Shown here: in pieces, positions 1 through 41,844 of the stretch | How positions within the stretch are numbered: the stretch's first letter is position 1 | Layout of the letters: every line of letters begins with the position of its first letter | Source: a virus | Virus record (IMG/VR): IMGVR_UViG_3300021960_000168 | Coordinates: 1 to 41,844 of that record | DNA length: 41,844 nucleotides | Strand: one strand, 5' to 3' | Program-made: the position numbers and the translations under genes | The notes under the pieces: generated by a model | Seen by the model: only the letters and a program-made list of their open reading frames with translations | What the model was told of the DNA's origin: nothing | The model's database searches: none

Positions 1-117
1 ACAAAGCGAGAGTGGGTGGATTTAGTAGACGATCCCACCGCGTGGACTGAACAAGAGGTTAAAGAGAATTCAGTCAAATTATTTATGTCTGCTGTTCGCA
101 CTTCACTCGGTATTTAA
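1..117 (+). CDS. Hypothetical protein, C-terminal fragment
   Basis: The reading frame is open from the first base and ends at TAA 115-117, giving the last 38 residues of a protein that begins outside the window. The end reads KLFMSAVRTSLGI. It is followed after two bases by the next start codon, as is usual in this operon. Nothing in the fragment identifies a family. Confidence 0.6.
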   Translation, partial: TKREWVDLVDDPTAWTEQEVKENSVKLFMSAVRTSLGI

Positions 118-119
118 TC

Positions 120-332
120 ATGACATATGAATACGCTACAGCTTCAGACTTTGCTAAATGGAGGCATCACGCTGAACTATGTGACAATTACTCGCTGAGA
201 TTTATCATCGAAGATTGTCGAGAAGCTGCAAAGAATATGCGTGAGTTTAATGTTGTTCGCGAAGGTTATTACGAAGATCAAGCATTTACTTATGCCGATG
301 AACTTGCACGTCGTTTAAGGAAACAGTCATGA
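120..332 (+). CDS. Hypothetical small acidic/aromatic protein (70 aa)
   Basis: An ATG at 120 starts two bases after the previous stop, and the gene overlaps the next one in an ATGA junction at 329, so it belongs to a translationally coupled chain. The product is mostly helical in character and rich in Glu, Arg and Tyr, with no signal peptide or membrane segment. I recognise no family. The tight spacing on both sides is the main support that it is real. Confidence 0.6.
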   Translation: MTYEYATASDFAKWRHHAELCDNYSLRFIIEDCREAAKNMREFNVVREGYYEDQAFTYADELARRLRKQS

Positions 333-586
333 AACTTTCTATCTTTGATCTGCCTCGTGGTTCTAGGGATTATGTAGAACTACCTTCTAAACGTTGTATC
401 AATGTACATGTCTCTCGTGTTAGTAATGACACGATGGTGCATGTACAGGCTAACAGTGAACAATGGCCACAAGAATATAGTGACACCTTAGTTCACTGTA
501 AAGATGGCGTTTCTGTGCTTCATTCTGTAACTAAAAATCTGACTGCAGATGACATTGATTACTTACAAACTCACTTCACTAATTAA
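329..586 (+). CDS. Hypothetical protein (85 aa)
   Basis: The start codon overlaps the upstream stop (ATGA). The product looks like a small mixed alpha/beta soluble protein with a short helical tail (LTADDIDYLQTHF near residues 71-83). A 12-base gap separates it from the next gene. I do not recognise the family; position and coupling suggest an early accessory function. Confidence 0.6.
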   Translation: MKLSIFDLPRGSRDYVELPSKRCINVHVSRVSNDTMVHVQANSEQWPQEYSDTLVHCKDGVSVLHSVTKNLTADDIDYLQTHFTN

Positions 587-598
587 CACCAACTAATC

Positions 599-1444
599 AT
601 GGCTAACAACATCCGCCCCGCACACATTCGTAGAGCAATGCTCGATCATGACGTGCGGAAACTACTGACAGAAACTAATCCAAAGGTTCTCAAGAATGAC
701 AAAGTCTTAGACATCCCCACAGCAGTTTTACATCTCCTTCCTAAGTATCGCGGGACATGTCCTTTCGCTGGTAGTTGTGCAAAACTTTGCTTACATAGCG
801 CAGGTAATCCTGCCTACATGCGTAATAAGCAGACAGCACGCAAGAATCGCACGGACATGTTTATGACTAACCGAGATGCATTCATGGAACTACTGCTGAT
901 CGAGTTAGTCCAATTCGCTAGCAAGCATCATCTCTCACTACAGCTAGGTGCTCGACTTAATGGAACTAGCGATATAAGGTGGGAGATAGAATCAATCAAC
1001 GTCACACCTGACACTTCAGAGTATCTCTCAGCCCGATACGGTTTATGTATCTTACCAGGCAGATATAGAAACATTATGTACTGCTTGAGCACCAACAAAG
1101 ATATATCATTCCAGTTCTACGATTACACTAAGCGTCCTGATCGCCTGTGGGGTGCATGCAAAGCAGATAATTATCACCTGACAATGAGTGAGGGTTCGTC
1201 TACTGATACGTTCCGAGTCGCATTAGATAACGGTCTCAACTTAGCTGCAGCATTCAACATCAAGAAGAGTCAATCTCTCCCCCAAACCGTAACTCTCTAC
1301 GGAATGGAGTTTAAAGTTATAGACGGAGATGTCACAGACTTCCGCCCACAAGATGAGTCTGACGGTACGCACATTGTCGGCTTAAGGCTCAAGAGAGTGC
1401 CAAACATGACACCAGCTCAAATCAAGAAGTTTTGCATCTCATGA
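599..1444 (+). CDS. GP88-like cysteine-motif protein (281 aa)
   Basis: The diagnostic stretch is near residues 53-75: TCPFAGSCAKLCLHSAGN, followed by a run of basic and polar residues (RNKQTARKNRTDMF). A closely spaced Cys trio after a conserved Pro/Gly segment is typical of the phage and plasmid family called gene product 88 (GP88), whose biochemical role is not established. The assignment rests on the motif alone and could be wrong. The Cys cluster suggests metal or Fe-S binding (inference). The C-terminal 150 residues are beta-rich and unassigned. The stop overlaps the next start in an ATGA junction, so it is co-translated with the small genes that follow. Confidence 0.55.
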   Translation: MANNIRPAHIRRAMLDHDVRKLLTETNPKVLKNDKVLDIPTAVLHLLPKYRGTCPFAGSCAKLCLHSAGNPAYMRNKQTARKNRTDMFMTNRDAFMELLLIELVQFASKHHLSLQLGARLNGTSDIRWEIESINVTPDTSEYLSARYGLCILPGRYRNIMYCLSTNKDISFQFYDYTKRPDRLWGACKADNYHLTMSEGSSTDTFRVALDNGLNLAAAFNIKKSQSLPQTVTLYGMEFKVIDGDVTDFRPQDESDGTHIVGLRLKRVPNMTPAQIKKFCIS

Positions 1445-1644
1445 AACACAATCAAGCAGGGCAACATGTAGTCGATCGAGAGTTCATGAGGCGCTTAATT
1501 CGTTCCTATGAGCAAGATTTATTGAAGCTTAAAAGCGAAAGCGCCGAATATCCTGGAGAAGATTGGGTCGATGACGATCTAAAACGATTAACAAAATTAA
1601 GAGATGCTTCTTTCTCAAAATTTACACAAACAATTCATTTCTAA
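1441..1644 (+). CDS. Hypothetical small charged protein (67 aa)
   Basis: I place the start at ATG 1441, which overlaps the upstream stop; an in-frame TTG lies three codons earlier. The product is helical, with REFMRRLIRSYEQDLLKLK near the N-terminus. The next gene product has a similar segment, ETMRRFIALYHEWE, so the two small genes may be diverged duplicates. No family is recognised. Confidence 0.5.
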   Translation: MKHNQAGQHVVDREFMRRLIRSYEQDLLKLKSESAEYPGEDWVDDDLKRLTKLRDASFSKFTQTIHF

Positions 1645-1855
1645 TGAAACCATGCGAAGATTCATTGCTCTCTATCACGAGTGGGAAGGCGATCACTCAC
1701 CCACGCGGAGAGAGATCCCTATCTATGCGAAGGACCTTAAGCAAGCTACTGATAAGTGGGTAGCGATGCAACGATTTAATGAAGATCTTGTGAGTATTAT
1801 GCTCACACCATCAAAATCAGACTATTGGAACTCAGTCAGATCACACCATGACTAA
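1604..1855 (+). CDS. Hypothetical protein (83 aa), possible duplicate of its upstream neighbour
   Basis: The longest ATG start (1604) overlaps the previous gene by 41 bases; a second ATG at 1652 would give 67 residues and no overlap. I keep the longer form because its residues 13-30 (FISNETMRRFIALYHEWE) align with VVDREFMRRLIRSYEQDL of the preceding protein. The stop overlaps the next start by eight bases. Function is unknown. Confidence 0.45.
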   Translation: MLLSQNLHKQFISNETMRRFIALYHEWEGDHSPTRREIPIYAKDLKQATDKWVAMQRFNEDLVSIMLTPSKSDYWNSVRSHHD

Positions 1856-2042
1856 GATCAAACAAATTGTCATCACTCGTACCGTTATTTACGACGAAGA
1901 AAACTTCAAGACCTTTGCTAAAGGTAACGGTTTAGAAACAAGCGACGATAACTACATCGCTTGGGTGGCATCCTGTCATGGGGACTTCGATGACCCCAGA
2001 ACTTTCACAACAGAAAACCAGCTTATCTTCAAAGATGCTTGA
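1848..2042 (+). CDS. Hypothetical small protein (64 aa)
   Basis: An ATG at 1848 overlaps the end of the preceding gene. The N-terminus alternates hydrophobic and polar residues (KIKQIVITRTVIYD), suggesting a beta-strand, followed by an acidic helical part. The end of the gene overlaps the next start by eight bases. No family is recognised. Confidence 0.5.
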   Translation: MTKIKQIVITRTVIYDEENFKTFAKGNGLETSDDNYIAWVASCHGDFDDPRTFTTENQLIFKDA

Positions 2043-2262
2043 CAACAAACCACTCACAACAGAAGAGATGAGGGAAGCCTCCGAATTCTTCTTTGAATCA
2101 TTTGAGATTATTCAGAGCAAAATGCCTGAGAACTCCACCCCGGAAGATACTTTAAGAGTCATGGAGTACGTTGCGAAACTAGCAACTAAGCAGCGCTCCG
2201 ATAGAGAACGTGAGAAACTAAGAGTATCGTTTGGATTCTCAAAGAAAAGTGACAGCGAATGA
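2035..2262 (+). CDS. Hypothetical helical protein (75 aa)
   Basis: The open frame extends back to an ATG at 1978, but ATG 2035 gives only an eight-base overlap with the upstream gene and starts directly at the helical core (MLDNKPLTTEEMREASEFF). I therefore prefer 2035. The C-terminal half is basic (KQRSDREREKLR), which could contact nucleic acid, but no known domain is visible. Confidence 0.5.
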   Translation: MLDNKPLTTEEMREASEFFFESFEIIQSKMPENSTPEDTLRVMEYVAKLATKQRSDREREKLRVSFGFSKKSDSE

Positions 2263-2272
2263 TCGGAGCTTG

Positions 2273-2350
2273 ATGGTACTTCTTCTTATCCCTGTTTTCT
2301 TGATGAGCATTTTCATCTTGTGGGCAGTGGTGACAAGTAGTTATTATTAA
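2273..2350 (+). CDS. Candidate membrane micropeptide (25 aa)
   Basis: An ATG at 2273 opens a 25-codon frame ending at TAA 2348-2350. Most of it is one hydrophobic helix (VLLLIPVFLMSIFILWAVV) followed by TSSYY, the pattern of a single-pass membrane peptide. It fills the only gap between two coupled genes (2263-2369). The gene is too short to be certain by composition; a chance frame remains possible. Confidence 0.35.
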   Translation: MVLLLIPVFLMSIFILWAVVTSSYY

Positions 2351-2369
2351 TGACTTCACAAGCGCACTC

Positions 2370-2633
2370 ATGCCACTAAAGAAACTCAGTAGGAAGTACC
2401 AGAGGAAACCAGGTGCTTTTGATCGCTTTACTTGCGCTCAAACAGACGAGCAAGGATCCAGAATAAACAAACAGGATCCCATTAATCCAGCTAAAACACG
2501 TGTCACTAAATTTGATTACTTCAAAGCTGAAAGTGACTTAGTCGCTGAGGGTATCCTTGTTTACACAGACACTCTCCACGAGAGTATTAACTCAAATTCA
2601 ATCTCACTCGAGGATCTAAAGGAATTCAAATGA
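2370..2633 (+). CDS. Hypothetical protein (87 aa)
   Basis: An ATG at 2370 starts the frame and its end overlaps the next start (ATGA at 2630). The N-terminal 30 residues are strongly basic (PLKKLSRKYQRKPG) and the C-terminal 30 acidic. It has no membrane segment. The charge split might suit a nucleic-acid or partner-binding adaptor, but this is speculation and no family is recognised. Confidence 0.5.
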   Translation: MPLKKLSRKYQRKPGAFDRFTCAQTDEQGSRINKQDPINPAKTRVTKFDYFKAESDLVAEGILVYTDTLHESINSNSISLEDLKEFK

Positions 2634-2875
2634 TTGACCGACAAATTCGTCTCACAAGACCAGCTAACACCACGGATAAACTACTTCAAGCAGTAATTCC
2701 CTTTACTTTGGGTTGTTTATTTACAGGGTTTTCACTGATTTCAATGCAAAGAGCAGACAATTACTGGGAGGTAAAAAAGTGTGATGCAATCAAAACGAGC
2801 AAAATTATTACACAGCGTTCGGCTGTGGGCACACTCAAAAGCTGTGTTTCTGTTGGTCAACTTTATCTTCAATGA
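2630..2875 (+). CDS. Single-pass membrane protein (81 aa)
   Basis: The start codon overlaps the upstream stop in ATGA. Residues about 19-40 form one hydrophobic segment (LQAVIPFTLGCLFTGFSLI), preceded by a basic N-terminus (RQIRLTRPANTTDK), which predicts an inner-membrane anchor with a cytoplasmic N-terminus. Two Cys residues lie in the C-terminal part. It overlaps the following gene in another ATGA junction. Function is unknown. Confidence 0.5.
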   Translation: MIDRQIRLTRPANTTDKLLQAVIPFTLGCLFTGFSLISMQRADNYWEVKKCDAIKTSKIITQRSAVGTLKSCVSVGQLYLQ

Positions 2876-3189
2876 AACTATCAAACGTATTAAAGGGTTT
2901 CGCTCAACTAAACAACCATCACATAACAGGCACAACCTTAGCGGTCTTCCTGCACATAGGGGAGACTGATGCTGAGATTTGCCAGAGCGATATCGTAAAT
3001 CACTTTGGGATCCAGAAATCAACAGTTTCAAGAATAATCAATGTACTTAGTTCTGTGGAAACCAAGGAGGGTGAAAAAATTCAATTGGTAGAACGAAAGC
3101 TGCCACGCAGCGGTCCTTCAAGAAACGTTTTGGTCCTCACTTGTAAAGGTCAAGAATTGTTTGACCAAATGTACTCAGATTTCAACTAA
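2872..3189 (+). CDS. MarR-like winged-helix DNA-binding protein (105 aa)
   Basis: The protein has the layout of a single winged helix. A helix is followed by SQSDIVNHFGI...STVSRIINVL (residues about 38-60), a canonical helix-turn-helix with the recognition helix QKSTVSRIINVL. A wing with charged residues follows (ERKLPRSGPSRNVLVLT), then a short C-terminal helix. MarR-family proteins are about 140 residues and dimerise through extra helices; this one is shorter and may be a minimal version. It sits just upstream of dcd and could regulate early phage genes. That role is inferred. Confidence 0.6.
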   Translation: MKLSNVLKGFAQLNNHHITGTTLAVFLHIGETDAEICQSDIVNHFGIQKSTVSRIINVLSSVETKEGEKIQLVERKLPRSGPSRNVLVLTCKGQELFDQMYSDFN

Positions 3190-3213
3190 TATTCGGGGAG
3201 CTTTATTAAACCT

Positions 3214-3732
3214 GTGAGTGTTCTCCCAGACTGGCGCATCCATATCTTGTGTCAAAGTGGTGCAATCACTCCGTTCGATGCCAAATTTGTTAACCCTGCA
3301 AGTCTTGATATACGACTGGGTGAGAACATATTTGAAGAGCACGAGGAGGTGGGCCTGGTGGCTAACAACATCGGTAAACATACCAGGGAAGATCCTTACA
3401 AGCTTTACCCAAATGAGTTTATCCTCGCTGAAAGCATGGAACTATTTAATATACCAAACAACATCTCATGTCAGTTTGCGTTAAAAAGCTCTATGGCACG
3501 AATGGGGCTGGAACACAGTATGGCTGGGTGGATTGACCCAGGGTTTAATGATTCGGTACTTACACTCGAATTAAAGAACGCTCTGCGTCTGGGATGTATT
3601 AATATCTGGCCAGGAATGCGTATCGGACAACTTATCTTTTTTAGTATGCAGGGGAGTCCGGTACATAACTATCGAGAAACGGGTAGATATAACGGAGATA
3701 AACGAGTAACTAAAAGTAAAGGAACTCTATAG
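3214..3732 (+). CDS. dcd: dCTP deaminase, trimeric dUTPase fold
   Basis: This enzyme converts dCTP to dUTP (some members also hydrolyse it to dUMP), supplying the precursor for thymidylate. The family signatures are clear: NPASLDIRLG near residue 28, FALKSSMARMGL near 89 (substrate-binding Ser/Arg), AGWIDPGFNDSVLTLEL near 106 with the catalytic Glu in TLEL, and QLIFF and YNGDKR toward the end. At 172 residues it is close to the usual ~190. The start is GTG 3214, since no ATG fits before the first conserved strand. The window also encodes ThyX, which uses the dUMP produced downstream. A hairpin follows directly after the stop. Confidence 0.9.
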   Translation: MSVLPDWRIHILCQSGAITPFDAKFVNPASLDIRLGENIFEEHEEVGLVANNIGKHTREDPYKLYPNEFILAESMELFNIPNNISCQFALKSSMARMGLEHSMAGWIDPGFNDSVLTLELKNALRLGCINIWPGMRIGQLIFFSMQGSPVHNYRETGRYNGDKRVTKSKGTL

Positions 3733-3986
3733 CAGAGGCAAGAGATTAATAGTTAATCTCTCATGTGTGTAAGTTAAAACAATTTACACGAATTTACATA
3801 AGTCCAAATTAGTTGTTTAATCTCTCTTATAAAAAGAAATTAAATATAGAAATGTTAAACCTTATGTAGCTCAGTACAACTAAGTACGACTTCAGGAGCA
3901 GCAGTTGACACGGTGCTCAAACCCGTGTATCTTTCTCACAGGTGGCACCGACCTAAACGTGGCGCACTAACTTACATACTAATCAC
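3733..3986 (+). promoter_or_regulatory. 254-base intergenic control region with sigma-70-like promoter
   Basis: No gene is visible here. The best promoter is TTGACA at 3905-3910, 17 bases, then TATCTT at 3928-3933, which would start transcription near 3940 and serve the gene at 3987. Two mutually exclusive stems overlap it: CACGG (3909-3913) with CCGTG (3923-3927), and CGGTGC (3911-3916) with GCACCG (3945-3950). The left part is AT-rich and has two AATTTACA copies (3781-3798) and a repeated TTAATCTCTC. It could be a bound operator or a leader switch. Confidence 0.5.
3741..3761 (+). terminator. AT-rich perfect hairpin after dcd
   Basis: AGAGATTAA (3741-3749) pairs exactly with TTAATCTCT (3753-3761) around a three-base loop, nine bases after the dcd stop. 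It may end the first operon or bind a regulator. No T-run follows directly, so a rho-independent terminator is uncertain. Part of the right arm, TTAATCTCTC, recurs as a direct copy at 3817-3826. Confidence 0.45.
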
Positions 3987-4412
3987 ATGCCAAAACCTAG
4001 TACAAGAGCATTGGTCGACCAAGCAGAAGTTGCAGCAGAGCGTTACGACGCTTGCGACACAGCATTGAAAGAACTAAACGAGGGCTTCGGTCTTGAATAC
4101 GAATGCGCTCGTAAAAACTTAACTGACATGCTGGTTAAAGCTGACGCATCTGACTTTGATCTAACTGTCTTCCAAGGTGATAAATCACTTTTTAAATTTC
4201 CCGACTTCTCCACAAACATCGTGGTCAGGATCGATCGAGTTCCCACACCTCACAACAAGATCGATAAATTAGACGGCCAGATAGTTGAACTTGAGAAGAA
4301 ACTGAAACTGAAGAAAGCAGAGCGTAAAGCTTTGATCGAACAGTTAGTGATCAAAGGCCAGATCGATATGCTGACCGACAAAGTTTCTGCAATCTTTCGA
4401 CGTATGAAGTAA
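3987..4412 (+). CDS. Hypothetical coiled-coil protein (141 aa)
   Basis: This is the first gene after the control region. The N-terminal half is mixed helix and strand; residues about 93-118 form a heptad-like charged segment (KLDGQIVELEKKLKLKKAER) predicting a coiled coil. There is no signal or membrane segment. It precedes the DUF3150/RavA/ViaA-like operon by 29 bases and may be co-transcribed with it, so it might be an accessory of that complex. I recognise no family. Confidence 0.6.
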   Translation: MPKPSTRALVDQAEVAAERYDACDTALKELNEGFGLEYECARKNLTDMLVKADASDFDLTVFQGDKSLFKFPDFSTNIVVRIDRVPTPHNKIDKLDGQIVELEKKLKLKKAERKALIEQLVIKGQIDMLTDKVSAIFRRMK

Positions 4413-4441
4413 CGGACAATACCCCAAACATTATTTTAGTT

Positions 4442-5629
4442 ATGGACCGTATCTTTCTTCTCCACTGCACTGTGTCTGCTTCTGTGCGTCAGACTACCAA
4501 GATTGAATTCAATGATCTTGGTTTACCTGAGCAAGTTATTGAAGCCTTAGCTAACCAACAGTCAATTCCTGTTAGATCTAATCTTTCAGGGAAACTTAAA
4601 GAACACCTAAGCAGGATTAGGACTGAACAAAGAAAGTTGTATGACGAATGTACTATCAGCAACGGAGACATTCACTTCTTACACGAATCTTGCTTTGATA
4701 AAGCCAATGATCAAATAATGAAGATCCGTATGCTGGCCGAGCAATCAAACGCTGAGCTCGCGGATTTGTGGTTCGAGGAATATCAAAGTTGGGTGACAAT
4801 GGTTGGAAACTTTGTTGAACCGATCTTTGTGAACGATCCCGAAGGTAAACAGATCGCCACGGATGCTTATTTGAGTATGTTCCCCACTAAGGATGAGTTC
4901 TCCAACCCAATTGAGGTTTTTGTGGTGGGGCCTAACCCAATCCGTATGGAAGTGTCCAGCTCAAAAGAGGAGCACGGATTCTTAGAAATAGATCATGTGG
5001 GCATTGCTAACACTTCTGAAGTACTTGAAGCAGCTCAACATTCAGCTGCAGATCGAGCACTTGAAAAAGCTGCTGAACTTCTCGATGATCTAGACACCAG
5101 AGCGTCAAACCGTGTGAAAGAAAGGCAAACAGGAACTTCTAAACGAAGGGGATCCTGGGAACTTACTGCCGAGAAACTGGAGCTCATAACCAAACACTGC
5201 CCTGGGTTTGACGAGCTGTCAATCCTATGCCGCAAACTAATTGAAAACGGAGTTGCGTTACAAACCACTCAAGGTCTGGCGAAAGTAGAAGCAATGAAAT
5301 GTTTTTCTACGACAAAGGTCAAGATCAGAGAAGAACTCAAACAAATTGTCTTAAAGCGGGATACAACTGATGGCATTGAAAGTGTCAAAAAATCTTTAAG
5401 CCTATCAGGCACTTACAGGGATTTGGTTAGTCGGATCTCTGTGGCAGAGAGTGAAGAAGAACTTTTCTCTATTGAGGAAGAGCTTAGGATTGAAACCTCG
5501 GTTTACCATCAACGGGCGAAGCACCTTCAAAAGCTATTTGATCAAAGAACTGAATTAATCTCTATCCAAAGTGGATCTATTGCCAAAGCTTTGGATGAAA
5601 TCAAAAACATTAACAACCCCGATTTCTAA
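4442..5629 (+). CDS. DUF3150-like partner of the RavA/ViaA-type operon (395 aa)
   Basis: The protein is long, mostly helical and charged, with heptad-like stretches near residues 195-225 (AADRALEKAAELLDDLDTR) and 300-380. The start (RIFLLHCTVSASVR...IEFNDLGLPEQ) resembles the opening of DUF3150 proteins, which in plasmids and mobile elements sit beside a MoxR/CobS-type ATPase and a VWA protein. That gene order is exactly what is found here, so the assignment rests as much on context as on sequence. Its stop codon overlaps the ATPase start by one base, indicating coupled translation. No catalytic motif is visible; a scaffold or adaptor role is inferred. Confidence 0.45.
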   Translation: MDRIFLLHCTVSASVRQTTKIEFNDLGLPEQVIEALANQQSIPVRSNLSGKLKEHLSRIRTEQRKLYDECTISNGDIHFLHESCFDKANDQIMKIRMLAEQSNAELADLWFEEYQSWVTMVGNFVEPIFVNDPEGKQIATDAYLSMFPTKDEFSNPIEVFVVGPNPIRMEVSSSKEEHGFLEIDHVGIANTSEVLEAAQHSAADRALEKAAELLDDLDTRASNRVKERQTGTSKRRGSWELTAEKLELITKHCPGFDELSILCRKLIENGVALQTTQGLAKVEAMKCFSTTKVKIREELKQIVLKRDTTDGIESVKKSLSLSGTYRDLVSRISVAESEEELFSIEEELRIETSVYHQRAKHLQKLFDQRTELISIQSGSIAKALDEIKNINNPDF

Positions 5630-6804
5630 TGAACGACACTCTTTTCACAAACCTACAAAACTTTCGAGCTTCACTTAACGCAAGGTTTCTTGAACGTGAA
5701 GATGTAATTGACGGAGTACTTGCTTCCCTTATTACACAACAAAATACATTCTTGTTTGGAGTACCGGGTACAGGTAAAAGCGAACTTGTAAAAGAAATTT
5801 CTAAAGGATTTAAAGGCAGTGCTTATTTCGGTTATCTTCTTTCCCCAACTGCAGATCCGTCAGAGCTGTTTGGTCCTGTTGCAGTAAGCAAATTGCTTAA
5901 GGATGAGTACACCAGAGATACCGAGGGCTATCTTCCATCGAGTAATATTGCATTCCTCGATGAGTTGTTTAGAGGGAGCAGTGCTGTGCTTAACAGTTTG
6001 CTAACAATCCTCAATGAGAGAACATTTAATAACGGTAGAGAAGTTATAACAACACCAATTCAATCTATTGTAGCCGCGACTAACTCTTTCCCTACTGAAG
6101 AGTCTTTAGCCGCGTTCTGTGACAGGTTTCTCTTTCGGCCCACGGTTGAGCTTCTTAAGAAACCTACCTCTAAGCGCCGATTAGACACATGGGCAGTTAA
6201 TGCTCAAGAGCGACCAACAGTTGAATCAAATTTAGTATTTAAAGATCTCCTAGCGCTTCAAAAAGACCTTGAAAATATAGCTGTTAGTGAGGAGTTTTTA
6301 GATAAATTTGGGCAAATTATGGACATGCTTAATAATCGAGGAATCTCTGTTTCTGATCGACGTCGGGTTCAAATTCTTAAATTTATGAAAGGATGGGCAG
6401 TTGTTCAAGGTGATGATCAGATACATCCAGAACATCTTCATCGTTCACTCAAACATATTGTTTATAAAAATACAGACGACATAAACGTAATTAAAGAAGT
6501 TCTAGAACAAGTCGTTCCTACAAATAGCAAACTTATTGCAGATCTAAAACGTATTCACAGCGGAGTGCTTGCAGAGTTCCATTCTGTTCATAGAGGGGAG
6601 GCAAAAACTGTTACTGAGTTAAATAAATTTGTTATACAACTTAGAAAAATGCACAAAGACTTAGCCATATGCGAAGAGAGGTTAGACAGGATTCTTTCAG
6701 ATCGACTGACTATGGAAGACCGTAAGTCAGCAATGAGACTAGGTAGAGAGGTAAACACATCTATGACAGCAGTTATAAAATCAATCTCTGAGGTTGAATC
6801 ATGA
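5629..6804 (+). CDS. RavA/MoxR-type AAA+ ATPase (391 aa)
   Basis: The AAA+ core is complete. Walker A is GVPGTGKSE (near residues 44-52), Walker B is IAFLDELF (near 106-113), sensor 1 is VAATNSFP (near 147-154), and CDRFLFRP (near 164) supplies the arginine-finger region. The segment YLLSPTADPSELFGPVAV and the ILNERTFNNG insert are characteristic of the RavA branch of MoxR ATPases. Family members are hexameric ATPases that act with a VWA partner to remodel or assemble other complexes. The C-terminal 180 residues are helical. The gene overlaps the VWA gene by ATGA at 6801, so the two products are probably made together. E. coli RavA is longer (498 aa). Confidence 0.85.
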   Translation: MNDTLFTNLQNFRASLNARFLEREDVIDGVLASLITQQNTFLFGVPGTGKSELVKEISKGFKGSAYFGYLLSPTADPSELFGPVAVSKLLKDEYTRDTEGYLPSSNIAFLDELFRGSSAVLNSLLTILNERTFNNGREVITTPIQSIVAATNSFPTEESLAAFCDRFLFRPTVELLKKPTSKRRLDTWAVNAQERPTVESNLVFKDLLALQKDLENIAVSEEFLDKFGQIMDMLNNRGISVSDRRRVQILKFMKGWAVVQGDDQIHPEHLHRSLKHIVYKNTDDINVIKEVLEQVVPTNSKLIADLKRIHSGVLAEFHSVHRGEAKTVTELNKFVIQLRKMHKDLAICEERLDRILSDRLTMEDRKSAMRLGREVNTSMTAVIKSISEVES

Positions 6805-8339
6805 ATACAAAAAACGATTTTCTTAGGCTTGCAGAAGCAGATCCACTCGTTCTAAATGTCTCTGCACTAGGCAGTTTTCTCTGGGATGATTTTGTAAGAG
6901 ACTCCATGCCTCAAATTAAATACATCGAAGAACTTTATGATTTAAAACAACTATCTCGTTTTGGAAAAGAACTTTTTGATTACATGTATAACGGAGGAGA
7001 GGTGACTACGTTGGTCAGTCTTGACGATGTTGAACAATATTTTCAAGCTAAGCAGGACGAAGAGGAGCCAGATTATCCCAAAGGGTACAAACCAGAAAAC
7101 GCATTTTGGCTGAATCTTTTTTCCGAGATCTGCAACAGTGCCGCGTGGAATGAGCTTATTAAATACTCAGTAGGAGACCAGTTTATTTCTGGTAATAACG
7201 CAATGAATATTCTCAACGATTTAAGCAAGCTTATACAGAAACAAATTACAGACGGTGAGCTGCCTGATGATCTAGGTAAGGTTCAAAAGGAACTTGAAAT
7301 AATTAGAAACGAATTTACTGAAGCAAGGAAGAGAGGAGATTTAAAACTTGCCGCTGAAAAGAGAATTAAAGGTAAGGATCTTGTAAAACAAACCGAATCA
7401 CTGTCTAAAAAAGCTGTCGAACAGTTAAAACCTGAAATTGAACGCAGCGTTGACAAAGTCAAAGAAGAAAGCAAGGATTTAAAGGAAGCCTTTAAGCAAC
7501 TTGCAGGTTGCCACGCGGGAGTGGGTACACATCTAAATGACATAAACGAAAAGAAAAAACTTTCAAAAAAATTTAAACAAAACAAAAATTTGAGACAACT
7601 CATTAAAAAACTTGGAGCACTTAGGACAGCTTGGAGAGAAAGAAAGAAGGCTGTTGCAGCGAGAAGTAATTACTCCGATATTGTCGGTGCAAAATTCTCT
7701 AATGAGGTAGTCAAAGCATTCCCCACGGAGCTCGCTCTCACTGGCACAGAAGCAGGTAGAGCATTATTTGCTCTCAAGTATGCTCAAAAAACAATTCTTA
7801 CTAAAGACTACGAGGCTAAAACCAAAAACTTATGCAAAGGTCCTGTAGTTTTATACGTAGACATAAGCGGATCAATGATGGGACTAACAGAGACATGGTC
7901 AAAAGCTATTTCTATGGTTGTCGCAGAAGATTGCTTACAGCAAAAGAGAGAAGTACAGATTCATCTTTTTGATACTTGTATCCAGAAAAGCATCACTCTC
8001 CAACCAGGTGGGAAAGATAATAATGAATTACTGGATTTCATTCTGTCCTGGGTTACCCAAGGTGGAACGAGTTTTGGAGCTGTGCTTGACCACGCGATGA
8101 GTAAAGCGGTTATTAGGGAAAAGGCGGATGTGTTGATGATTACAGACGGTCAATCTCAAGTCTCCGAAGCATATTTAAAACGGATTAAAGAGTTTAAATC
8201 CACTAAAGGGATTCAATGGACAGCTTTTGTAATAGGTGTGGAAGATCACTGGTGTTACAAATTTTGTGACTATGTACACGATGTTGACGTCAACTGCGAA
8301 GCCTCAAACGCAAAACTGTTTCAAGAGTCTTTACGTTGA
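6801..8339 (+). CDS. ViaA-like VWA-domain protein (512 aa)
   Basis: The C-terminal domain (from about residue 345) is a von Willebrand A fold with an intact metal-ion site: DISGSM (near 353-358), GGTSF (near 424-428) and MITDGQ (near 447-452). The N-terminal half is helical, with charged coiled-coil segments from about 160 to 290, similar in layout to E. coli ViaA (483 aa). ViaA-type proteins partner the RavA ATPase and carry its substrate-binding metal site. Gene order and the four-base overlap with the ATPase gene support that pairing. The target in a phage infection cannot be read from the sequence. Confidence 0.8.
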   Translation: MNTKNDFLRLAEADPLVLNVSALGSFLWDDFVRDSMPQIKYIEELYDLKQLSRFGKELFDYMYNGGEVTTLVSLDDVEQYFQAKQDEEEPDYPKGYKPENAFWLNLFSEICNSAAWNELIKYSVGDQFISGNNAMNILNDLSKLIQKQITDGELPDDLGKVQKELEIIRNEFTEARKRGDLKLAAEKRIKGKDLVKQTESLSKKAVEQLKPEIERSVDKVKEESKDLKEAFKQLAGCHAGVGTHLNDINEKKKLSKKFKQNKNLRQLIKKLGALRTAWRERKKAVAARSNYSDIVGAKFSNEVVKAFPTELALTGTEAGRALFALKYAQKTILTKDYEAKTKNLCKGPVVLYVDISGSMMGLTETWSKAISMVVAEDCLQQKREVQIHLFDTCIQKSITLQPGGKDNNELLDFILSWVTQGGTSFGAVLDHAMSKAVIREKADVLMITDGQSQVSEAYLKRIKEFKSTKGIQWTAFVIGVEDHWCYKFCDYVHDVDVNCEASNAKLFQESLR

Positions 8340-8379
8340 GAAAAAATAGAGTTAGCGTTTATCTGTTGAAACTCAAGAC

Positions 8380-8799
8380 ATGATTAGCCAAGAAGACATC
8401 CAAATTATCAAAAAATTGCTACAGGAATATGCACCACAAACAATGCGTTATGAATTGGAAGACTGGGTATCTACGTGTTTATACGACACGTACAAAGATC
8501 AAGACGATCCAAACTGCACCTTGTTTAAGTTCAATGAATCAGTAATCAAATACCTCCCCTCAAAAGGAATTTTTAATATTGTCAGACCTTTAAGCGATTC
8601 TATCACTGAGTTTACGCTATCTGTGAACATGTTACTCAAAACTATGTATGGCACTACATCACTTCAGTGCGCTAGGGGCGTATTAGACCTTCAAGAAGCA
8701 GACTTTGAACTAATGTCGATGCAGATAACTGAAGAGTTTTATAACTTTGATTCAAACATCGGCCTTGTGGCAGGTGCCTTGTTAAAAGACATGCTTTGA
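8380..8799 (+). CDS. Hypothetical protein (139 aa)
   Basis: An ATG at 8380 follows the VWA gene after a 40-base gap, so it probably belongs to the same transcript. The product is acidic and helical (EDIQIIKKLLQEYAPQTMRYELEDW at the start), soluble, with three Cys residues and no clear motif. It is followed by a new promoter, so it is likely the last gene of the operon. No family is recognised. Confidence 0.6.
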   Translation: MISQEDIQIIKKLLQEYAPQTMRYELEDWVSTCLYDTYKDQDDPNCTLFKFNESVIKYLPSKGIFNIVRPLSDSITEFTLSVNMLLKTMYGTTSLQCARGVLDLQEADFELMSMQITEEFYNFDSNIGLVAGALLKDML

Positions 8800-8827
8800 A
8801 AGACACCTTAAAATTAATTGAAATGCA

Positions 8828-8859
8828 TTGACGCCAGCAAATAACTGGCTAGTATTTGC
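8828..8859 (+). promoter_or_regulatory. Sigma-70-like promoter with an inverted repeat across the spacer
   Basis: TTGACG (8828-8833) and TAGTAT (8850-8855) are 16 bases apart, directly upstream of the gene at 8878. GCAAATA (8837-8843) and TATTTGC (8853-8859) form a seven-base inverted repeat with a nine-base centre. It lies over the spacer and -10 box, where a repressor would block RNA polymerase. Confidence 0.6.
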
Positions 8860-8877
8860 CAGAACCAACTAATTCAA

Positions 8878-9699
8878 ATGGACTTTACATTCAAAATTGG
8901 CGACGCTGAACTGACTACGGGGGAAGCTAAAGCGCTATTTCAAGCATGTGGCGACCACCCTTCTATCTGTATTGACGTCGCTAACCACATCGATCCATCC
9001 TTGATGGATGCTACAAAATTATTTTCAATAAGCGTCAAGACTAAGAACCCTCAGTTAGCAAACCTAGCCGCTAAGTTCGCCATTGAAGGAGTTAAAGCTC
9101 CTAAGCAGCGTAAGGCCAGGGCACAGATGGTCCGTATCTCTGCGACCAAACCGACTCACCCAATCCGTAACGCTGAGGAAGCCGTTGAAAAACTGTGCGC
9201 TTCAGAAAATCTCAAGTCTTTAGGAGCTAGCATGATCTTGCTGATGCTTAAAGGCAATAAAAAGAAGACTCTCCGTCAGATTGCGACACAGCTTGTAAAC
9301 CAATTAGCTTACAAGGGAGAAGTTTCTGCAGACTCAGATGTCTTTAGGGGCTTCGCTCAAGATTCTGAAGGTCACTATCGCCCTATTGTGAAGGAGCCCG
9401 GTACCGATCGGACAGTCTGTTACCACGCTTCTCCTATCTACACATCACTGCGTGACGGTTGCTCGCTTCTTCGTGATTGGGACCTGCTTGAGCTCCACCA
9501 CACTGAGGAGATTGGCAGTGTTGACAAGAACCTACGAGGTGCCTCTAGCCAACTTCGACGTTTTGTTTACCAGATCGAACTCCGCTCTAAAGGAGAAGAG
9601 GTTGCAGACATCTGGAATGACCTTGACACATATGTCAGTCACAAGTGGTCTCAGCGAGTTCGCAAAAGTATGAAGACGACTATGCCAACTGTCGCCTGA
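8878..9699 (+). CDS. Hypothetical basic protein, possible winged helix (273 aa)
   Basis: The gene is monocistronic: it has its own promoter upstream and a strong terminator downstream. The product is basic in the middle (KAPKQRKARAQMVR near residue 79), and the region from about 180 reads like a winged-helix layout (SPIYTSLRDGCSLLRDWDLLELH followed by a basic C-terminal helix). Nucleic-acid binding is plausible but not proved, and no named family is recognised. A dedicated promoter with an operator-like repeat suggests high or tightly controlled expression. Confidence 0.6.
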   Translation: MDFTFKIGDAELTTGEAKALFQACGDHPSICIDVANHIDPSLMDATKLFSISVKTKNPQLANLAAKFAIEGVKAPKQRKARAQMVRISATKPTHPIRNAEEAVEKLCASENLKSLGASMILLMLKGNKKKTLRQIATQLVNQLAYKGEVSADSDVFRGFAQDSEGHYRPIVKEPGTDRTVCYHASPIYTSLRDGCSLLRDWDLLELHHTEEIGSVDKNLRGASSQLRRFVYQIELRSKGEEVADIWNDLDTYVSHKWSQRVRKSMKTTMPTVA

Positions 9700-9723
9700 T
9701 CTCACACAACGCAGTTATTCTTG

Positions 9724-9750
9724 AGGCGTCTTAGGACGCCTTATTTTTTT
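9724..9750 (+). terminator. Rho-independent terminator before the DNA polymerase gene
   Basis: AGGCGTC (9724-9730) pairs with GACGCCT (9735-9741) around the loop TTAG, followed by TA and seven T residues (9744-9750). The T-run ends exactly where the DNA polymerase start codon begins, so polymerase transcripts must read through it or start within it. Confidence 0.85.
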
Positions 9751-11643
9751 ATGCACATTAAATACGTAACCACGGAATCAGAATTTAAAGAGGGTCTCAT
9801 AGACCTTGAGAAGCTTCCAAAACTTTGCTTGGACTTCGAAACCACAGGGTTGGACCCTCACATCGCTAAGCCGAGGCTTTTACAGCTTTGTACAACAGAG
9901 GAAAAGGTCGAGGACCGCTGCGTATACGTCCTAGATTTATTTAAAATTCAAGATATTACAGGTTTAAAAGAGCTGATCGAAAGCAGAACACTCTTGGTTG
10001 GTCACAACTTAAACTTCGATCTCAGGTTTCTTTACGCTCTAGGCATTGATTTTAAAAATAAAATCTTTGATACCTATGTCGCTGAACGGTGTCTACGAGC
10101 AGGTTTTAAAGATAAAAAAATCTCTCCAAAGACTCACGAGACTTACTTCGAAGATGTGTCTTGCGCTCTTAAAGCGGTTGTTAGCCGAAGATTAGGTGTT
10201 GAGATTTCTAAAGACCAACAGGTTAGTGACTGGAGTCAGCCTGAGCTTGATATTGAGCAGGTTGAGTACGCAGCAAAAGACGTTGACATCCTTCCGTCAA
10301 TTGCATCAGATCAGTTGCGAGAACTGGCAGAAGAATCGCTCTTAGAGGTGTATTCTTTGGAGTCGAAATGTGTCAGACCAGTAGCACTCATGTGTTACAG
10401 GGGTTTCAATGTAGATATTAGTAAGCTGCTAGCACTACGCGAATCTATCAAGTGTAAGTTAGAAGAAATAACTCTAGAATTTTGCGTGGAGCTAGACAAA
10501 GCTCTACCATCCGATTCGAAACTACCCAGGAACCCAGATGGATCATTATCAATCGGGAAGAAACCAAAACAGTTCAACCCAAGCTCGGGCATACAATGCA
10601 TCAAAAGCTTCAGCAGCCTGGGAGTGGAACTACCATCTTCTCCAACAACAGGAAAGCCGACTCTTAATCAGATCCAGTTATCCGAGTTTGACTCGGAGGA
10701 CGCGCACCTTAACTTATACAGGCGTCGCACCAAGGTTGAGACACGTCTTCAACACGCTGAAAAACTTTTGGCAAACGTTAACCCGATAACTAATCGCATT
10801 CACTCGGGTTATAACCAATACGGCGCAAACTCTGGACGGTTTACATCGTCTGGCGCAAAAAAAGTAAGTGCCAAAAAAATTAAGGACACATTTGCTGTTA
10901 ACGCTCAGCAAATACCAAGGAATTCTGAATTTAGAGCATGTTTCGTAGCAACAAAAGGCTATGAGTTAATTATCTGTGACTTTAGTCAGATTGAACTTCG
11001 CCTTGGAGCTGAGCTGATCGGTATTCCTCAAATGATTCAGGCTTTTAAAGACGGGCACGATCTTCATACGGTTACAGCAAGTTTGATTTATAAAGTGCCT
11101 TTGGACGAAGTAAAAAAATCTCAACGGCAGGAGGGCAAGACATTAAACTTTGCCCTTTTGTATGGCATGGGCTACAGAAAATACAAAACTTACGCAGCTC
11201 AGTCAGGAAAACTTATTTCTCTTTCAGAAGCGAAAGTATCACATCAAGCATTTCACAATGCGTACCCACGCCTTAGGCAATGGCATCGGGAAAGATCCGC
11301 AATGGTCGAGGATGGTTGGACATATGTAAGGACCCCTATTGGACGGCGTCGACTTTTGTCATATAACGACGCGACAATGACAGCGTGTGCCAATACTCTT
11401 ATCCAAGGCGCAGGAGCTGACGTCTTAAAACTTTCTCTGGCAAAACTTAATCCCTTTCTTGAAGGTGACATACACTTAGTTGCTTGCGTTCACGACGAAA
11501 TTGTCATCGAAGTTCCTAAATCGAAAGTAAACGAATACATCAAGATCCTTGAAACCTGTATGCAAGAAGCAGCAGAAACAATATTAAAAGTTGTACCCTC
11601 TAAGGCTGACGCTTCCCACGGCGAGGATTGGTCCGAAAAATGA
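9751..11643 (+). CDS. polA: Family A DNA polymerase with 3'-5' exonuclease (630 aa)
   Basis: This is the replicative polymerase of the phage. The N-terminal exonuclease has Exo I LDFETTGLD (Asp28, Glu30), Exo II GHNLNFDLRF and Exo III YAAKDVD. The polymerase domain has motif A DFSQIELR (from residue 410), motif B RQEGKTLNFALLYGMG (from 459) and motif C VHDE (from 580). There is no 5'-3' exonuclease domain, which explains the length compared with about 930 in bacterial Pol I. The residue equivalent to E. coli Phe762 is Phe467. The frame is open back to a TTG at 9721, but that lies inside the terminator; ATG 9751 is the sensible start. The stop overlaps the next start. Confidence 0.95.
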   Translation: MHIKYVTTESEFKEGLIDLEKLPKLCLDFETTGLDPHIAKPRLLQLCTTEEKVEDRCVYVLDLFKIQDITGLKELIESRTLLVGHNLNFDLRFLYALGIDFKNKIFDTYVAERCLRAGFKDKKISPKTHETYFEDVSCALKAVVSRRLGVEISKDQQVSDWSQPELDIEQVEYAAKDVDILPSIASDQLRELAEESLLEVYSLESKCVRPVALMCYRGFNVDISKLLALRESIKCKLEEITLEFCVELDKALPSDSKLPRNPDGSLSIGKKPKQFNPSSGIQCIKSFSSLGVELPSSPTTGKPTLNQIQLSEFDSEDAHLNLYRRRTKVETRLQHAEKLLANVNPITNRIHSGYNQYGANSGRFTSSGAKKVSAKKIKDTFAVNAQQIPRNSEFRACFVATKGYELIICDFSQIELRLGAELIGIPQMIQAFKDGHDLHTVTASLIYKVPLDEVKKSQRQEGKTLNFALLYGMGYRKYKTYAAQSGKLISLSEAKVSHQAFHNAYPRLRQWHRERSAMVEDGWTYVRTPIGRRRLLSYNDATMTACANTLIQGAGADVLKLSLAKLNPFLEGDIHLVACVHDEIVIEVPKSKVNEYIKILETCMQEAAETILKVVPSKADASHGEDWSEK

Positions 11644-11936
11644 AAAATAAAAGGCCAAAGAGTCAGTGCAAATTCAGTAAAGGTGACAGAGTAAAGGTTA
11701 AAGAAAGTGGGCGACTCATATTTGTAAGAGACTTTCCAGATCAGGAGCTTTTAGACAAAGTCTCTGCTGTTCACAACAACGCCAGAATCGGAACAGTGGT
11801 TGACACAAGTGTCAAACTGTCGAAGGTAGGTGCTAGACAGCACTATGTAACTGTCCTATGGGATTTGTGCGGTGTCACTAGCGAGCACCACCAGATGCGT
11901 TTAATGCTCTACCCTTCTTTAGAATCTCACGACTAA
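11640..11936 (+). CDS. SH3/KOW-like small protein (98 aa)
   Basis: The start at ATG 11640 overlaps the polymerase stop (ATGA). The core reads FSKGDRVKVKESG, then RIGTVVDTSV and HYVTVLWD, a series of short strands with the KGD-V and GTV turns seen in SH3-like and KOW domains that bind nucleic acid or protein. The next gene has the same pattern at its N-terminus, so the two are tandem paralogues. The last base of the stop is the first base of the next ATG. Confidence 0.6.
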   Translation: MKNKRPKSQCKFSKGDRVKVKESGRLIFVRDFPDQELLDKVSAVHNNARIGTVVDTSVKLSKVGARQHYVTVLWDLCGVTSEHHQMRLMLYPSLESHD

Positions 11937-12766
11937 TGGTTACTAAAAACGATCGATTCTCTAGCCCTAAGTTTAAAAAGGGCGATATTGTTCAGCTTTA
12001 CGTACCTAAAGGGCTTGTTAACTCTGCTAAGCACGACACTCTCTCTGAAGGAACTGTGGTCCGTACTTACGTTCGTAAGAACGCTGTTGGACATAGAAGA
12101 CATTATGTAACCGTAGAGTGGCATAGAACTGATAAAACTCAAGAATTAGATCAGAACAGATTAAAATTTACTGAGCTAAGTAATAAAAAATTTATTAGAA
12201 CCGAAAGTAAGTCAAAACCTAAAGAGTCCTTCAGCTTTGAGATTCTGAATATAAACAAAGTCCCTGAAAAAGAAATTTTTACGGTAAAGACAAACGGTAG
12301 TTACTTTGGCTGCGTAAACTTCATGCAAGGTTTTTACGTGGGCAGAGAAGAATTTCCCACACCTTTAGCTGCTGCTAACGGAGCCCGTAAGCTTCGTGCG
12401 ACGCTACCGATTGCTAAAACCGAAAAGTTAGATAGCGAACTTTTGAAGACAGAAACAAAAAAAACAAATAAAAGTGTAGTCACTAGAAGCAAATCACGAC
12501 TAATCTACAAATCAAAGCTGTGTACATTCGAAGAAACTCTCACCATGCCTTTTTTATCATTCCAGGAGGTGTGGGTTATTACCAAGGAGAGTGAGTACGT
12601 AAAGGACTCGTTGAACAAAGAAACTAAGAAGTTAGTGACATTCACTAACGAACGAGACGAAGCACAGTTTTTTTATGACCACGAGGAAGCGAAAAGTAGA
12701 ATGAAAGTTCTCAAAGGGACTGTAGGTCCAGGTTTTGGCTTAGCAAGATTTTGGCTTAAAAACTAG
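11936..12766 (+). CDS. SH3/KOW-like protein with C-terminal extension (276 aa)
   Basis: Residues 12-65 (FKKGDIVQLYVPKG, EGTVVRTYVRKNAVG, HYVTVEWH) match the preceding small protein strand for strand. A basic linker follows (KKTNKSVVTRSKSR), then a C-terminal part with alternating strands. The partner upstream has only the first domain, so this looks like a duplication followed by fusion to another region. A role as an accessory to the DNA polymerase is possible from gene order only. No named family is recognised. Confidence 0.6.
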   Translation: MVTKNDRFSSPKFKKGDIVQLYVPKGLVNSAKHDTLSEGTVVRTYVRKNAVGHRRHYVTVEWHRTDKTQELDQNRLKFTELSNKKFIRTESKSKPKESFSFEILNINKVPEKEIFTVKTNGSYFGCVNFMQGFYVGREEFPTPLAAANGARKLRATLPIAKTEKLDSELLKTETKKTNKSVVTRSKSRLIYKSKLCTFEETLTMPFLSFQEVWVITKESEYVKDSLNKETKKLVTFTNERDEAQFFYDHEEAKSRMKVLKGTVGPGFGLARFWLKN

Positions 12767-12791
12767 TAAACTAAAAAAAACGATTTATAAG

Positions 12792-13064
12792 ATGGCCACT
12801 CGTTTCGCTGGTGACTTCTTCGGGGCTGCACTAACCGGACCCGAGACAGAGCAAGGGTCTCTCTTACTTGATTACTTCCCTGAATTACGTACAGCAAAGA
12901 AAAGGAGCAATAAGGAAGAAGAGGCGGTTAAAGATACTGGAGGAGCTCGTTCCTTTAGAGGACGTCAAGCAGTGGCACCTTTTACTGGGTATAAGACATT
13001 TGAAGCTGGGTCAAAAACTCAAGAAGCAGCACCCTTGTTCTCAGGTTTTAAAACTTTCGAATAA
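12792..13064 (+). CDS. Hypothetical protein with repeated FKTFE-type motif (90 aa)
   Basis: The ATG follows an AT-rich stretch with TATAAG at about 12785. The product has a hydrophobic/Gly N-terminus (FAGDFFGAALTG), a basic middle, and two copies of a short peptide near the end: APFTGYKTFE and PLFSGFKTFE. Such repeats suggest a peptide recognised by a partner. The proteins that follow are also low-complexity repeat proteins and may be expressed together with it. Confidence 0.55.
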   Translation: MATRFAGDFFGAALTGPETEQGSLLLDYFPELRTAKKRSNKEEEAVKDTGGARSFRGRQAVAPFTGYKTFEAGSKTQEAAPLFSGFKTFE

Positions 13065-13125
13065 AGTAAGATAGAAAAAATCAATTAAACTCAAAGTACG
13101 AGATTACTCAACAGAGTTCGCCGTT

Positions 13126-14073
13126 ATGACTTCCTCCACATTTACTCCAAGCAAAGAAGAAAATGGAGTACCAGAGAAGTTTGGCCGCACCATGAGAAAA
13201 GCGGGGAAAATTTTCGGACTAGATTTGGCTGGTCTTTTTGATGAAGAAGGAGAAACTACTGAAGGCTTCGAAGGCTTCGCTCCTACATTTAAGATGACTT
13301 CGAACCTTAAAGGTCGTAGTCCGAATACTGCTACTTACAAAGCACCTTATCAACCATCGCGCACCGCTGAATTCAGCCTTGGTCCACGGCCTTCTTCTTC
13401 TGTGGGTGATATAAATATCAACCTAACTGATGCAGTGAGAGGAGTTGGTGGTGGAGCACAAGTACCTCTACCTAAGAAAGTAGAGAAGAAACCACTCGAC
13501 CGCGACCTAGCTTCCTTCATCGGAAGTGGAGCTGGTAGCGGCATAGGTGCAATGGGAATCGGCAGAGCACAGGAATACGGATATTCTGATGACGAAATTC
13601 GTGCAATGGCACAGAGAGAAGGCATCAAGTTCGGCGAACAAGCTGCACGTGGCCTGGGCATTAACACTGAAACTTCAAGCGCCATTGGAGGACAAGGGTC
13701 GACTCCAGGAGCACTTGGCGCGTCTGCGATTCAAAGACTTCGTGATCGTGGTTTAGCTGACGAAGCAATTCGATCTCTGGCTCAGCAACAGGGAATGAAG
13801 TTTGGTCCGGCAGCAGCTCAACAACTTGGGGTAGGTCAAGGTGAGATTTACCAAGCACCACAAGCCGCAGCTCCCGCAGCTCCTAGTTATACTCCAGCCG
13901 CTCAGGCTATCTCTCAGGTTTACCAGACGCCTAGTAACAACAGTGGTGGCGCAGCTATTGGTGCAGCAGGACTTGAGAGAATGGCTGCCGCTAGAGGAAT
14001 TAGCTTTGCTCAGGCACGTTCGCAAGCACAATCGGCTGGTATGCAGATCGGTTCAGCTGCTCTAGCTCGATAA
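13126..14073 (+). CDS. Triple-repeat Gly/Ala/Gln-rich protein (315 aa)
   Basis: The N-terminal 120 residues are charged and partly disordered. The rest contains three copies of a unit of about 45 residues: near 128-179, 187-236 and 273-315. Each has the form Gly-rich turn, helix with (I/L)xR(A/L/M), a G(Y/L/I)S-type turn, a second helix EIRxxAQxxG and a final (F/I)GxxAAxxLG. The third copy follows a Pro/Ala/Gln linker. The next gene encodes a single copy of the unit. I recognise no named family; a virion or nucleoid protein or a multivalent adaptor are guesses. Confidence 0.65.
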   Translation: MTSSTFTPSKEENGVPEKFGRTMRKAGKIFGLDLAGLFDEEGETTEGFEGFAPTFKMTSNLKGRSPNTATYKAPYQPSRTAEFSLGPRPSSSVGDININLTDAVRGVGGGAQVPLPKKVEKKPLDRDLASFIGSGAGSGIGAMGIGRAQEYGYSDDEIRAMAQREGIKFGEQAARGLGINTETSSAIGGQGSTPGALGASAIQRLRDRGLADEAIRSLAQQQGMKFGPAAAQQLGVGQGEIYQAPQAAAPAAPSYTPAAQAISQVYQTPSNNSGGAAIGAAGLERMAAARGISFAQARSQAQSAGMQIGSAALAR

Positions 14074-14082
14074 TAAAAAATA

Positions 14083-14110
14083 TTGACAGTTACAAAGTCA
14101 TCGTTAGATT
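14083..14110 (+). promoter_or_regulatory. Sigma-70-like promoter
   Basis: A perfect TTGACA (14083-14088) is 16 bases before TAGATT (14105-14110), placing the transcription start about 15 bases upstream of ATG 14132. It is one of three TTGAC promoters found on the + strand here and would drive the small repeat gene and the HNH-like and SSB-like genes. Confidence 0.6.
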
Positions 14111-14131
14111 TAAACCAACTTGTTTTTAACG

Positions 14132-14308
14132 ATGACTGTCACTCTTGCTTCTTTTATAGGTCCTGAAGGAACAGAAGGTTTTTTAGGACTTAATGCACTC
14201 AAACGTGCTCAGGAGTCAGGTATGTCCAAATCTGAAATACTTAAAAAATTAGAAACTGAAGGACTTAAGCTTGGCGATAAAGCTAAAGCAGCACTGAGTG
14301 AAGACTAA
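14132..14308 (+). CDS. Single-repeat small protein (58 aa)
   Basis: I place the start at ATG 14132; the frame continues back to a TTG at 14120. Almost the whole protein is one copy of the repeat found three times in the preceding gene, starting LASFIGPEG and continuing ALKRAQESGMSKSEILKKLE and GLKLGDKAKAAL. The LASFIG opening also matches the start of the first copy in the larger protein (DLASFIGSG). A stand-alone unit with its own promoter suggests it competes with, or caps, the multi-repeat protein (inference). Confidence 0.65.
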   Translation: MTVTLASFIGPEGTEGFLGLNALKRAQESGMSKSEILKKLETEGLKLGDKAKAALSED

Positions 14309-14864
14309 TTACTGCCTTTCACTAACGAAGAAGCAAAAGACTCTTTCTCTTGCTTTGTCGGCTAACGACATTGGCCACGCTCAGGCTCAAGCCTCGGACA
14401 TCACTAGAGCGTTCGGGGCTCAGACCTTAAAACTTACTTACTCAGAGGTAAAAGAAAATAACCTAAGCTTGCTTTTTAAAAGACTTGCTTCGAACGACTT
14501 TACGCACAAAATGTGTGATTTTTGGGAACATTCTTACGTGAATGAACACCCAGTGATTTATGCCTTAGGAGAGCGTTATTACGTTCGGCCACTAATTTTA
14601 GATTACCTAGAGATCAATAAGGACGGTGCGGTCAAGCCCAGTTGCGGTAACAAGAAATGCATCAATCCGTTACATAACTCATATAAAAACATGAATGCGT
14701 CAAAACTAGGTGGCGCGGACGTCACTTTGGCGCTAGCCTTTCATCGCGATGGCGTCCCCGTCAAGGAGATTGCCAAAGCACTCAAAGTAAACCGATCAAC
14801 TATCTACCGAACTTTAAATCGTGAACATCTTCACCCTCGGTCTTCGTGTCACAGACACGGCTAG
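14298..14864 (+). CDS. HNH-like zinc-motif protein fused to helix-turn-helix (188 aa)
   Basis: The middle (near residues 97-130) reads RPLILDYLEINKD, then SCGNKKCINPLHNSYKNMN. This is the Cys-x4-Cys-(I/V)NP-x-His pattern of small His-Me finger/HNH nucleases. The C-terminal region has a clear helix-turn-helix (GVPVKEIAKALKVNRSTIYRTL), as in resolvases and homing-endonuclease DNA-binding tails. The GTG start at 14298 overlaps the previous gene by 11 bases and the end overlaps the SSB-like gene by 44, as for a mobile endonuclease squeezed between genes. A similar fusion lies at 39941. It could instead be a regulator with a dead HNH fold. Confidence 0.65.
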   Translation: MKTNYCLSLTKKQKTLSLALSANDIGHAQAQASDITRAFGAQTLKLTYSEVKENNLSLLFKRLASNDFTHKMCDFWEHSYVNEHPVIYALGERYYVRPLILDYLEINKDGAVKPSCGNKKCINPLHNSYKNMNASKLGGADVTLALAFHRDGVPVKEIAKALKVNRSTIYRTLNREHLHPRSSCHRHG

Positions 14865-15468
14865 CACCGACGAAAACAAAGTCACACATGTCTTAGCTGA
14901 GTCTCTTCCTTCGACTGACAAGCGGATAGCAACAAAGGTGCAGCTTTCAATGGCTGCTGACCACTACGTAGGGAAGATTTTCTCATCCCTTGTGAAAAAT
15001 GAAACCATCCTTGCAATCGGTCCAACTAAGCCGACACCTGATGGCGTACTTCAGATGCAGCCAATGCTTGTAGTGACACAAGATAATTGGGATGATCTTC
15101 TAGCTGTCAATCTTTATATTTCCACGGGTGGTCTTGGGCCTAAATCCGAGGAAAATCAAGTGGGTGATAACACTGTCACCAATCGATCACTTGCATGGCA
15201 AGATGAAAAGGGAGAAACAAATTGGTTCAAGCTCACTGCTTGGGACAAGCTCTCCACTCAACTTTCCGAGTTGCCACCTGGTACTCCCACCATCGCAATC
15301 GGACGTGTCAACACGTCTGAGAAGGAAGGCAAGAAGTATCTTAATTACGGGATAGATAAAGTTCTCTATCTACCTCGTTCCAAGAAAGCGGCACCCAAAC
15401 AAGCTGCCGACCCTGAAAAAGGCAAGGTAGCTACCGCCGCTCTTGGCTCTATTGACTTTTCTCTTTAA
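14821..15468 (+). CDS. SSB-like protein, probable tandem OB folds (215 aa)
   Basis: The start is GTG 14821 inside the end of the HNH-like gene. Residues 1-75 (IFTLGLRVTDTA...ILAIGPTKP) and 95-185 (SLAWQDEKGETNWFKLTAWDKLSTQL, TPTIAIGRVNT) each read as an OB fold; the second has the strand order and aromatic residues of single-stranded DNA-binding proteins. A flexible Lys/Ala/Pro linker follows, then the tail GSIDFSL, reminiscent of the acidic-hydrophobic SSB tip. It would coat replication intermediates and recruit the polymerase or nuclease. The match is by pattern rather than strong identity. Confidence 0.65.
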   Translation: MNIFTLGLRVTDTASTDENKVTHVLAESLPSTDKRIATKVQLSMAADHYVGKIFSSLVKNETILAIGPTKPTPDGVLQMQPMLVVTQDNWDDLLAVNLYISTGGLGPKSEENQVGDNTVTNRSLAWQDEKGETNWFKLTAWDKLSTQLSELPPGTPTIAIGRVNTSEKEGKKYLNYGIDKVLYLPRSKKAAPKQAADPEKGKVATAALGSIDFSL

Positions 15469-15476
15469 TCTGAATC

Positions 15477-16298
15477 ATGGTTTTTATTGCTGGCAAATTC
15501 TCTGCAGATGAAATCCTCTGTAACCTCCCGCCACACACACTTCGAATCGATCTTCAAAGTCGCGTTTGGAAGTCCGATACTGACTCTGAAGCTGCCATCA
15601 CCGACAGTAACGACAACGGCATACCGATTGAATTCATCCTTCTTGGTTTCACACCATATTTCGGTAACCTCGGGATGCGATCACATCAGGAGTTTATCCG
15701 GATTTCTTATATCGGTGTCAGTCCTTCTCATCGGTTACTCCCTCCTCGCTGTGTATGCACTAGCATTATCAGTGGTAAATCAAGTCAAAAAAACTTCATT
15801 ACGTATTTTCAGACGCTCTATAACAATAGAATCAACGTCAGTGAAGTCGTAACGTCCACGAAGTTTGTTCAAAAATCCTTCAACGAAAGGAATCCTGTAA
15901 CAGGTGAGGACGGCGCAAAGATTAACTACAACGTCTTAGAGTTTAAGGATCGTCCGACTCAAACTGATGAGGAGGCAAAACTCATCCAAGATGTTTCTGA
16001 GTGGCTCGAAGTTTCAGGAGATTTGGTGGCATCTGCATTACGCAGTACTATCTCCGGTTCTAATCTGGTTGAGCTTCCTTTCGGCCAAGACCATGCTTCA
16101 ATTAAAGAAGCATTTAAAGAACAGCATCCGATCTTAGAAGGCGGCTCTCCGCAGGGGCTCGCAGCTCTTCCAGCAGGTGCGGGTACCCCAGGTAAGTCTT
16201 CAGAAGCTCCCAAGCTTCCGGAGGCAAAAGCCGCTAAATCTAAAGAATTGACGGAAGAACAAAAAGCAGCTCTCAAGGCAGCTGGATTGGAAGTATAG
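15477..16298 (+). CDS. Hypothetical protein linked to the SSB-like gene (273 aa)
   Basis: The gene starts eight bases after the SSB-like gene and ends at a strong terminator, so the two share a transcript. The first 170 residues are mixed strands and helices, with conserved-looking aromatic segments (PIEFILLGFTPYFGN, YFQTLYNNRI). Then comes a Gly/Pro/Ala linker and a helical Lys/Glu/Ala tail (LTEEQKAALKAAGLEV). Domain plus flexible linker plus short tail suits a DNA-transaction protein. I cannot place the family. Confidence 0.55.
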   Translation: MVFIAGKFSADEILCNLPPHTLRIDLQSRVWKSDTDSEAAITDSNDNGIPIEFILLGFTPYFGNLGMRSHQEFIRISYIGVSPSHRLLPPRCVCTSIISGKSSQKNFITYFQTLYNNRINVSEVVTSTKFVQKSFNERNPVTGEDGAKINYNVLEFKDRPTQTDEEAKLIQDVSEWLEVSGDLVASALRSTISGSNLVELPFGQDHASIKEAFKEQHPILEGGSPQGLAALPAGAGTPGKSSEAPKLPEAKAAKSKELTEEQKAALKAAGLEV

Positions 16299-16332
16299 TT
16301 CTTTTGAGGTGGGGAAGCCTCTAAGGGTAACT

Positions 16333-16363
16333 AGAGTGTGTTTGCAAATACACACTCTTTTTT
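16333..16363. terminator. Rho-independent terminator, probably bidirectional
   Basis: AGAGTGTGT (16333-16341) pairs with ACACACTCT (16350-16358), and T residues run to 16363. It ends the + strand transcript after 16298. Its A-rich left side is weaker on the other strand, but the convergent nblA-like gene stops at its edge (16362), so it may serve both directions. Confidence 0.8.
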
Positions 16364-16565
16364 ATTGTCCGTACCGGATTAAGTCACCAAACGATGGAAG
16401 CTCCACGTCGTTCTCAAGGCAATACTTAATTACGTTCTCTAAGAGTTTGCCGCGTATCAAATAATTTGCATGTGTTAGCTTGATGCATATATCTCTTTCC
16501 TCGTCGTCCATCTGACTAAGACTGGTTACGAACCGTCTATGTGCGAACTGTTCCTCTAAACTCAT
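16362..16565 (-). CDS. nblA: NblA-like phycobilisome-degradation protein (67 aa)
   Basis: NblA binds phycobilisomes and directs them to the Clp protease; some cyanophages carry it. The first 40 residues match the family's spacing: SLEEQF at the start, RRF five residues later, Met 12 residues after the Phe, Glu three after that, and IR where the family has a conserved (V/I)(R/K). The usual consensus is SLEQxF...F...M..EQAQ...(V/I)R. The AQ pair is not conserved, and a 17-residue tail is extra. I use ATG 16565; a GTG at 16607 would add 14 residues. It is the only minus-strand gene in the first 21.6 kb, suggesting separate control. Confidence 0.6.
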   Translation of the reverse strand: MSLEEQFAHRRFVTSLSQMDDEERDICIKLTHANYLIRGKLLENVIKYCLENDVELPSFGDLIRYGQ

Positions 16566-17136
16566 GTGGGAGCAAAGTTTACCTAGGAGAACATCTGCTT
16601 TGTCCACGTTCTACCAAGTCCCAAAATACATATTCGATCCTATTGCGGAATCTGGGATTGTTTCTGGATCAGTCTTACTTCCTTACGACGAAAGTTTTGA
16701 ACTCACTACTCAAGTAAGGAACTCAGGCATAACTGATATTACTACAAACACTTCAGTGGACAATGTTACTGATATAAACTGGTGGTCTGAGAAAAAAGAT
16801 AAGTTCGACTGGATAATTGCTGTGACACAGGGGACAAAAGAAATAACTTCTTGGGTTACTGAGTGTGGGATTCAGACCGCTTCAAAGGGGATCTGTATCC
16901 TCGACAGACTGACTTTTTTAGAACCTACGAGGACTCGCCAAGACTTTCTTAAAGAAGCAGCTCTCGAGAATATTAAAATTTTAAGTCCTCGCCCGTCATT
17001 TCGTGACGATAAAAAGTCTTTAAAAGACTCTGTAACTTCTGCGTGGTTTGTTTTTAGAAGACAAGGATCAGCACTTATAAAGACAAATGTGGATTTCGAA
17101 GTAGGCTGGCACAGACCAAAAAATTTAAAATTGTGA
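16564..17136 (+). CDS. Degenerate Dam-like adenine methyltransferase homologue (190 aa)
   Basis: The layout follows small phage N6-adenine methyltransferases. FDPIAESGIVS (near residue 23) stands where the SAM-binding E-P-C-A-G-x-G loop would be. ICILDRLTFLEPTRTR (near 109) matches the hydrophobic strand LxxLxFLE-x-R. ILSPRPSF and TSAWFVFRR (near 138-162) match the family's RPSF and AWFVW segments. The catalytic (N/D)PP(Y/F) is missing: the corresponding place reads IIAVTQGTK. I infer a binding-only or inactive protein. ATG 16564 shares a CATG with the divergent nblA start; TTG 16600 is an alternative start. Confidence 0.55.
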   Translation: MWEQSLPRRTSALSTFYQVPKYIFDPIAESGIVSGSVLLPYDESFELTTQVRNSGITDITTNTSVDNVTDINWWSEKKDKFDWIIAVTQGTKEITSWVTECGIQTASKGICILDRLTFLEPTRTRQDFLKEAALENIKILSPRPSFRDDKKSLKDSVTSAWFVFRRQGSALIKTNVDFEVGWHRPKNLKL

Positions 17137-17435
17137 GTAAGCCATTAACAGAGACCCTAAACCACATTGCAAAACTCTTGGAAGAGCAGAACTGCAAACT
17201 AGATAACATCATTGCACTACAAACAAGTAATCAATTGCTTACTGAGTGCATAGACCCTTTGGGGAATGCTAGAACTGCTGAGGAGTGTGCAGACATTACT
17301 CTGGAAGCATTTTCTTCAGCACTGTGTTTGATGCCTCAACTAGAGCAGCGAAACAAAGAGTATCAGTACCAAAAGCAAGAATTTTTTATAGATGATGACG
17401 CAGATGAAAGTAATGGTATCTCAAGTATGTTCTAG
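17133..17435 (+). CDS. Hypothetical protein (100 aa)
   Basis: The GTG start at 17133 overlaps the upstream stop. The N-terminus is helical (LTETLNHIAKLLEEQNCKLDNIIAL), the middle has three Cys residues, and the end is strongly acidic (FIDDDADESNG). It could be a small helical adaptor. No family is recognised. The gene is followed by a well-formed ribosome-binding site for the nuclease gene. Confidence 0.5.
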   Translation: MSKPLTETLNHIAKLLEEQNCKLDNIIALQTSNQLLTECIDPLGNARTAEECADITLEAFSSALCLMPQLEQRNKEYQYQKQEFFIDDDADESNGISSMF

Positions 17436-17443
17436 ACTTTTAA

Positions 17444-17450
17444 AAGGAGA
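17444..17450 (+). promoter_or_regulatory. Strong Shine-Dalgarno sequence deciding the nuclease start
   Basis: AAGGAGA lies nine bases before GTG 17460, an ideal distance. Most genes in this window lack such a site and rely on overlaps, so this one stands out and supports the GTG start. Confidence 0.6.
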
Positions 17451-17459
17451 ATAAACACA

Positions 17460-18233
17460 GTGTCAGATACTAGAGTAGTAATCAACGGAAAGAGACACTA
17501 CATCTGTAACGGTGTAGCCAAACCTCTTCCTTCTGTTACAACGATACTAAGCTCTACTGCTTCAGAGGCTAATAGGAAAAAACTTGAGCACTGGAACAAG
17601 ATGAACCCAGGTGTAGCGGACAAAGCCGCAGAGAGAGGCACTTGGATACATAACAGCGTCGAAGATTATATAAGAGGTTTACGCGTAATCCCACCCGATT
17701 ACTACAGCTTGTTTTGGGAGGGCGTTCCAGAGTTATTGGATAACCTTCTAGACGGTGGGAGAGTACTGTGGTCTGAGAAGCCTTTTAATCAACCTGCATG
17801 GTCTAAGTACGTAGGAGACGACGGAGTAGGCAGAATTCATTATTATGACGAAAATACTGGTCATGGGTACGCAGGCTGTTGTGACCTTATTTATATGAAT
17901 CAAAATGCAGAAATTATTCTTGCAGATTTCAAAACTAGCAATGGACCTTACTCTTCCAGATTCCCGAATAAAAAATCTGGTGTAGATGAAAAAACTAAGA
18001 AAGCGCTTATATCTGGTGTCTTTAAAACTAAAAAAACGAGACTTCAGTTGGCCGCGTATAAGGCAGCTGCAGAAGCTTGCTTAGGCATAAAAATAGATAA
18101 AACTCAGATAATCGTGACCACAGCGATAAAAGAATTTAACACTCAGATTTTTACCTTTGGCCCTGATGACGTTGAAAAAGACGAGATTTCATGGTTTGAG
18201 GTCGTGCGACAGTACTACGAAAACCAGAATTAA
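17460..18233 (+). CDS. PD-(D/E)XK exonuclease, RecB/Cas4-like (257 aa)
   Basis: The nuclease core is visible in order: RGTWIHNSVEDYI (near residues 60-72) with the conserved His, AGCCDLIY (near 138) with the first metal-binding Asp, ILADFKTS (near 151) giving the D-x-K motif, and RLQLAAYKAAAE (near 195) giving the Q-x3-Y motif. These define the RecB/Cas4-like branch, which degrades or trims DNA ends in recombination. There is no Cys cluster as in Cas4. It lies between the SSB-like gene and the primase-helicase, fitting a recombination-replication module. The length is typical of single-domain phage exonucleases. Confidence 0.85.
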   Translation: MSDTRVVINGKRHYICNGVAKPLPSVTTILSSTASEANRKKLEHWNKMNPGVADKAAERGTWIHNSVEDYIRGLRVIPPDYYSLFWEGVPELLDNLLDGGRVLWSEKPFNQPAWSKYVGDDGVGRIHYYDENTGHGYAGCCDLIYMNQNAEIILADFKTSNGPYSSRFPNKKSGVDEKTKKALISGVFKTKKTRLQLAAYKAAAEACLGIKIDKTQIIVTTAIKEFNTQIFTFGPDDVEKDEISWFEVVRQYYENQN

Positions 18234-18347
18234 GGCTCTACTCGGCGTAGAATCAGTCAACAAGGCAGAGCGGAAGAGGTGTTTTAAGCTTCTCTTGAGC
18301 TTTTAACGTCTAAAACCAGGCATACTACATACGCGTCAAGGTACCTA
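18234..18347 (+). other. Leader of the primase-helicase gene with small stems
   Basis: This 114-base gap holds no gene. TCTAC (18237-18241) pairs with GTAGA (18247-18251); the alternative GCTCT (18235-18239) pairs with AGAGC (18267-18271). AAGCT (18286-18290) and AGCTT (18298-18302) form a weak stem followed by TTTT, possibly a weak terminator or attenuator. No convincing promoter is visible. Confidence 0.3.
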
Positions 18348-21149
18348 ATGAACTTCATTTGCTCTGTAAATACGAGTGTCATTCCTCATCTCCACCCAGA
18401 GCAGGGCAAGATTGCCAAAGGAGGGAACTTTTCAGCGTTTAACTCAGGCTGGGAATCCAAAGATGTCACATCCCAAGAATTATCGACGATTCTTTCGACT
18501 CAGGCTGGGCTTTGCGCTTGGCATTTAATTAACGGACAACGAAAGGCTAGTGGTACTGGGGTACTTCAAGCTGGACTAATTATTATCGACATTGACAATC
18601 AGGCAGAAGGTAAAGATGAGAACGGAAACAAGATTCAAAAGCAAGAATTAACTCCGGAAGAAGCTCTTGAATTAGATATATGTAAAAAGTATCTAACAAT
18701 TGGATATCACTCACCTTCTGATTCTCCTGGGTGGCCAAGATTTAGGTTGGTATTTGGGCTTGGTAAAGCAATCATCGATCCTCAGTTTTATCAATGGTTT
18801 AATAAACAAATTCTTAAACAAATACCTGGATCAGACATAAGAGCTACGACTGTACCCAATCTTTTCTATGGTCCTAAAAATAAAGAGTGCATATTCGCCA
18901 CGACTGACAAGTTCATACCAGAAGAAGTCATAAACGAAGGTTTTAGGTCGTACAGTTCACTTCCTGTACAAAATTTAGAAGAGGCTGGTGACCCAGAGCA
19001 AGCTATTGACAATGTCGTAATCCGAGCAAACGGTATCGATATTGAAAAACTTGTATCTTCTTCTGTAAGGTCTGTTCTTGCTGGTGAGGAAGTCTCTGAC
19101 CGCAGCTCGACGATGGCCACGGTATTTAAGGAATTGATCGGTTGGAGCAACTGGCTTAAAGAGCAACACATTGCATCATGCGTATCACCCTTGACAATAG
19201 CTCAGGATGCGTTCCATAATATATATGACTACCCTCACAGCTGCGATGGTAAATTCTCGCGGATTTTAAATTCAATCCGCAACCCCGAGGAGCTCCTACC
19301 TGCTGTCTCATTGGCTTCTGAGCATGGAGACCTCGGCATCTGGAAAAAAATCAGACGCGTCAAAAAGTCTGTATTTGACAGTCACGCGTCAGAAGAGGTG
19401 AAGGATCGTTTAGCAGCTCTTAAAAAAGAAGCAGCTGTCAATGCCGTTATGAATATGGCGGAGTTCAGTCTCAACAACCTTGAGTCTGATTATGACGAAC
19501 CAGAATCAACATCAAAATCAACACCAACATCAACATCAACATCAACACTTAAGGAAAACCAAGTGAATACTCCAGCCACCCCAGCTCAATTGGTCTCACT
19601 TCAGGCTGGTTCAAGGAACCGAGAGTTCAGCGAGAATGACATCGCCACGCTCATTGTCAACAATCAAGGTGACAACTTTATTTATGACAGTAATTTAGAT
19701 CAGTTCTATCACTACGACGACGATCTTGATATCTGGTATTTTCAGGATGAACAGCATATAAAAAGAAGAATTGTGCTCGCCCTGGATGCTCTAATTGCAG
19801 GTGGGGCACTTCCTAAATACAACAGCGCAACTATCAGTAGCGTTTTCGGAATCCTTAAAGCAAAGCTTCTTAAATCTGCTGAAGGAGGTCGTCGCAGCAT
19901 TTGGAGCAAGTCGTTTGGTTTTATTCCATTCCGAAATGGAGTCTTGTGTACTAAAACTTTTAAGTTTTCGGAGGGTAAACAAAAAGATCTCTTTCTTAGG
20001 CACAAGCTTGCTTACGAGTACAACACGAGCGCAGAGTGTCCTGAGTTCATGAAATGGATCAAAGGTGCCCTTGATAAGGATCAAGAGAAACTAATCCAAG
20101 CTTTTGCTAGAGCACTCCTCACAGGCTATACAGCTGGCGAGAGATTCCTTCACCTTGTCGGCCCTGGTGGTACTGGTAAGTCAACCATGCAGCAGCTAAT
20201 GGTTGCGCTTGCTGGTTTCCACGGAACTCACACTTCGAGCTTGGAGGTCATTGAGACCAACAAGTTTGAGTCCTACAACCTCATCGGGAAGCGATTACTC
20301 CTCCTTACGGACGAAAGCAACTACAACAAGCGAATGGATGTACTCAAAAAACTTACATCTGCTTCTGACACCCTTCGCGCTGAACGAAAGTACGGAAAAG
20401 AAATCATCAGCTTTAAACCTGAATGTTTAGTTTGTATCGCCAGTAATGAGCACATCACATCAAATGATTCCAGCAGTGGACTGGAAAGAAGGCGACTTAC
20501 AATCGTTATGGACAAAGTCGTTGACCCCAGTAAACGTACAGAACTTATAAGTGTTTTTGAGGATCGAATTGAAGGGTCCTTTGTTCCCGAGATGAGTGGG
20601 ATTGTCAGTTGGGCTCTCTCAATGGACTACGCAATTATGAAAGATATTCTTGCGAACCCTACTAAGCATGTCCCGTCGCTCAACAAAACCAACATCGAAG
20701 CACTACTCTTTAACAATCAATTTATAGCTTGGCTTAACGATTGTTGCTTATACGCACCTAACACAATAACGCCTGTAGGTGCTGGTGCTCGTAAGCCTAA
20801 TACAGACGAGGGAGAAAAAGGTATGTACGTTTCCAACGCCTATGGTGCGTTATACCCTTCTTATGCAAATTTCTGTAAATCATGTGGTTACAAACCTGCG
20901 GCTAAACACCGTTTTGTTGAGCGCACCAAAGAAGCTCTAACTAATATCCTGAAACTCCCTGGCACTAAGGTTGTGTTAAATGACGGTATTCCGGGGATAA
21001 AAGGGCTGCGACTCAAGGCATATGATCTAAACTCCGATCGTGCTGCAAAAGGTCCGGAGCGTCTGCCCACACCTGTGGAATTTGCTCAGGACATGAGCAC
21101 CAATCGCTGGGAAACTTCTTTTCAAAAACATGACACGCCTAAATCCTAG
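18348..21149 (+). CDS. Primase-polymerase fused to D5-like SF3 helicase (933 aa)
   Basis: The N-terminal 200 residues resemble an archaeo-eukaryotic primase: GLIIIDIDN (near 75-83) with the D-x-D pair, YHSPSDSPGWPRFRLVFGL (near 120-138) and DIRATTVPNLFYG (near 162). A flexible Ser/Thr/Pro linker follows near 385-400. From about 570 comes a D5/SF3 helicase: Walker A GPGGTGKST (near 605), Walker B RLLLLTDES (near 650), sensor CIASNE, and arginine finger GLERRRLTI (near 710). The protein would prime and unwind the phage replication fork. Its end overlaps the next gene by 20 bases. Length and order are typical of phage primase-helicases. Confidence 0.85.
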   Translation: MNFICSVNTSVIPHLHPEQGKIAKGGNFSAFNSGWESKDVTSQELSTILSTQAGLCAWHLINGQRKASGTGVLQAGLIIIDIDNQAEGKDENGNKIQKQELTPEEALELDICKKYLTIGYHSPSDSPGWPRFRLVFGLGKAIIDPQFYQWFNKQILKQIPGSDIRATTVPNLFYGPKNKECIFATTDKFIPEEVINEGFRSYSSLPVQNLEEAGDPEQAIDNVVIRANGIDIEKLVSSSVRSVLAGEEVSDRSSTMATVFKELIGWSNWLKEQHIASCVSPLTIAQDAFHNIYDYPHSCDGKFSRILNSIRNPEELLPAVSLASEHGDLGIWKKIRRVKKSVFDSHASEEVKDRLAALKKEAAVNAVMNMAEFSLNNLESDYDEPESTSKSTPTSTSTSTLKENQVNTPATPAQLVSLQAGSRNREFSENDIATLIVNNQGDNFIYDSNLDQFYHYDDDLDIWYFQDEQHIKRRIVLALDALIAGGALPKYNSATISSVFGILKAKLLKSAEGGRRSIWSKSFGFIPFRNGVLCTKTFKFSEGKQKDLFLRHKLAYEYNTSAECPEFMKWIKGALDKDQEKLIQAFARALLTGYTAGERFLHLVGPGGTGKSTMQQLMVALAGFHGTHTSSLEVIETNKFESYNLIGKRLLLLTDESNYNKRMDVLKKLTSASDTLRAERKYGKEIISFKPECLVCIASNEHITSNDSSSGLERRRLTIVMDKVVDPSKRTELISVFEDRIEGSFVPEMSGIVSWALSMDYAIMKDILANPTKHVPSLNKTNIEALLFNNQFIAWLNDCCLYAPNTITPVGAGARKPNTDEGEKGMYVSNAYGALYPSYANFCKSCGYKPAAKHRFVERTKEALTNILKLPGTKVVLNDGIPGIKGLRLKAYDLNSDRAAKGPERLPTPVEFAQDMSTNRWETSFQKHDTPKS
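19505..19547 (+). repeat. ATCAAC microsatellite in the primase linker
   Basis: Repeated ATCAAC/ACCAAC units encode the Ser/Thr/Pro linker between the primase and helicase parts. The best copies are three near-perfect units at about 19527-19547. Six-base units keep the frame, so length changes would alter only the linker. Confidence 0.6.
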
Positions 21150-21687
21150 TTTTCTTTTGGCAACAGCAGTTGGCGCTGCAGCTAGTATCGCCACGGCAAT
21201 TACTGCTCCTCAGTTTGTCGGGGGAGGTTTAGCTTTCACTGGTGGTCTTATCGGAGGAGCTGCTATTGCCAAGGAACGATCTCTTAAGGCTTCCCTTGAA
21301 CAAGAAAAAACAACACGTGTCACTCAGACATTTACGAGTCTTTACGAAATAAACCGGGGAATCATAGAGCCCGTACAGCTTGCTTTTCTTTCGAATATTC
21401 CCTTGAGTCGCGCTGATTCGTTCTTGACGACCTTGGCAGAAGCAAACAACGGTCAGAAAGTTACTGTTAAAGACGGTTTAACTGTCGTCTTTGCTTTTCC
21501 GCACAGCTCCGCTGCTTTAGACGAGCTTACTCAAAACGCTCAAAAATGGGCTGCAGCTCAGACTCAACAATTAAACGATGAGTTACTCCAGCATAAAAAA
21601 CTAATCCAGGTTTATCAAATGCAAGCTCAACAGCAATCTCAGGTTAAGGCTAGCCCCAGCCCTTGGGAGAACGTAAACCCTACTTAA
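21130..21687 (+). CDS. Membrane-anchored Gln-rich protein (185 aa)
   Basis: Residues 7-47 form one or two hydrophobic Gly/Ala segments (LLATAVGAAASIATAI, GGGLAFTGGLIGGAAI), followed by a soluble domain with short strands and a long Gln-rich helix at the C-terminus (QLNDELLQHKKLIQVYQMQAQQQ). It overlaps the primase-helicase gene by 20 bases and converges on thyX with an eight-base 3' overlap. A role in tethering replication to the membrane is possible but only a guess. No family is recognised. Confidence 0.55.
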   Translation: MTRLNPSFLLATAVGAAASIATAITAPQFVGGGLAFTGGLIGGAAIAKERSLKASLEQEKTTRVTQTFTSLYEINRGIIEPVQLAFLSNIPLSRADSFLTTLAEANNGQKVTVKDGLTVVFAFPHSSAALDELTQNAQKWAAAQTQQLNDELLQHKKLIQVYQMQAQQQSQVKASPSPWENVNPT

Positions 21688-22378
21688 GAAAATCCCAGCC
21701 AGCTAAACCTTTATCTTCTTCCCGTGCTTTTTTAACTGCTTCCACGACCACGGGGAGTTTATCCTTCAAAGATCTGCCTATACAGCGAACAATGGCACGG
21801 TGTTCGTGTTGCGTATCCTCCTTACCTCTTAAGCCTACGTAGTGGACGAAACTACGAATAGTTCCGGAAATGTGAAGTTTGGTTGGTGTGTAAAGAGGCA
21901 AAATATTTCTCGCACACTCACGTGCAACACCTCTTCTAAGCATCTCGTTATAAAGATCTTGCACGTGGGTGTCAATAATTTCAAGCCTGTCCCAAAACTC
22001 CTGATGTAGATATAACGGTAATTGGCTCTCTGAAACCTGCCTATTAGTCTTTCCTTGATACCTTAAATCAAATTGAAAAGGTTTCTCTTCAACGCTAAGT
22101 ATCTCGTTAGGGTTGCAGTATCTTTGACTCGTTTCTTGAAACGTGAAACTCCTATGACGCAAAATTTGAGGTGATATCGCCCGAGTCGTAATAACTTCGA
22201 AGCTAGCAGACGCTTGCTCAAGAATCGACCAATGTCCGTGCTTTATACAGAAGGAGACCAGACCGGCGTAATCTTCTTTGTCCGGATCCTTTGAAGAGAC
22301 ACGAGCGTGACGCGCAATTACTTTTTCTGCATCTGGTGTGATCCAGTCAAGCGAAGCCGTATGCAGAGTTTTATGCAC
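21680..22378 (-). CDS. thyX: FAD-dependent thymidylate synthase ThyX (232 aa)
   Basis: ThyX makes dTMP from dUMP using methylene-tetrahydrofolate and FAD. The signature R-H-R-x7-S is present: RHRSFTFQETSQRY (near residues 74-87), with Ser and Arg of the active site. HGHWSILEQASASFEV (near 47) and RNILPLYTPTKLHISGTIRSFVHYV (near 158-182, in two parts) match the family's N- and C-terminal folate and nucleotide sites. The start is GTG 22378, one base overlapping the TAG of the 46-residue gene upstream. Together with dcd it would supply thymidine nucleotides. It is the promoter-distal gene of the minus-strand block. Confidence 0.95.
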   Translation of the reverse strand: MHKTLHTASLDWITPDAEKVIARHARVSSKDPDKEDYAGLVSFCIKHGHWSILEQASASFEVITTRAISPQILRHRSFTFQETSQRYCNPNEILSVEEKPFQFDLRYQGKTNRQVSESQLPLYLHQEFWDRLEIIDTHVQDLYNEMLRRGVARECARNILPLYTPTKLHISGTIRSFVHYVGLRGKEDTQHEHRAIVRCIGRSLKDKLPVVVEAVKKAREEDKGLAGWDFLK

Positions 22379-22518
22379 TAACTACGTGGGAATGTCTGCT
22401 GATATCGTAGCCGCGCAGTGATTTCCCGTGGGTTTGCAACCATTCGTTTCACACCTTCAGGCCCTTGACCCAAACGCACACCAGCCATACGCGTCACATC
22501 TGCTTGAGAAGACATCAT
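22378..22518 (-). CDS. Small basic protein coupled to thyX (46 aa)
   Basis: A 46-codon frame begins with ATGATG at 22518. Its first ATG overlaps the TGA of the upstream gene, and its TAG shares a base with the thyX GTG, so both junctions are coupled. The product (start MMSSQADVTRMAGVR, end ARLRYQQTFPRS) is basic and soluble. The perfect fit between two genes is the main support. No family is recognised. Confidence 0.65.
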   Translation of the reverse strand: MMSSQADVTRMAGVRLGQGPEGVKRMVANPREITARLRYQQTFPRS

Positions 22519-23027
22519 TTGCTTTTAGGTGGAATATTAGAGAAGGGAAGATTATCAGGCATGTTATAACTTTGACTTACCATATTCACCGTCGGATCTT
22601 GGCCGTTAATAAAGTTCTGACGAGGATTAGTTGTAAGAGTTTTTAGCTGTATACGAAGCTCAGGATCCAAGGTGTTTTGTTCTTTCAACATATAATCTGC
22701 TTGAGACATATCCATTGGACGCATTGGCATAACCACGTCGCGGTGGTTATAACCGGCTGGTCCTGTCAACTGTTGACTTGGGACAATATTGCCCTTATTA
22801 AAATCCGTGGGGCCTACGGGTGCGCGAGCATACTCTCCGTGATCAACTTGATACTGAGAGTAAACTCTATTAACGTTGTCAATACCAGTAGCTCTATTTA
22901 ACTCAATAGACTGCGCGGTGTTTTGATAATTCGCAGGCGAAACCATTTGCGACGAGCCGATAGGTTTTACTCGCTCAGCCATGGGACCGAGTCCACCGGG
23001 GCGTTGTAAGAAATTAGGCTTTTCCAT
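22515..23027 (-). CDS. Hypothetical Pro/Gln/Asn-rich protein, possibly structural (170 aa)
   Basis: The protein is low in hydrophobic core and rich in Pro, Gln, Asn and Met (VVMPMRPMDMSQ, PSQQLTGPAGYNHRD), suggesting an extended or disordered virion or scaffold-type protein. It is preceded by the small HNH-like gene after a nine-base gap and followed by an ATGA overlap. No domain is recognised. Operon context with lysis genes does not define its role. Confidence 0.5.
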   Translation of the reverse strand: MEKPNFLQRPGGLGPMAERVKPIGSSQMVSPANYQNTAQSIELNRATGIDNVNRVYSQYQVDHGEYARAPVGPTDFNKGNIVPSQQLTGPAGYNHRDVVMPMRPMDMSQADYMLKEQNTLDPELRIQLKTLTTNPRQNFINGQDPTVNMVSQSYNMPDNLPFSNIPPKSK

Positions 23028-23036
23028 TTTCCTATC

Positions 23037-23270
23037 TTAACTCCGTTTTGGTTGCTTTTTGCGATTAGTTGTTTTATTTACCACTCTTAAATTAGACGGT
23101 GAATTATTTTCGGCATCATAATCTTTGTGATCTACTTCTTTGCCATCGTTTTTCTCAACTCTTCCTTTTCGTTCCATAAAACGACGAGCCCGTTTTCGGG
23201 CTGCCGTGCGTTTCTTTTGCTTTTCAGACCTTTCGTCGTACTCTTTTCTATAGTCTCTTTGGTACGCCAC
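23037..23270 (-). CDS. Small basic HNH-like protein (77 aa)
   Basis: The C-terminal half carries the HNH signature: KEVDHKDYDAENNSPSNLRV followed by NRKK, that is the D-H pair, the N-N-x3-N-L turn and the final N-R-K. The N-terminal 35 residues are extremely basic (EKQKKRTAARKRARRF), suggesting nonspecific DNA contact. Short HNH proteins of this kind are frequent in cyanophages; whether this one cuts DNA or only binds it cannot be told. The start is GTG 23270. Confidence 0.65.
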   Translation of the reverse strand: MAYQRDYRKEYDERSEKQKKRTAARKRARRFMERKGRVEKNDGKEVDHKDYDAENNSPSNLRVVNKTTNRKKQPKRS

Positions 23271-23289
23271 GGTCGTAAAAATTTGTTAT

Positions 23290-23517
23290 TTACATTTTAC
23301 TAGGACCTGCAAAGAGTTCAGTAATTGAACAACTTCCAGTCCATACGAGCTTTCTACCTCGCTTGGCTAAATCTTCTTTAAACTGCGCCCAAAGGCCAGT
23401 ATAAGTACCGTCAGTCCGGCCATAGTATTGATAAAGCTCCTGCATAAAGAAAGCTTTACTATTCTCGTCATCGCAGTCCCATTCGGCGACAATGCGATCT
23501 GTTGAAGATTCAGACAC
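23290..23517 (-). CDS. Hypothetical protein (75 aa)
   Basis: The start is GTG 23517. The product is soluble, with an acidic N-terminus, an aromatic helix (AFFMQELYQYYGRTDG) and a beta-like end (GRKLVWTGSCSITELF). It lies between the endolysin and the HNH-like gene in the same orientation. I recognise no family. Confidence 0.5.
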   Translation of the reverse strand: MSESSTDRIVAEWDCDDENSKAFFMQELYQYYGRTDGTYTGLWAQFKEDLAKRGRKLVWTGSCSITELFAGPSKM

Positions 23518-23539
23518 AATAATAATGTTTCAAAATAAA

Positions 23540-23565
23540 CCCTCCTTTCTGGCGGGAAAGAAGGG
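23540..23565 (-). terminator. Hairpin between endolysin and the next gene
   Basis: Read on the minus strand, CCCTTCTTTC pairs with GAAAGGAGGG with one mismatch, and TTTATTTTG follows. It may terminate part of the endolysin transcript. The right arm also contains a GGAGG that could act as a ribosome-binding site if the stem is open. Confidence 0.45.
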
Positions 23566-23581
23566 AAACTAACTGTAGCAC

Positions 23582-24811
23582 TCAGTCAGTAAGAACAGCC
23601 CAGCCTGACTTACTTCCTTCAACAAGCCAGCGAGGACCTAAATTCTTTTTGGAATAAATTTTATACTCGCCATCTGTATTAGCGTATGAGCCAGAAATTA
23701 AGTCAAGCTCTCCGAAGGGATCGTGAACCCAGTAACTTTTCTTGTCTTCGGTCACGCCCACTACACAGATCCAGTGACCTCCTCCAGTTGGATGTGAAAC
23801 GGACCCCCTGTGCAGAATTCCAATAGGTACTGGGATATCTTTTTTTAGTTTTTCTTCAATATCATCCCAACCTGCGTTTTGAACAAACTTAGCATTTACA
23901 CCAAAGTGTTTAAGGGCCGCTATCTGTACCCACGCCTCTGTCGTGTCCCCAATAGAAAAAATTTCTTCAATATATTCGTCGTCACCCTTAATAATATCTG
24001 GATAAAGACCACTTACAAGCATCGCGCACGAACTTGAGAAACAAGTACGCATCGGGTCAACCGCATTGTCTCGTTGAGAGTAGTACGGCACATCTAACTT
24101 GACACCCTTATTTTCTTTTAAGGTGGGCTCTTCAACATCATTAATAATCTTCCAATGGTCAGGCCACATCCACCACTCTTGCTCAGCACTACCTTCTAGA
24201 AAAACTCGGTGATGTTTTTCTCCTGTATACATACGTATCTCTGTCCACTGCCACGCAGATCCTTTTGGTACGAAAAGTTTTTGCTCAGGTTCAAGAGTGC
24301 CTGAATCGACTGGACGTGCCTTAAGGTAGGTATCGTTTTTAGCGTAAATACTCCGTTTCAAAAGAGGGTGCTTAGCTTCTGATAAGAATAGTTCTTTTTC
24401 TTCTTTGCGTCTTCTTACTAGTCCGGGCACATCTTCATCAGAACCAGCTTTGACCCAGCGATCAAACTGATCTGCAACTATTACACGTGGGGTGTTCTGA
24501 TTTAATAATTTTAATAATGTAGAGTTTACGAAAGCAGTACAGCCAACATTAAAAACAAAACTTACTAAAGCATCGTATTCATTCTGATTTACTTTTATAG
24601 AAACAAAAGAGCTTACACATTGTTGAGAGCTCTCAGTATCTCCTAGCAGTAGTTTTTCAGCTTCTTCTTTGTTTATTTTTTGACCTGGGTATACGTCAGA
24701 GCCCGTATGTCCATAGCCGATTGTGTCGACACCTGCCGCACACTTATAACTAGTAAGACGCAACCCTTCAAATTTTTTAATTAAGTCAAAACCTTTTCTA
24801 CTCAATCTCAT
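23582..24811 (-). CDS. Endolysin: GH24 lysozyme fused to C39-like peptidase domain (409 aa)
   Basis: The N-terminal domain (1-150) is a phage lysozyme: FEGLRLTSYKCAAGVDTIGYGHTG gives the E-x8-C-x5-T triad (Glu15, Cys24, Thr30), with Cys in place of the more usual Asp. A linker domain (about 150-225) is SH3-like. The C-terminal part (from about 235) resembles a papain-fold C39 peptidase: VPYYSQRD, a Cys-rich RTCFSSSCAMLVSG (near 259), GHWICVVGV with the His and VHDPFGE with the Asp. The enzyme would cut both glycan and peptide links of peptidoglycan. There is no N-terminal signal, so export needs a holin, found just upstream. Confidence 0.85.
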   Translation of the reverse strand: MRLSRKGFDLIKKFEGLRLTSYKCAAGVDTIGYGHTGSDVYPGQKINKEEAEKLLLGDTESSQQCVSSFVSIKVNQNEYDALVSFVFNVGCTAFVNSTLLKLLNQNTPRVIVADQFDRWVKAGSDEDVPGLVRRRKEEKELFLSEAKHPLLKRSIYAKNDTYLKARPVDSGTLEPEQKLFVPKGSAWQWTEIRMYTGEKHHRVFLEGSAEQEWWMWPDHWKIINDVEEPTLKENKGVKLDVPYYSQRDNAVDPMRTCFSSSCAMLVSGLYPDIIKGDDEYIEEIFSIGDTTEAWVQIAALKHFGVNAKFVQNAGWDDIEEKLKKDIPVPIGILHRGSVSHPTGGGHWICVVGVTEDKKSYWVHDPFGELDLISGSYANTDGEYKIYSKKNLGPRWLVEGSKSGWAVLTD

Positions 24812-25184
24812 GTCTGTATCTCGGATTACGATTTAATTTGATTCTAATTTTTTCGACAACAAAACACATCGCTGAAGCACAGAGTCCGGTAACAAGTGCT
24901 TCCAACCAAAAAGGACCAAAGTGCGTCGGGTGTGTCGCTAAGTCAGCAATAAATGTTAAAAATCCTGTAATAACTATGCTCTGTGCAGGTTTAATAGTAC
25001 CTAACAACAACACACAAAAACTATAAAATATAGCTGTACGTATACCAACAGAATATGCAACTGTTACGTGTTTCCAGGTGACAACAGATAAATCACCTTG
25101 CGTCATAGCAAGCATGCACGGTACCCAAGCCTCTCCAAATTTTTTAGGAAAGACATTTATTGACCTGACTAATCTATTAATCAC
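24798..25184 (-). CDS. Holin candidate, three membrane segments (128 aa)
   Basis: I place the start at GTG 25184, which overlaps the preceding stop (GTGA); the open frame runs on to a TTG at 25214. Three hydrophobic helices are visible: VAYSVGIRTAIFYSFCVLLL, SIVITGFLTFIADLA and FWLEALVTGLCASAMCFVV. A charged C-terminus follows (EKIRIKLNRNPRYRHE). This is the topology of class I holins, which form the lesion that releases the lysozyme. The gene overlaps the endolysin gene by 14 bases, the classic holin-endolysin order. Confidence 0.7.
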   Translation of the reverse strand: MINRLVRSINVFPKKFGEAWVPCMLAMTQGDLSVVTWKHVTVAYSVGIRTAIFYSFCVLLLGTIKPAQSIVITGFLTFIADLATHPTHFGPFWLEALVTGLCASAMCFVVEKIRIKLNRNPRYRHEIE

Positions 25185-25582
25185 ACTGCTGTATAAGTGA
25201 CTCGATAAACGCAAGGGGATCGGTCAGTTTTTTCTACGTATAGGTAATTCTCGACACTTGCTCCCACAGAAAAAGTAAAGGAAACGTCCTGTCGGTTAGA
25301 AATCTTAGGAGAGTTTAACTCTCCCATAACAGTGCCATCAGCACCGCTTCGAATGTAGACACGACTAACAGCTGAAGAGCCAGCTTGAAGAGTGACGGTA
25401 CCGGTTCCAGTAGCTGAGGATGTGACTGCGTAAAGATCCGCACGACCTTCAGAACCTTCGGAAGTATCTTCCGTGGTGTAATTAATGGTAATATTTCCAC
25501 CATCTGCAGTTCTGTTCTGCCTAAACCGAGTAATTCCCTCGGGATTAACGCCAAGCTCACGATTAAAATTGAATTCGGCCAC
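25181..25582 (-). CDS. Hypothetical beta-rich structural protein (133 aa)
   Basis: The product is a Ser/Thr/Gly-rich run of short strands (GNITINYTTEDTS, GTGTVTLQAGSSAVSRVYI, YLYVEKTDRSPC), typical of small virion decoration or fibre-tip domains. It has no signal peptide or membrane segment. It is the first gene of the lysis operon, read from a GTG at 25582, and is coupled to the holin by an overlap. The specific virion position is unknown. Confidence 0.55.
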   Translation of the reverse strand: MAEFNFNRELGVNPEGITRFRQNRTADGGNITINYTTEDTSEGSEGRADLYAVTSSATGTGTVTLQAGSSAVSRVYIRSGADGTVMGELNSPKISNRQDVSFTFSVGASVENYLYVEKTDRSPCVYRVTYTAV

Positions 25583-25653
25583 GGTTAATTAACTCTGTTT
25601 AAATTAATAATAGCGCAGTCGTTTAAAATATAAAAACTAGTGACTTCACTAAA
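25583..25653. promoter_or_regulatory. Divergent AT-rich intergenic region
   Basis: This 71-base gap separates minus-strand (25582) and plus-strand (25654) starts. It contains TTAATTAA near its left edge and AT-rich -10-like stretches on both strands (for example AAATATAAAA). No good -35 box is visible, so phage-specific or weak promoters are likely. Confidence 0.35.
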
Positions 25654-26133
25654 ATGACAGTAAAAAGAGACTTGAGCACAGCTAGAGAATGGGGACGTGA
25701 AATCCTTAAAACCCATGAACTGCAGCAGTATGACTCAGCTAGTCAGGATGCCGTACTCCCTGTCCTAGACACAACACAAATTCAAGCGGACGCACAACCG
25801 AGAAAAATGTCCATCTCGGGGATTATGAACACTGCGATTGCGGCAGGTATCGTATCTCCAGCTGGCTCAGGAGCAGCTCCTTTTAACGGTGAATTAAGCT
25901 TTGCAGGTGGTATCACATTAGATAATACGGTAAGTGGAGTGTATACTCTAAAAGGTGCAGGAAGTAACGACGCAGCACTTGTCCTTAACTGTCGGGCAAA
26001 TAGCCACGGTGTGACTATTAAATCCCCTCCTCACGCAGCAAGCGCTACATACATCATTGTGTTACCTGAAAACCAGGGCACAGCAGGTCAAGCTTTACGA
26101 AATGATGGTAGCGGAAATCTATATTGGGGCTAG
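25654..26133 (+). CDS. Tail-fibre-like protein (159 aa)
   Basis: The C-terminal part (GELSFAGGITLDN, LPENQGTAGQALRNDGSG, ending NLYWG) matches the short beta-prism or fibre-end pattern seen in cyanophage tail proteins. The N-terminus is helical (DLSTAREWGREILKTHELQQ) and may be an attachment segment. It is one of the few + strand genes inside the minus-strand structural block, and its small size suggests an accessory fibre piece. It is followed by a small gene on the same strand. Confidence 0.6.
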   Translation: MTVKRDLSTAREWGREILKTHELQQYDSASQDAVLPVLDTTQIQADAQPRKMSISGIMNTAIAAGIVSPAGSGAAPFNGELSFAGGITLDNTVSGVYTLKGAGSNDAALVLNCRANSHGVTIKSPPHAASATYIIVLPENQGTAGQALRNDGSGNLYWG

Positions 26134-26170
26134 ATTTCTAGTGTGTTCACGAACATAGAGAGGCACCAGG

Positions 26171-26503
26171 ATGAGCTACAACCGTGTAAACGCTCTAATG
26201 TATGAGCTTATACTATTTATTTCTCGTTTCTGGCCAGGTATTAAAGCTAATCCTTGGATTAAGAGAGCTGTTATTAATTGTGTGGACGATTGGGCAGAGT
26301 TCAGAACTCAAATAGTGATGACTGAGCTCGAAGAGGATATTGACGAAATACACCAGGCTTGGGACGAAGAAGAGAAAAAAAATTCTTTCACGTATATTGA
26401 AGAACCCTCAGACGGATCACCTGTACAAGAGATTCTGGGTGGTCCGATTAGAGTAAAAGCAACCTGGGCTAAAGAGCCACGTCCGTCAGATACGAATTTC
26501 TAG
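26171..26503 (+). CDS. Hypothetical protein (110 aa)
   Basis: The protein starts with a hydrophobic/aromatic helix (ALMYELILFISRFWPGI), followed by a strongly acidic helical segment (TELEEDIDEIHQAWDEEEKK) and an extended end. It may associate with a membrane through its N-terminus. The stop codon overlaps that of the convergent 44-residue gene. No family is recognised. Confidence 0.55.
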   Translation: MSYNRVNALMYELILFISRFWPGIKANPWIKRAVINCVDDWAEFRTQIVMTELEEDIDEIHQAWDEEEKKNSFTYIEEPSDGSPVQEILGGPIRVKATWAKEPRPSDTNF

Positions 26504-26634
26504 CGCTTATTGTTTTTGTACTTGCGTGATTTCTTCTTAGCGGATTTACGTACACAGTTGGGGACCATCCGATCCCCTTTCTTTTTCATTCCTTCTTGAA
26601 CGTAACCGTCCCAGCAGGTTCCTTGCTTAGCCAT
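26500..26634 (-). CDS. Small lysine-rich protein with two Cys (44 aa)
   Basis: The frame starts at ATG 26634 and ends at TAG 26500-26502, inside the end of the convergent gene. It reads MAKQGTCWDGYVQEGMKKKG and then a Lys/Arg-rich tail. It starts just inside the end of the preceding basic gene (eight-base overlap). Phage genomes often carry such short basic proteins near their structural genes; the role may be in DNA packing, but that is inference. Confidence 0.6.
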   Translation of the reverse strand: MAKQGTCWDGYVQEGMKKKGDRMVPNCVRKSAKKKSRKYKNNKR

Positions 26635-26842
26635 TGTTTTTAGATGCTTTGTACGCACGAGCTTTTTTGCCTGCCCGCTTGGCTGTCTCAGTATTCGCTA
26701 CATGAGTATTCACTGGTTTGCCTCGTGTGGCCGCTTTCTTTTTTTCATCGGTAGCTTTTCTTTCCTCAGCAGACATTGAAGCCCACGCTGATTTAGGGAG
26801 GTAACGCTCAGTGCGTCCTTTTTCTCTCGCTTTATCGGCCAT
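26627..26842 (-). CDS. Lysine-rich small protein (71 aa)
   Basis: I use ATG 26842, whose sequence begins MADKAREKGRTERYLP and continues with SAWASMSAEERKATDEKKKAA. The frame continues back to a TTG at 26872 but with less protein-like residues. The W-x2-MS-x-EE(R/K)-x-A(T)-(D)-x-K pattern resembles small phage proteins near DUF5872-type genes. The product is very basic and may bind DNA. GGGAGG sits two bases before the ATG, unusually close. Confidence 0.6.
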   Translation of the reverse strand: MADKAREKGRTERYLPKSAWASMSAEERKATDEKKKAATRGKPVNTHVANTETAKRAGKKARAYKASKNNG

Positions 26843-26861
26843 ATCCTCCCAAAGAATTTTT

Positions 26862-26908
26862 AAGCATCTCAAGTCTATTAGCTTGGCCTTTATGTGTCTG
26901 AGATGCTT
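26862..26908. repeat. Perfect 10-base inverted repeat in an intergenic gap
   Basis: AAGCATCTCA (26862-26871) pairs exactly with TGAGATGCTT (26899-26908) around a 27-base loop. It lies between two minus-strand genes of the basic-protein cluster. Possible functions are transcript stability, a weak terminator or a protein-binding site; a T-run is present only on the + strand side. Confidence 0.5.
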
Positions 26909-26947
26909 TTATCGAGAAATAGTTCGCTTTGAAGGTTACTCATGGGA

Positions 26948-27172
26948 TTAATTTTTCTTCTCGTGCTCTTCACGAGTCTGCCAGTCTTCTTTACCCCATT
27001 TTGAAAGTTTGTTTTTACTTGACTTTTTACCTTGGTATTTTCCGCCCATATCTTTATAGTATTTTGTCGCTAATTGCATAGCGCGTGCAGAGTGACCGCC
27101 CATTTTTTTACGTGCTTTAGCCTTCGCACGAGCCCATTTCTCAGGGTGTTTTTTCTTCGCAGTCTCAGCCAT
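26948..27172 (-). CDS. DUF5872-like lysine-rich protein (74 aa)
   Basis: The sequence KHPEKWARAKAKARKKMGG followed by HSARAMQLATKYYKDMGGKY matches the core of DUF5872 proteins, with Trp, the GG pair, the SAR-x-MQLA turn and the final YK-x2-GG-x-Y. The family is found in phages and some large viruses and its function is not known. The whole product is highly basic. Neighbouring genes are similar in charge and size, suggesting a group of DNA- or virion-binding proteins. Confidence 0.65.
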   Translation of the reverse strand: MAETAKKKHPEKWARAKAKARKKMGGHSARAMQLATKYYKDMGGKYQGKKSSKNKLSKWGKEDWQTREEHEKKN

Positions 27173-27212
27173 TGCGAAAAGTACTTTTTACTATTTTATC
27201 TACTTTTAAACA

Positions 27213-27473
27213 TTAATCCCTGCCACTGGTGTTTCGCTTGTCTGTTTTTCCACGTTCGCGCTCGTTTTTATACTTTTTAGCACGAGTTTTGGCTCTAGTA
27301 GCCTTACTCATTTCGCCTCGTCGATCGCCTTTTTTAGTAGCTTGGACTGTTCCGTCTTTAAGGTCTCCAGACTTTTGAAGACTCTTTGTAGCAATCGCAT
27401 AGGCAGAGGATTTCTCCATGCCCGGATTTTTTTTCATAATGCTTTTTACAGCATCTTCAAGAATTTGTGGCAT
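27213..27473 (-). CDS. Basic small phage protein (86 aa)
   Basis: The first 35 residues (MPQILEDAVKSIMKKNPGM, then SSAYAIATKSLQKSG) follow a pattern often seen in small phage proteins: an N-terminal helix, a Lys-rich turn and an S-(A)-(W/Y)-AI helix. The C-terminal half is nearly all Lys, Arg, Glu, Gly and Thr (RAKKYKNERERGKTDKR). Function is unknown. It belongs to the same cluster of basic proteins as its neighbours. Confidence 0.6.
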   Translation of the reverse strand: MPQILEDAVKSIMKKNPGMEKSSAYAIATKSLQKSGDLKDGTVQATKKGDRRGEMSKATRAKTRAKKYKNERERGKTDKRNTSGRD

Positions 27474-27515
27474 TCGACTAACGGTCTATAGTTACATTGT
27501 AGCTGTTCAAAACTC

Positions 27516-27692
27516 ATGGATTTTTTGATTTCAAATTGGGGTGAGATTGTTGGTCTCGCTGGTGCTGTCCACTTTCTTGCTCTTGCGGTTGTTAACGTCA
27601 CCCCCACGCCTAAGGACAACGAAGCTTATGCTCGTTTCTACAAAGTTATTGAAAAGTTTGCCGGTATCATTACCAAGGTGGCTAAAAAGTGA
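27516..27692 (+). CDS. Small holin-like membrane protein (58 aa)
   Basis: The ATG at 27516 begins MDFLISNWGEIVGLAGAVHF and ends FAGIITKVAKK. One hydrophobic helix spans residues 9-27, followed by the NVTPTPKDNEAY segment and a C-terminal helix. This pattern is seen in small phage proteins annotated as holins. It is on the + strand inside a minus-strand region, and its stop meets that of the HNH gene with no gap. It may be a second holin, an antiholin, or an unrelated membrane peptide. Confidence 0.6.
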   Translation: MDFLISNWGEIVGLAGAVHFLALAVVNVTPTPKDNEAYARFYKVIEKFAGIITKVAKK

Positions 27693-28079
27693 TTATGCGG
27701 TCTTCGGAAGAAGAAGCGTTTCATATTCCAGCCAATCGGTAAGCATTGGAAGGGAGGATTCTATTTCTTGCTGGTTAACCCAGTCAAGAATTTTTTCTTC
27801 CCTTTCGATTGTCCAAAAGTCTTGACTCCTGTACCACACGAACCACGGTGTGTCGCTTTTTATTAAGTTACACTCACCGCAGCAACCAACAAGGTTGTGG
27901 CGCTCGTTTTTACCACCTTTTGACTGAGCTAAAACGTGATCTAACGTACTGGGTTTTGGGCGTCCGCAGTACGCGCAATCAGGCCACTTATCGAGAATAC
28001 TTTTTCTAAACCTCTTACGAGCAGACCGTTTCTGTAAACAACAAAGGTTGAATACAAGATCATTCTCGCTCACAGGCAC
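27693..28079 (-). CDS. HNH endonuclease (128 aa)
   Basis: The HNH core is clear: CAYCG (near 36-40), then LDHVLAQSKGGKNERHNLVG with the D-H pair and the N of the HNH motif, and CCGECNLIKSD completing the second zinc-binding Cys pair. Enzymes of this type nick or cut double-stranded DNA; those in phages are often homing endonucleases or packaging-associated. The N-terminal helix is basic. The start is GTG 28079, with a further in-frame GTG two codons on. Confidence 0.8.
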   Translation of the reverse strand: MPVSENDLVFNLCCLQKRSARKRFRKSILDKWPDCAYCGRPKPSTLDHVLAQSKGGKNERHNLVGCCGECNLIKSDTPWFVWYRSQDFWTIEREEKILDWVNQQEIESSLPMLTDWLEYETLLLPKTA

Positions 28080-28107
28080 GTGCGCGTTTAGATATACATA
28101 TTATAAC

Positions 28108-28126
28108 TAAATATTATTAATATTTA
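28108..28126 (-). terminator. AT-only hairpin after the fibre gene
   Basis: TAAATATT (28108-28115) and AATATTTA (28119-28126) are perfectly inverted around ATT. On the minus strand it lies just past the stop of the first propeller protein and upstream of the HNH gene, so it may act as a weak terminator or part of the HNH promoter. Confidence 0.4.
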
Positions 28127-28132
28127 CAATGT

Positions 28133-29983
28133 TTAAATTGTCTCAAGAATAAGAAGACCAGAAGAGGAAACTGCTTTAGCAATAGGACGCCAAGGAAAAG
28201 AAGGATCTGCACTCCAACTTGAAGGTTCACCTGAAGCAGTCGTATATCCACTTGTAGTTGGATCTACGTAATAGAAATACCCTGTAGATAACCCAGTATT
28301 ATTGTAACCAATAGAACGAGGAACATTAATAGTTACTGGCTCTCCGCTCGCCACGGTTGTTTGAGCGCTGCCAATAAAGTTGTTTCGAGAAGAAATTGTG
28401 GGAAGAGTTGAGGAACCAGGAGCACTAACTACGGCAGTGCCGTAATCCGAGTTGCCGTTGTCTCGGTAGGCGATGACAATTCGATTGTTGGTGGTGTCGT
28501 AGGTGGTGGAGATGTAGGGGGAGTAAGCAGATTCAAAGACAACTGGGGACCCGAAGGAAATAGATGTGCCAGAGACAGTGCCAACGATTGCGGTGCCGTA
28601 GTTGGAGTTGCCGCCGTCTACGTAGGCGATGACGACTCGGTTGTTGGTGGTGTCGTAGGTGGTGGAGATGTGGACGCAGGCAGCAGATTCAAAGACAACG
28701 GCGGTGCCGAAGGAGATTGATGAACCAGAGACTGTGCCGACGATTGCGGTGCCGTAGCCGGAGTTGACGTTGTCTTGATAGCCGATTACGACTCGGTTGT
28801 TGGTGGAGTCGTAGGTGGTGGAGGTGTAGGAGCAGCTACCAGACTCAAAGACAACGGCGGTGCCGAAGGAAATAGATGTACCGGAAACTGTACCGACAAT
28901 TGCAGTACCGTAATATGAGTTTCCGATATCGCTGTAGGCGATGACGACACGGTTGTTGGTGGTGTCGTAGGTGGTGGAGATGTCGTAAAGGGAAGCAGAT
29001 TCAAAAACGACGGCAGTACCAAATGAAATAGATGTGCCAGAGACTGTACCGACAATTGCAGTACCGTAATATGAGTTGCCGCCGTCTGAGTAGGCGATGA
29101 CGACTCGGTTGTTGGTGGAGTCGTAGGTGGTGACGGTGTAGTTGGAGCTAGCAGACTCAAAGACAACGGCGGTGCCGAATGAAATAGAGGTGCCAGAGAC
29201 TGTGCCAACAATGGCAGTGCCGTAGAAGGAGTTGCCGCCGTCTTGATAGCCGATGACGACTCGGTTGTTGGTGGTGTCGTAGGTGGTGGAGATGTAGTTG
29301 GAGGTAGCAGATTCAAAGACAACGGCGGTGCCGAAGGAAATAGAGGTGCCAGAGACGGTGCCAACGATTGCGGTGCCGTAGCTGGAGTTGCCGTCGTCTC
29401 GGTAGGCGATGACGACTCGGTTGTTGGTGGTGTCGTAGGTGGTGGAAGTGTAGGTGGAGCTAGCAGATTCAAAGACAACCGCAGATCCAAAACTTCTACT
29501 ATTTACATCAGTAACATTAGTAATAACACTAGCTTTACCTGCATCATCCAAACCAACAGGATTACCTGCTTGAATAACACTGGAAGCTGTTAGTTCTACA
29601 GAACTACTACTCGAAAAATTAACTGCAAGATCTAACGCGGCATTACCCGAAGCAAGGGCAGTATTTGCATTTGATTGAGCTGCCACACCGCTGGCCAAAG
29701 CAATCGCAGAATTACTAGAACCAGCGACCCCAGAAGCTAATGCAGCACTTGCAATTACAAGATCGGCACCATCCATACCGATAGAATCGCCGACAAAAAT
29801 TACACCGCTAGCGCTAGAAGCAAGTGCAACATCAAGTCTTTTATTACCAGTCTGTAAATCTCCACCACCAACTAGGCCACTACCAGCGGTAATGGAACCC
29901 AGTGTAGCTCCTTCAGCTACATCACCTGTAGGTAGCTGACTGAGCTGCCCGTCTACGTAAACAAGAGGGAGTTTCTCAGCCAT
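28133..29983 (-). CDS. Tail fibre with seven-repeat propeller domain (616 aa), paralogue 1
   Basis: The N-terminal 165 residues carry a fibre-like start (GSGLVGGGDLQTG) and several ASG-rich segments (ALASGNAAL), probably a trimeric shaft or attachment part. From about 167 to 530 are seven copies of a ~52-residue unit of the form (A/P)VVFES...TYD(S/T)TNNRVVIAY.D..NS.YGTAIVGTVSG(T/S)SISFG. Seven near-equal beta units predict a seven-bladed propeller. The last ~85 residues form a conserved tip (YYVDPTTSGYTTASGEPSSW). Two neighbouring genes have the same layout. The likely role is receptor binding. Confidence 0.8.
   Translation of the reverse strand: MAEKLPLVYVDGQLSQLPTGDVAEGATLGSITAGSGLVGGGDLQTGNKRLDVALASSASGVIFVGDSIGMDGADLVIASAALASGVAGSSNSAIALASGVAAQSNANTALASGNAALDLAVNFSSSSSVELTASSVIQAGNPVGLDDAGKASVITNVTDVNSRSFGSAVVFESASSTYTSTTYDTTNNRVVIAYRDDGNSSYGTAIVGTVSGTSISFGTAVVFESATSNYISTTYDTTNNRVVIGYQDGGNSFYGTAIVGTVSGTSISFGTAVVFESASSNYTVTTYDSTNNRVVIAYSDGGNSYYGTAIVGTVSGTSISFGTAVVFESASLYDISTTYDTTNNRVVIAYSDIGNSYYGTAIVGTVSGTSISFGTAVVFESGSCSYTSTTYDSTNNRVVIGYQDNVNSGYGTAIVGTVSGSSISFGTAVVFESAACVHISTTYDTTNNRVVIAYVDGGNSNYGTAIVGTVSGTSISFGSPVVFESAYSPYISTTYDTTNNRIVIAYRDNGNSDYGTAVVSAPGSSTLPTISSRNNFIGSAQTTVASGEPVTINVPRSIGYNNTGLSTGYFYYVDPTTSGYTTASGEPSSWSADPSFPWRPIAKAVSSSGLLILETI
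29529..29590. repeat. 62-base segment identical to 31734-31795
   Basis: The same 62 bases occur in the genes of two propeller fibres, encoding the junction before the propeller (around residues 131-152 of the first protein). The rest of the genes is much more divergent at DNA level, which points to recent recombination or conservation of this junction. Confidence 0.7.
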
Positions 29984-30023
29984 TACTACTACCTAGTTTA
30001 TTTTATTTTATCCGATAAACTTA

Positions 30024-30308
30024 CTATTCAGTTTCTAGTTCTACACGAGGGTCAACCCAATCAGGATTTAGGACCCAGCCACCAGCGTCCGTAAAAGTGT
30101 ACTTCCAACCGAACCAATCAGTAGGCTCAGTAACACCTTCATTCAACACGCAGTTGGATGTGGTGCAATCCATGATGTACAAATCAGGATTACTAGGATC
30201 GCCAATCGTAGTTTTATCCGACTCAATCAGAATCTGTTTGTCGTCGGCATACAGGTATACACTAACGTTCGGGACTTGAAAGTCACCCAGGCGGCAAATA
30301 GTTTTCAT
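30024..30308 (-). CDS. Hypothetical fibre-region protein (94 aa)
   Basis: I use ATG 30308 (MKTICRLGDFQVPNV); the frame runs on to a GTG at 30323. The product is beta-rich and acidic with several Trp and Asp residues (DWFGWKYTFTDAGGW) and looks like a small chaperone- or tip-type protein. It lies between two propeller fibre genes. No family is recognised. Confidence 0.55.
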   Translation of the reverse strand: MKTICRLGDFQVPNVSVYLYADDKQILIESDKTTIGDPSNPDLYIMDCTTSNCVLNEGVTEPTDWFGWKYTFTDAGGWVLNPDWVDPRVELETE

Positions 30309-30340
30309 GAGGCTCTCGAGCACTAAAACAGTGTAACCGA

Positions 30341-32191
30341 CTAAAGCATATCAGTCAGCAACAAGGTAGTGGAGTTAACCGCTCGGCCAACCACCCCCCA
30401 GTTAACTGCTCCAGACCACGAGGGCGGTTGGGTCGATGTTGTAGTAAATCCGCTGGTTGTCGGATCAACGTAATAACCAGAGCCAGCGAGTAAGCCAGTG
30501 TTGTTTTGATCTGGCGAACCAGGCAAGCGTACTGATACTGCTGCACCGCTTGCCACGGTGGATTGAGAGATACCGATAAAGTTGTTGGCTGAGTTTAATG
30601 TTGGGAATGTAGATGATCCTACGGAACCCACAGTGGCCTTTCCGTCGGAAGTGTTAGTGTCGTCTGTGTAGCTAATGACAACTCGTTGATTAGAAGAGTC
30701 GTAAACGCAGCCTATACCAAGGACAACATTAGAATCAAATATAACAGAAGTACCAAACCCAATAGTTGTACCAGAAACAGTGCCAACTATAGCTGATCCG
30801 TAGTTACCGACAGATGGATCTCGATAAGCAATTATTACTTGATTAAGAGTTGAATCATAAGCAGTAGCTTCATAAGTAGCTGTATTAGCTAGAAACTCAA
30901 CAAAAGTGCCAAATGTTATAGATGTACCAGAAACGGTACCTACAATCGCACGACCACTAGGTAGCCCAGTATATGCATAATAAGCAATGACTATTTTCTG
31001 ATTAGAGGAGTCATAGACTACCGGCATGTCTTGAGTGTAGGTAGTTGAAAAAACTACTGGACTACCAAAACTAATAGATGTTCCGGAAACAGTACCGACG
31101 ACTGCAGTACCGTAATTTGAATTTCCGACGTCTCTATAAGCTACAACGACTTTGTTGTTAGTAGAGTCAAATCCAGCGTGAAGGTCATTAGTATCACTAG
31201 TTGAAAAAACTACTGGACTACCAAAACTAATAGATGTTCCAGAAACCGTACCTACTATGGCAGTGCCATAGTCGCTATTATTTCGATCTTCGTAAACAAT
31301 GACAACTCGCTGACTAGAGGAGTCATATGTAATGTCCGCATCAGCAGTTGTGTGTGAGTTAAAATCTGTGCTGCTGCCCCACGTACTACTTGTACCGGAA
31401 ATTGTGCCCACAATTGCAGCGCCGTAATTAACACCACTAGCGTCCCGTGAGTAACAAAAAACCACTTTATTGTTAACGGAATCGTAAGTTACACCATGAG
31501 GTGTGGACCATGAGGACTCAACAACAACTTTAGTACCATAAGAAATAGATGTACCAGAAACAGTGCCTACAATTGCAGTGGCGTAATTGGAGTTTCCTTG
31601 ATCTGAGTAAATAATAACAACCTTGTTATTAGCAGAGTCGTAGACTGATGTACCCAACTGGGCATTTCCACTATCGAAAGTAACAGGAGTGCCAAAACTT
31701 CTTTGGGTACTGTCCTCAAGAGTAACAACAACTCTAGCTTTACCTGCATCATCCAAACCAACAGGATTACCTGCTTGAATAACACTGGAAGCTGTAAAAG
31801 TCTGAATAGCACCAGCAGGCTTTGCAGCGATATCAACCAGAGCAGCATTACCACTAGCTAGAGCAGTAGCGGATATAGAAATAGCAGCGTTACCGCTTGC
31901 TAATGCATATTCTGCATTTTCTAGTGCTTGATTCCCACTGGCTAATGCGGTTTGTCCTGTACGCAGAGCAGAACCGTCATTTGCCAGTTTATTGCTGACA
32001 ATAATTAAACCACTGGGGTTTGGAGCTATAGCAACGTCTAACTCAACAACCTCTCCTAGATTTCCAGCACCATCTACTGCAACACCACTGCCAGAAACTA
32101 TATTTCCAGGAGAAGCACCTACAATCGTGTCACCAGGAGGTAGCTCAGTCCGAAGGCCACTAACAGAAACAACAGGACGCCGGAGTACCAT
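30341..32191 (-). CDS. Tail fibre with seven-repeat propeller domain (616 aa), paralogue 2
   Basis: The layout is the same as its neighbours: a short N-terminal domain, ASG-rich segments (ALASGNAAISISATALASGN), seven propeller-like units and a conserved tip (NNTGLLAGSGYYVDPTTSG). The units are more divergent than in the other two copies, for example KVVVESSWSTPHGVTYDS and FVEFLANTATYEATAYDS, while the GTVSGTS turn is kept. Loop positions vary most, as expected for a binding surface. The duplication suggests several receptor specificities. Confidence 0.8.
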   Translation of the reverse strand: MVLRRPVVSVSGLRTELPPGDTIVGASPGNIVSGSGVAVDGAGNLGEVVELDVAIAPNPSGLIIVSNKLANDGSALRTGQTALASGNQALENAEYALASGNAAISISATALASGNAALVDIAAKPAGAIQTFTASSVIQAGNPVGLDDAGKARVVVTLEDSTQRSFGTPVTFDSGNAQLGTSVYDSANNKVVIIYSDQGNSNYATAIVGTVSGTSISYGTKVVVESSWSTPHGVTYDSVNNKVVFCYSRDASGVNYGAAIVGTISGTSSTWGSSTDFNSHTTADADITYDSSSQRVVIVYEDRNNSDYGTAIVGTVSGTSISFGSPVVFSTSDTNDLHAGFDSTNNKVVVAYRDVGNSNYGTAVVGTVSGTSISFGSPVVFSTTYTQDMPVVYDSSNQKIVIAYYAYTGLPSGRAIVGTVSGTSITFGTFVEFLANTATYEATAYDSTLNQVIIAYRDPSVGNYGSAIVGTVSGTTIGFGTSVIFDSNVVLGIGCVYDSSNQRVVISYTDDTNTSDGKATVGSVGSSTFPTLNSANNFIGISQSTVASGAAVSVRLPGSPDQNNTGLLAGSGYYVDPTTSGFTTTSTQPPSWSGAVNWGVVGRAVNSTTLLLTDML

Positions 32192-32225
32192 AATTTTGTG
32201 ACCTTTAAATACACTTTAGCCTGGG

Positions 32226-34085
32226 TCAGATTGACTTGAGCAACATCAAACCGCTCGAAGTAACGGCGCGACCGATATAGTCCCAGGGAACTTGACCATC
32301 CCAACTAGCAGGTTTAGTTGATGTTGTTGTAACACCACTAGTTGTTGGATCTACGTAATAAAACTCGCCAGGTGTAAGACCTGCTGTTGGGTCTGTGTAC
32401 AAAGCTCCAGGTAAATTAACGAGGCAAGGAGAGCCACTCGCCACGGTGGATTGAGAGATGCCGAGAAAATTAGTGTATGAGTTTATGGTCGGTCTGGAGG
32501 TGGTTGCGCCGAGAGTATTAGCTACGATGGCAGTACCATAATTTGCATTACCCTCATCTCTGTAAGCTATAACAGCGTTACTGTTAGTAGAGTCGTAAGT
32601 AATGGATACGTCCTGAGAAACTGCGGACTCAAACACAACAGCAGTAGCAAATGAAATAGAGGTACCGGATACGGTTCCAACAATTGCTGTACCGTATTCA
32701 CTATTACCTGCATCTCTGTAAGCAATAATAACTTTACCGCTACTAGAGTCGTATGTAGACGTAATATCATACACACCAGAAGCTTGAAATTGAACTAAAG
32801 TACCAAAGGAAATAGAGGTACCAGAAACAGTACCAACAATAGAAGTACCGTAATATGAATGCGCACCAGCTCTATAAGCTATAACAACTCGATCATTTGT
32901 GGAGTCGTAAGTGCAGGAAGAGCCAACCATATCACTAGACTCAAATACAACAGCAGTACCAAATGAAATAGATGTACCGGAAACTGTACCGACAATTGCA
33001 GTACCGTAGCTGGAGTTGCCGAAGTCCCGATAGGCGACGACAACACGGTTGTTGGTGGAGTCGTAGGTGGAGGAAAGGTAGTTGGTGTTAGCAGACCCAA
33101 ATACAACAGCAGTACCAAATGAAATAGATGTACCAGAAACTGTACAGACGAGTGCGGTATTGTAACCACCAGCTGCGGCATCATTGTAGACTATAACGAC
33201 TCGGTTATTTGTGGAGTCGTAAGTAGAAGAGGTGTCGAAAGTAGTAGCAGCTTCAAAGACAACGGGCGAACCAAATGAAATAGATGTACCGGAAACTGTA
33301 CCGACAATTGCAGTACCGTAGCTGGAGTTGTTAACGTCGGAGTAGGCGAAGACAACTCGATCATTTGTGGAGTCGTAGGTGGAGGAAAGGTAGTCGGTGT
33401 TACCCGACTCAAAAACAACTGCAGTACCGAATGAAATAGATGTACCGGAAACTGTACCGACAATTGCAGTACCGTAATATGAGTTTCCGACATCGGCGTA
33501 GGCGATGACGACACGGTTGTTGGTGGAGTCGTAGGTAGTAGAAATACGTTGAGAGTTAGCAGATTCAAAAACGACTGCAGAACTCGGAAAACTTAGCGGA
33601 TTACTCGTAACTGTAAGACCAATACTCTGTACCTTACCTGCATCATCTACGCCCACGGAATAGCCGGATGCAACAGCACTAGCAGCTGTAAGCACAGCAG
33701 TAGGGCCACCGCCAACAAGAGTTGGTACTAAATCGAGAGCTGCGTTTCCGGAAGCAAGTGCCCCGACTGCAGTCGAAAGTGCAGCATTACCTGAAGATAA
33801 TGCAGTAAAACTTTCGGTGTTTGCCTTGTTACCCGAAGCAAGTGCAATAGTCGCGTTAACGGAAGCTACACCATCATTTCCAATAGTGTCTCCGACATAA
33901 ATAACTCCACTGGGGTTGGGAGCGACTGCAAAATCAAGCCGAATATTAGGGCCAACACTACCGCCGCCAACCAGACCACTTCCTGCGACTAATTCAGTCG
34001 AAGATCCTCCGGTTTGTACCAGATCTCCTTGAGACAGTTCGGAAACCAAACCATCTTCGATAACTAAAGGGCGGCGGCTGACCAT
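32226..34085 (-). CDS. Tail fibre with seven-repeat propeller domain (619 aa), paralogue 3
   Basis: The third copy again has exactly seven units (AVVFESANSQRISTTYDS and so on, ending TSRPT) between an ASG-rich shaft and a YYVDPTTSG tip. Three residues longer than the others, it differs mainly in N-terminal and loop regions. Its product likely forms a homotrimeric or single fibre arm with receptor-binding propellers. The three genes are consecutive apart from a small gene between paralogues 1 and 2. Confidence 0.8.
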   Translation of the reverse strand: MVSRRPLVIEDGLVSELSQGDLVQTGGSSTELVAGSGLVGGGSVGPNIRLDFAVAPNPSGVIYVGDTIGNDGVASVNATIALASGNKANTESFTALSSGNAALSTAVGALASGNAALDLVPTLVGGGPTAVLTAASAVASGYSVGVDDAGKVQSIGLTVTSNPLSFPSSAVVFESANSQRISTTYDSTNNRVVIAYADVGNSYYGTAIVGTVSGTSISFGTAVVFESGNTDYLSSTYDSTNDRVVFAYSDVNNSSYGTAIVGTVSGTSISFGSPVVFEAATTFDTSSTYDSTNNRVVIVYNDAAAGGYNTALVCTVSGTSISFGTAVVFGSANTNYLSSTYDSTNNRVVVAYRDFGNSSYGTAIVGTVSGTSISFGTAVVFESSDMVGSSCTYDSTNDRVVIAYRAGAHSYYGTSIVGTVSGTSISFGTLVQFQASGVYDITSTYDSSSGKVIIAYRDAGNSEYGTAIVGTVSGTSISFATAVVFESAVSQDVSITYDSTNSNAVIAYRDEGNANYGTAIVANTLGATTSRPTINSYTNFLGISQSTVASGSPCLVNLPGALYTDPTAGLTPGEFYYVDPTTSGVTTTSTKPASWDGQVPWDYIGRAVTSSGLMLLKSI

Positions 34086-34109
34086 TTTTAAATCTCAGTA
34101 ATATAAGAC

Positions 34110-34616
34110 CTAACTAAAGAGGTCCACAGGGGGTTGAATTTCAACGTGCAGTTCAGTAGTACTGACTGCAAGTCCGAGATTGACGAGGGCAGCGTATCCA
34201 CTTCCAGCCGAAACAGTACCTGAAGCAGTACTAAAGCGAGTGAGCTGGCCTTGCGATTTAGACAGATAGTAGTACTGACCAGGAGTGAGCTGAGTATCTG
34301 CTGTGATATTTGCTGCACTAACAACAGCAATATCGTCGAGATTGACGGAAACAGTTGCGTTTTGAACAGCTGCTTGTGCAGTAAGTCCGACTGCCTGATG
34401 TTGGGCAGAATCCACGCCGCTCACTGCAATGGCAGGAACTGCATAAACTCCACTGACATAAACAACTTCACCTTGAATAAGGTTAGCGCCAGCTGTTAAG
34501 TTTATTAGTGACGTAGGCGAAGATGAGGTTACACCGCCGCCATTCACAAGAAAGACAGGAGTATCCCCTGGCTGAAATTCAGTATATTTTCGATTAAAAA
34601 TCGCCCGGTTAGTCAC
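34110..34616 (-). CDS. Beta-rich fibre or decoration protein (168 aa)
   Basis: Strand-turn segments dominate (NLIQGEVVYVSG, AVGLTAQAAVQ, QYYYLSKSQGQLTRFS), with Gly/Ser/Thr content typical of phage decoration or fibre-attachment proteins. The protein at 37802-38281 has a similar pattern (NAVYVTSAGL, GIAADTV, LSPGDFRFLS), so the two are probably distant paralogues. It may form a fibre base or knob. No precise family is assigned. Confidence 0.6.
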   Translation of the reverse strand: MTNRAIFNRKYTEFQPGDTPVFLVNGGGVTSSSPTSLINLTAGANLIQGEVVYVSGVYAVPAIAVSGVDSAQHQAVGLTAQAAVQNATVSVNLDDIAVVSAANITADTQLTPGQYYYLSKSQGQLTRFSTASGTVSAGSGYAALVNLGLAVSTTELHVEIQPPVDLFS

Positions 34617-34664
34617 TACTTACACCCAGACTTCATTCCTTTAATCATAATCGATGTTTTATAT

Positions 34665-34754
34665 TTATTCGTCATCGCGAGGATTAATCGCTATTAAACA
34701 AAATCCCATTAGGTATAAAAACCCGAGGGCTCCCACAGCGATCAAAGTTCCCAT
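34665..34754 (-). CDS. Candidate membrane micropeptide (29 aa)
   Basis: An ATG at 34754 opens one base after the upstream stop and reads MGTLIAVGALGFLYLMGFCL followed by a short acidic end (IAINPRDDE). It is a single hydrophobic helix with a charged tail. The tight fit with its neighbour supports it, but short membrane-like frames can occur by chance. Confidence 0.45.
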   Translation of the reverse strand: MGTLIAVGALGFLYLMGFCLIAINPRDDE

Positions 34755-34755
34755 A

Positions 34756-35265
34756 TCAAGTGGTTGGTTCGGGCGGCCACTCGACAGTCCAGGGGAAGCC
34801 TGACTGCTCGGGGACCATTCTTAAGGTCTCACGATAGAGAGCCCAAGCATTTTTGGCATCAGCATTCAGAGGAGAATCTGTAAGCTGGGTCCAGTCACAT
34901 TCAGTTAGTTTCTTGTTACGTTGGTCACGTACAGAACTTGCCTTACTTGCATCTACGCTCGCTTCATACTCAGCTTGCTTATGCAGTGCAGTAGTTACAA
35001 CACCGTCCTCATCAACAGAGTCAGTGAAAATAGGACCTACTATGTAACGTGTGAACCACTTACCCTCGATCTCTTCAACGCCCGATCGGACGCTGGTTTC
35101 ATAAGGAGAAGTAGTAGAGGCTTGTGGTCCTTCAAAAACAGGGTCCACGCCAAAATTGTTCATCGTTTCACGGCTGATAACCTTGGGAAACGAAGTGTTT
35201 GGGTGGCGACGACGGAATTCAAGATCCGAAATCACCTCGCCAGTTTCGCGAATACGTAATTCCAT
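34756..35265 (-). CDS. Tail fibre assembly-type protein (169 aa)
   Basis: The C-terminal half carries a pattern common in phage tail-assembly proteins: RDQRNKKLTECDWTQLTDS, then NAWALYRETLRMVPEQSG, then FPWTVEWPPEP. Such proteins help fold or attach tail fibres or cover the tail tip. The N-terminal part (ETGEVISDLEFRRRHPN) matches their usual start. It sits directly upstream of the other fibre genes in the transcript, a usual place for such a chaperone. Confidence 0.65.
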   Translation of the reverse strand: MELRIRETGEVISDLEFRRRHPNTSFPKVISRETMNNFGVDPVFEGPQASTTSPYETSVRSGVEEIEGKWFTRYIVGPIFTDSVDEDGVVTTALHKQAEYEASVDASKASSVRDQRNKKLTECDWTQLTDSPLNADAKNAWALYRETLRMVPEQSGFPWTVEWPPEPTT

Positions 35266-35286
35266 AATTCGATTCTACTTTGAAGA

Positions 35287-37179
35287 TTAGGCAATCGCCA
35301 AGAAGAGATAAGTACCTCCACTAGCGTTCATGCCTACAGGCGCTGATGATGTCACTGTAAATCCAGAACTCAACGGGTCGATGTAGTCGGTATTTGTGAC
35401 TTCTGCTGCACTACTGTTGAGGAGCAAGTACGGATCATTGCCACTGGCAATTCCTCGCGCTGAGTCGTAAACGTACCAATCACCAGTGCTGTCGGTGCGT
35501 TTGATTAAAATAAATCGTGCGCCTGCACTGAAGCCGCAGTCAACGTTAATTGCATTACCTGTTCCGGTGTAAGAGCCTACTTTGGATATGCCGGGTAGGG
35601 TTGCGAAGAGGTAGGCGATCATGTTGCCAACATTATTACTGGAACCAAAAGCAGCTACACCAAACGATGTGGACGTTGGACCGGAGGCTCCCCAGTAGTC
35701 TGCAATTCCAACATTGCCATTAGTTGTACTCAAAAAGAGTACGTTGCCGCGACCCCCCGGCTGTGTATAGACAGTCCAACTTTCGCCCGAGACTGAGCGT
35801 GATTTGGCGATTATCAACTCCGGCGTTACACCAAGCCCGTGAGTAATGGACGTTGAGGCGCTAGCAGTCCACGCCACCACGTCGAAGAAGCCGGGGGCGC
35901 GGCGGAACTGCCAGTTAATTGTCTGAGCACCACCCCAGAAAGTGTCTGTGCTAAAACTGTTTTGCAAGTCAAACTTGAAATACAGACTTCCTGCTGATTC
36001 TGCGCTGTTAGCAGTGGAACTCGTGTAACCGTTAGTTAGTCTCGGCACCCAATACTTAGAGCCAGTCGAACCCGTCTGACAGTCAATGTGCAAGTCAGTG
36101 GGAAAGCCGACGCTAAATGGTTGCGAGGTAGTCAAGGCACTGTCAAACACCTCCGTCCCAGCAGTCGGCGGCTTATGCGGACGGCGGATTGCTATGTAGA
36201 TGTAGGTAGCGCCAGGATCATTCTGAGATCCATTAGTAATGAAACCAGTAGGAGTAAGATCACCAAATACATTGCCTGCGATTTCTGCAACATTGGTATT
36301 TGCTTCTAGCTGTGCGTCAACTCCACCAACAATCATGCCACGCATTATATCATTCATTCTCCACTCACCAGTGCCAGTAGTTTTTTTGGTAATCAAGAAC
36401 TGAGGCTCAAAACCTAAGTCTACGGATTGAGCACTGCCTGTCGCCGTATAGCTCCCACACTTAATAATGCTTTCATCTTCATTCGTGCCAAACGATGCGT
36501 CGTCATGAGCGAAGACGTAGGCGACATATGTATCACCATTGGTATTTACATCATTAATAGTTCCTAACGTAAAATGAGTGCTAGTAGGAGCCGTGTTATT
36601 CCAATAGTTAGCACTGGGACCTACTGCCGCATTTGCAAGATCTAATATTACTGCTTTTGTCGCACCTAGACTTCGATGATAAACAAGCCAATTAGTTCCT
36701 GCAGTACTAGTACACTTGACCATTATCATGCCAGGAACACTGCCTAGCGAATGGGCAACAGTTCTACCTGCAGTACCATTTCCTGTATAAGTAACTACAT
36801 CAAAGAACCCCGGCGCTTTGCGGAAAGTCCAAGAGGCGTAGGTGACGTTTAGTGCGTTGACATTGCCGTCATTGCCAGGAACAGTAAACCCGTTTGTATC
36901 AAAGACAAAAGAAAGTTCGGTACTTTCTCCGTTAGGGAGATTACTATAAAGTCTCTTACTAGCACCTCTCGCAGTGTCTACCAAATTGTGCAGGCCTGCA
37001 CCACGCGTTTTTACCCAAACAAGCCCGCCTTCTGAGCTTAAATCAATGCCGTTACTGATGACATTATTTGTTGGATCAGTGCCGGTATACAGAAACGTAC
37101 TAAATACATCATCAACGTAAGTTGCACCACCAGCAGCCCCGGCAGCACCTTGAATTAAACGTAGAGTAGTAGGATCCAT
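35287..37179 (-). CDS. Large tail fibre protein with DUF7483-like repeats (630 aa)
   Basis: The protein has two or more repeats built from segments such as APGFFDVVTYTGNGTAG and APGFFDVVAWTASASTS, followed by H(S/G)LG-x-(V)P(G/E)-(M/L)IM and strands with Trp and Tyr. This repetition resembles the DUF7483 region found in fibre-type proteins of marine phages. A short Gly/Ala run lies at the N-terminus (GAAGAAGG). It would form an extended fibre or spike that contacts the host. The exact family name is from memory and should be treated as provisional. Confidence 0.65.
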   Translation of the reverse strand: MDPTTLRLIQGAAGAAGGATYVDDVFSTFLYTGTDPTNNVISNGIDLSSEGGLVWVKTRGAGLHNLVDTARGASKRLYSNLPNGESTELSFVFDTNGFTVPGNDGNVNALNVTYASWTFRKAPGFFDVVTYTGNGTAGRTVAHSLGSVPGMIMVKCTSTAGTNWLVYHRSLGATKAVILDLANAAVGPSANYWNNTAPTSTHFTLGTINDVNTNGDTYVAYVFAHDDASFGTNEDESIIKCGSYTATGSAQSVDLGFEPQFLITKKTTGTGEWRMNDIMRGMIVGGVDAQLEANTNVAEIAGNVFGDLTPTGFITNGSQNDPGATYIYIAIRRPHKPPTAGTEVFDSALTTSQPFSVGFPTDLHIDCQTGSTGSKYWVPRLTNGYTSSTANSAESAGSLYFKFDLQNSFSTDTFWGGAQTINWQFRRAPGFFDVVAWTASASTSITHGLGVTPELIIAKSRSVSGESWTVYTQPGGRGNVLFLSTTNGNVGIADYWGASGPTSTSFGVAAFGSSNNVGNMIAYLFATLPGISKVGSYTGTGNAINVDCGFSAGARFILIKRTDSTGDWYVYDSARGIASGNDPYLLLNSSAAEVTNTDYIDPLSSGFTVTSSAPVGMNASGGTYLFLAIA

Positions 37180-37184
37180 TTATA

Positions 37185-37796
37185 TCAAGTTGTGTAGTCA
37201 ACAAGAGAAGACGCACGCCAAGTAGATCCTGTGTCGTCAGTGACAAACATGAATAAATGAGTCTTCCCTGTAGTTAGGGTAGGAGCAGTATCTGCGGGCC
37301 ACTTAATTGAACTATCCCAAGTAATCGTGCCGCCAGTGTGCTCAACTTCATAAGCCAAGCTGTAAGAAGCAGCAGGATAAGGACTGATAAAGGTTACAGT
37401 TGAATCAGTGCTTAGAGTGGCAGTAAAGTAATTACCTGAGGCCACGGGTATGCCGCTTCCGTTTGCACCCAATGCAGTAACAACGGAACGGAGCTGACCG
37501 TCAAGAATACCACCTGAAATAGCAAGTTTGGTATTAGCAGTAGTCTCCGCCGCAGCTGCATCAACAAGCGCAGCGTTACCAGAAGCAAGAGCAACACCGG
37601 CATCAACAAGCGCAGCGTTACCAGAAGCAAGAGCTTCGTGAGCTAAATCTCCACTCGCACTAGCCGCATAACGTACATCGAGAACACCAATATCTACTCG
37701 CTGGTTTGTAGTGCCAGAGGCTCTAACGATCGGGAAGAAGTCACCACTTGCAACCGTTGTGATCGCACCTAAGTCCGAAATCTTTTGGCTAGCCAT
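37185..37796 (-). CDS. Tail fibre protein with ASG repeats (203 aa)
   Basis: The N-terminus (KISDLGAITTVASGDFFPIV) is a typical cyanophage fibre start. Residues about 47-80 contain three ASG-type repeats (EALASGNAALVDAG, VALASGNAALVDAA) like those in the propeller fibres, suggesting a shared trimerisation shaft. The C-terminal part is beta-rich (YSLAYEVEHTGGTITWDSSI) and looks like a small binding head. It lies five bases from the DUF7483-like gene. Confidence 0.65.
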   Translation of the reverse strand: MASQKISDLGAITTVASGDFFPIVRASGTTNQRVDIGVLDVRYAASASGDLAHEALASGNAALVDAGVALASGNAALVDAAAAETTANTKLAISGGILDGQLRSVVTALGANGSGIPVASGNYFTATLSTDSTVTFISPYPAASYSLAYEVEHTGGTITWDSSIKWPADTAPTLTTGKTHLFMFVTDDTGSTWRASSLVDYTT

Positions 37797-37801
37797 GCGA
37801 T

Positions 37802-38281
37802 TTATGCGGAAGCGGTCTCTAGATCAATAGTCGATCCGTTTTCTAATAATAGCGCCTCAAGTGTTATTCCGACACTCGATTCGAGAATAATGACTGACGT
37901 TGGGTTAAGAACAAACTGAGGTGGGGTTATCTCAATAGAAACTGTTGTCGTTGTAATCACTCGACCAACATTAGTTATATAAGCATTTACTGAAACACCG
38001 CTTAATTCACTTACAAACTCGTTGTAAGAAATTAAGGAACCAGGAGTGACGATTGATAGAAACCTAAAGTCACCTGGGGATAAACCAGAGTAACCGCTAT
38101 AAATACCGTCTACGTTAATACGAACAATACCTCCAGTGGAGACTGTGTCGGCAGCAATACCGGCCACGGAGGCTTTGGTTACACTATCAGCCTGTGCATT
38201 TGCGGCTAATCCTGCTGAAGTAACATAAACAGCGTTTCCAGCAGAGATGTTTTCGCTAGCAATTAAACTCGCAATAGCCAT
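37802..38281 (-). CDS. Beta-rich fibre or decoration protein (159 aa)
   Basis: The sequence is dominated by short strands and Gly/Ser/Thr turns (ISAGNAVYVTSAGLAANAQ, INVDGIYSGYSGLSPGDF), with a C-terminal tail that has conserved hydrophobic spacing (NPTSVIILESSVGITLEAL). It resembles the protein at 34110-34616 in pattern. Both may be fibre base proteins. No specific function is visible. Confidence 0.55.
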   Translation of the reverse strand: MAIASLIASENISAGNAVYVTSAGLAANAQADSVTKASVAGIAADTVSTGGIVRINVDGIYSGYSGLSPGDFRFLSIVTPGSLISYNEFVSELSGVSVNAYITNVGRVITTTTVSIEITPPQFVLNPTSVIILESSVGITLEALLLENGSTIDLETASA

Positions 38282-38307
38282 CTTTACTTGAACTTATATT
38301 CTTAAGT

Positions 38308-38436
38308 TTAGCGTTTTCCCTGTCCGCGGTACTTCTTCTTACCTTTACGACCAGGACGTGAGTTAAGACCATTGCCGATGGAAGTGGTCTTGGGTTTTGT
38401 AAAGATGTTGTTACCGCTGGACTTAGCTTTAGCCAT
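38308..38436 (-). CDS. Small basic phage protein (42 aa)
   Basis: The frame starts at ATG 38436 (MAKAKSSGNNIFTKPKTTSI) and ends with a Lys/Arg/Gly tail (GKKKYRGQGKR). The segment F-TKPK-TSIG followed by KKYRGQG matches a small basic protein often seen in cyanophage genomes near structural genes. It may be a DNA-packing or virion protein; the function is unknown. Confidence 0.65.
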   Translation of the reverse strand: MAKAKSSGNNIFTKPKTTSIGNGLNSRPGRKGKKKYRGQGKR

Positions 38437-38484
38437 TTTTATAGATTAGTCGCAGCCAGCTTAGCGAATAACAACAAGCTGTCA

Positions 38485-39324
38485 TCAAGTATTCGCGTCA
38501 ACCCAAGCTGTGCCATTCCAAACCTTGAGTGCGTTGGCTGTGTCGTCATACCAGCCCTCACCTGCGACCTGAGCAGAAGGCGCAGTCGCTGAGTAAGCGA
38601 AGGAGCGACGAGGTCCAGTCTCATACCAACCAGAGGTGACGGCGTCATATACAAACAGAGAGCCCACGAGTTCGCTGAACCAAAGAGACCCATCTCTAGG
38701 AGGTGCGTTGGTTCCAGTTCCAGAAGGAGGAGTATCACTTTTGAGAACGATTGCTTCGGCATTCGTCTGATACCAATCCGGGTCGGACACTGAACCGCCC
38801 GACGCATAAACCAGCATGCGACCTTGATTTACGTCAAACCAGAGATCACCAGTTGAGTAGCCAGTTCCGGGCTCACCGGATACCGTTACAGAAGCGCCAC
38901 CACCACCACCACCACCTGAAGTATCGGTGCCACTAATAATGACATTATTACCGCTATACGTGATAGTGACGGATCCTTCATCGAGGAAGTGACCTGAAAC
39001 AACGTTGTCGTACACAGCGTCGTAATCGACGTTGACAACAGTGCCGCCTTGAGTCAGGTAGATACCAGAACCAGCTCCAATAGAACCTCCTCCACCTCCT
39101 GAGATTCCAGATATAGATGTATTGAGATCTTCGAGAGCTCTTACGACACCTTCAAAGTTGGACGGGTAGCCGTATGAGCACCTGGAATAAGATGAAGTTC
39201 CCACGCCGCTAATAGTCCCGATAAGTTCTTCAATAACAGTAACAATCCCGAAGAAACTCTCCTCATGAAGAGCGCGGGGCCTTGCACCATGTGTTGGACA
39301 AGGAGGAATATTTATCTCAGGCAT
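38485..39324 (-). CDS. Tail protein with Gly-rich hinges (279 aa)
   Basis: The protein begins PEINIPPCPTHGARPRAL, then has two poly-Gly hinges (ISGGGGGSIG and SGGGGGGGAS) separating beta-rich parts, and ends with repeated WYDDTANALKVWNGTAW-like strands common in phage tail-fibre tips. It is the first large gene of the minus-strand fibre region and has its own ribosome-binding site. A role as a fibre attachment or tip protein is likely. Confidence 0.65.
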   Translation of the reverse strand: MPEINIPPCPTHGARPRALHEESFFGIVTVIEELIGTISGVGTSSYSRCSYGYPSNFEGVVRALEDLNTSISGISGGGGGSIGAGSGIYLTQGGTVVNVDYDAVYDNVVSGHFLDEGSVTITYSGNNVIISGTDTSGGGGGGGASVTVSGEPGTGYSTGDLWFDVNQGRMLVYASGGSVSDPDWYQTNAEAIVLKSDTPPSGTGTNAPPRDGSLWFSELVGSLFVYDAVTSGWYETGPRRSFAYSATAPSAQVAGEGWYDDTANALKVWNGTAWVDANT

Positions 39325-39335
39325 TCGACATCCAA

Positions 39336-39344
39336 ATCCTCCTT
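39336..39344 (-). promoter_or_regulatory. Shine-Dalgarno sequence of the tail protein gene
   Basis: On the minus strand AAGGAGGAT precedes ATG 39324 with 11 bases between. It is slightly long but the core GGAGG is strong, and it supports this start over others. Confidence 0.5.
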
Positions 39345-39365
39345 GTTCGATTTTAATCTATTTAT

Positions 39366-39524
39366 TCAAACTTGAGGCTTATCTTTGACCTCAACCTCGT
39401 CGCTGTTTGTGTGAACAGCAAAATCTTCAGCTAATTTCCAGGCAGGTACTCCAAGCACCGAACTTCTTTCCCTCAGGAACTTCCAAGAAAGTTTTTCGGT
39501 TGGTTTAGCAAAAACCTTGGTCAT
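39366..39524 (-). CDS. Hypothetical protein (52 aa)
   Basis: The frame starts at ATG 39524 (MTKVFAKPTEKLSWKFLRER) and ends at TGA 39366. It has a basic N-terminal half and an acidic C-terminal tail (SDEVEVKDKPQV). It sits alone at the start of the minus-strand block. No family is recognised. Confidence 0.55.
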   Translation of the reverse strand: MTKVFAKPTEKLSWKFLRERSSVLGVPAWKLAEDFAVHTNSDEVEVKDKPQV

Positions 39525-39940
39525 AGTGTTAACTACAATTACACAAAGTCTACAACTCTTAAGAAATTTATGTGCTCCACGGGCTGGCCGAAACTTTTTA
39601 CTCTTAAAAACTCCTGAGATTTCAGTGATATCAACTAATCTGGACGGTGTTTAATTTATTTATTTCTATAGAGACGTACTAATAAATAGTATTTAAGAAA
39701 CGTATAGAGAAAGTACTTTGCAAATCTCACCTGAGTCTAGTTTCAGACAAAAACAGGTAAAGGATTTGGGACTCATCCAGTCTCGTTGTTGAATTCGCTT
39801 AATAAAGAAGATTAAATTCTTAGGATTTTTGAGTTCACTGTATTTCTGTGCGCTATGTGTGTTTTATACGCTTTCATAAAAATTAGGACGCACTTAAGGC
39901 TTAGCAGGTGCTAAGTTGGTTACGAAGTGAGTCCATACTT
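39525..39940. other. Long divergent intergenic region, about 415 bases
   Basis: I see no gene or tRNA. The region is AT-rich with several weak -10-like boxes (for example TATAGA near 39668 and AATAAA near 39801) and small stems: GGGACT (39768-39773) with AGTCTC (39779-39784), and the hairpin at 39900. It separates divergent transcripts and probably holds their promoters. No -35 box of the TTGAC type is present. Confidence 0.4.
39900..39915 (+). repeat. Perfect hairpin in the leader of the HNH-like/HTH gene
   Basis: CTTAGC (39900-39905) pairs with GCTAAG (39910-39915) around AGGT. It covers a GTG at 39908 that could otherwise be a start, so ATG 39941 is the more likely start. It may act as an operator or a translational block. 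Confidence 0.5.
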
Positions 39941-40627
39941 ATGACTTACAACACACGTGCTGTAGTTCTCCTGGGTCTCTTAGACCTTGACAACACTGAT
40001 CTAAAGGAGCCTGCAGGTGCTCCAGACTTTGTTGAGACACGGGGCCACTGGCGAGTAGAGCACCATCAAGGTGTCTCTGTTTGGCGGTGTCTTTGCGGAC
40101 GATCTCAACCGATACTCGTTCCTTCTCGTCTAAGGGGTGTCGTCACACTGCCTAACAACCTGATTCAGGCTTGTGAGGTCTGTAGAGATGAGTACGCAAG
40201 TGCTACAAGCAAATCTGGTGAGTTTTTGGCTTGGCTTGAGCGAAACCGCCCACTTATTACTCCTGACTCATGCTTGGAGTACCTAGAAGACAGGGGTTAC
40301 ACCTTCTCGTATGACGACGGACGAAATACCCGGACGAGAAGGGTTGTCTACGAGGCATTCTTTAAAACAACCTTAAGTTCGGATCAGTACGTGACGTCTG
40401 TGTGTAAAAACCCATTATGTATTAATCCATACCATCTATGCATTTCTACAGCTCCTCGCAAGACGGGTCCCAAAGTTCGAGCTGCCATCATCAAGATGAA
40501 AGAGCTCGGTTTGTCCGCCAAAGTTACTCAGAACGTACTAAAGGACAAATTCAAAACTCAGTTGTGTCTTTCAACAATTTCCGAAATCAGGCAAGAGTTT
40601 CAGCCATCAAGTCTCATTCTCAATTGA
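39941..40627 (+). CDS. HNH-like zinc-motif protein with helix-turn-helix (228 aa)
   Basis: The middle has a zinc-ribbon-like CLCG...CEVC pair (near residues 55-88), then the HNH-like segment VYEAFFKTT followed by CKNPLCINPYHLCIS, the same C-x4-C-INP-x-H pattern as at 14298. The C-terminal region (VRAAIIKMKELGLSAKVTQ, then CLSTISEIRQ) looks like a helix-turn-helix. The two proteins share a domain order and are probably diverged copies of one type. Homing endonuclease and early regulator are both possible. The stop overlaps a TTG start of the next gene. Confidence 0.65.
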   Translation: MTYNTRAVVLLGLLDLDNTDLKEPAGAPDFVETRGHWRVEHHQGVSVWRCLCGRSQPILVPSRLRGVVTLPNNLIQACEVCRDEYASATSKSGEFLAWLERNRPLITPDSCLEYLEDRGYTFSYDDGRNTRTRRVVYEAFFKTTLSSDQYVTSVCKNPLCINPYHLCISTAPRKTGPKVRAAIIKMKELGLSAKVTQNVLKDKFKTQLCLSTISEIRQEFQPSSLILN

Positions 40628-40836
40628 TTATTGATCTCAAATCGATACAACCTGCTAGCATCAGCGAGATTGCTTCTGAAACTGGGCAGTCTGCAAGCGC
40701 TGCTCGCTACAAGTTAAATCAACTTATGAATTTGGACCTCATAAAGAGAGTCCGGTTTGAACACCACACTTTATTTTGCATAAATGGCAGTTACAACTTA
40801 CAGATCTCCCGCGTACTCTCAGAACTCTACGGTTAA
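40624..40836 (+). CDS. Winged-helix protein (70 aa)
   Basis: The frame is open from 40438 inside the previous gene, but the part before 40624 is in another frame of that gene and unlikely to be used. TTG 40624 overlaps the TGA (TTGA). The product reads ASISEIASETGQSASAARYKLNQLMNLDL, a classic helix-turn-helix, and KRVRFEHHTLFCING as a wing. This fits a small MarR- or ArsR-like repressor. The non-ATG start is inferred from the overlap. Confidence 0.55.
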   Translation: MIIDLKSIQPASISEIASETGQSASAARYKLNQLMNLDLIKRVRFEHHTLFCINGSYNLQISRVLSELYG

Positions 40837-41245
40837 CGAGTCAGCTCAAACTAAATGGGATTCGAAGTACATAATCGATAACCTTCCTCAGTGGATTTAT
40901 TCCGACAACGAGGAGCCAAAGTCTGTTACTGATTGCCGCGCAAAAATCAACTGTCTTGAGTACACTCTCAAAGACATTGACTTACAAATTGAAATTCGTC
41001 AACTAGAACTTCAAACTGGCAGCTCCCGCCATCAATCAACTTTTGATTTTGATAAGTGGCGTACAGGTGCTTTAAAAGCAAAGCAAACACATCTGCAGCT
41101 TCTAAATGCTTATAAGTACTGGTTGATCAAAAATACGCCAGATGAGGTTGACGTTTCGTCCATGCTCGGTAAACTTGTCGAGTTACTCATTGAGGACCCT
41201 ACTGACTTTGAGCTTAAAGCCAGATCCCTACTACAATCTTTTTGA
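40784..41245 (+). CDS. Hypothetical helical protein (153 aa)
   Basis: An ATG at 40784 overlaps the preceding gene by 53 bases. The product is mostly helical, with a long charged segment (CLEYTLKDIDLQIEIRQLEL near residues 57-77) and an acidic end (LVELLIEDPTDFELKARSLL). It may form a coiled coil with a partner. No family is recognised. The large overlap makes the exact start uncertain. Confidence 0.55.
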   Translation: MAVTTYRSPAYSQNSTVNESAQTKWDSKYIIDNLPQWIYSDNEEPKSVTDCRAKINCLEYTLKDIDLQIEIRQLELQTGSSRHQSTFDFDKWRTGALKAKQTHLQLLNAYKYWLIKNTPDEVDVSSMLGKLVELLIEDPTDFELKARSLLQSF

Positions 41246-41328
41246 CGGTTGCAAGAAGGACCTTCCGTCTACAAGGGGTGCTGGCAGCCTTTTCGTCCTT
41301 TCGGCCCAGCAGTAATTCGCCCAGTTTG

Positions 41329-41340
41329 CCTGAGCTCAGG
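41329..41340. repeat. 12-base perfect palindrome
   Basis: CCTGAGCTCAGG lies in the 123-base gap before the gene at 41369. Its position just upstream of a start codon suggests a dimeric regulator site or a small hairpin. Confidence 0.45.
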
Positions 41341-41368
41341 TGAGCAACGGGGAGCCCCTAACTATTTC

Positions 41369-41692
41369 ATGGAAATTCTCAGAGAAATCAAAGAAATGCG
41401 AGATGCAATCAACAGCATCGACGTATCACTGCAACTGCTTTCATCAAACCAAAATGACAAAAGGAGAACCACGGCTTTTGTATCTAAAAAAATCCTCTGC
41501 CAACGCCTAAATATTCCTTCTGTCACGTTGGATAAACTGATACACCAGGGAATCGTTAGTGACGGAGAGACTGGGCTTGTTGAAGGTACTCATTACTGCA
41601 AAGTTGATCCTTCTGAACGAAACAGCTCTAAGTTTTTATTTGACCCTTTGGTCGTTATAGACTCTGCTTGGAAAAATTTTAAAAATGTCTGA
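41369..41692 (+). CDS. Hypothetical DNA-binding-like protein (107 aa)
   Basis: I use ATG 41369 (MEILREIKEMRDAINSIDVS); the longer frame from 41249 has an unlikely, low-quality beginning. The N-terminus is a coiled-coil helix, followed by AFVSKKILCQRLNIPSVTLDKLIHQG, which resembles a small helix-turn-helix of the excisionase type, and a wing-like end (EGTHYCKVDPSERNSSKFLF). It may be a transcription regulator or recombination-directionality-like factor; no integrase is seen nearby. Confidence 0.55.
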   Translation: MEILREIKEMRDAINSIDVSLQLLSSNQNDKRRTTAFVSKKILCQRLNIPSVTLDKLIHQGIVSDGETGLVEGTHYCKVDPSERNSSKFLFDPLVVIDSAWKNFKNV

Positions 41693-41844
41693 TCTTTCAA
41701 GAGGTGCCTCTGCACTAGTCAAAACTCTGTTCAAGGGTAACGAAACAGAGCGGATGATTTCCGCTGGTGTGGTAAGGACTATCTTATCTGATATGACACG
41801 CCTATATTTTGAAAACAGAAAGGCAGTAGGTAAAGGTATTTTAG
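41685..41844 (+). CDS. Hypothetical protein, 5' part only
   Basis: The ATG at 41685 overlaps the previous stop by eight bases. The visible 53 residues (MSDLSRGASALVKTLFKGNE and on to RLYFENRKAVGKG) are helical and basic, and the frame is open at the window edge. Nothing identifies the family. Confidence 0.6.
   Translation, partial: MSDLSRGASALVKTLFKGNETERMISAGVVRTILSDMTRLYFENRKAVGKGIL

Follow-up and report, generated by a model that had tools for sequence, protein, structure and literature searches.

Three adjacent genes in an uncultivated virus contig (IMG/VR record IMGVR_UViG_3300021960_000168, positions 1 to 41,844; this 41,844-nucleotide stretch is hereafter the window) encode paralogous fibre proteins, each carrying a tandem array of short repeats. 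The locus raises the question of what these arrays fold into, where on the virion they are displayed, and how they vary among related phages.

Repeat arrays and their predicted fold

The genes lie in tandem on the minus strand and encode proteins of 619, 616, and 616 amino acids (aa), named here by position as slot A (P0003, 32226..34085), slot B (P0002, 30341..32191), and slot C (P0001, 28133..29983), with pairwise end-to-end identities of ~51 to 61%. The original prediction of three paralogues with exactly seven ~52-residue repeats each was borne out by self-identity at a lag of 52 residues (0.48, 0.26, and 0.37 in the three proteins; at most ~0.15 at unrelated lags) and by a unit HMM, which recovered the same seven units per protein at ~66 to 93 bits each. 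Spacing between units was 52 residues throughout, except for a single spacing of 53 in the middle (slot B) protein. Unit boundaries placed units 1 to 7 at 32496..33584 in slot A, 30602..31696 in slot B, and 28400..29491 in slot C (all minus strand).

An AlphaFold2 (AF2) monomer model of the slot B protein gave a pLDDT of ~95 across the repeat array, which consisted of seven consecutive four-stranded units (number of units from the profile, strands per unit from the model). Full-length matches to solved structures (Foldseek) included the seven-bladed PLL/PHL lectins of Photorhabdus (TM by target length [TMt], 0.74 to 0.79), and the repeat phase corresponded to the 3+1 closure typical of propellers. 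AF2 confidence, Foldseek matches, repeat phase, and homologue unit counts of 7, 14, and 28 (detailed below) strongly support the prediction that each array is a closed seven-bladed propeller, as had been proposed from the sequence alone. Matches of the unprocessed proteins to Pfam families, Cyclophil_like2 and GDH_2nd among them, extended over 25 to 40 residues within the repeats; we discounted them as short or compositional.

As a fold, this has a precedent: the phage tail protein phiKZ gp131 has a C-terminal domain (PDB 4GBF) that is likewise a seven-bladed propeller and a proposed receptor-binding domain (PMC4901313). It differs in that searches of PDB sequences returned no match for P0001 (E up to 1) or with the profile (E up to 10) and in that the same source does not report it as a platform insert or as one of three exchangeable paralogues.

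The carrier fibre and its place on the virion

Residues 1 to 118 of each protein form an N-terminal attachment module and helical stem (slot A, 33732..34085; slot B, 31838..32191; slot C, 29630..29983; all minus strand), with a helix at residues ~74 to 123 in the slot B model. The module was common to 104 open reading frames (ORFs), 76 of which had other C-terminal parts. The repeats had been described as lying between the same shaft and tip; the flanks are indeed common to all three proteins, but the "tip" is no separate terminal knob: together with a first half that precedes the repeats, it makes up one domain. The first halves of this platform domain are located at 33585..33710 (slot A), 31697..31816 (slot B), and 29492..29608 (slot C), and the second halves are located at 32229..32495, 30344..30601, and 28136..28399, respectively (all minus strand).

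The propeller is a cassette set into one loop of this small platform, which resembles phage capsid cement proteins. Homologues without a propeller exist, in which the platform halves are only 9 to 12 residues apart, and the empty platform modelled alone folds with a pLDDT of ~85 to 95. A stand-alone 168-aa relative without N-terminal module or propeller is encoded at 34110..34616 (minus strand; matched at aa 37 to 158 by the profile minus its propeller columns, 21.2 bits).

The likeness to cement proteins bears on where the fibres sit. Leading matches in the platform fold search were nearly all phage decoration or cement proteins (family PF09956; TW1, HFTV1, phiCD508, and the base part of gp8.5, the phi29 head fibre), at weak scores (best E, 2e-3). 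One empty homologue scored just above the Pfam cutoff for Phage_cement_2 (PF09956; 24.2 versus 24.0 bits), 4 of 29 members matched at E values up to 0.1, and the window fibre proteins themselves fell below the cutoff. Many relatives, moreover, have only ~40 to 60 residues ahead of unit 1, little besides the platform half. The proteins could accordingly be head fibres or decorations, with the platform on the capsid and head-displayed propellers that stick weakly and reversibly to cells or particles instead of receptor-triggered tail binding. We regard this arrangement as rather improbable. The window platform follows the stem on its C-terminal side, where a tip and not an attachment end is expected, and, unlike in cement proteins, it is interrupted by the propeller. 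A tail-fibre assembly chaperone is encoded next to the fibre genes (34756..35265, minus strand; PF16778, E value of 6.3e-21; PHROG tail fiber assembly), other neighbours match tail-fibre families, and the pairing of the N-terminal module with several other C-terminal parts is like that of tail fibres. A literature search returned nothing on head-displayed propellers. On the basis of gene neighbourhood and family names, the fibre proteins are likely located on the virion tail.

A comparable tail arrangement is found in Staphylococcus phage phi11 gp45, a trimeric receptor-binding protein with a coiled stem followed by propellers, in which an N-terminal strand closes the ring (PMC4901313). The window proteins resemble gp45 in the succession of stem and propeller and in ring closure by an N-terminal strand; gp45 differs in its blade number (five), in its enzyme-like cavity, and in carrying a C-terminal tower where the window proteins have the split platform. 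The window proteins, too, are presumably trimeric.

Loop variation and probable function

The expectation of conserved strand cores and variable loops was confirmed by blade dN/dS values, which were high in the DA (1.06) and BC (0.39) loops and 0.06 to 0.17 elsewhere (AB loop, 0.17; CD loop, 0.06; strands, 0.11). By standard propeller topology, the DA and BC loops would lie on one face, and the propellers likely bind receptors. These might be different sugars, as first proposed.

Phage endosialidases use propellers, and bacterial sialidases and glycoside hydrolases headed the Foldseek list by E value, so the propeller might instead be an enzyme, such as a sialidase-like or other glycan-degrading depolymerase, and not a binding domain. 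This seems very unlikely: those matches had TMt values of only ~0.35 to 0.6, below the lectins; the blades are nearly equivalent, slot C having no unique catalytic blade; and variation is distributed over all blades. No Asp-box, FRIP-type, or VCBS (DxDxDG) motif was found in the three window propellers, which by these motifs fall outside both the sialidase/Asp-box (S-x-D-x-G-x-T-W) and the VCBS/integrin-type propellers. Nor did they contain a binding motif of any known lectin or sialidase.

Photorhabdus PLL/PHL proteins are seven-bladed lectins whose sugar sites are formed by tryptophans (PMC12203525). As the best full-length solved fold matches, they share with the window propellers seven similar blades and a potential for multivalent binding; they differ in not being phage proteins and in their low identity (~10 to 12%), and the PLL-type tryptophans are almost absent from the window propellers (0, 2, and 0), which by this feature fall outside the PLL/PHL family.

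Unit counts and propeller exchange among slots

The propeller-fibre family was confirmed in at least 302 viral stretches from viral metagenomes. Among 150 complete homologous ORFs, 129 had a multiple of seven units (111 with 7, 17 with 14, and one with 28), the 17 with 14 units always being 7+7, split after unit 7. Homologues with 4 to 6 detected units were mostly set aside, as spans, weak scores, and truncated genes indicated missed units; three clean six-unit genes (L004, L125, and L134) were left. A varying number of units, which the original prediction had named as evidence against itself, thus occurs mildly, and multiples of seven dominate. L004 is a six-unit allele of slot C in which the fused unit begins as unit 2 and continues as unit 3, the switch falling in a shared stretch of 24 bases; for this gene alone, real unit loss is likelier than assembler collapse because that stretch is short for a collapse.

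Gene ends define the three fixed positions (slots A, B, and C), the nearest neighbour belonging to the same slot in 24 of 24 cases, versus only 11 of 24 for the propellers. Judged from these sequence comparisons, propellers are shuffled among slots while gene ends stay fixed. In slot A, filled and empty alleles have flanks 92% and 89% identical. Two mosaic genes have crossover zones at residues ~140 and ~535, one of them displaying both crossovers. That the entire array is present or absent as a single insert, together with a unit length and strand number suited to blades, the 3+1 phase, counts quantised at 7, 14, and 28, and full-length propeller matches from AF2 and Foldseek, makes an open beta-solenoid or bead string with no ring scarcely credible, even though solenoids, too, can be built from near-identical tandem beta units and some homologues have six units.

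A receptor-binding protein diversified by a diversity-generating retroelement was rejected, as a PHROG scan of the 29 window ORFs found no reverse transcriptase. A known counterpart, Lentibacter phage vB_LenP_ICBM2 AYP28108.1 (annotated only as a hypothetical protein), has related repeats between two platform-like halves but differs in its single copy, its N-terminus, and its divergent blades. The cyanophage label of the original prediction was unsupported; we make no host call because the best DNA polymerase matches, to Pseudanabaena phages, reached only 29% identity, with unrelated phages close behind. A literature search returned nothing on propellers in pelagiphages.

The reading that we consider quite probable is that of fibres in which a shared attachment segment and helical stem lead into a small cement-like platform bearing a closed seven-bladed propeller on one loop. 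The fibre ends would mark the slot, and the propeller, the probable host-binding (adhesin) part, would be a removable cassette that some slots lack. Recombination, which we infer to be homologous, would act through conserved platform flanking sequence and swap propellers between slots and between phages; DA and BC loops would vary between blades and phages, the opposite turns and strands being kept constant. Somewhat less firmly, we lean towards a combinatorial adhesin system, in which three fixed fibre positions share an insertion point in the platform and whole propellers are inserted, removed, or exchanged by recombination independently of the carrier fibre and tuned by blade loss and loop mutation.

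That phages exchange fibre tips as modules is well established; here, however, what is exchanged is an entire closed propeller housed in a loop of a second domain, and alleles that are empty, filled, or swapped occur across three orthologous positions. The family is common in viral metagenomes yet has no convincing sequence match in Pfam, PHROG, or PDB, so giving it a name would annotate many environmental phage proteins now listed as "hypothetical." Relatives appear to gain, lose, and trade whole propellers among the three fibre positions, seemingly a natural means of altering what the phage adheres to. This offers a natural experiment in which host range could be compared across phages with fibres that are nearly alike outside the propeller.

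Fibre genes and their neighbours

The window is a 41,844-base record of an uncultivated virus. Its three paralogous fibre genes, slots A (32226-34085, 619 aa), B (30341-32191, 616 aa) and C (28133-29983, 616 aa), lie on the minus strand, and each protein contains exactly seven repeat units, all of 52 residues except one of 53. The count of seven made in the original prediction was confirmed by repeat spacing and by a profile of the 21 units, which recovered the identical seven per protein (~66 to 93 bits per unit).

The adjoining genes are also on the minus strand. Next to slot A, in a position kept in relatives, is a stand-alone relative of the platform, the small domain split around the propeller (34110-34616, 168 aa, GTG start), possibly serving as a cement or capping protein. 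Beyond it lie a tail-fibre assembly chaperone (34756-35265; PF16778, 6.3e-21), a protein with DUF7483 domains (35287-37179) and a protein matching tail-fibre PHROGs (37185-37796). The gap of ~350 bases between slots B and C is kept in relatives and here holds an unannotated 99-aa open reading frame (ORF) (30024-30323) without a match in Pfam or PHROG, perhaps a small fibre-assembly protein. An HNH endonuclease gene (27693-28079) is directly downstream of slot C; free-standing endonucleases adjoining fibre genes can bias exchange, and this one may be relevant to the swapping of propellers. In its other gene block the phage carries, at 5629-8339 on the plus strand, an ATPase (PHROG 19600, 4.8e-71) adjoining a VWA-domain protein (PF05762, CoxE-like); the two resemble a MoxR/VWA chaperone pair.

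Predicted propeller fold and unit number

The slot B protein was modelled with AlphaFold2 (27 aligned sequences), giving a pLDDT of ~95 over most of the repeat array, low confidence at the N-terminus (residues 1 to 77) and one long helix (residues 74 to 123). Foldseek returned 370 solved-structure matches (E up to 0.001); sialidases came first by E-value, and the full-length alignment was better for the Photorhabdus PLL/PHL seven-bladed lectins (TMt, 0.74 to 0.79; rmsd, 4.0 to 6.9 Å). Read from the repeat sequence, strand order within a unit is D-A-B-C; the array starts with a lone outer strand (FGSAVVFES) without a preceding A-B-C and its final unit ends with strand C (YGTAVVSAPG), leaving a place in the last blade that the first strand can fill. 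This repeat phase is in itself indirect evidence of ring closure, and the modelled array is consistent with a closed seven-bladed ring. The phi11 receptor-binding protein closes its ring in the same 3+1 manner (PMC4901313).

Relatives were collected by scanning viral contigs with single-protein and alignment queries (11, 69 and at least 80 loci, in overlapping sets), with a further 22 loci from genomes and metagenome-assembled genomes (MAGs). Units were counted in 150 complete ORFs: 111 had seven, 17 had fourteen and one had twenty-eight. In all 17 fourteen-unit proteins the spacing widens after unit seven (61 to 95 residues to the next unit versus ~52), which points to two propellers in tandem; the 28 units of a 2,350-aa protein on a Euryarchaeota MAG contig (L088:2337-9386) form four groups of seven, apparently four tandem propellers. 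Together with the model confidence, the full-length PLL/PHL matches and the 3+1 phase, these counts strongly support the predicted seven-bladed propeller. The expected constancy of unit number held for the most part: multiples of seven dominate, and lower counts are mostly divergent blades missed or truncated genes, but three genes (L004, L125, and L134) have six clean units. In the L004 phage (98% identity to the window), units 2 and 3 of slot C are fused in frame, switching within a 24-base stretch common to both, and unit loss therefore probably occurs. Cellular Aquimarina genomes (L098, L100-L102) also carry related propeller repeats on large contigs, in one case within a protein of 1,652 aa; these are probably not phage fibres.

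Four-stranded blades place the DA and BC loops together on one face, opposite the AB and CD turns. Across seven homologous propeller pairs, with loop boundaries set by sequence pattern and topology, dN/dS was 1.06 for the DA loop (unit positions 10 to 17), 0.39 for the BC loop (31 to 38, changes concentrated at 31, 33, and 37), 0.17 for the AB turn, 0.06 for the CD turn and 0.11 for strands; entropy across 203 units gave the same pattern. Conserved strand cores with variable loops, as originally proposed, are thus borne out, and by general topology one propeller face would be diversifying while the opposite face is held.

Platform insertion and exchange among slots

The segments before (FTASSVIQAGNPVGLDDAGKA...) and after (NNFIGxxQSTVASG...YYVDP...W..IGRAV) the array behave as two parts of one domain, with the propeller in one platform loop. 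Six propeller-less (empty) homologues retain the stem and both platform parts, joined by 9 to 12 residues. The closest pair consists of the empty L022 (247 aa) and the filled L021 (624 aa), whose DNA is 92% identical up to a 1.1-kb difference and 89% identical beyond it. AlphaFold2 modelled the empty platform (residues 129 to 247) at a pLDDT of ~85 to 95, with the strand order that flanks the propeller on both sides in the full protein. Its leading fold matches were nearly all phage head decoration/cement proteins (Adjutor, HFTV1, phiCD508, TW1, Sf11, phi29 gp8.5 base, and SHP; E of 2e-3 and weaker), and one empty homologue exceeded the Phage_cement_2 Pfam cut-off by 0.2 bits; from these weak but concordant scores, the platform is probably a cement-type domain. 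In another seven ORFs the same ends flank inserts of 380 to 415 residues without recognisable units; one group matched the propellers in a profile comparison (96% probability; E, 1.9e-9), and a second comparison gave 49% probability.

Gene order A, B, C is kept in relatives, and any slot can be filled, empty or carry another insert (slot A is empty and B and C filled in L022; A is filled and B and C empty in L026). Among 24 slot-assigned genes, the nearest neighbour was in the same slot for 24/24 N-terminal and 24/24 C-terminal parts, which chiefly reflects agreement between the two ends because slots were assigned from end similarity. The propeller result is independent of that assignment: only 11/24 had their nearest neighbour in the same slot, and mean identity was 50.5% within versus 50.4% between slots. 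Slot C of L006 is a mosaic, its ends 85 to 100% identical in DNA to slot C of the window and its centre mostly 82 to 98% identical to slot B of the window, and the sequence type changes near residues 140 and 535 to 540; slot A of L014 is a second mosaic (source type, L010 slot C). The N-terminal module (residues 1 to 118) precedes quite different C-terminal parts in 76/104 ORFs. It is also shared by paired adjacent fibre proteins of 501 to 504 aa (L033, L035, L040, L042, L059, and L073), almost wholly ALASGNAAL-type repeats without propeller or platform.

Known systems and proposed mechanism

Propellers are already known in phage receptor-binding proteins (phi11, five blades; PRD1 P2, distorted five; phiKZ gp131C, seven, as here; PMC4901313). 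That propellers are amplified continuously from single blades is documented (PMC9218822), and propellers differing in their number of identical blades have been studied (PMC6805158). New here are three points: the sequence family itself, for which Pfam, PHROG and PDB sequence searches gave no convincing match; the propeller's position as an insert in a cement-like platform; and its exchange among three slots. Isolated Lentibacter phage vB_LenP_ICBM2 carries a divergent, single-copy version of the propeller gene and offers a laboratory entry point to the family. Adjoining that gene, AYP28110.1 (L083:3276-4487) has about five copies of another repeat (~43 to 44 residues), possibly a second propeller type.

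Neither Asp-box nor VCBS motifs occur in the window propellers, which also contain hardly any tryptophan; the fold matches make sugar ligands plausible, but the motifs lend no support. We infer a tail location, with the protein probably attached by its N-terminus, a helical, probably trimeric stem extending the fibre, and a cement-like platform at its end probably bearing the propeller, whose variable face probably binds a host-surface ligand. Recombination through conserved platform sequence would then let the phage change its adhesin while leaving assembly unchanged.
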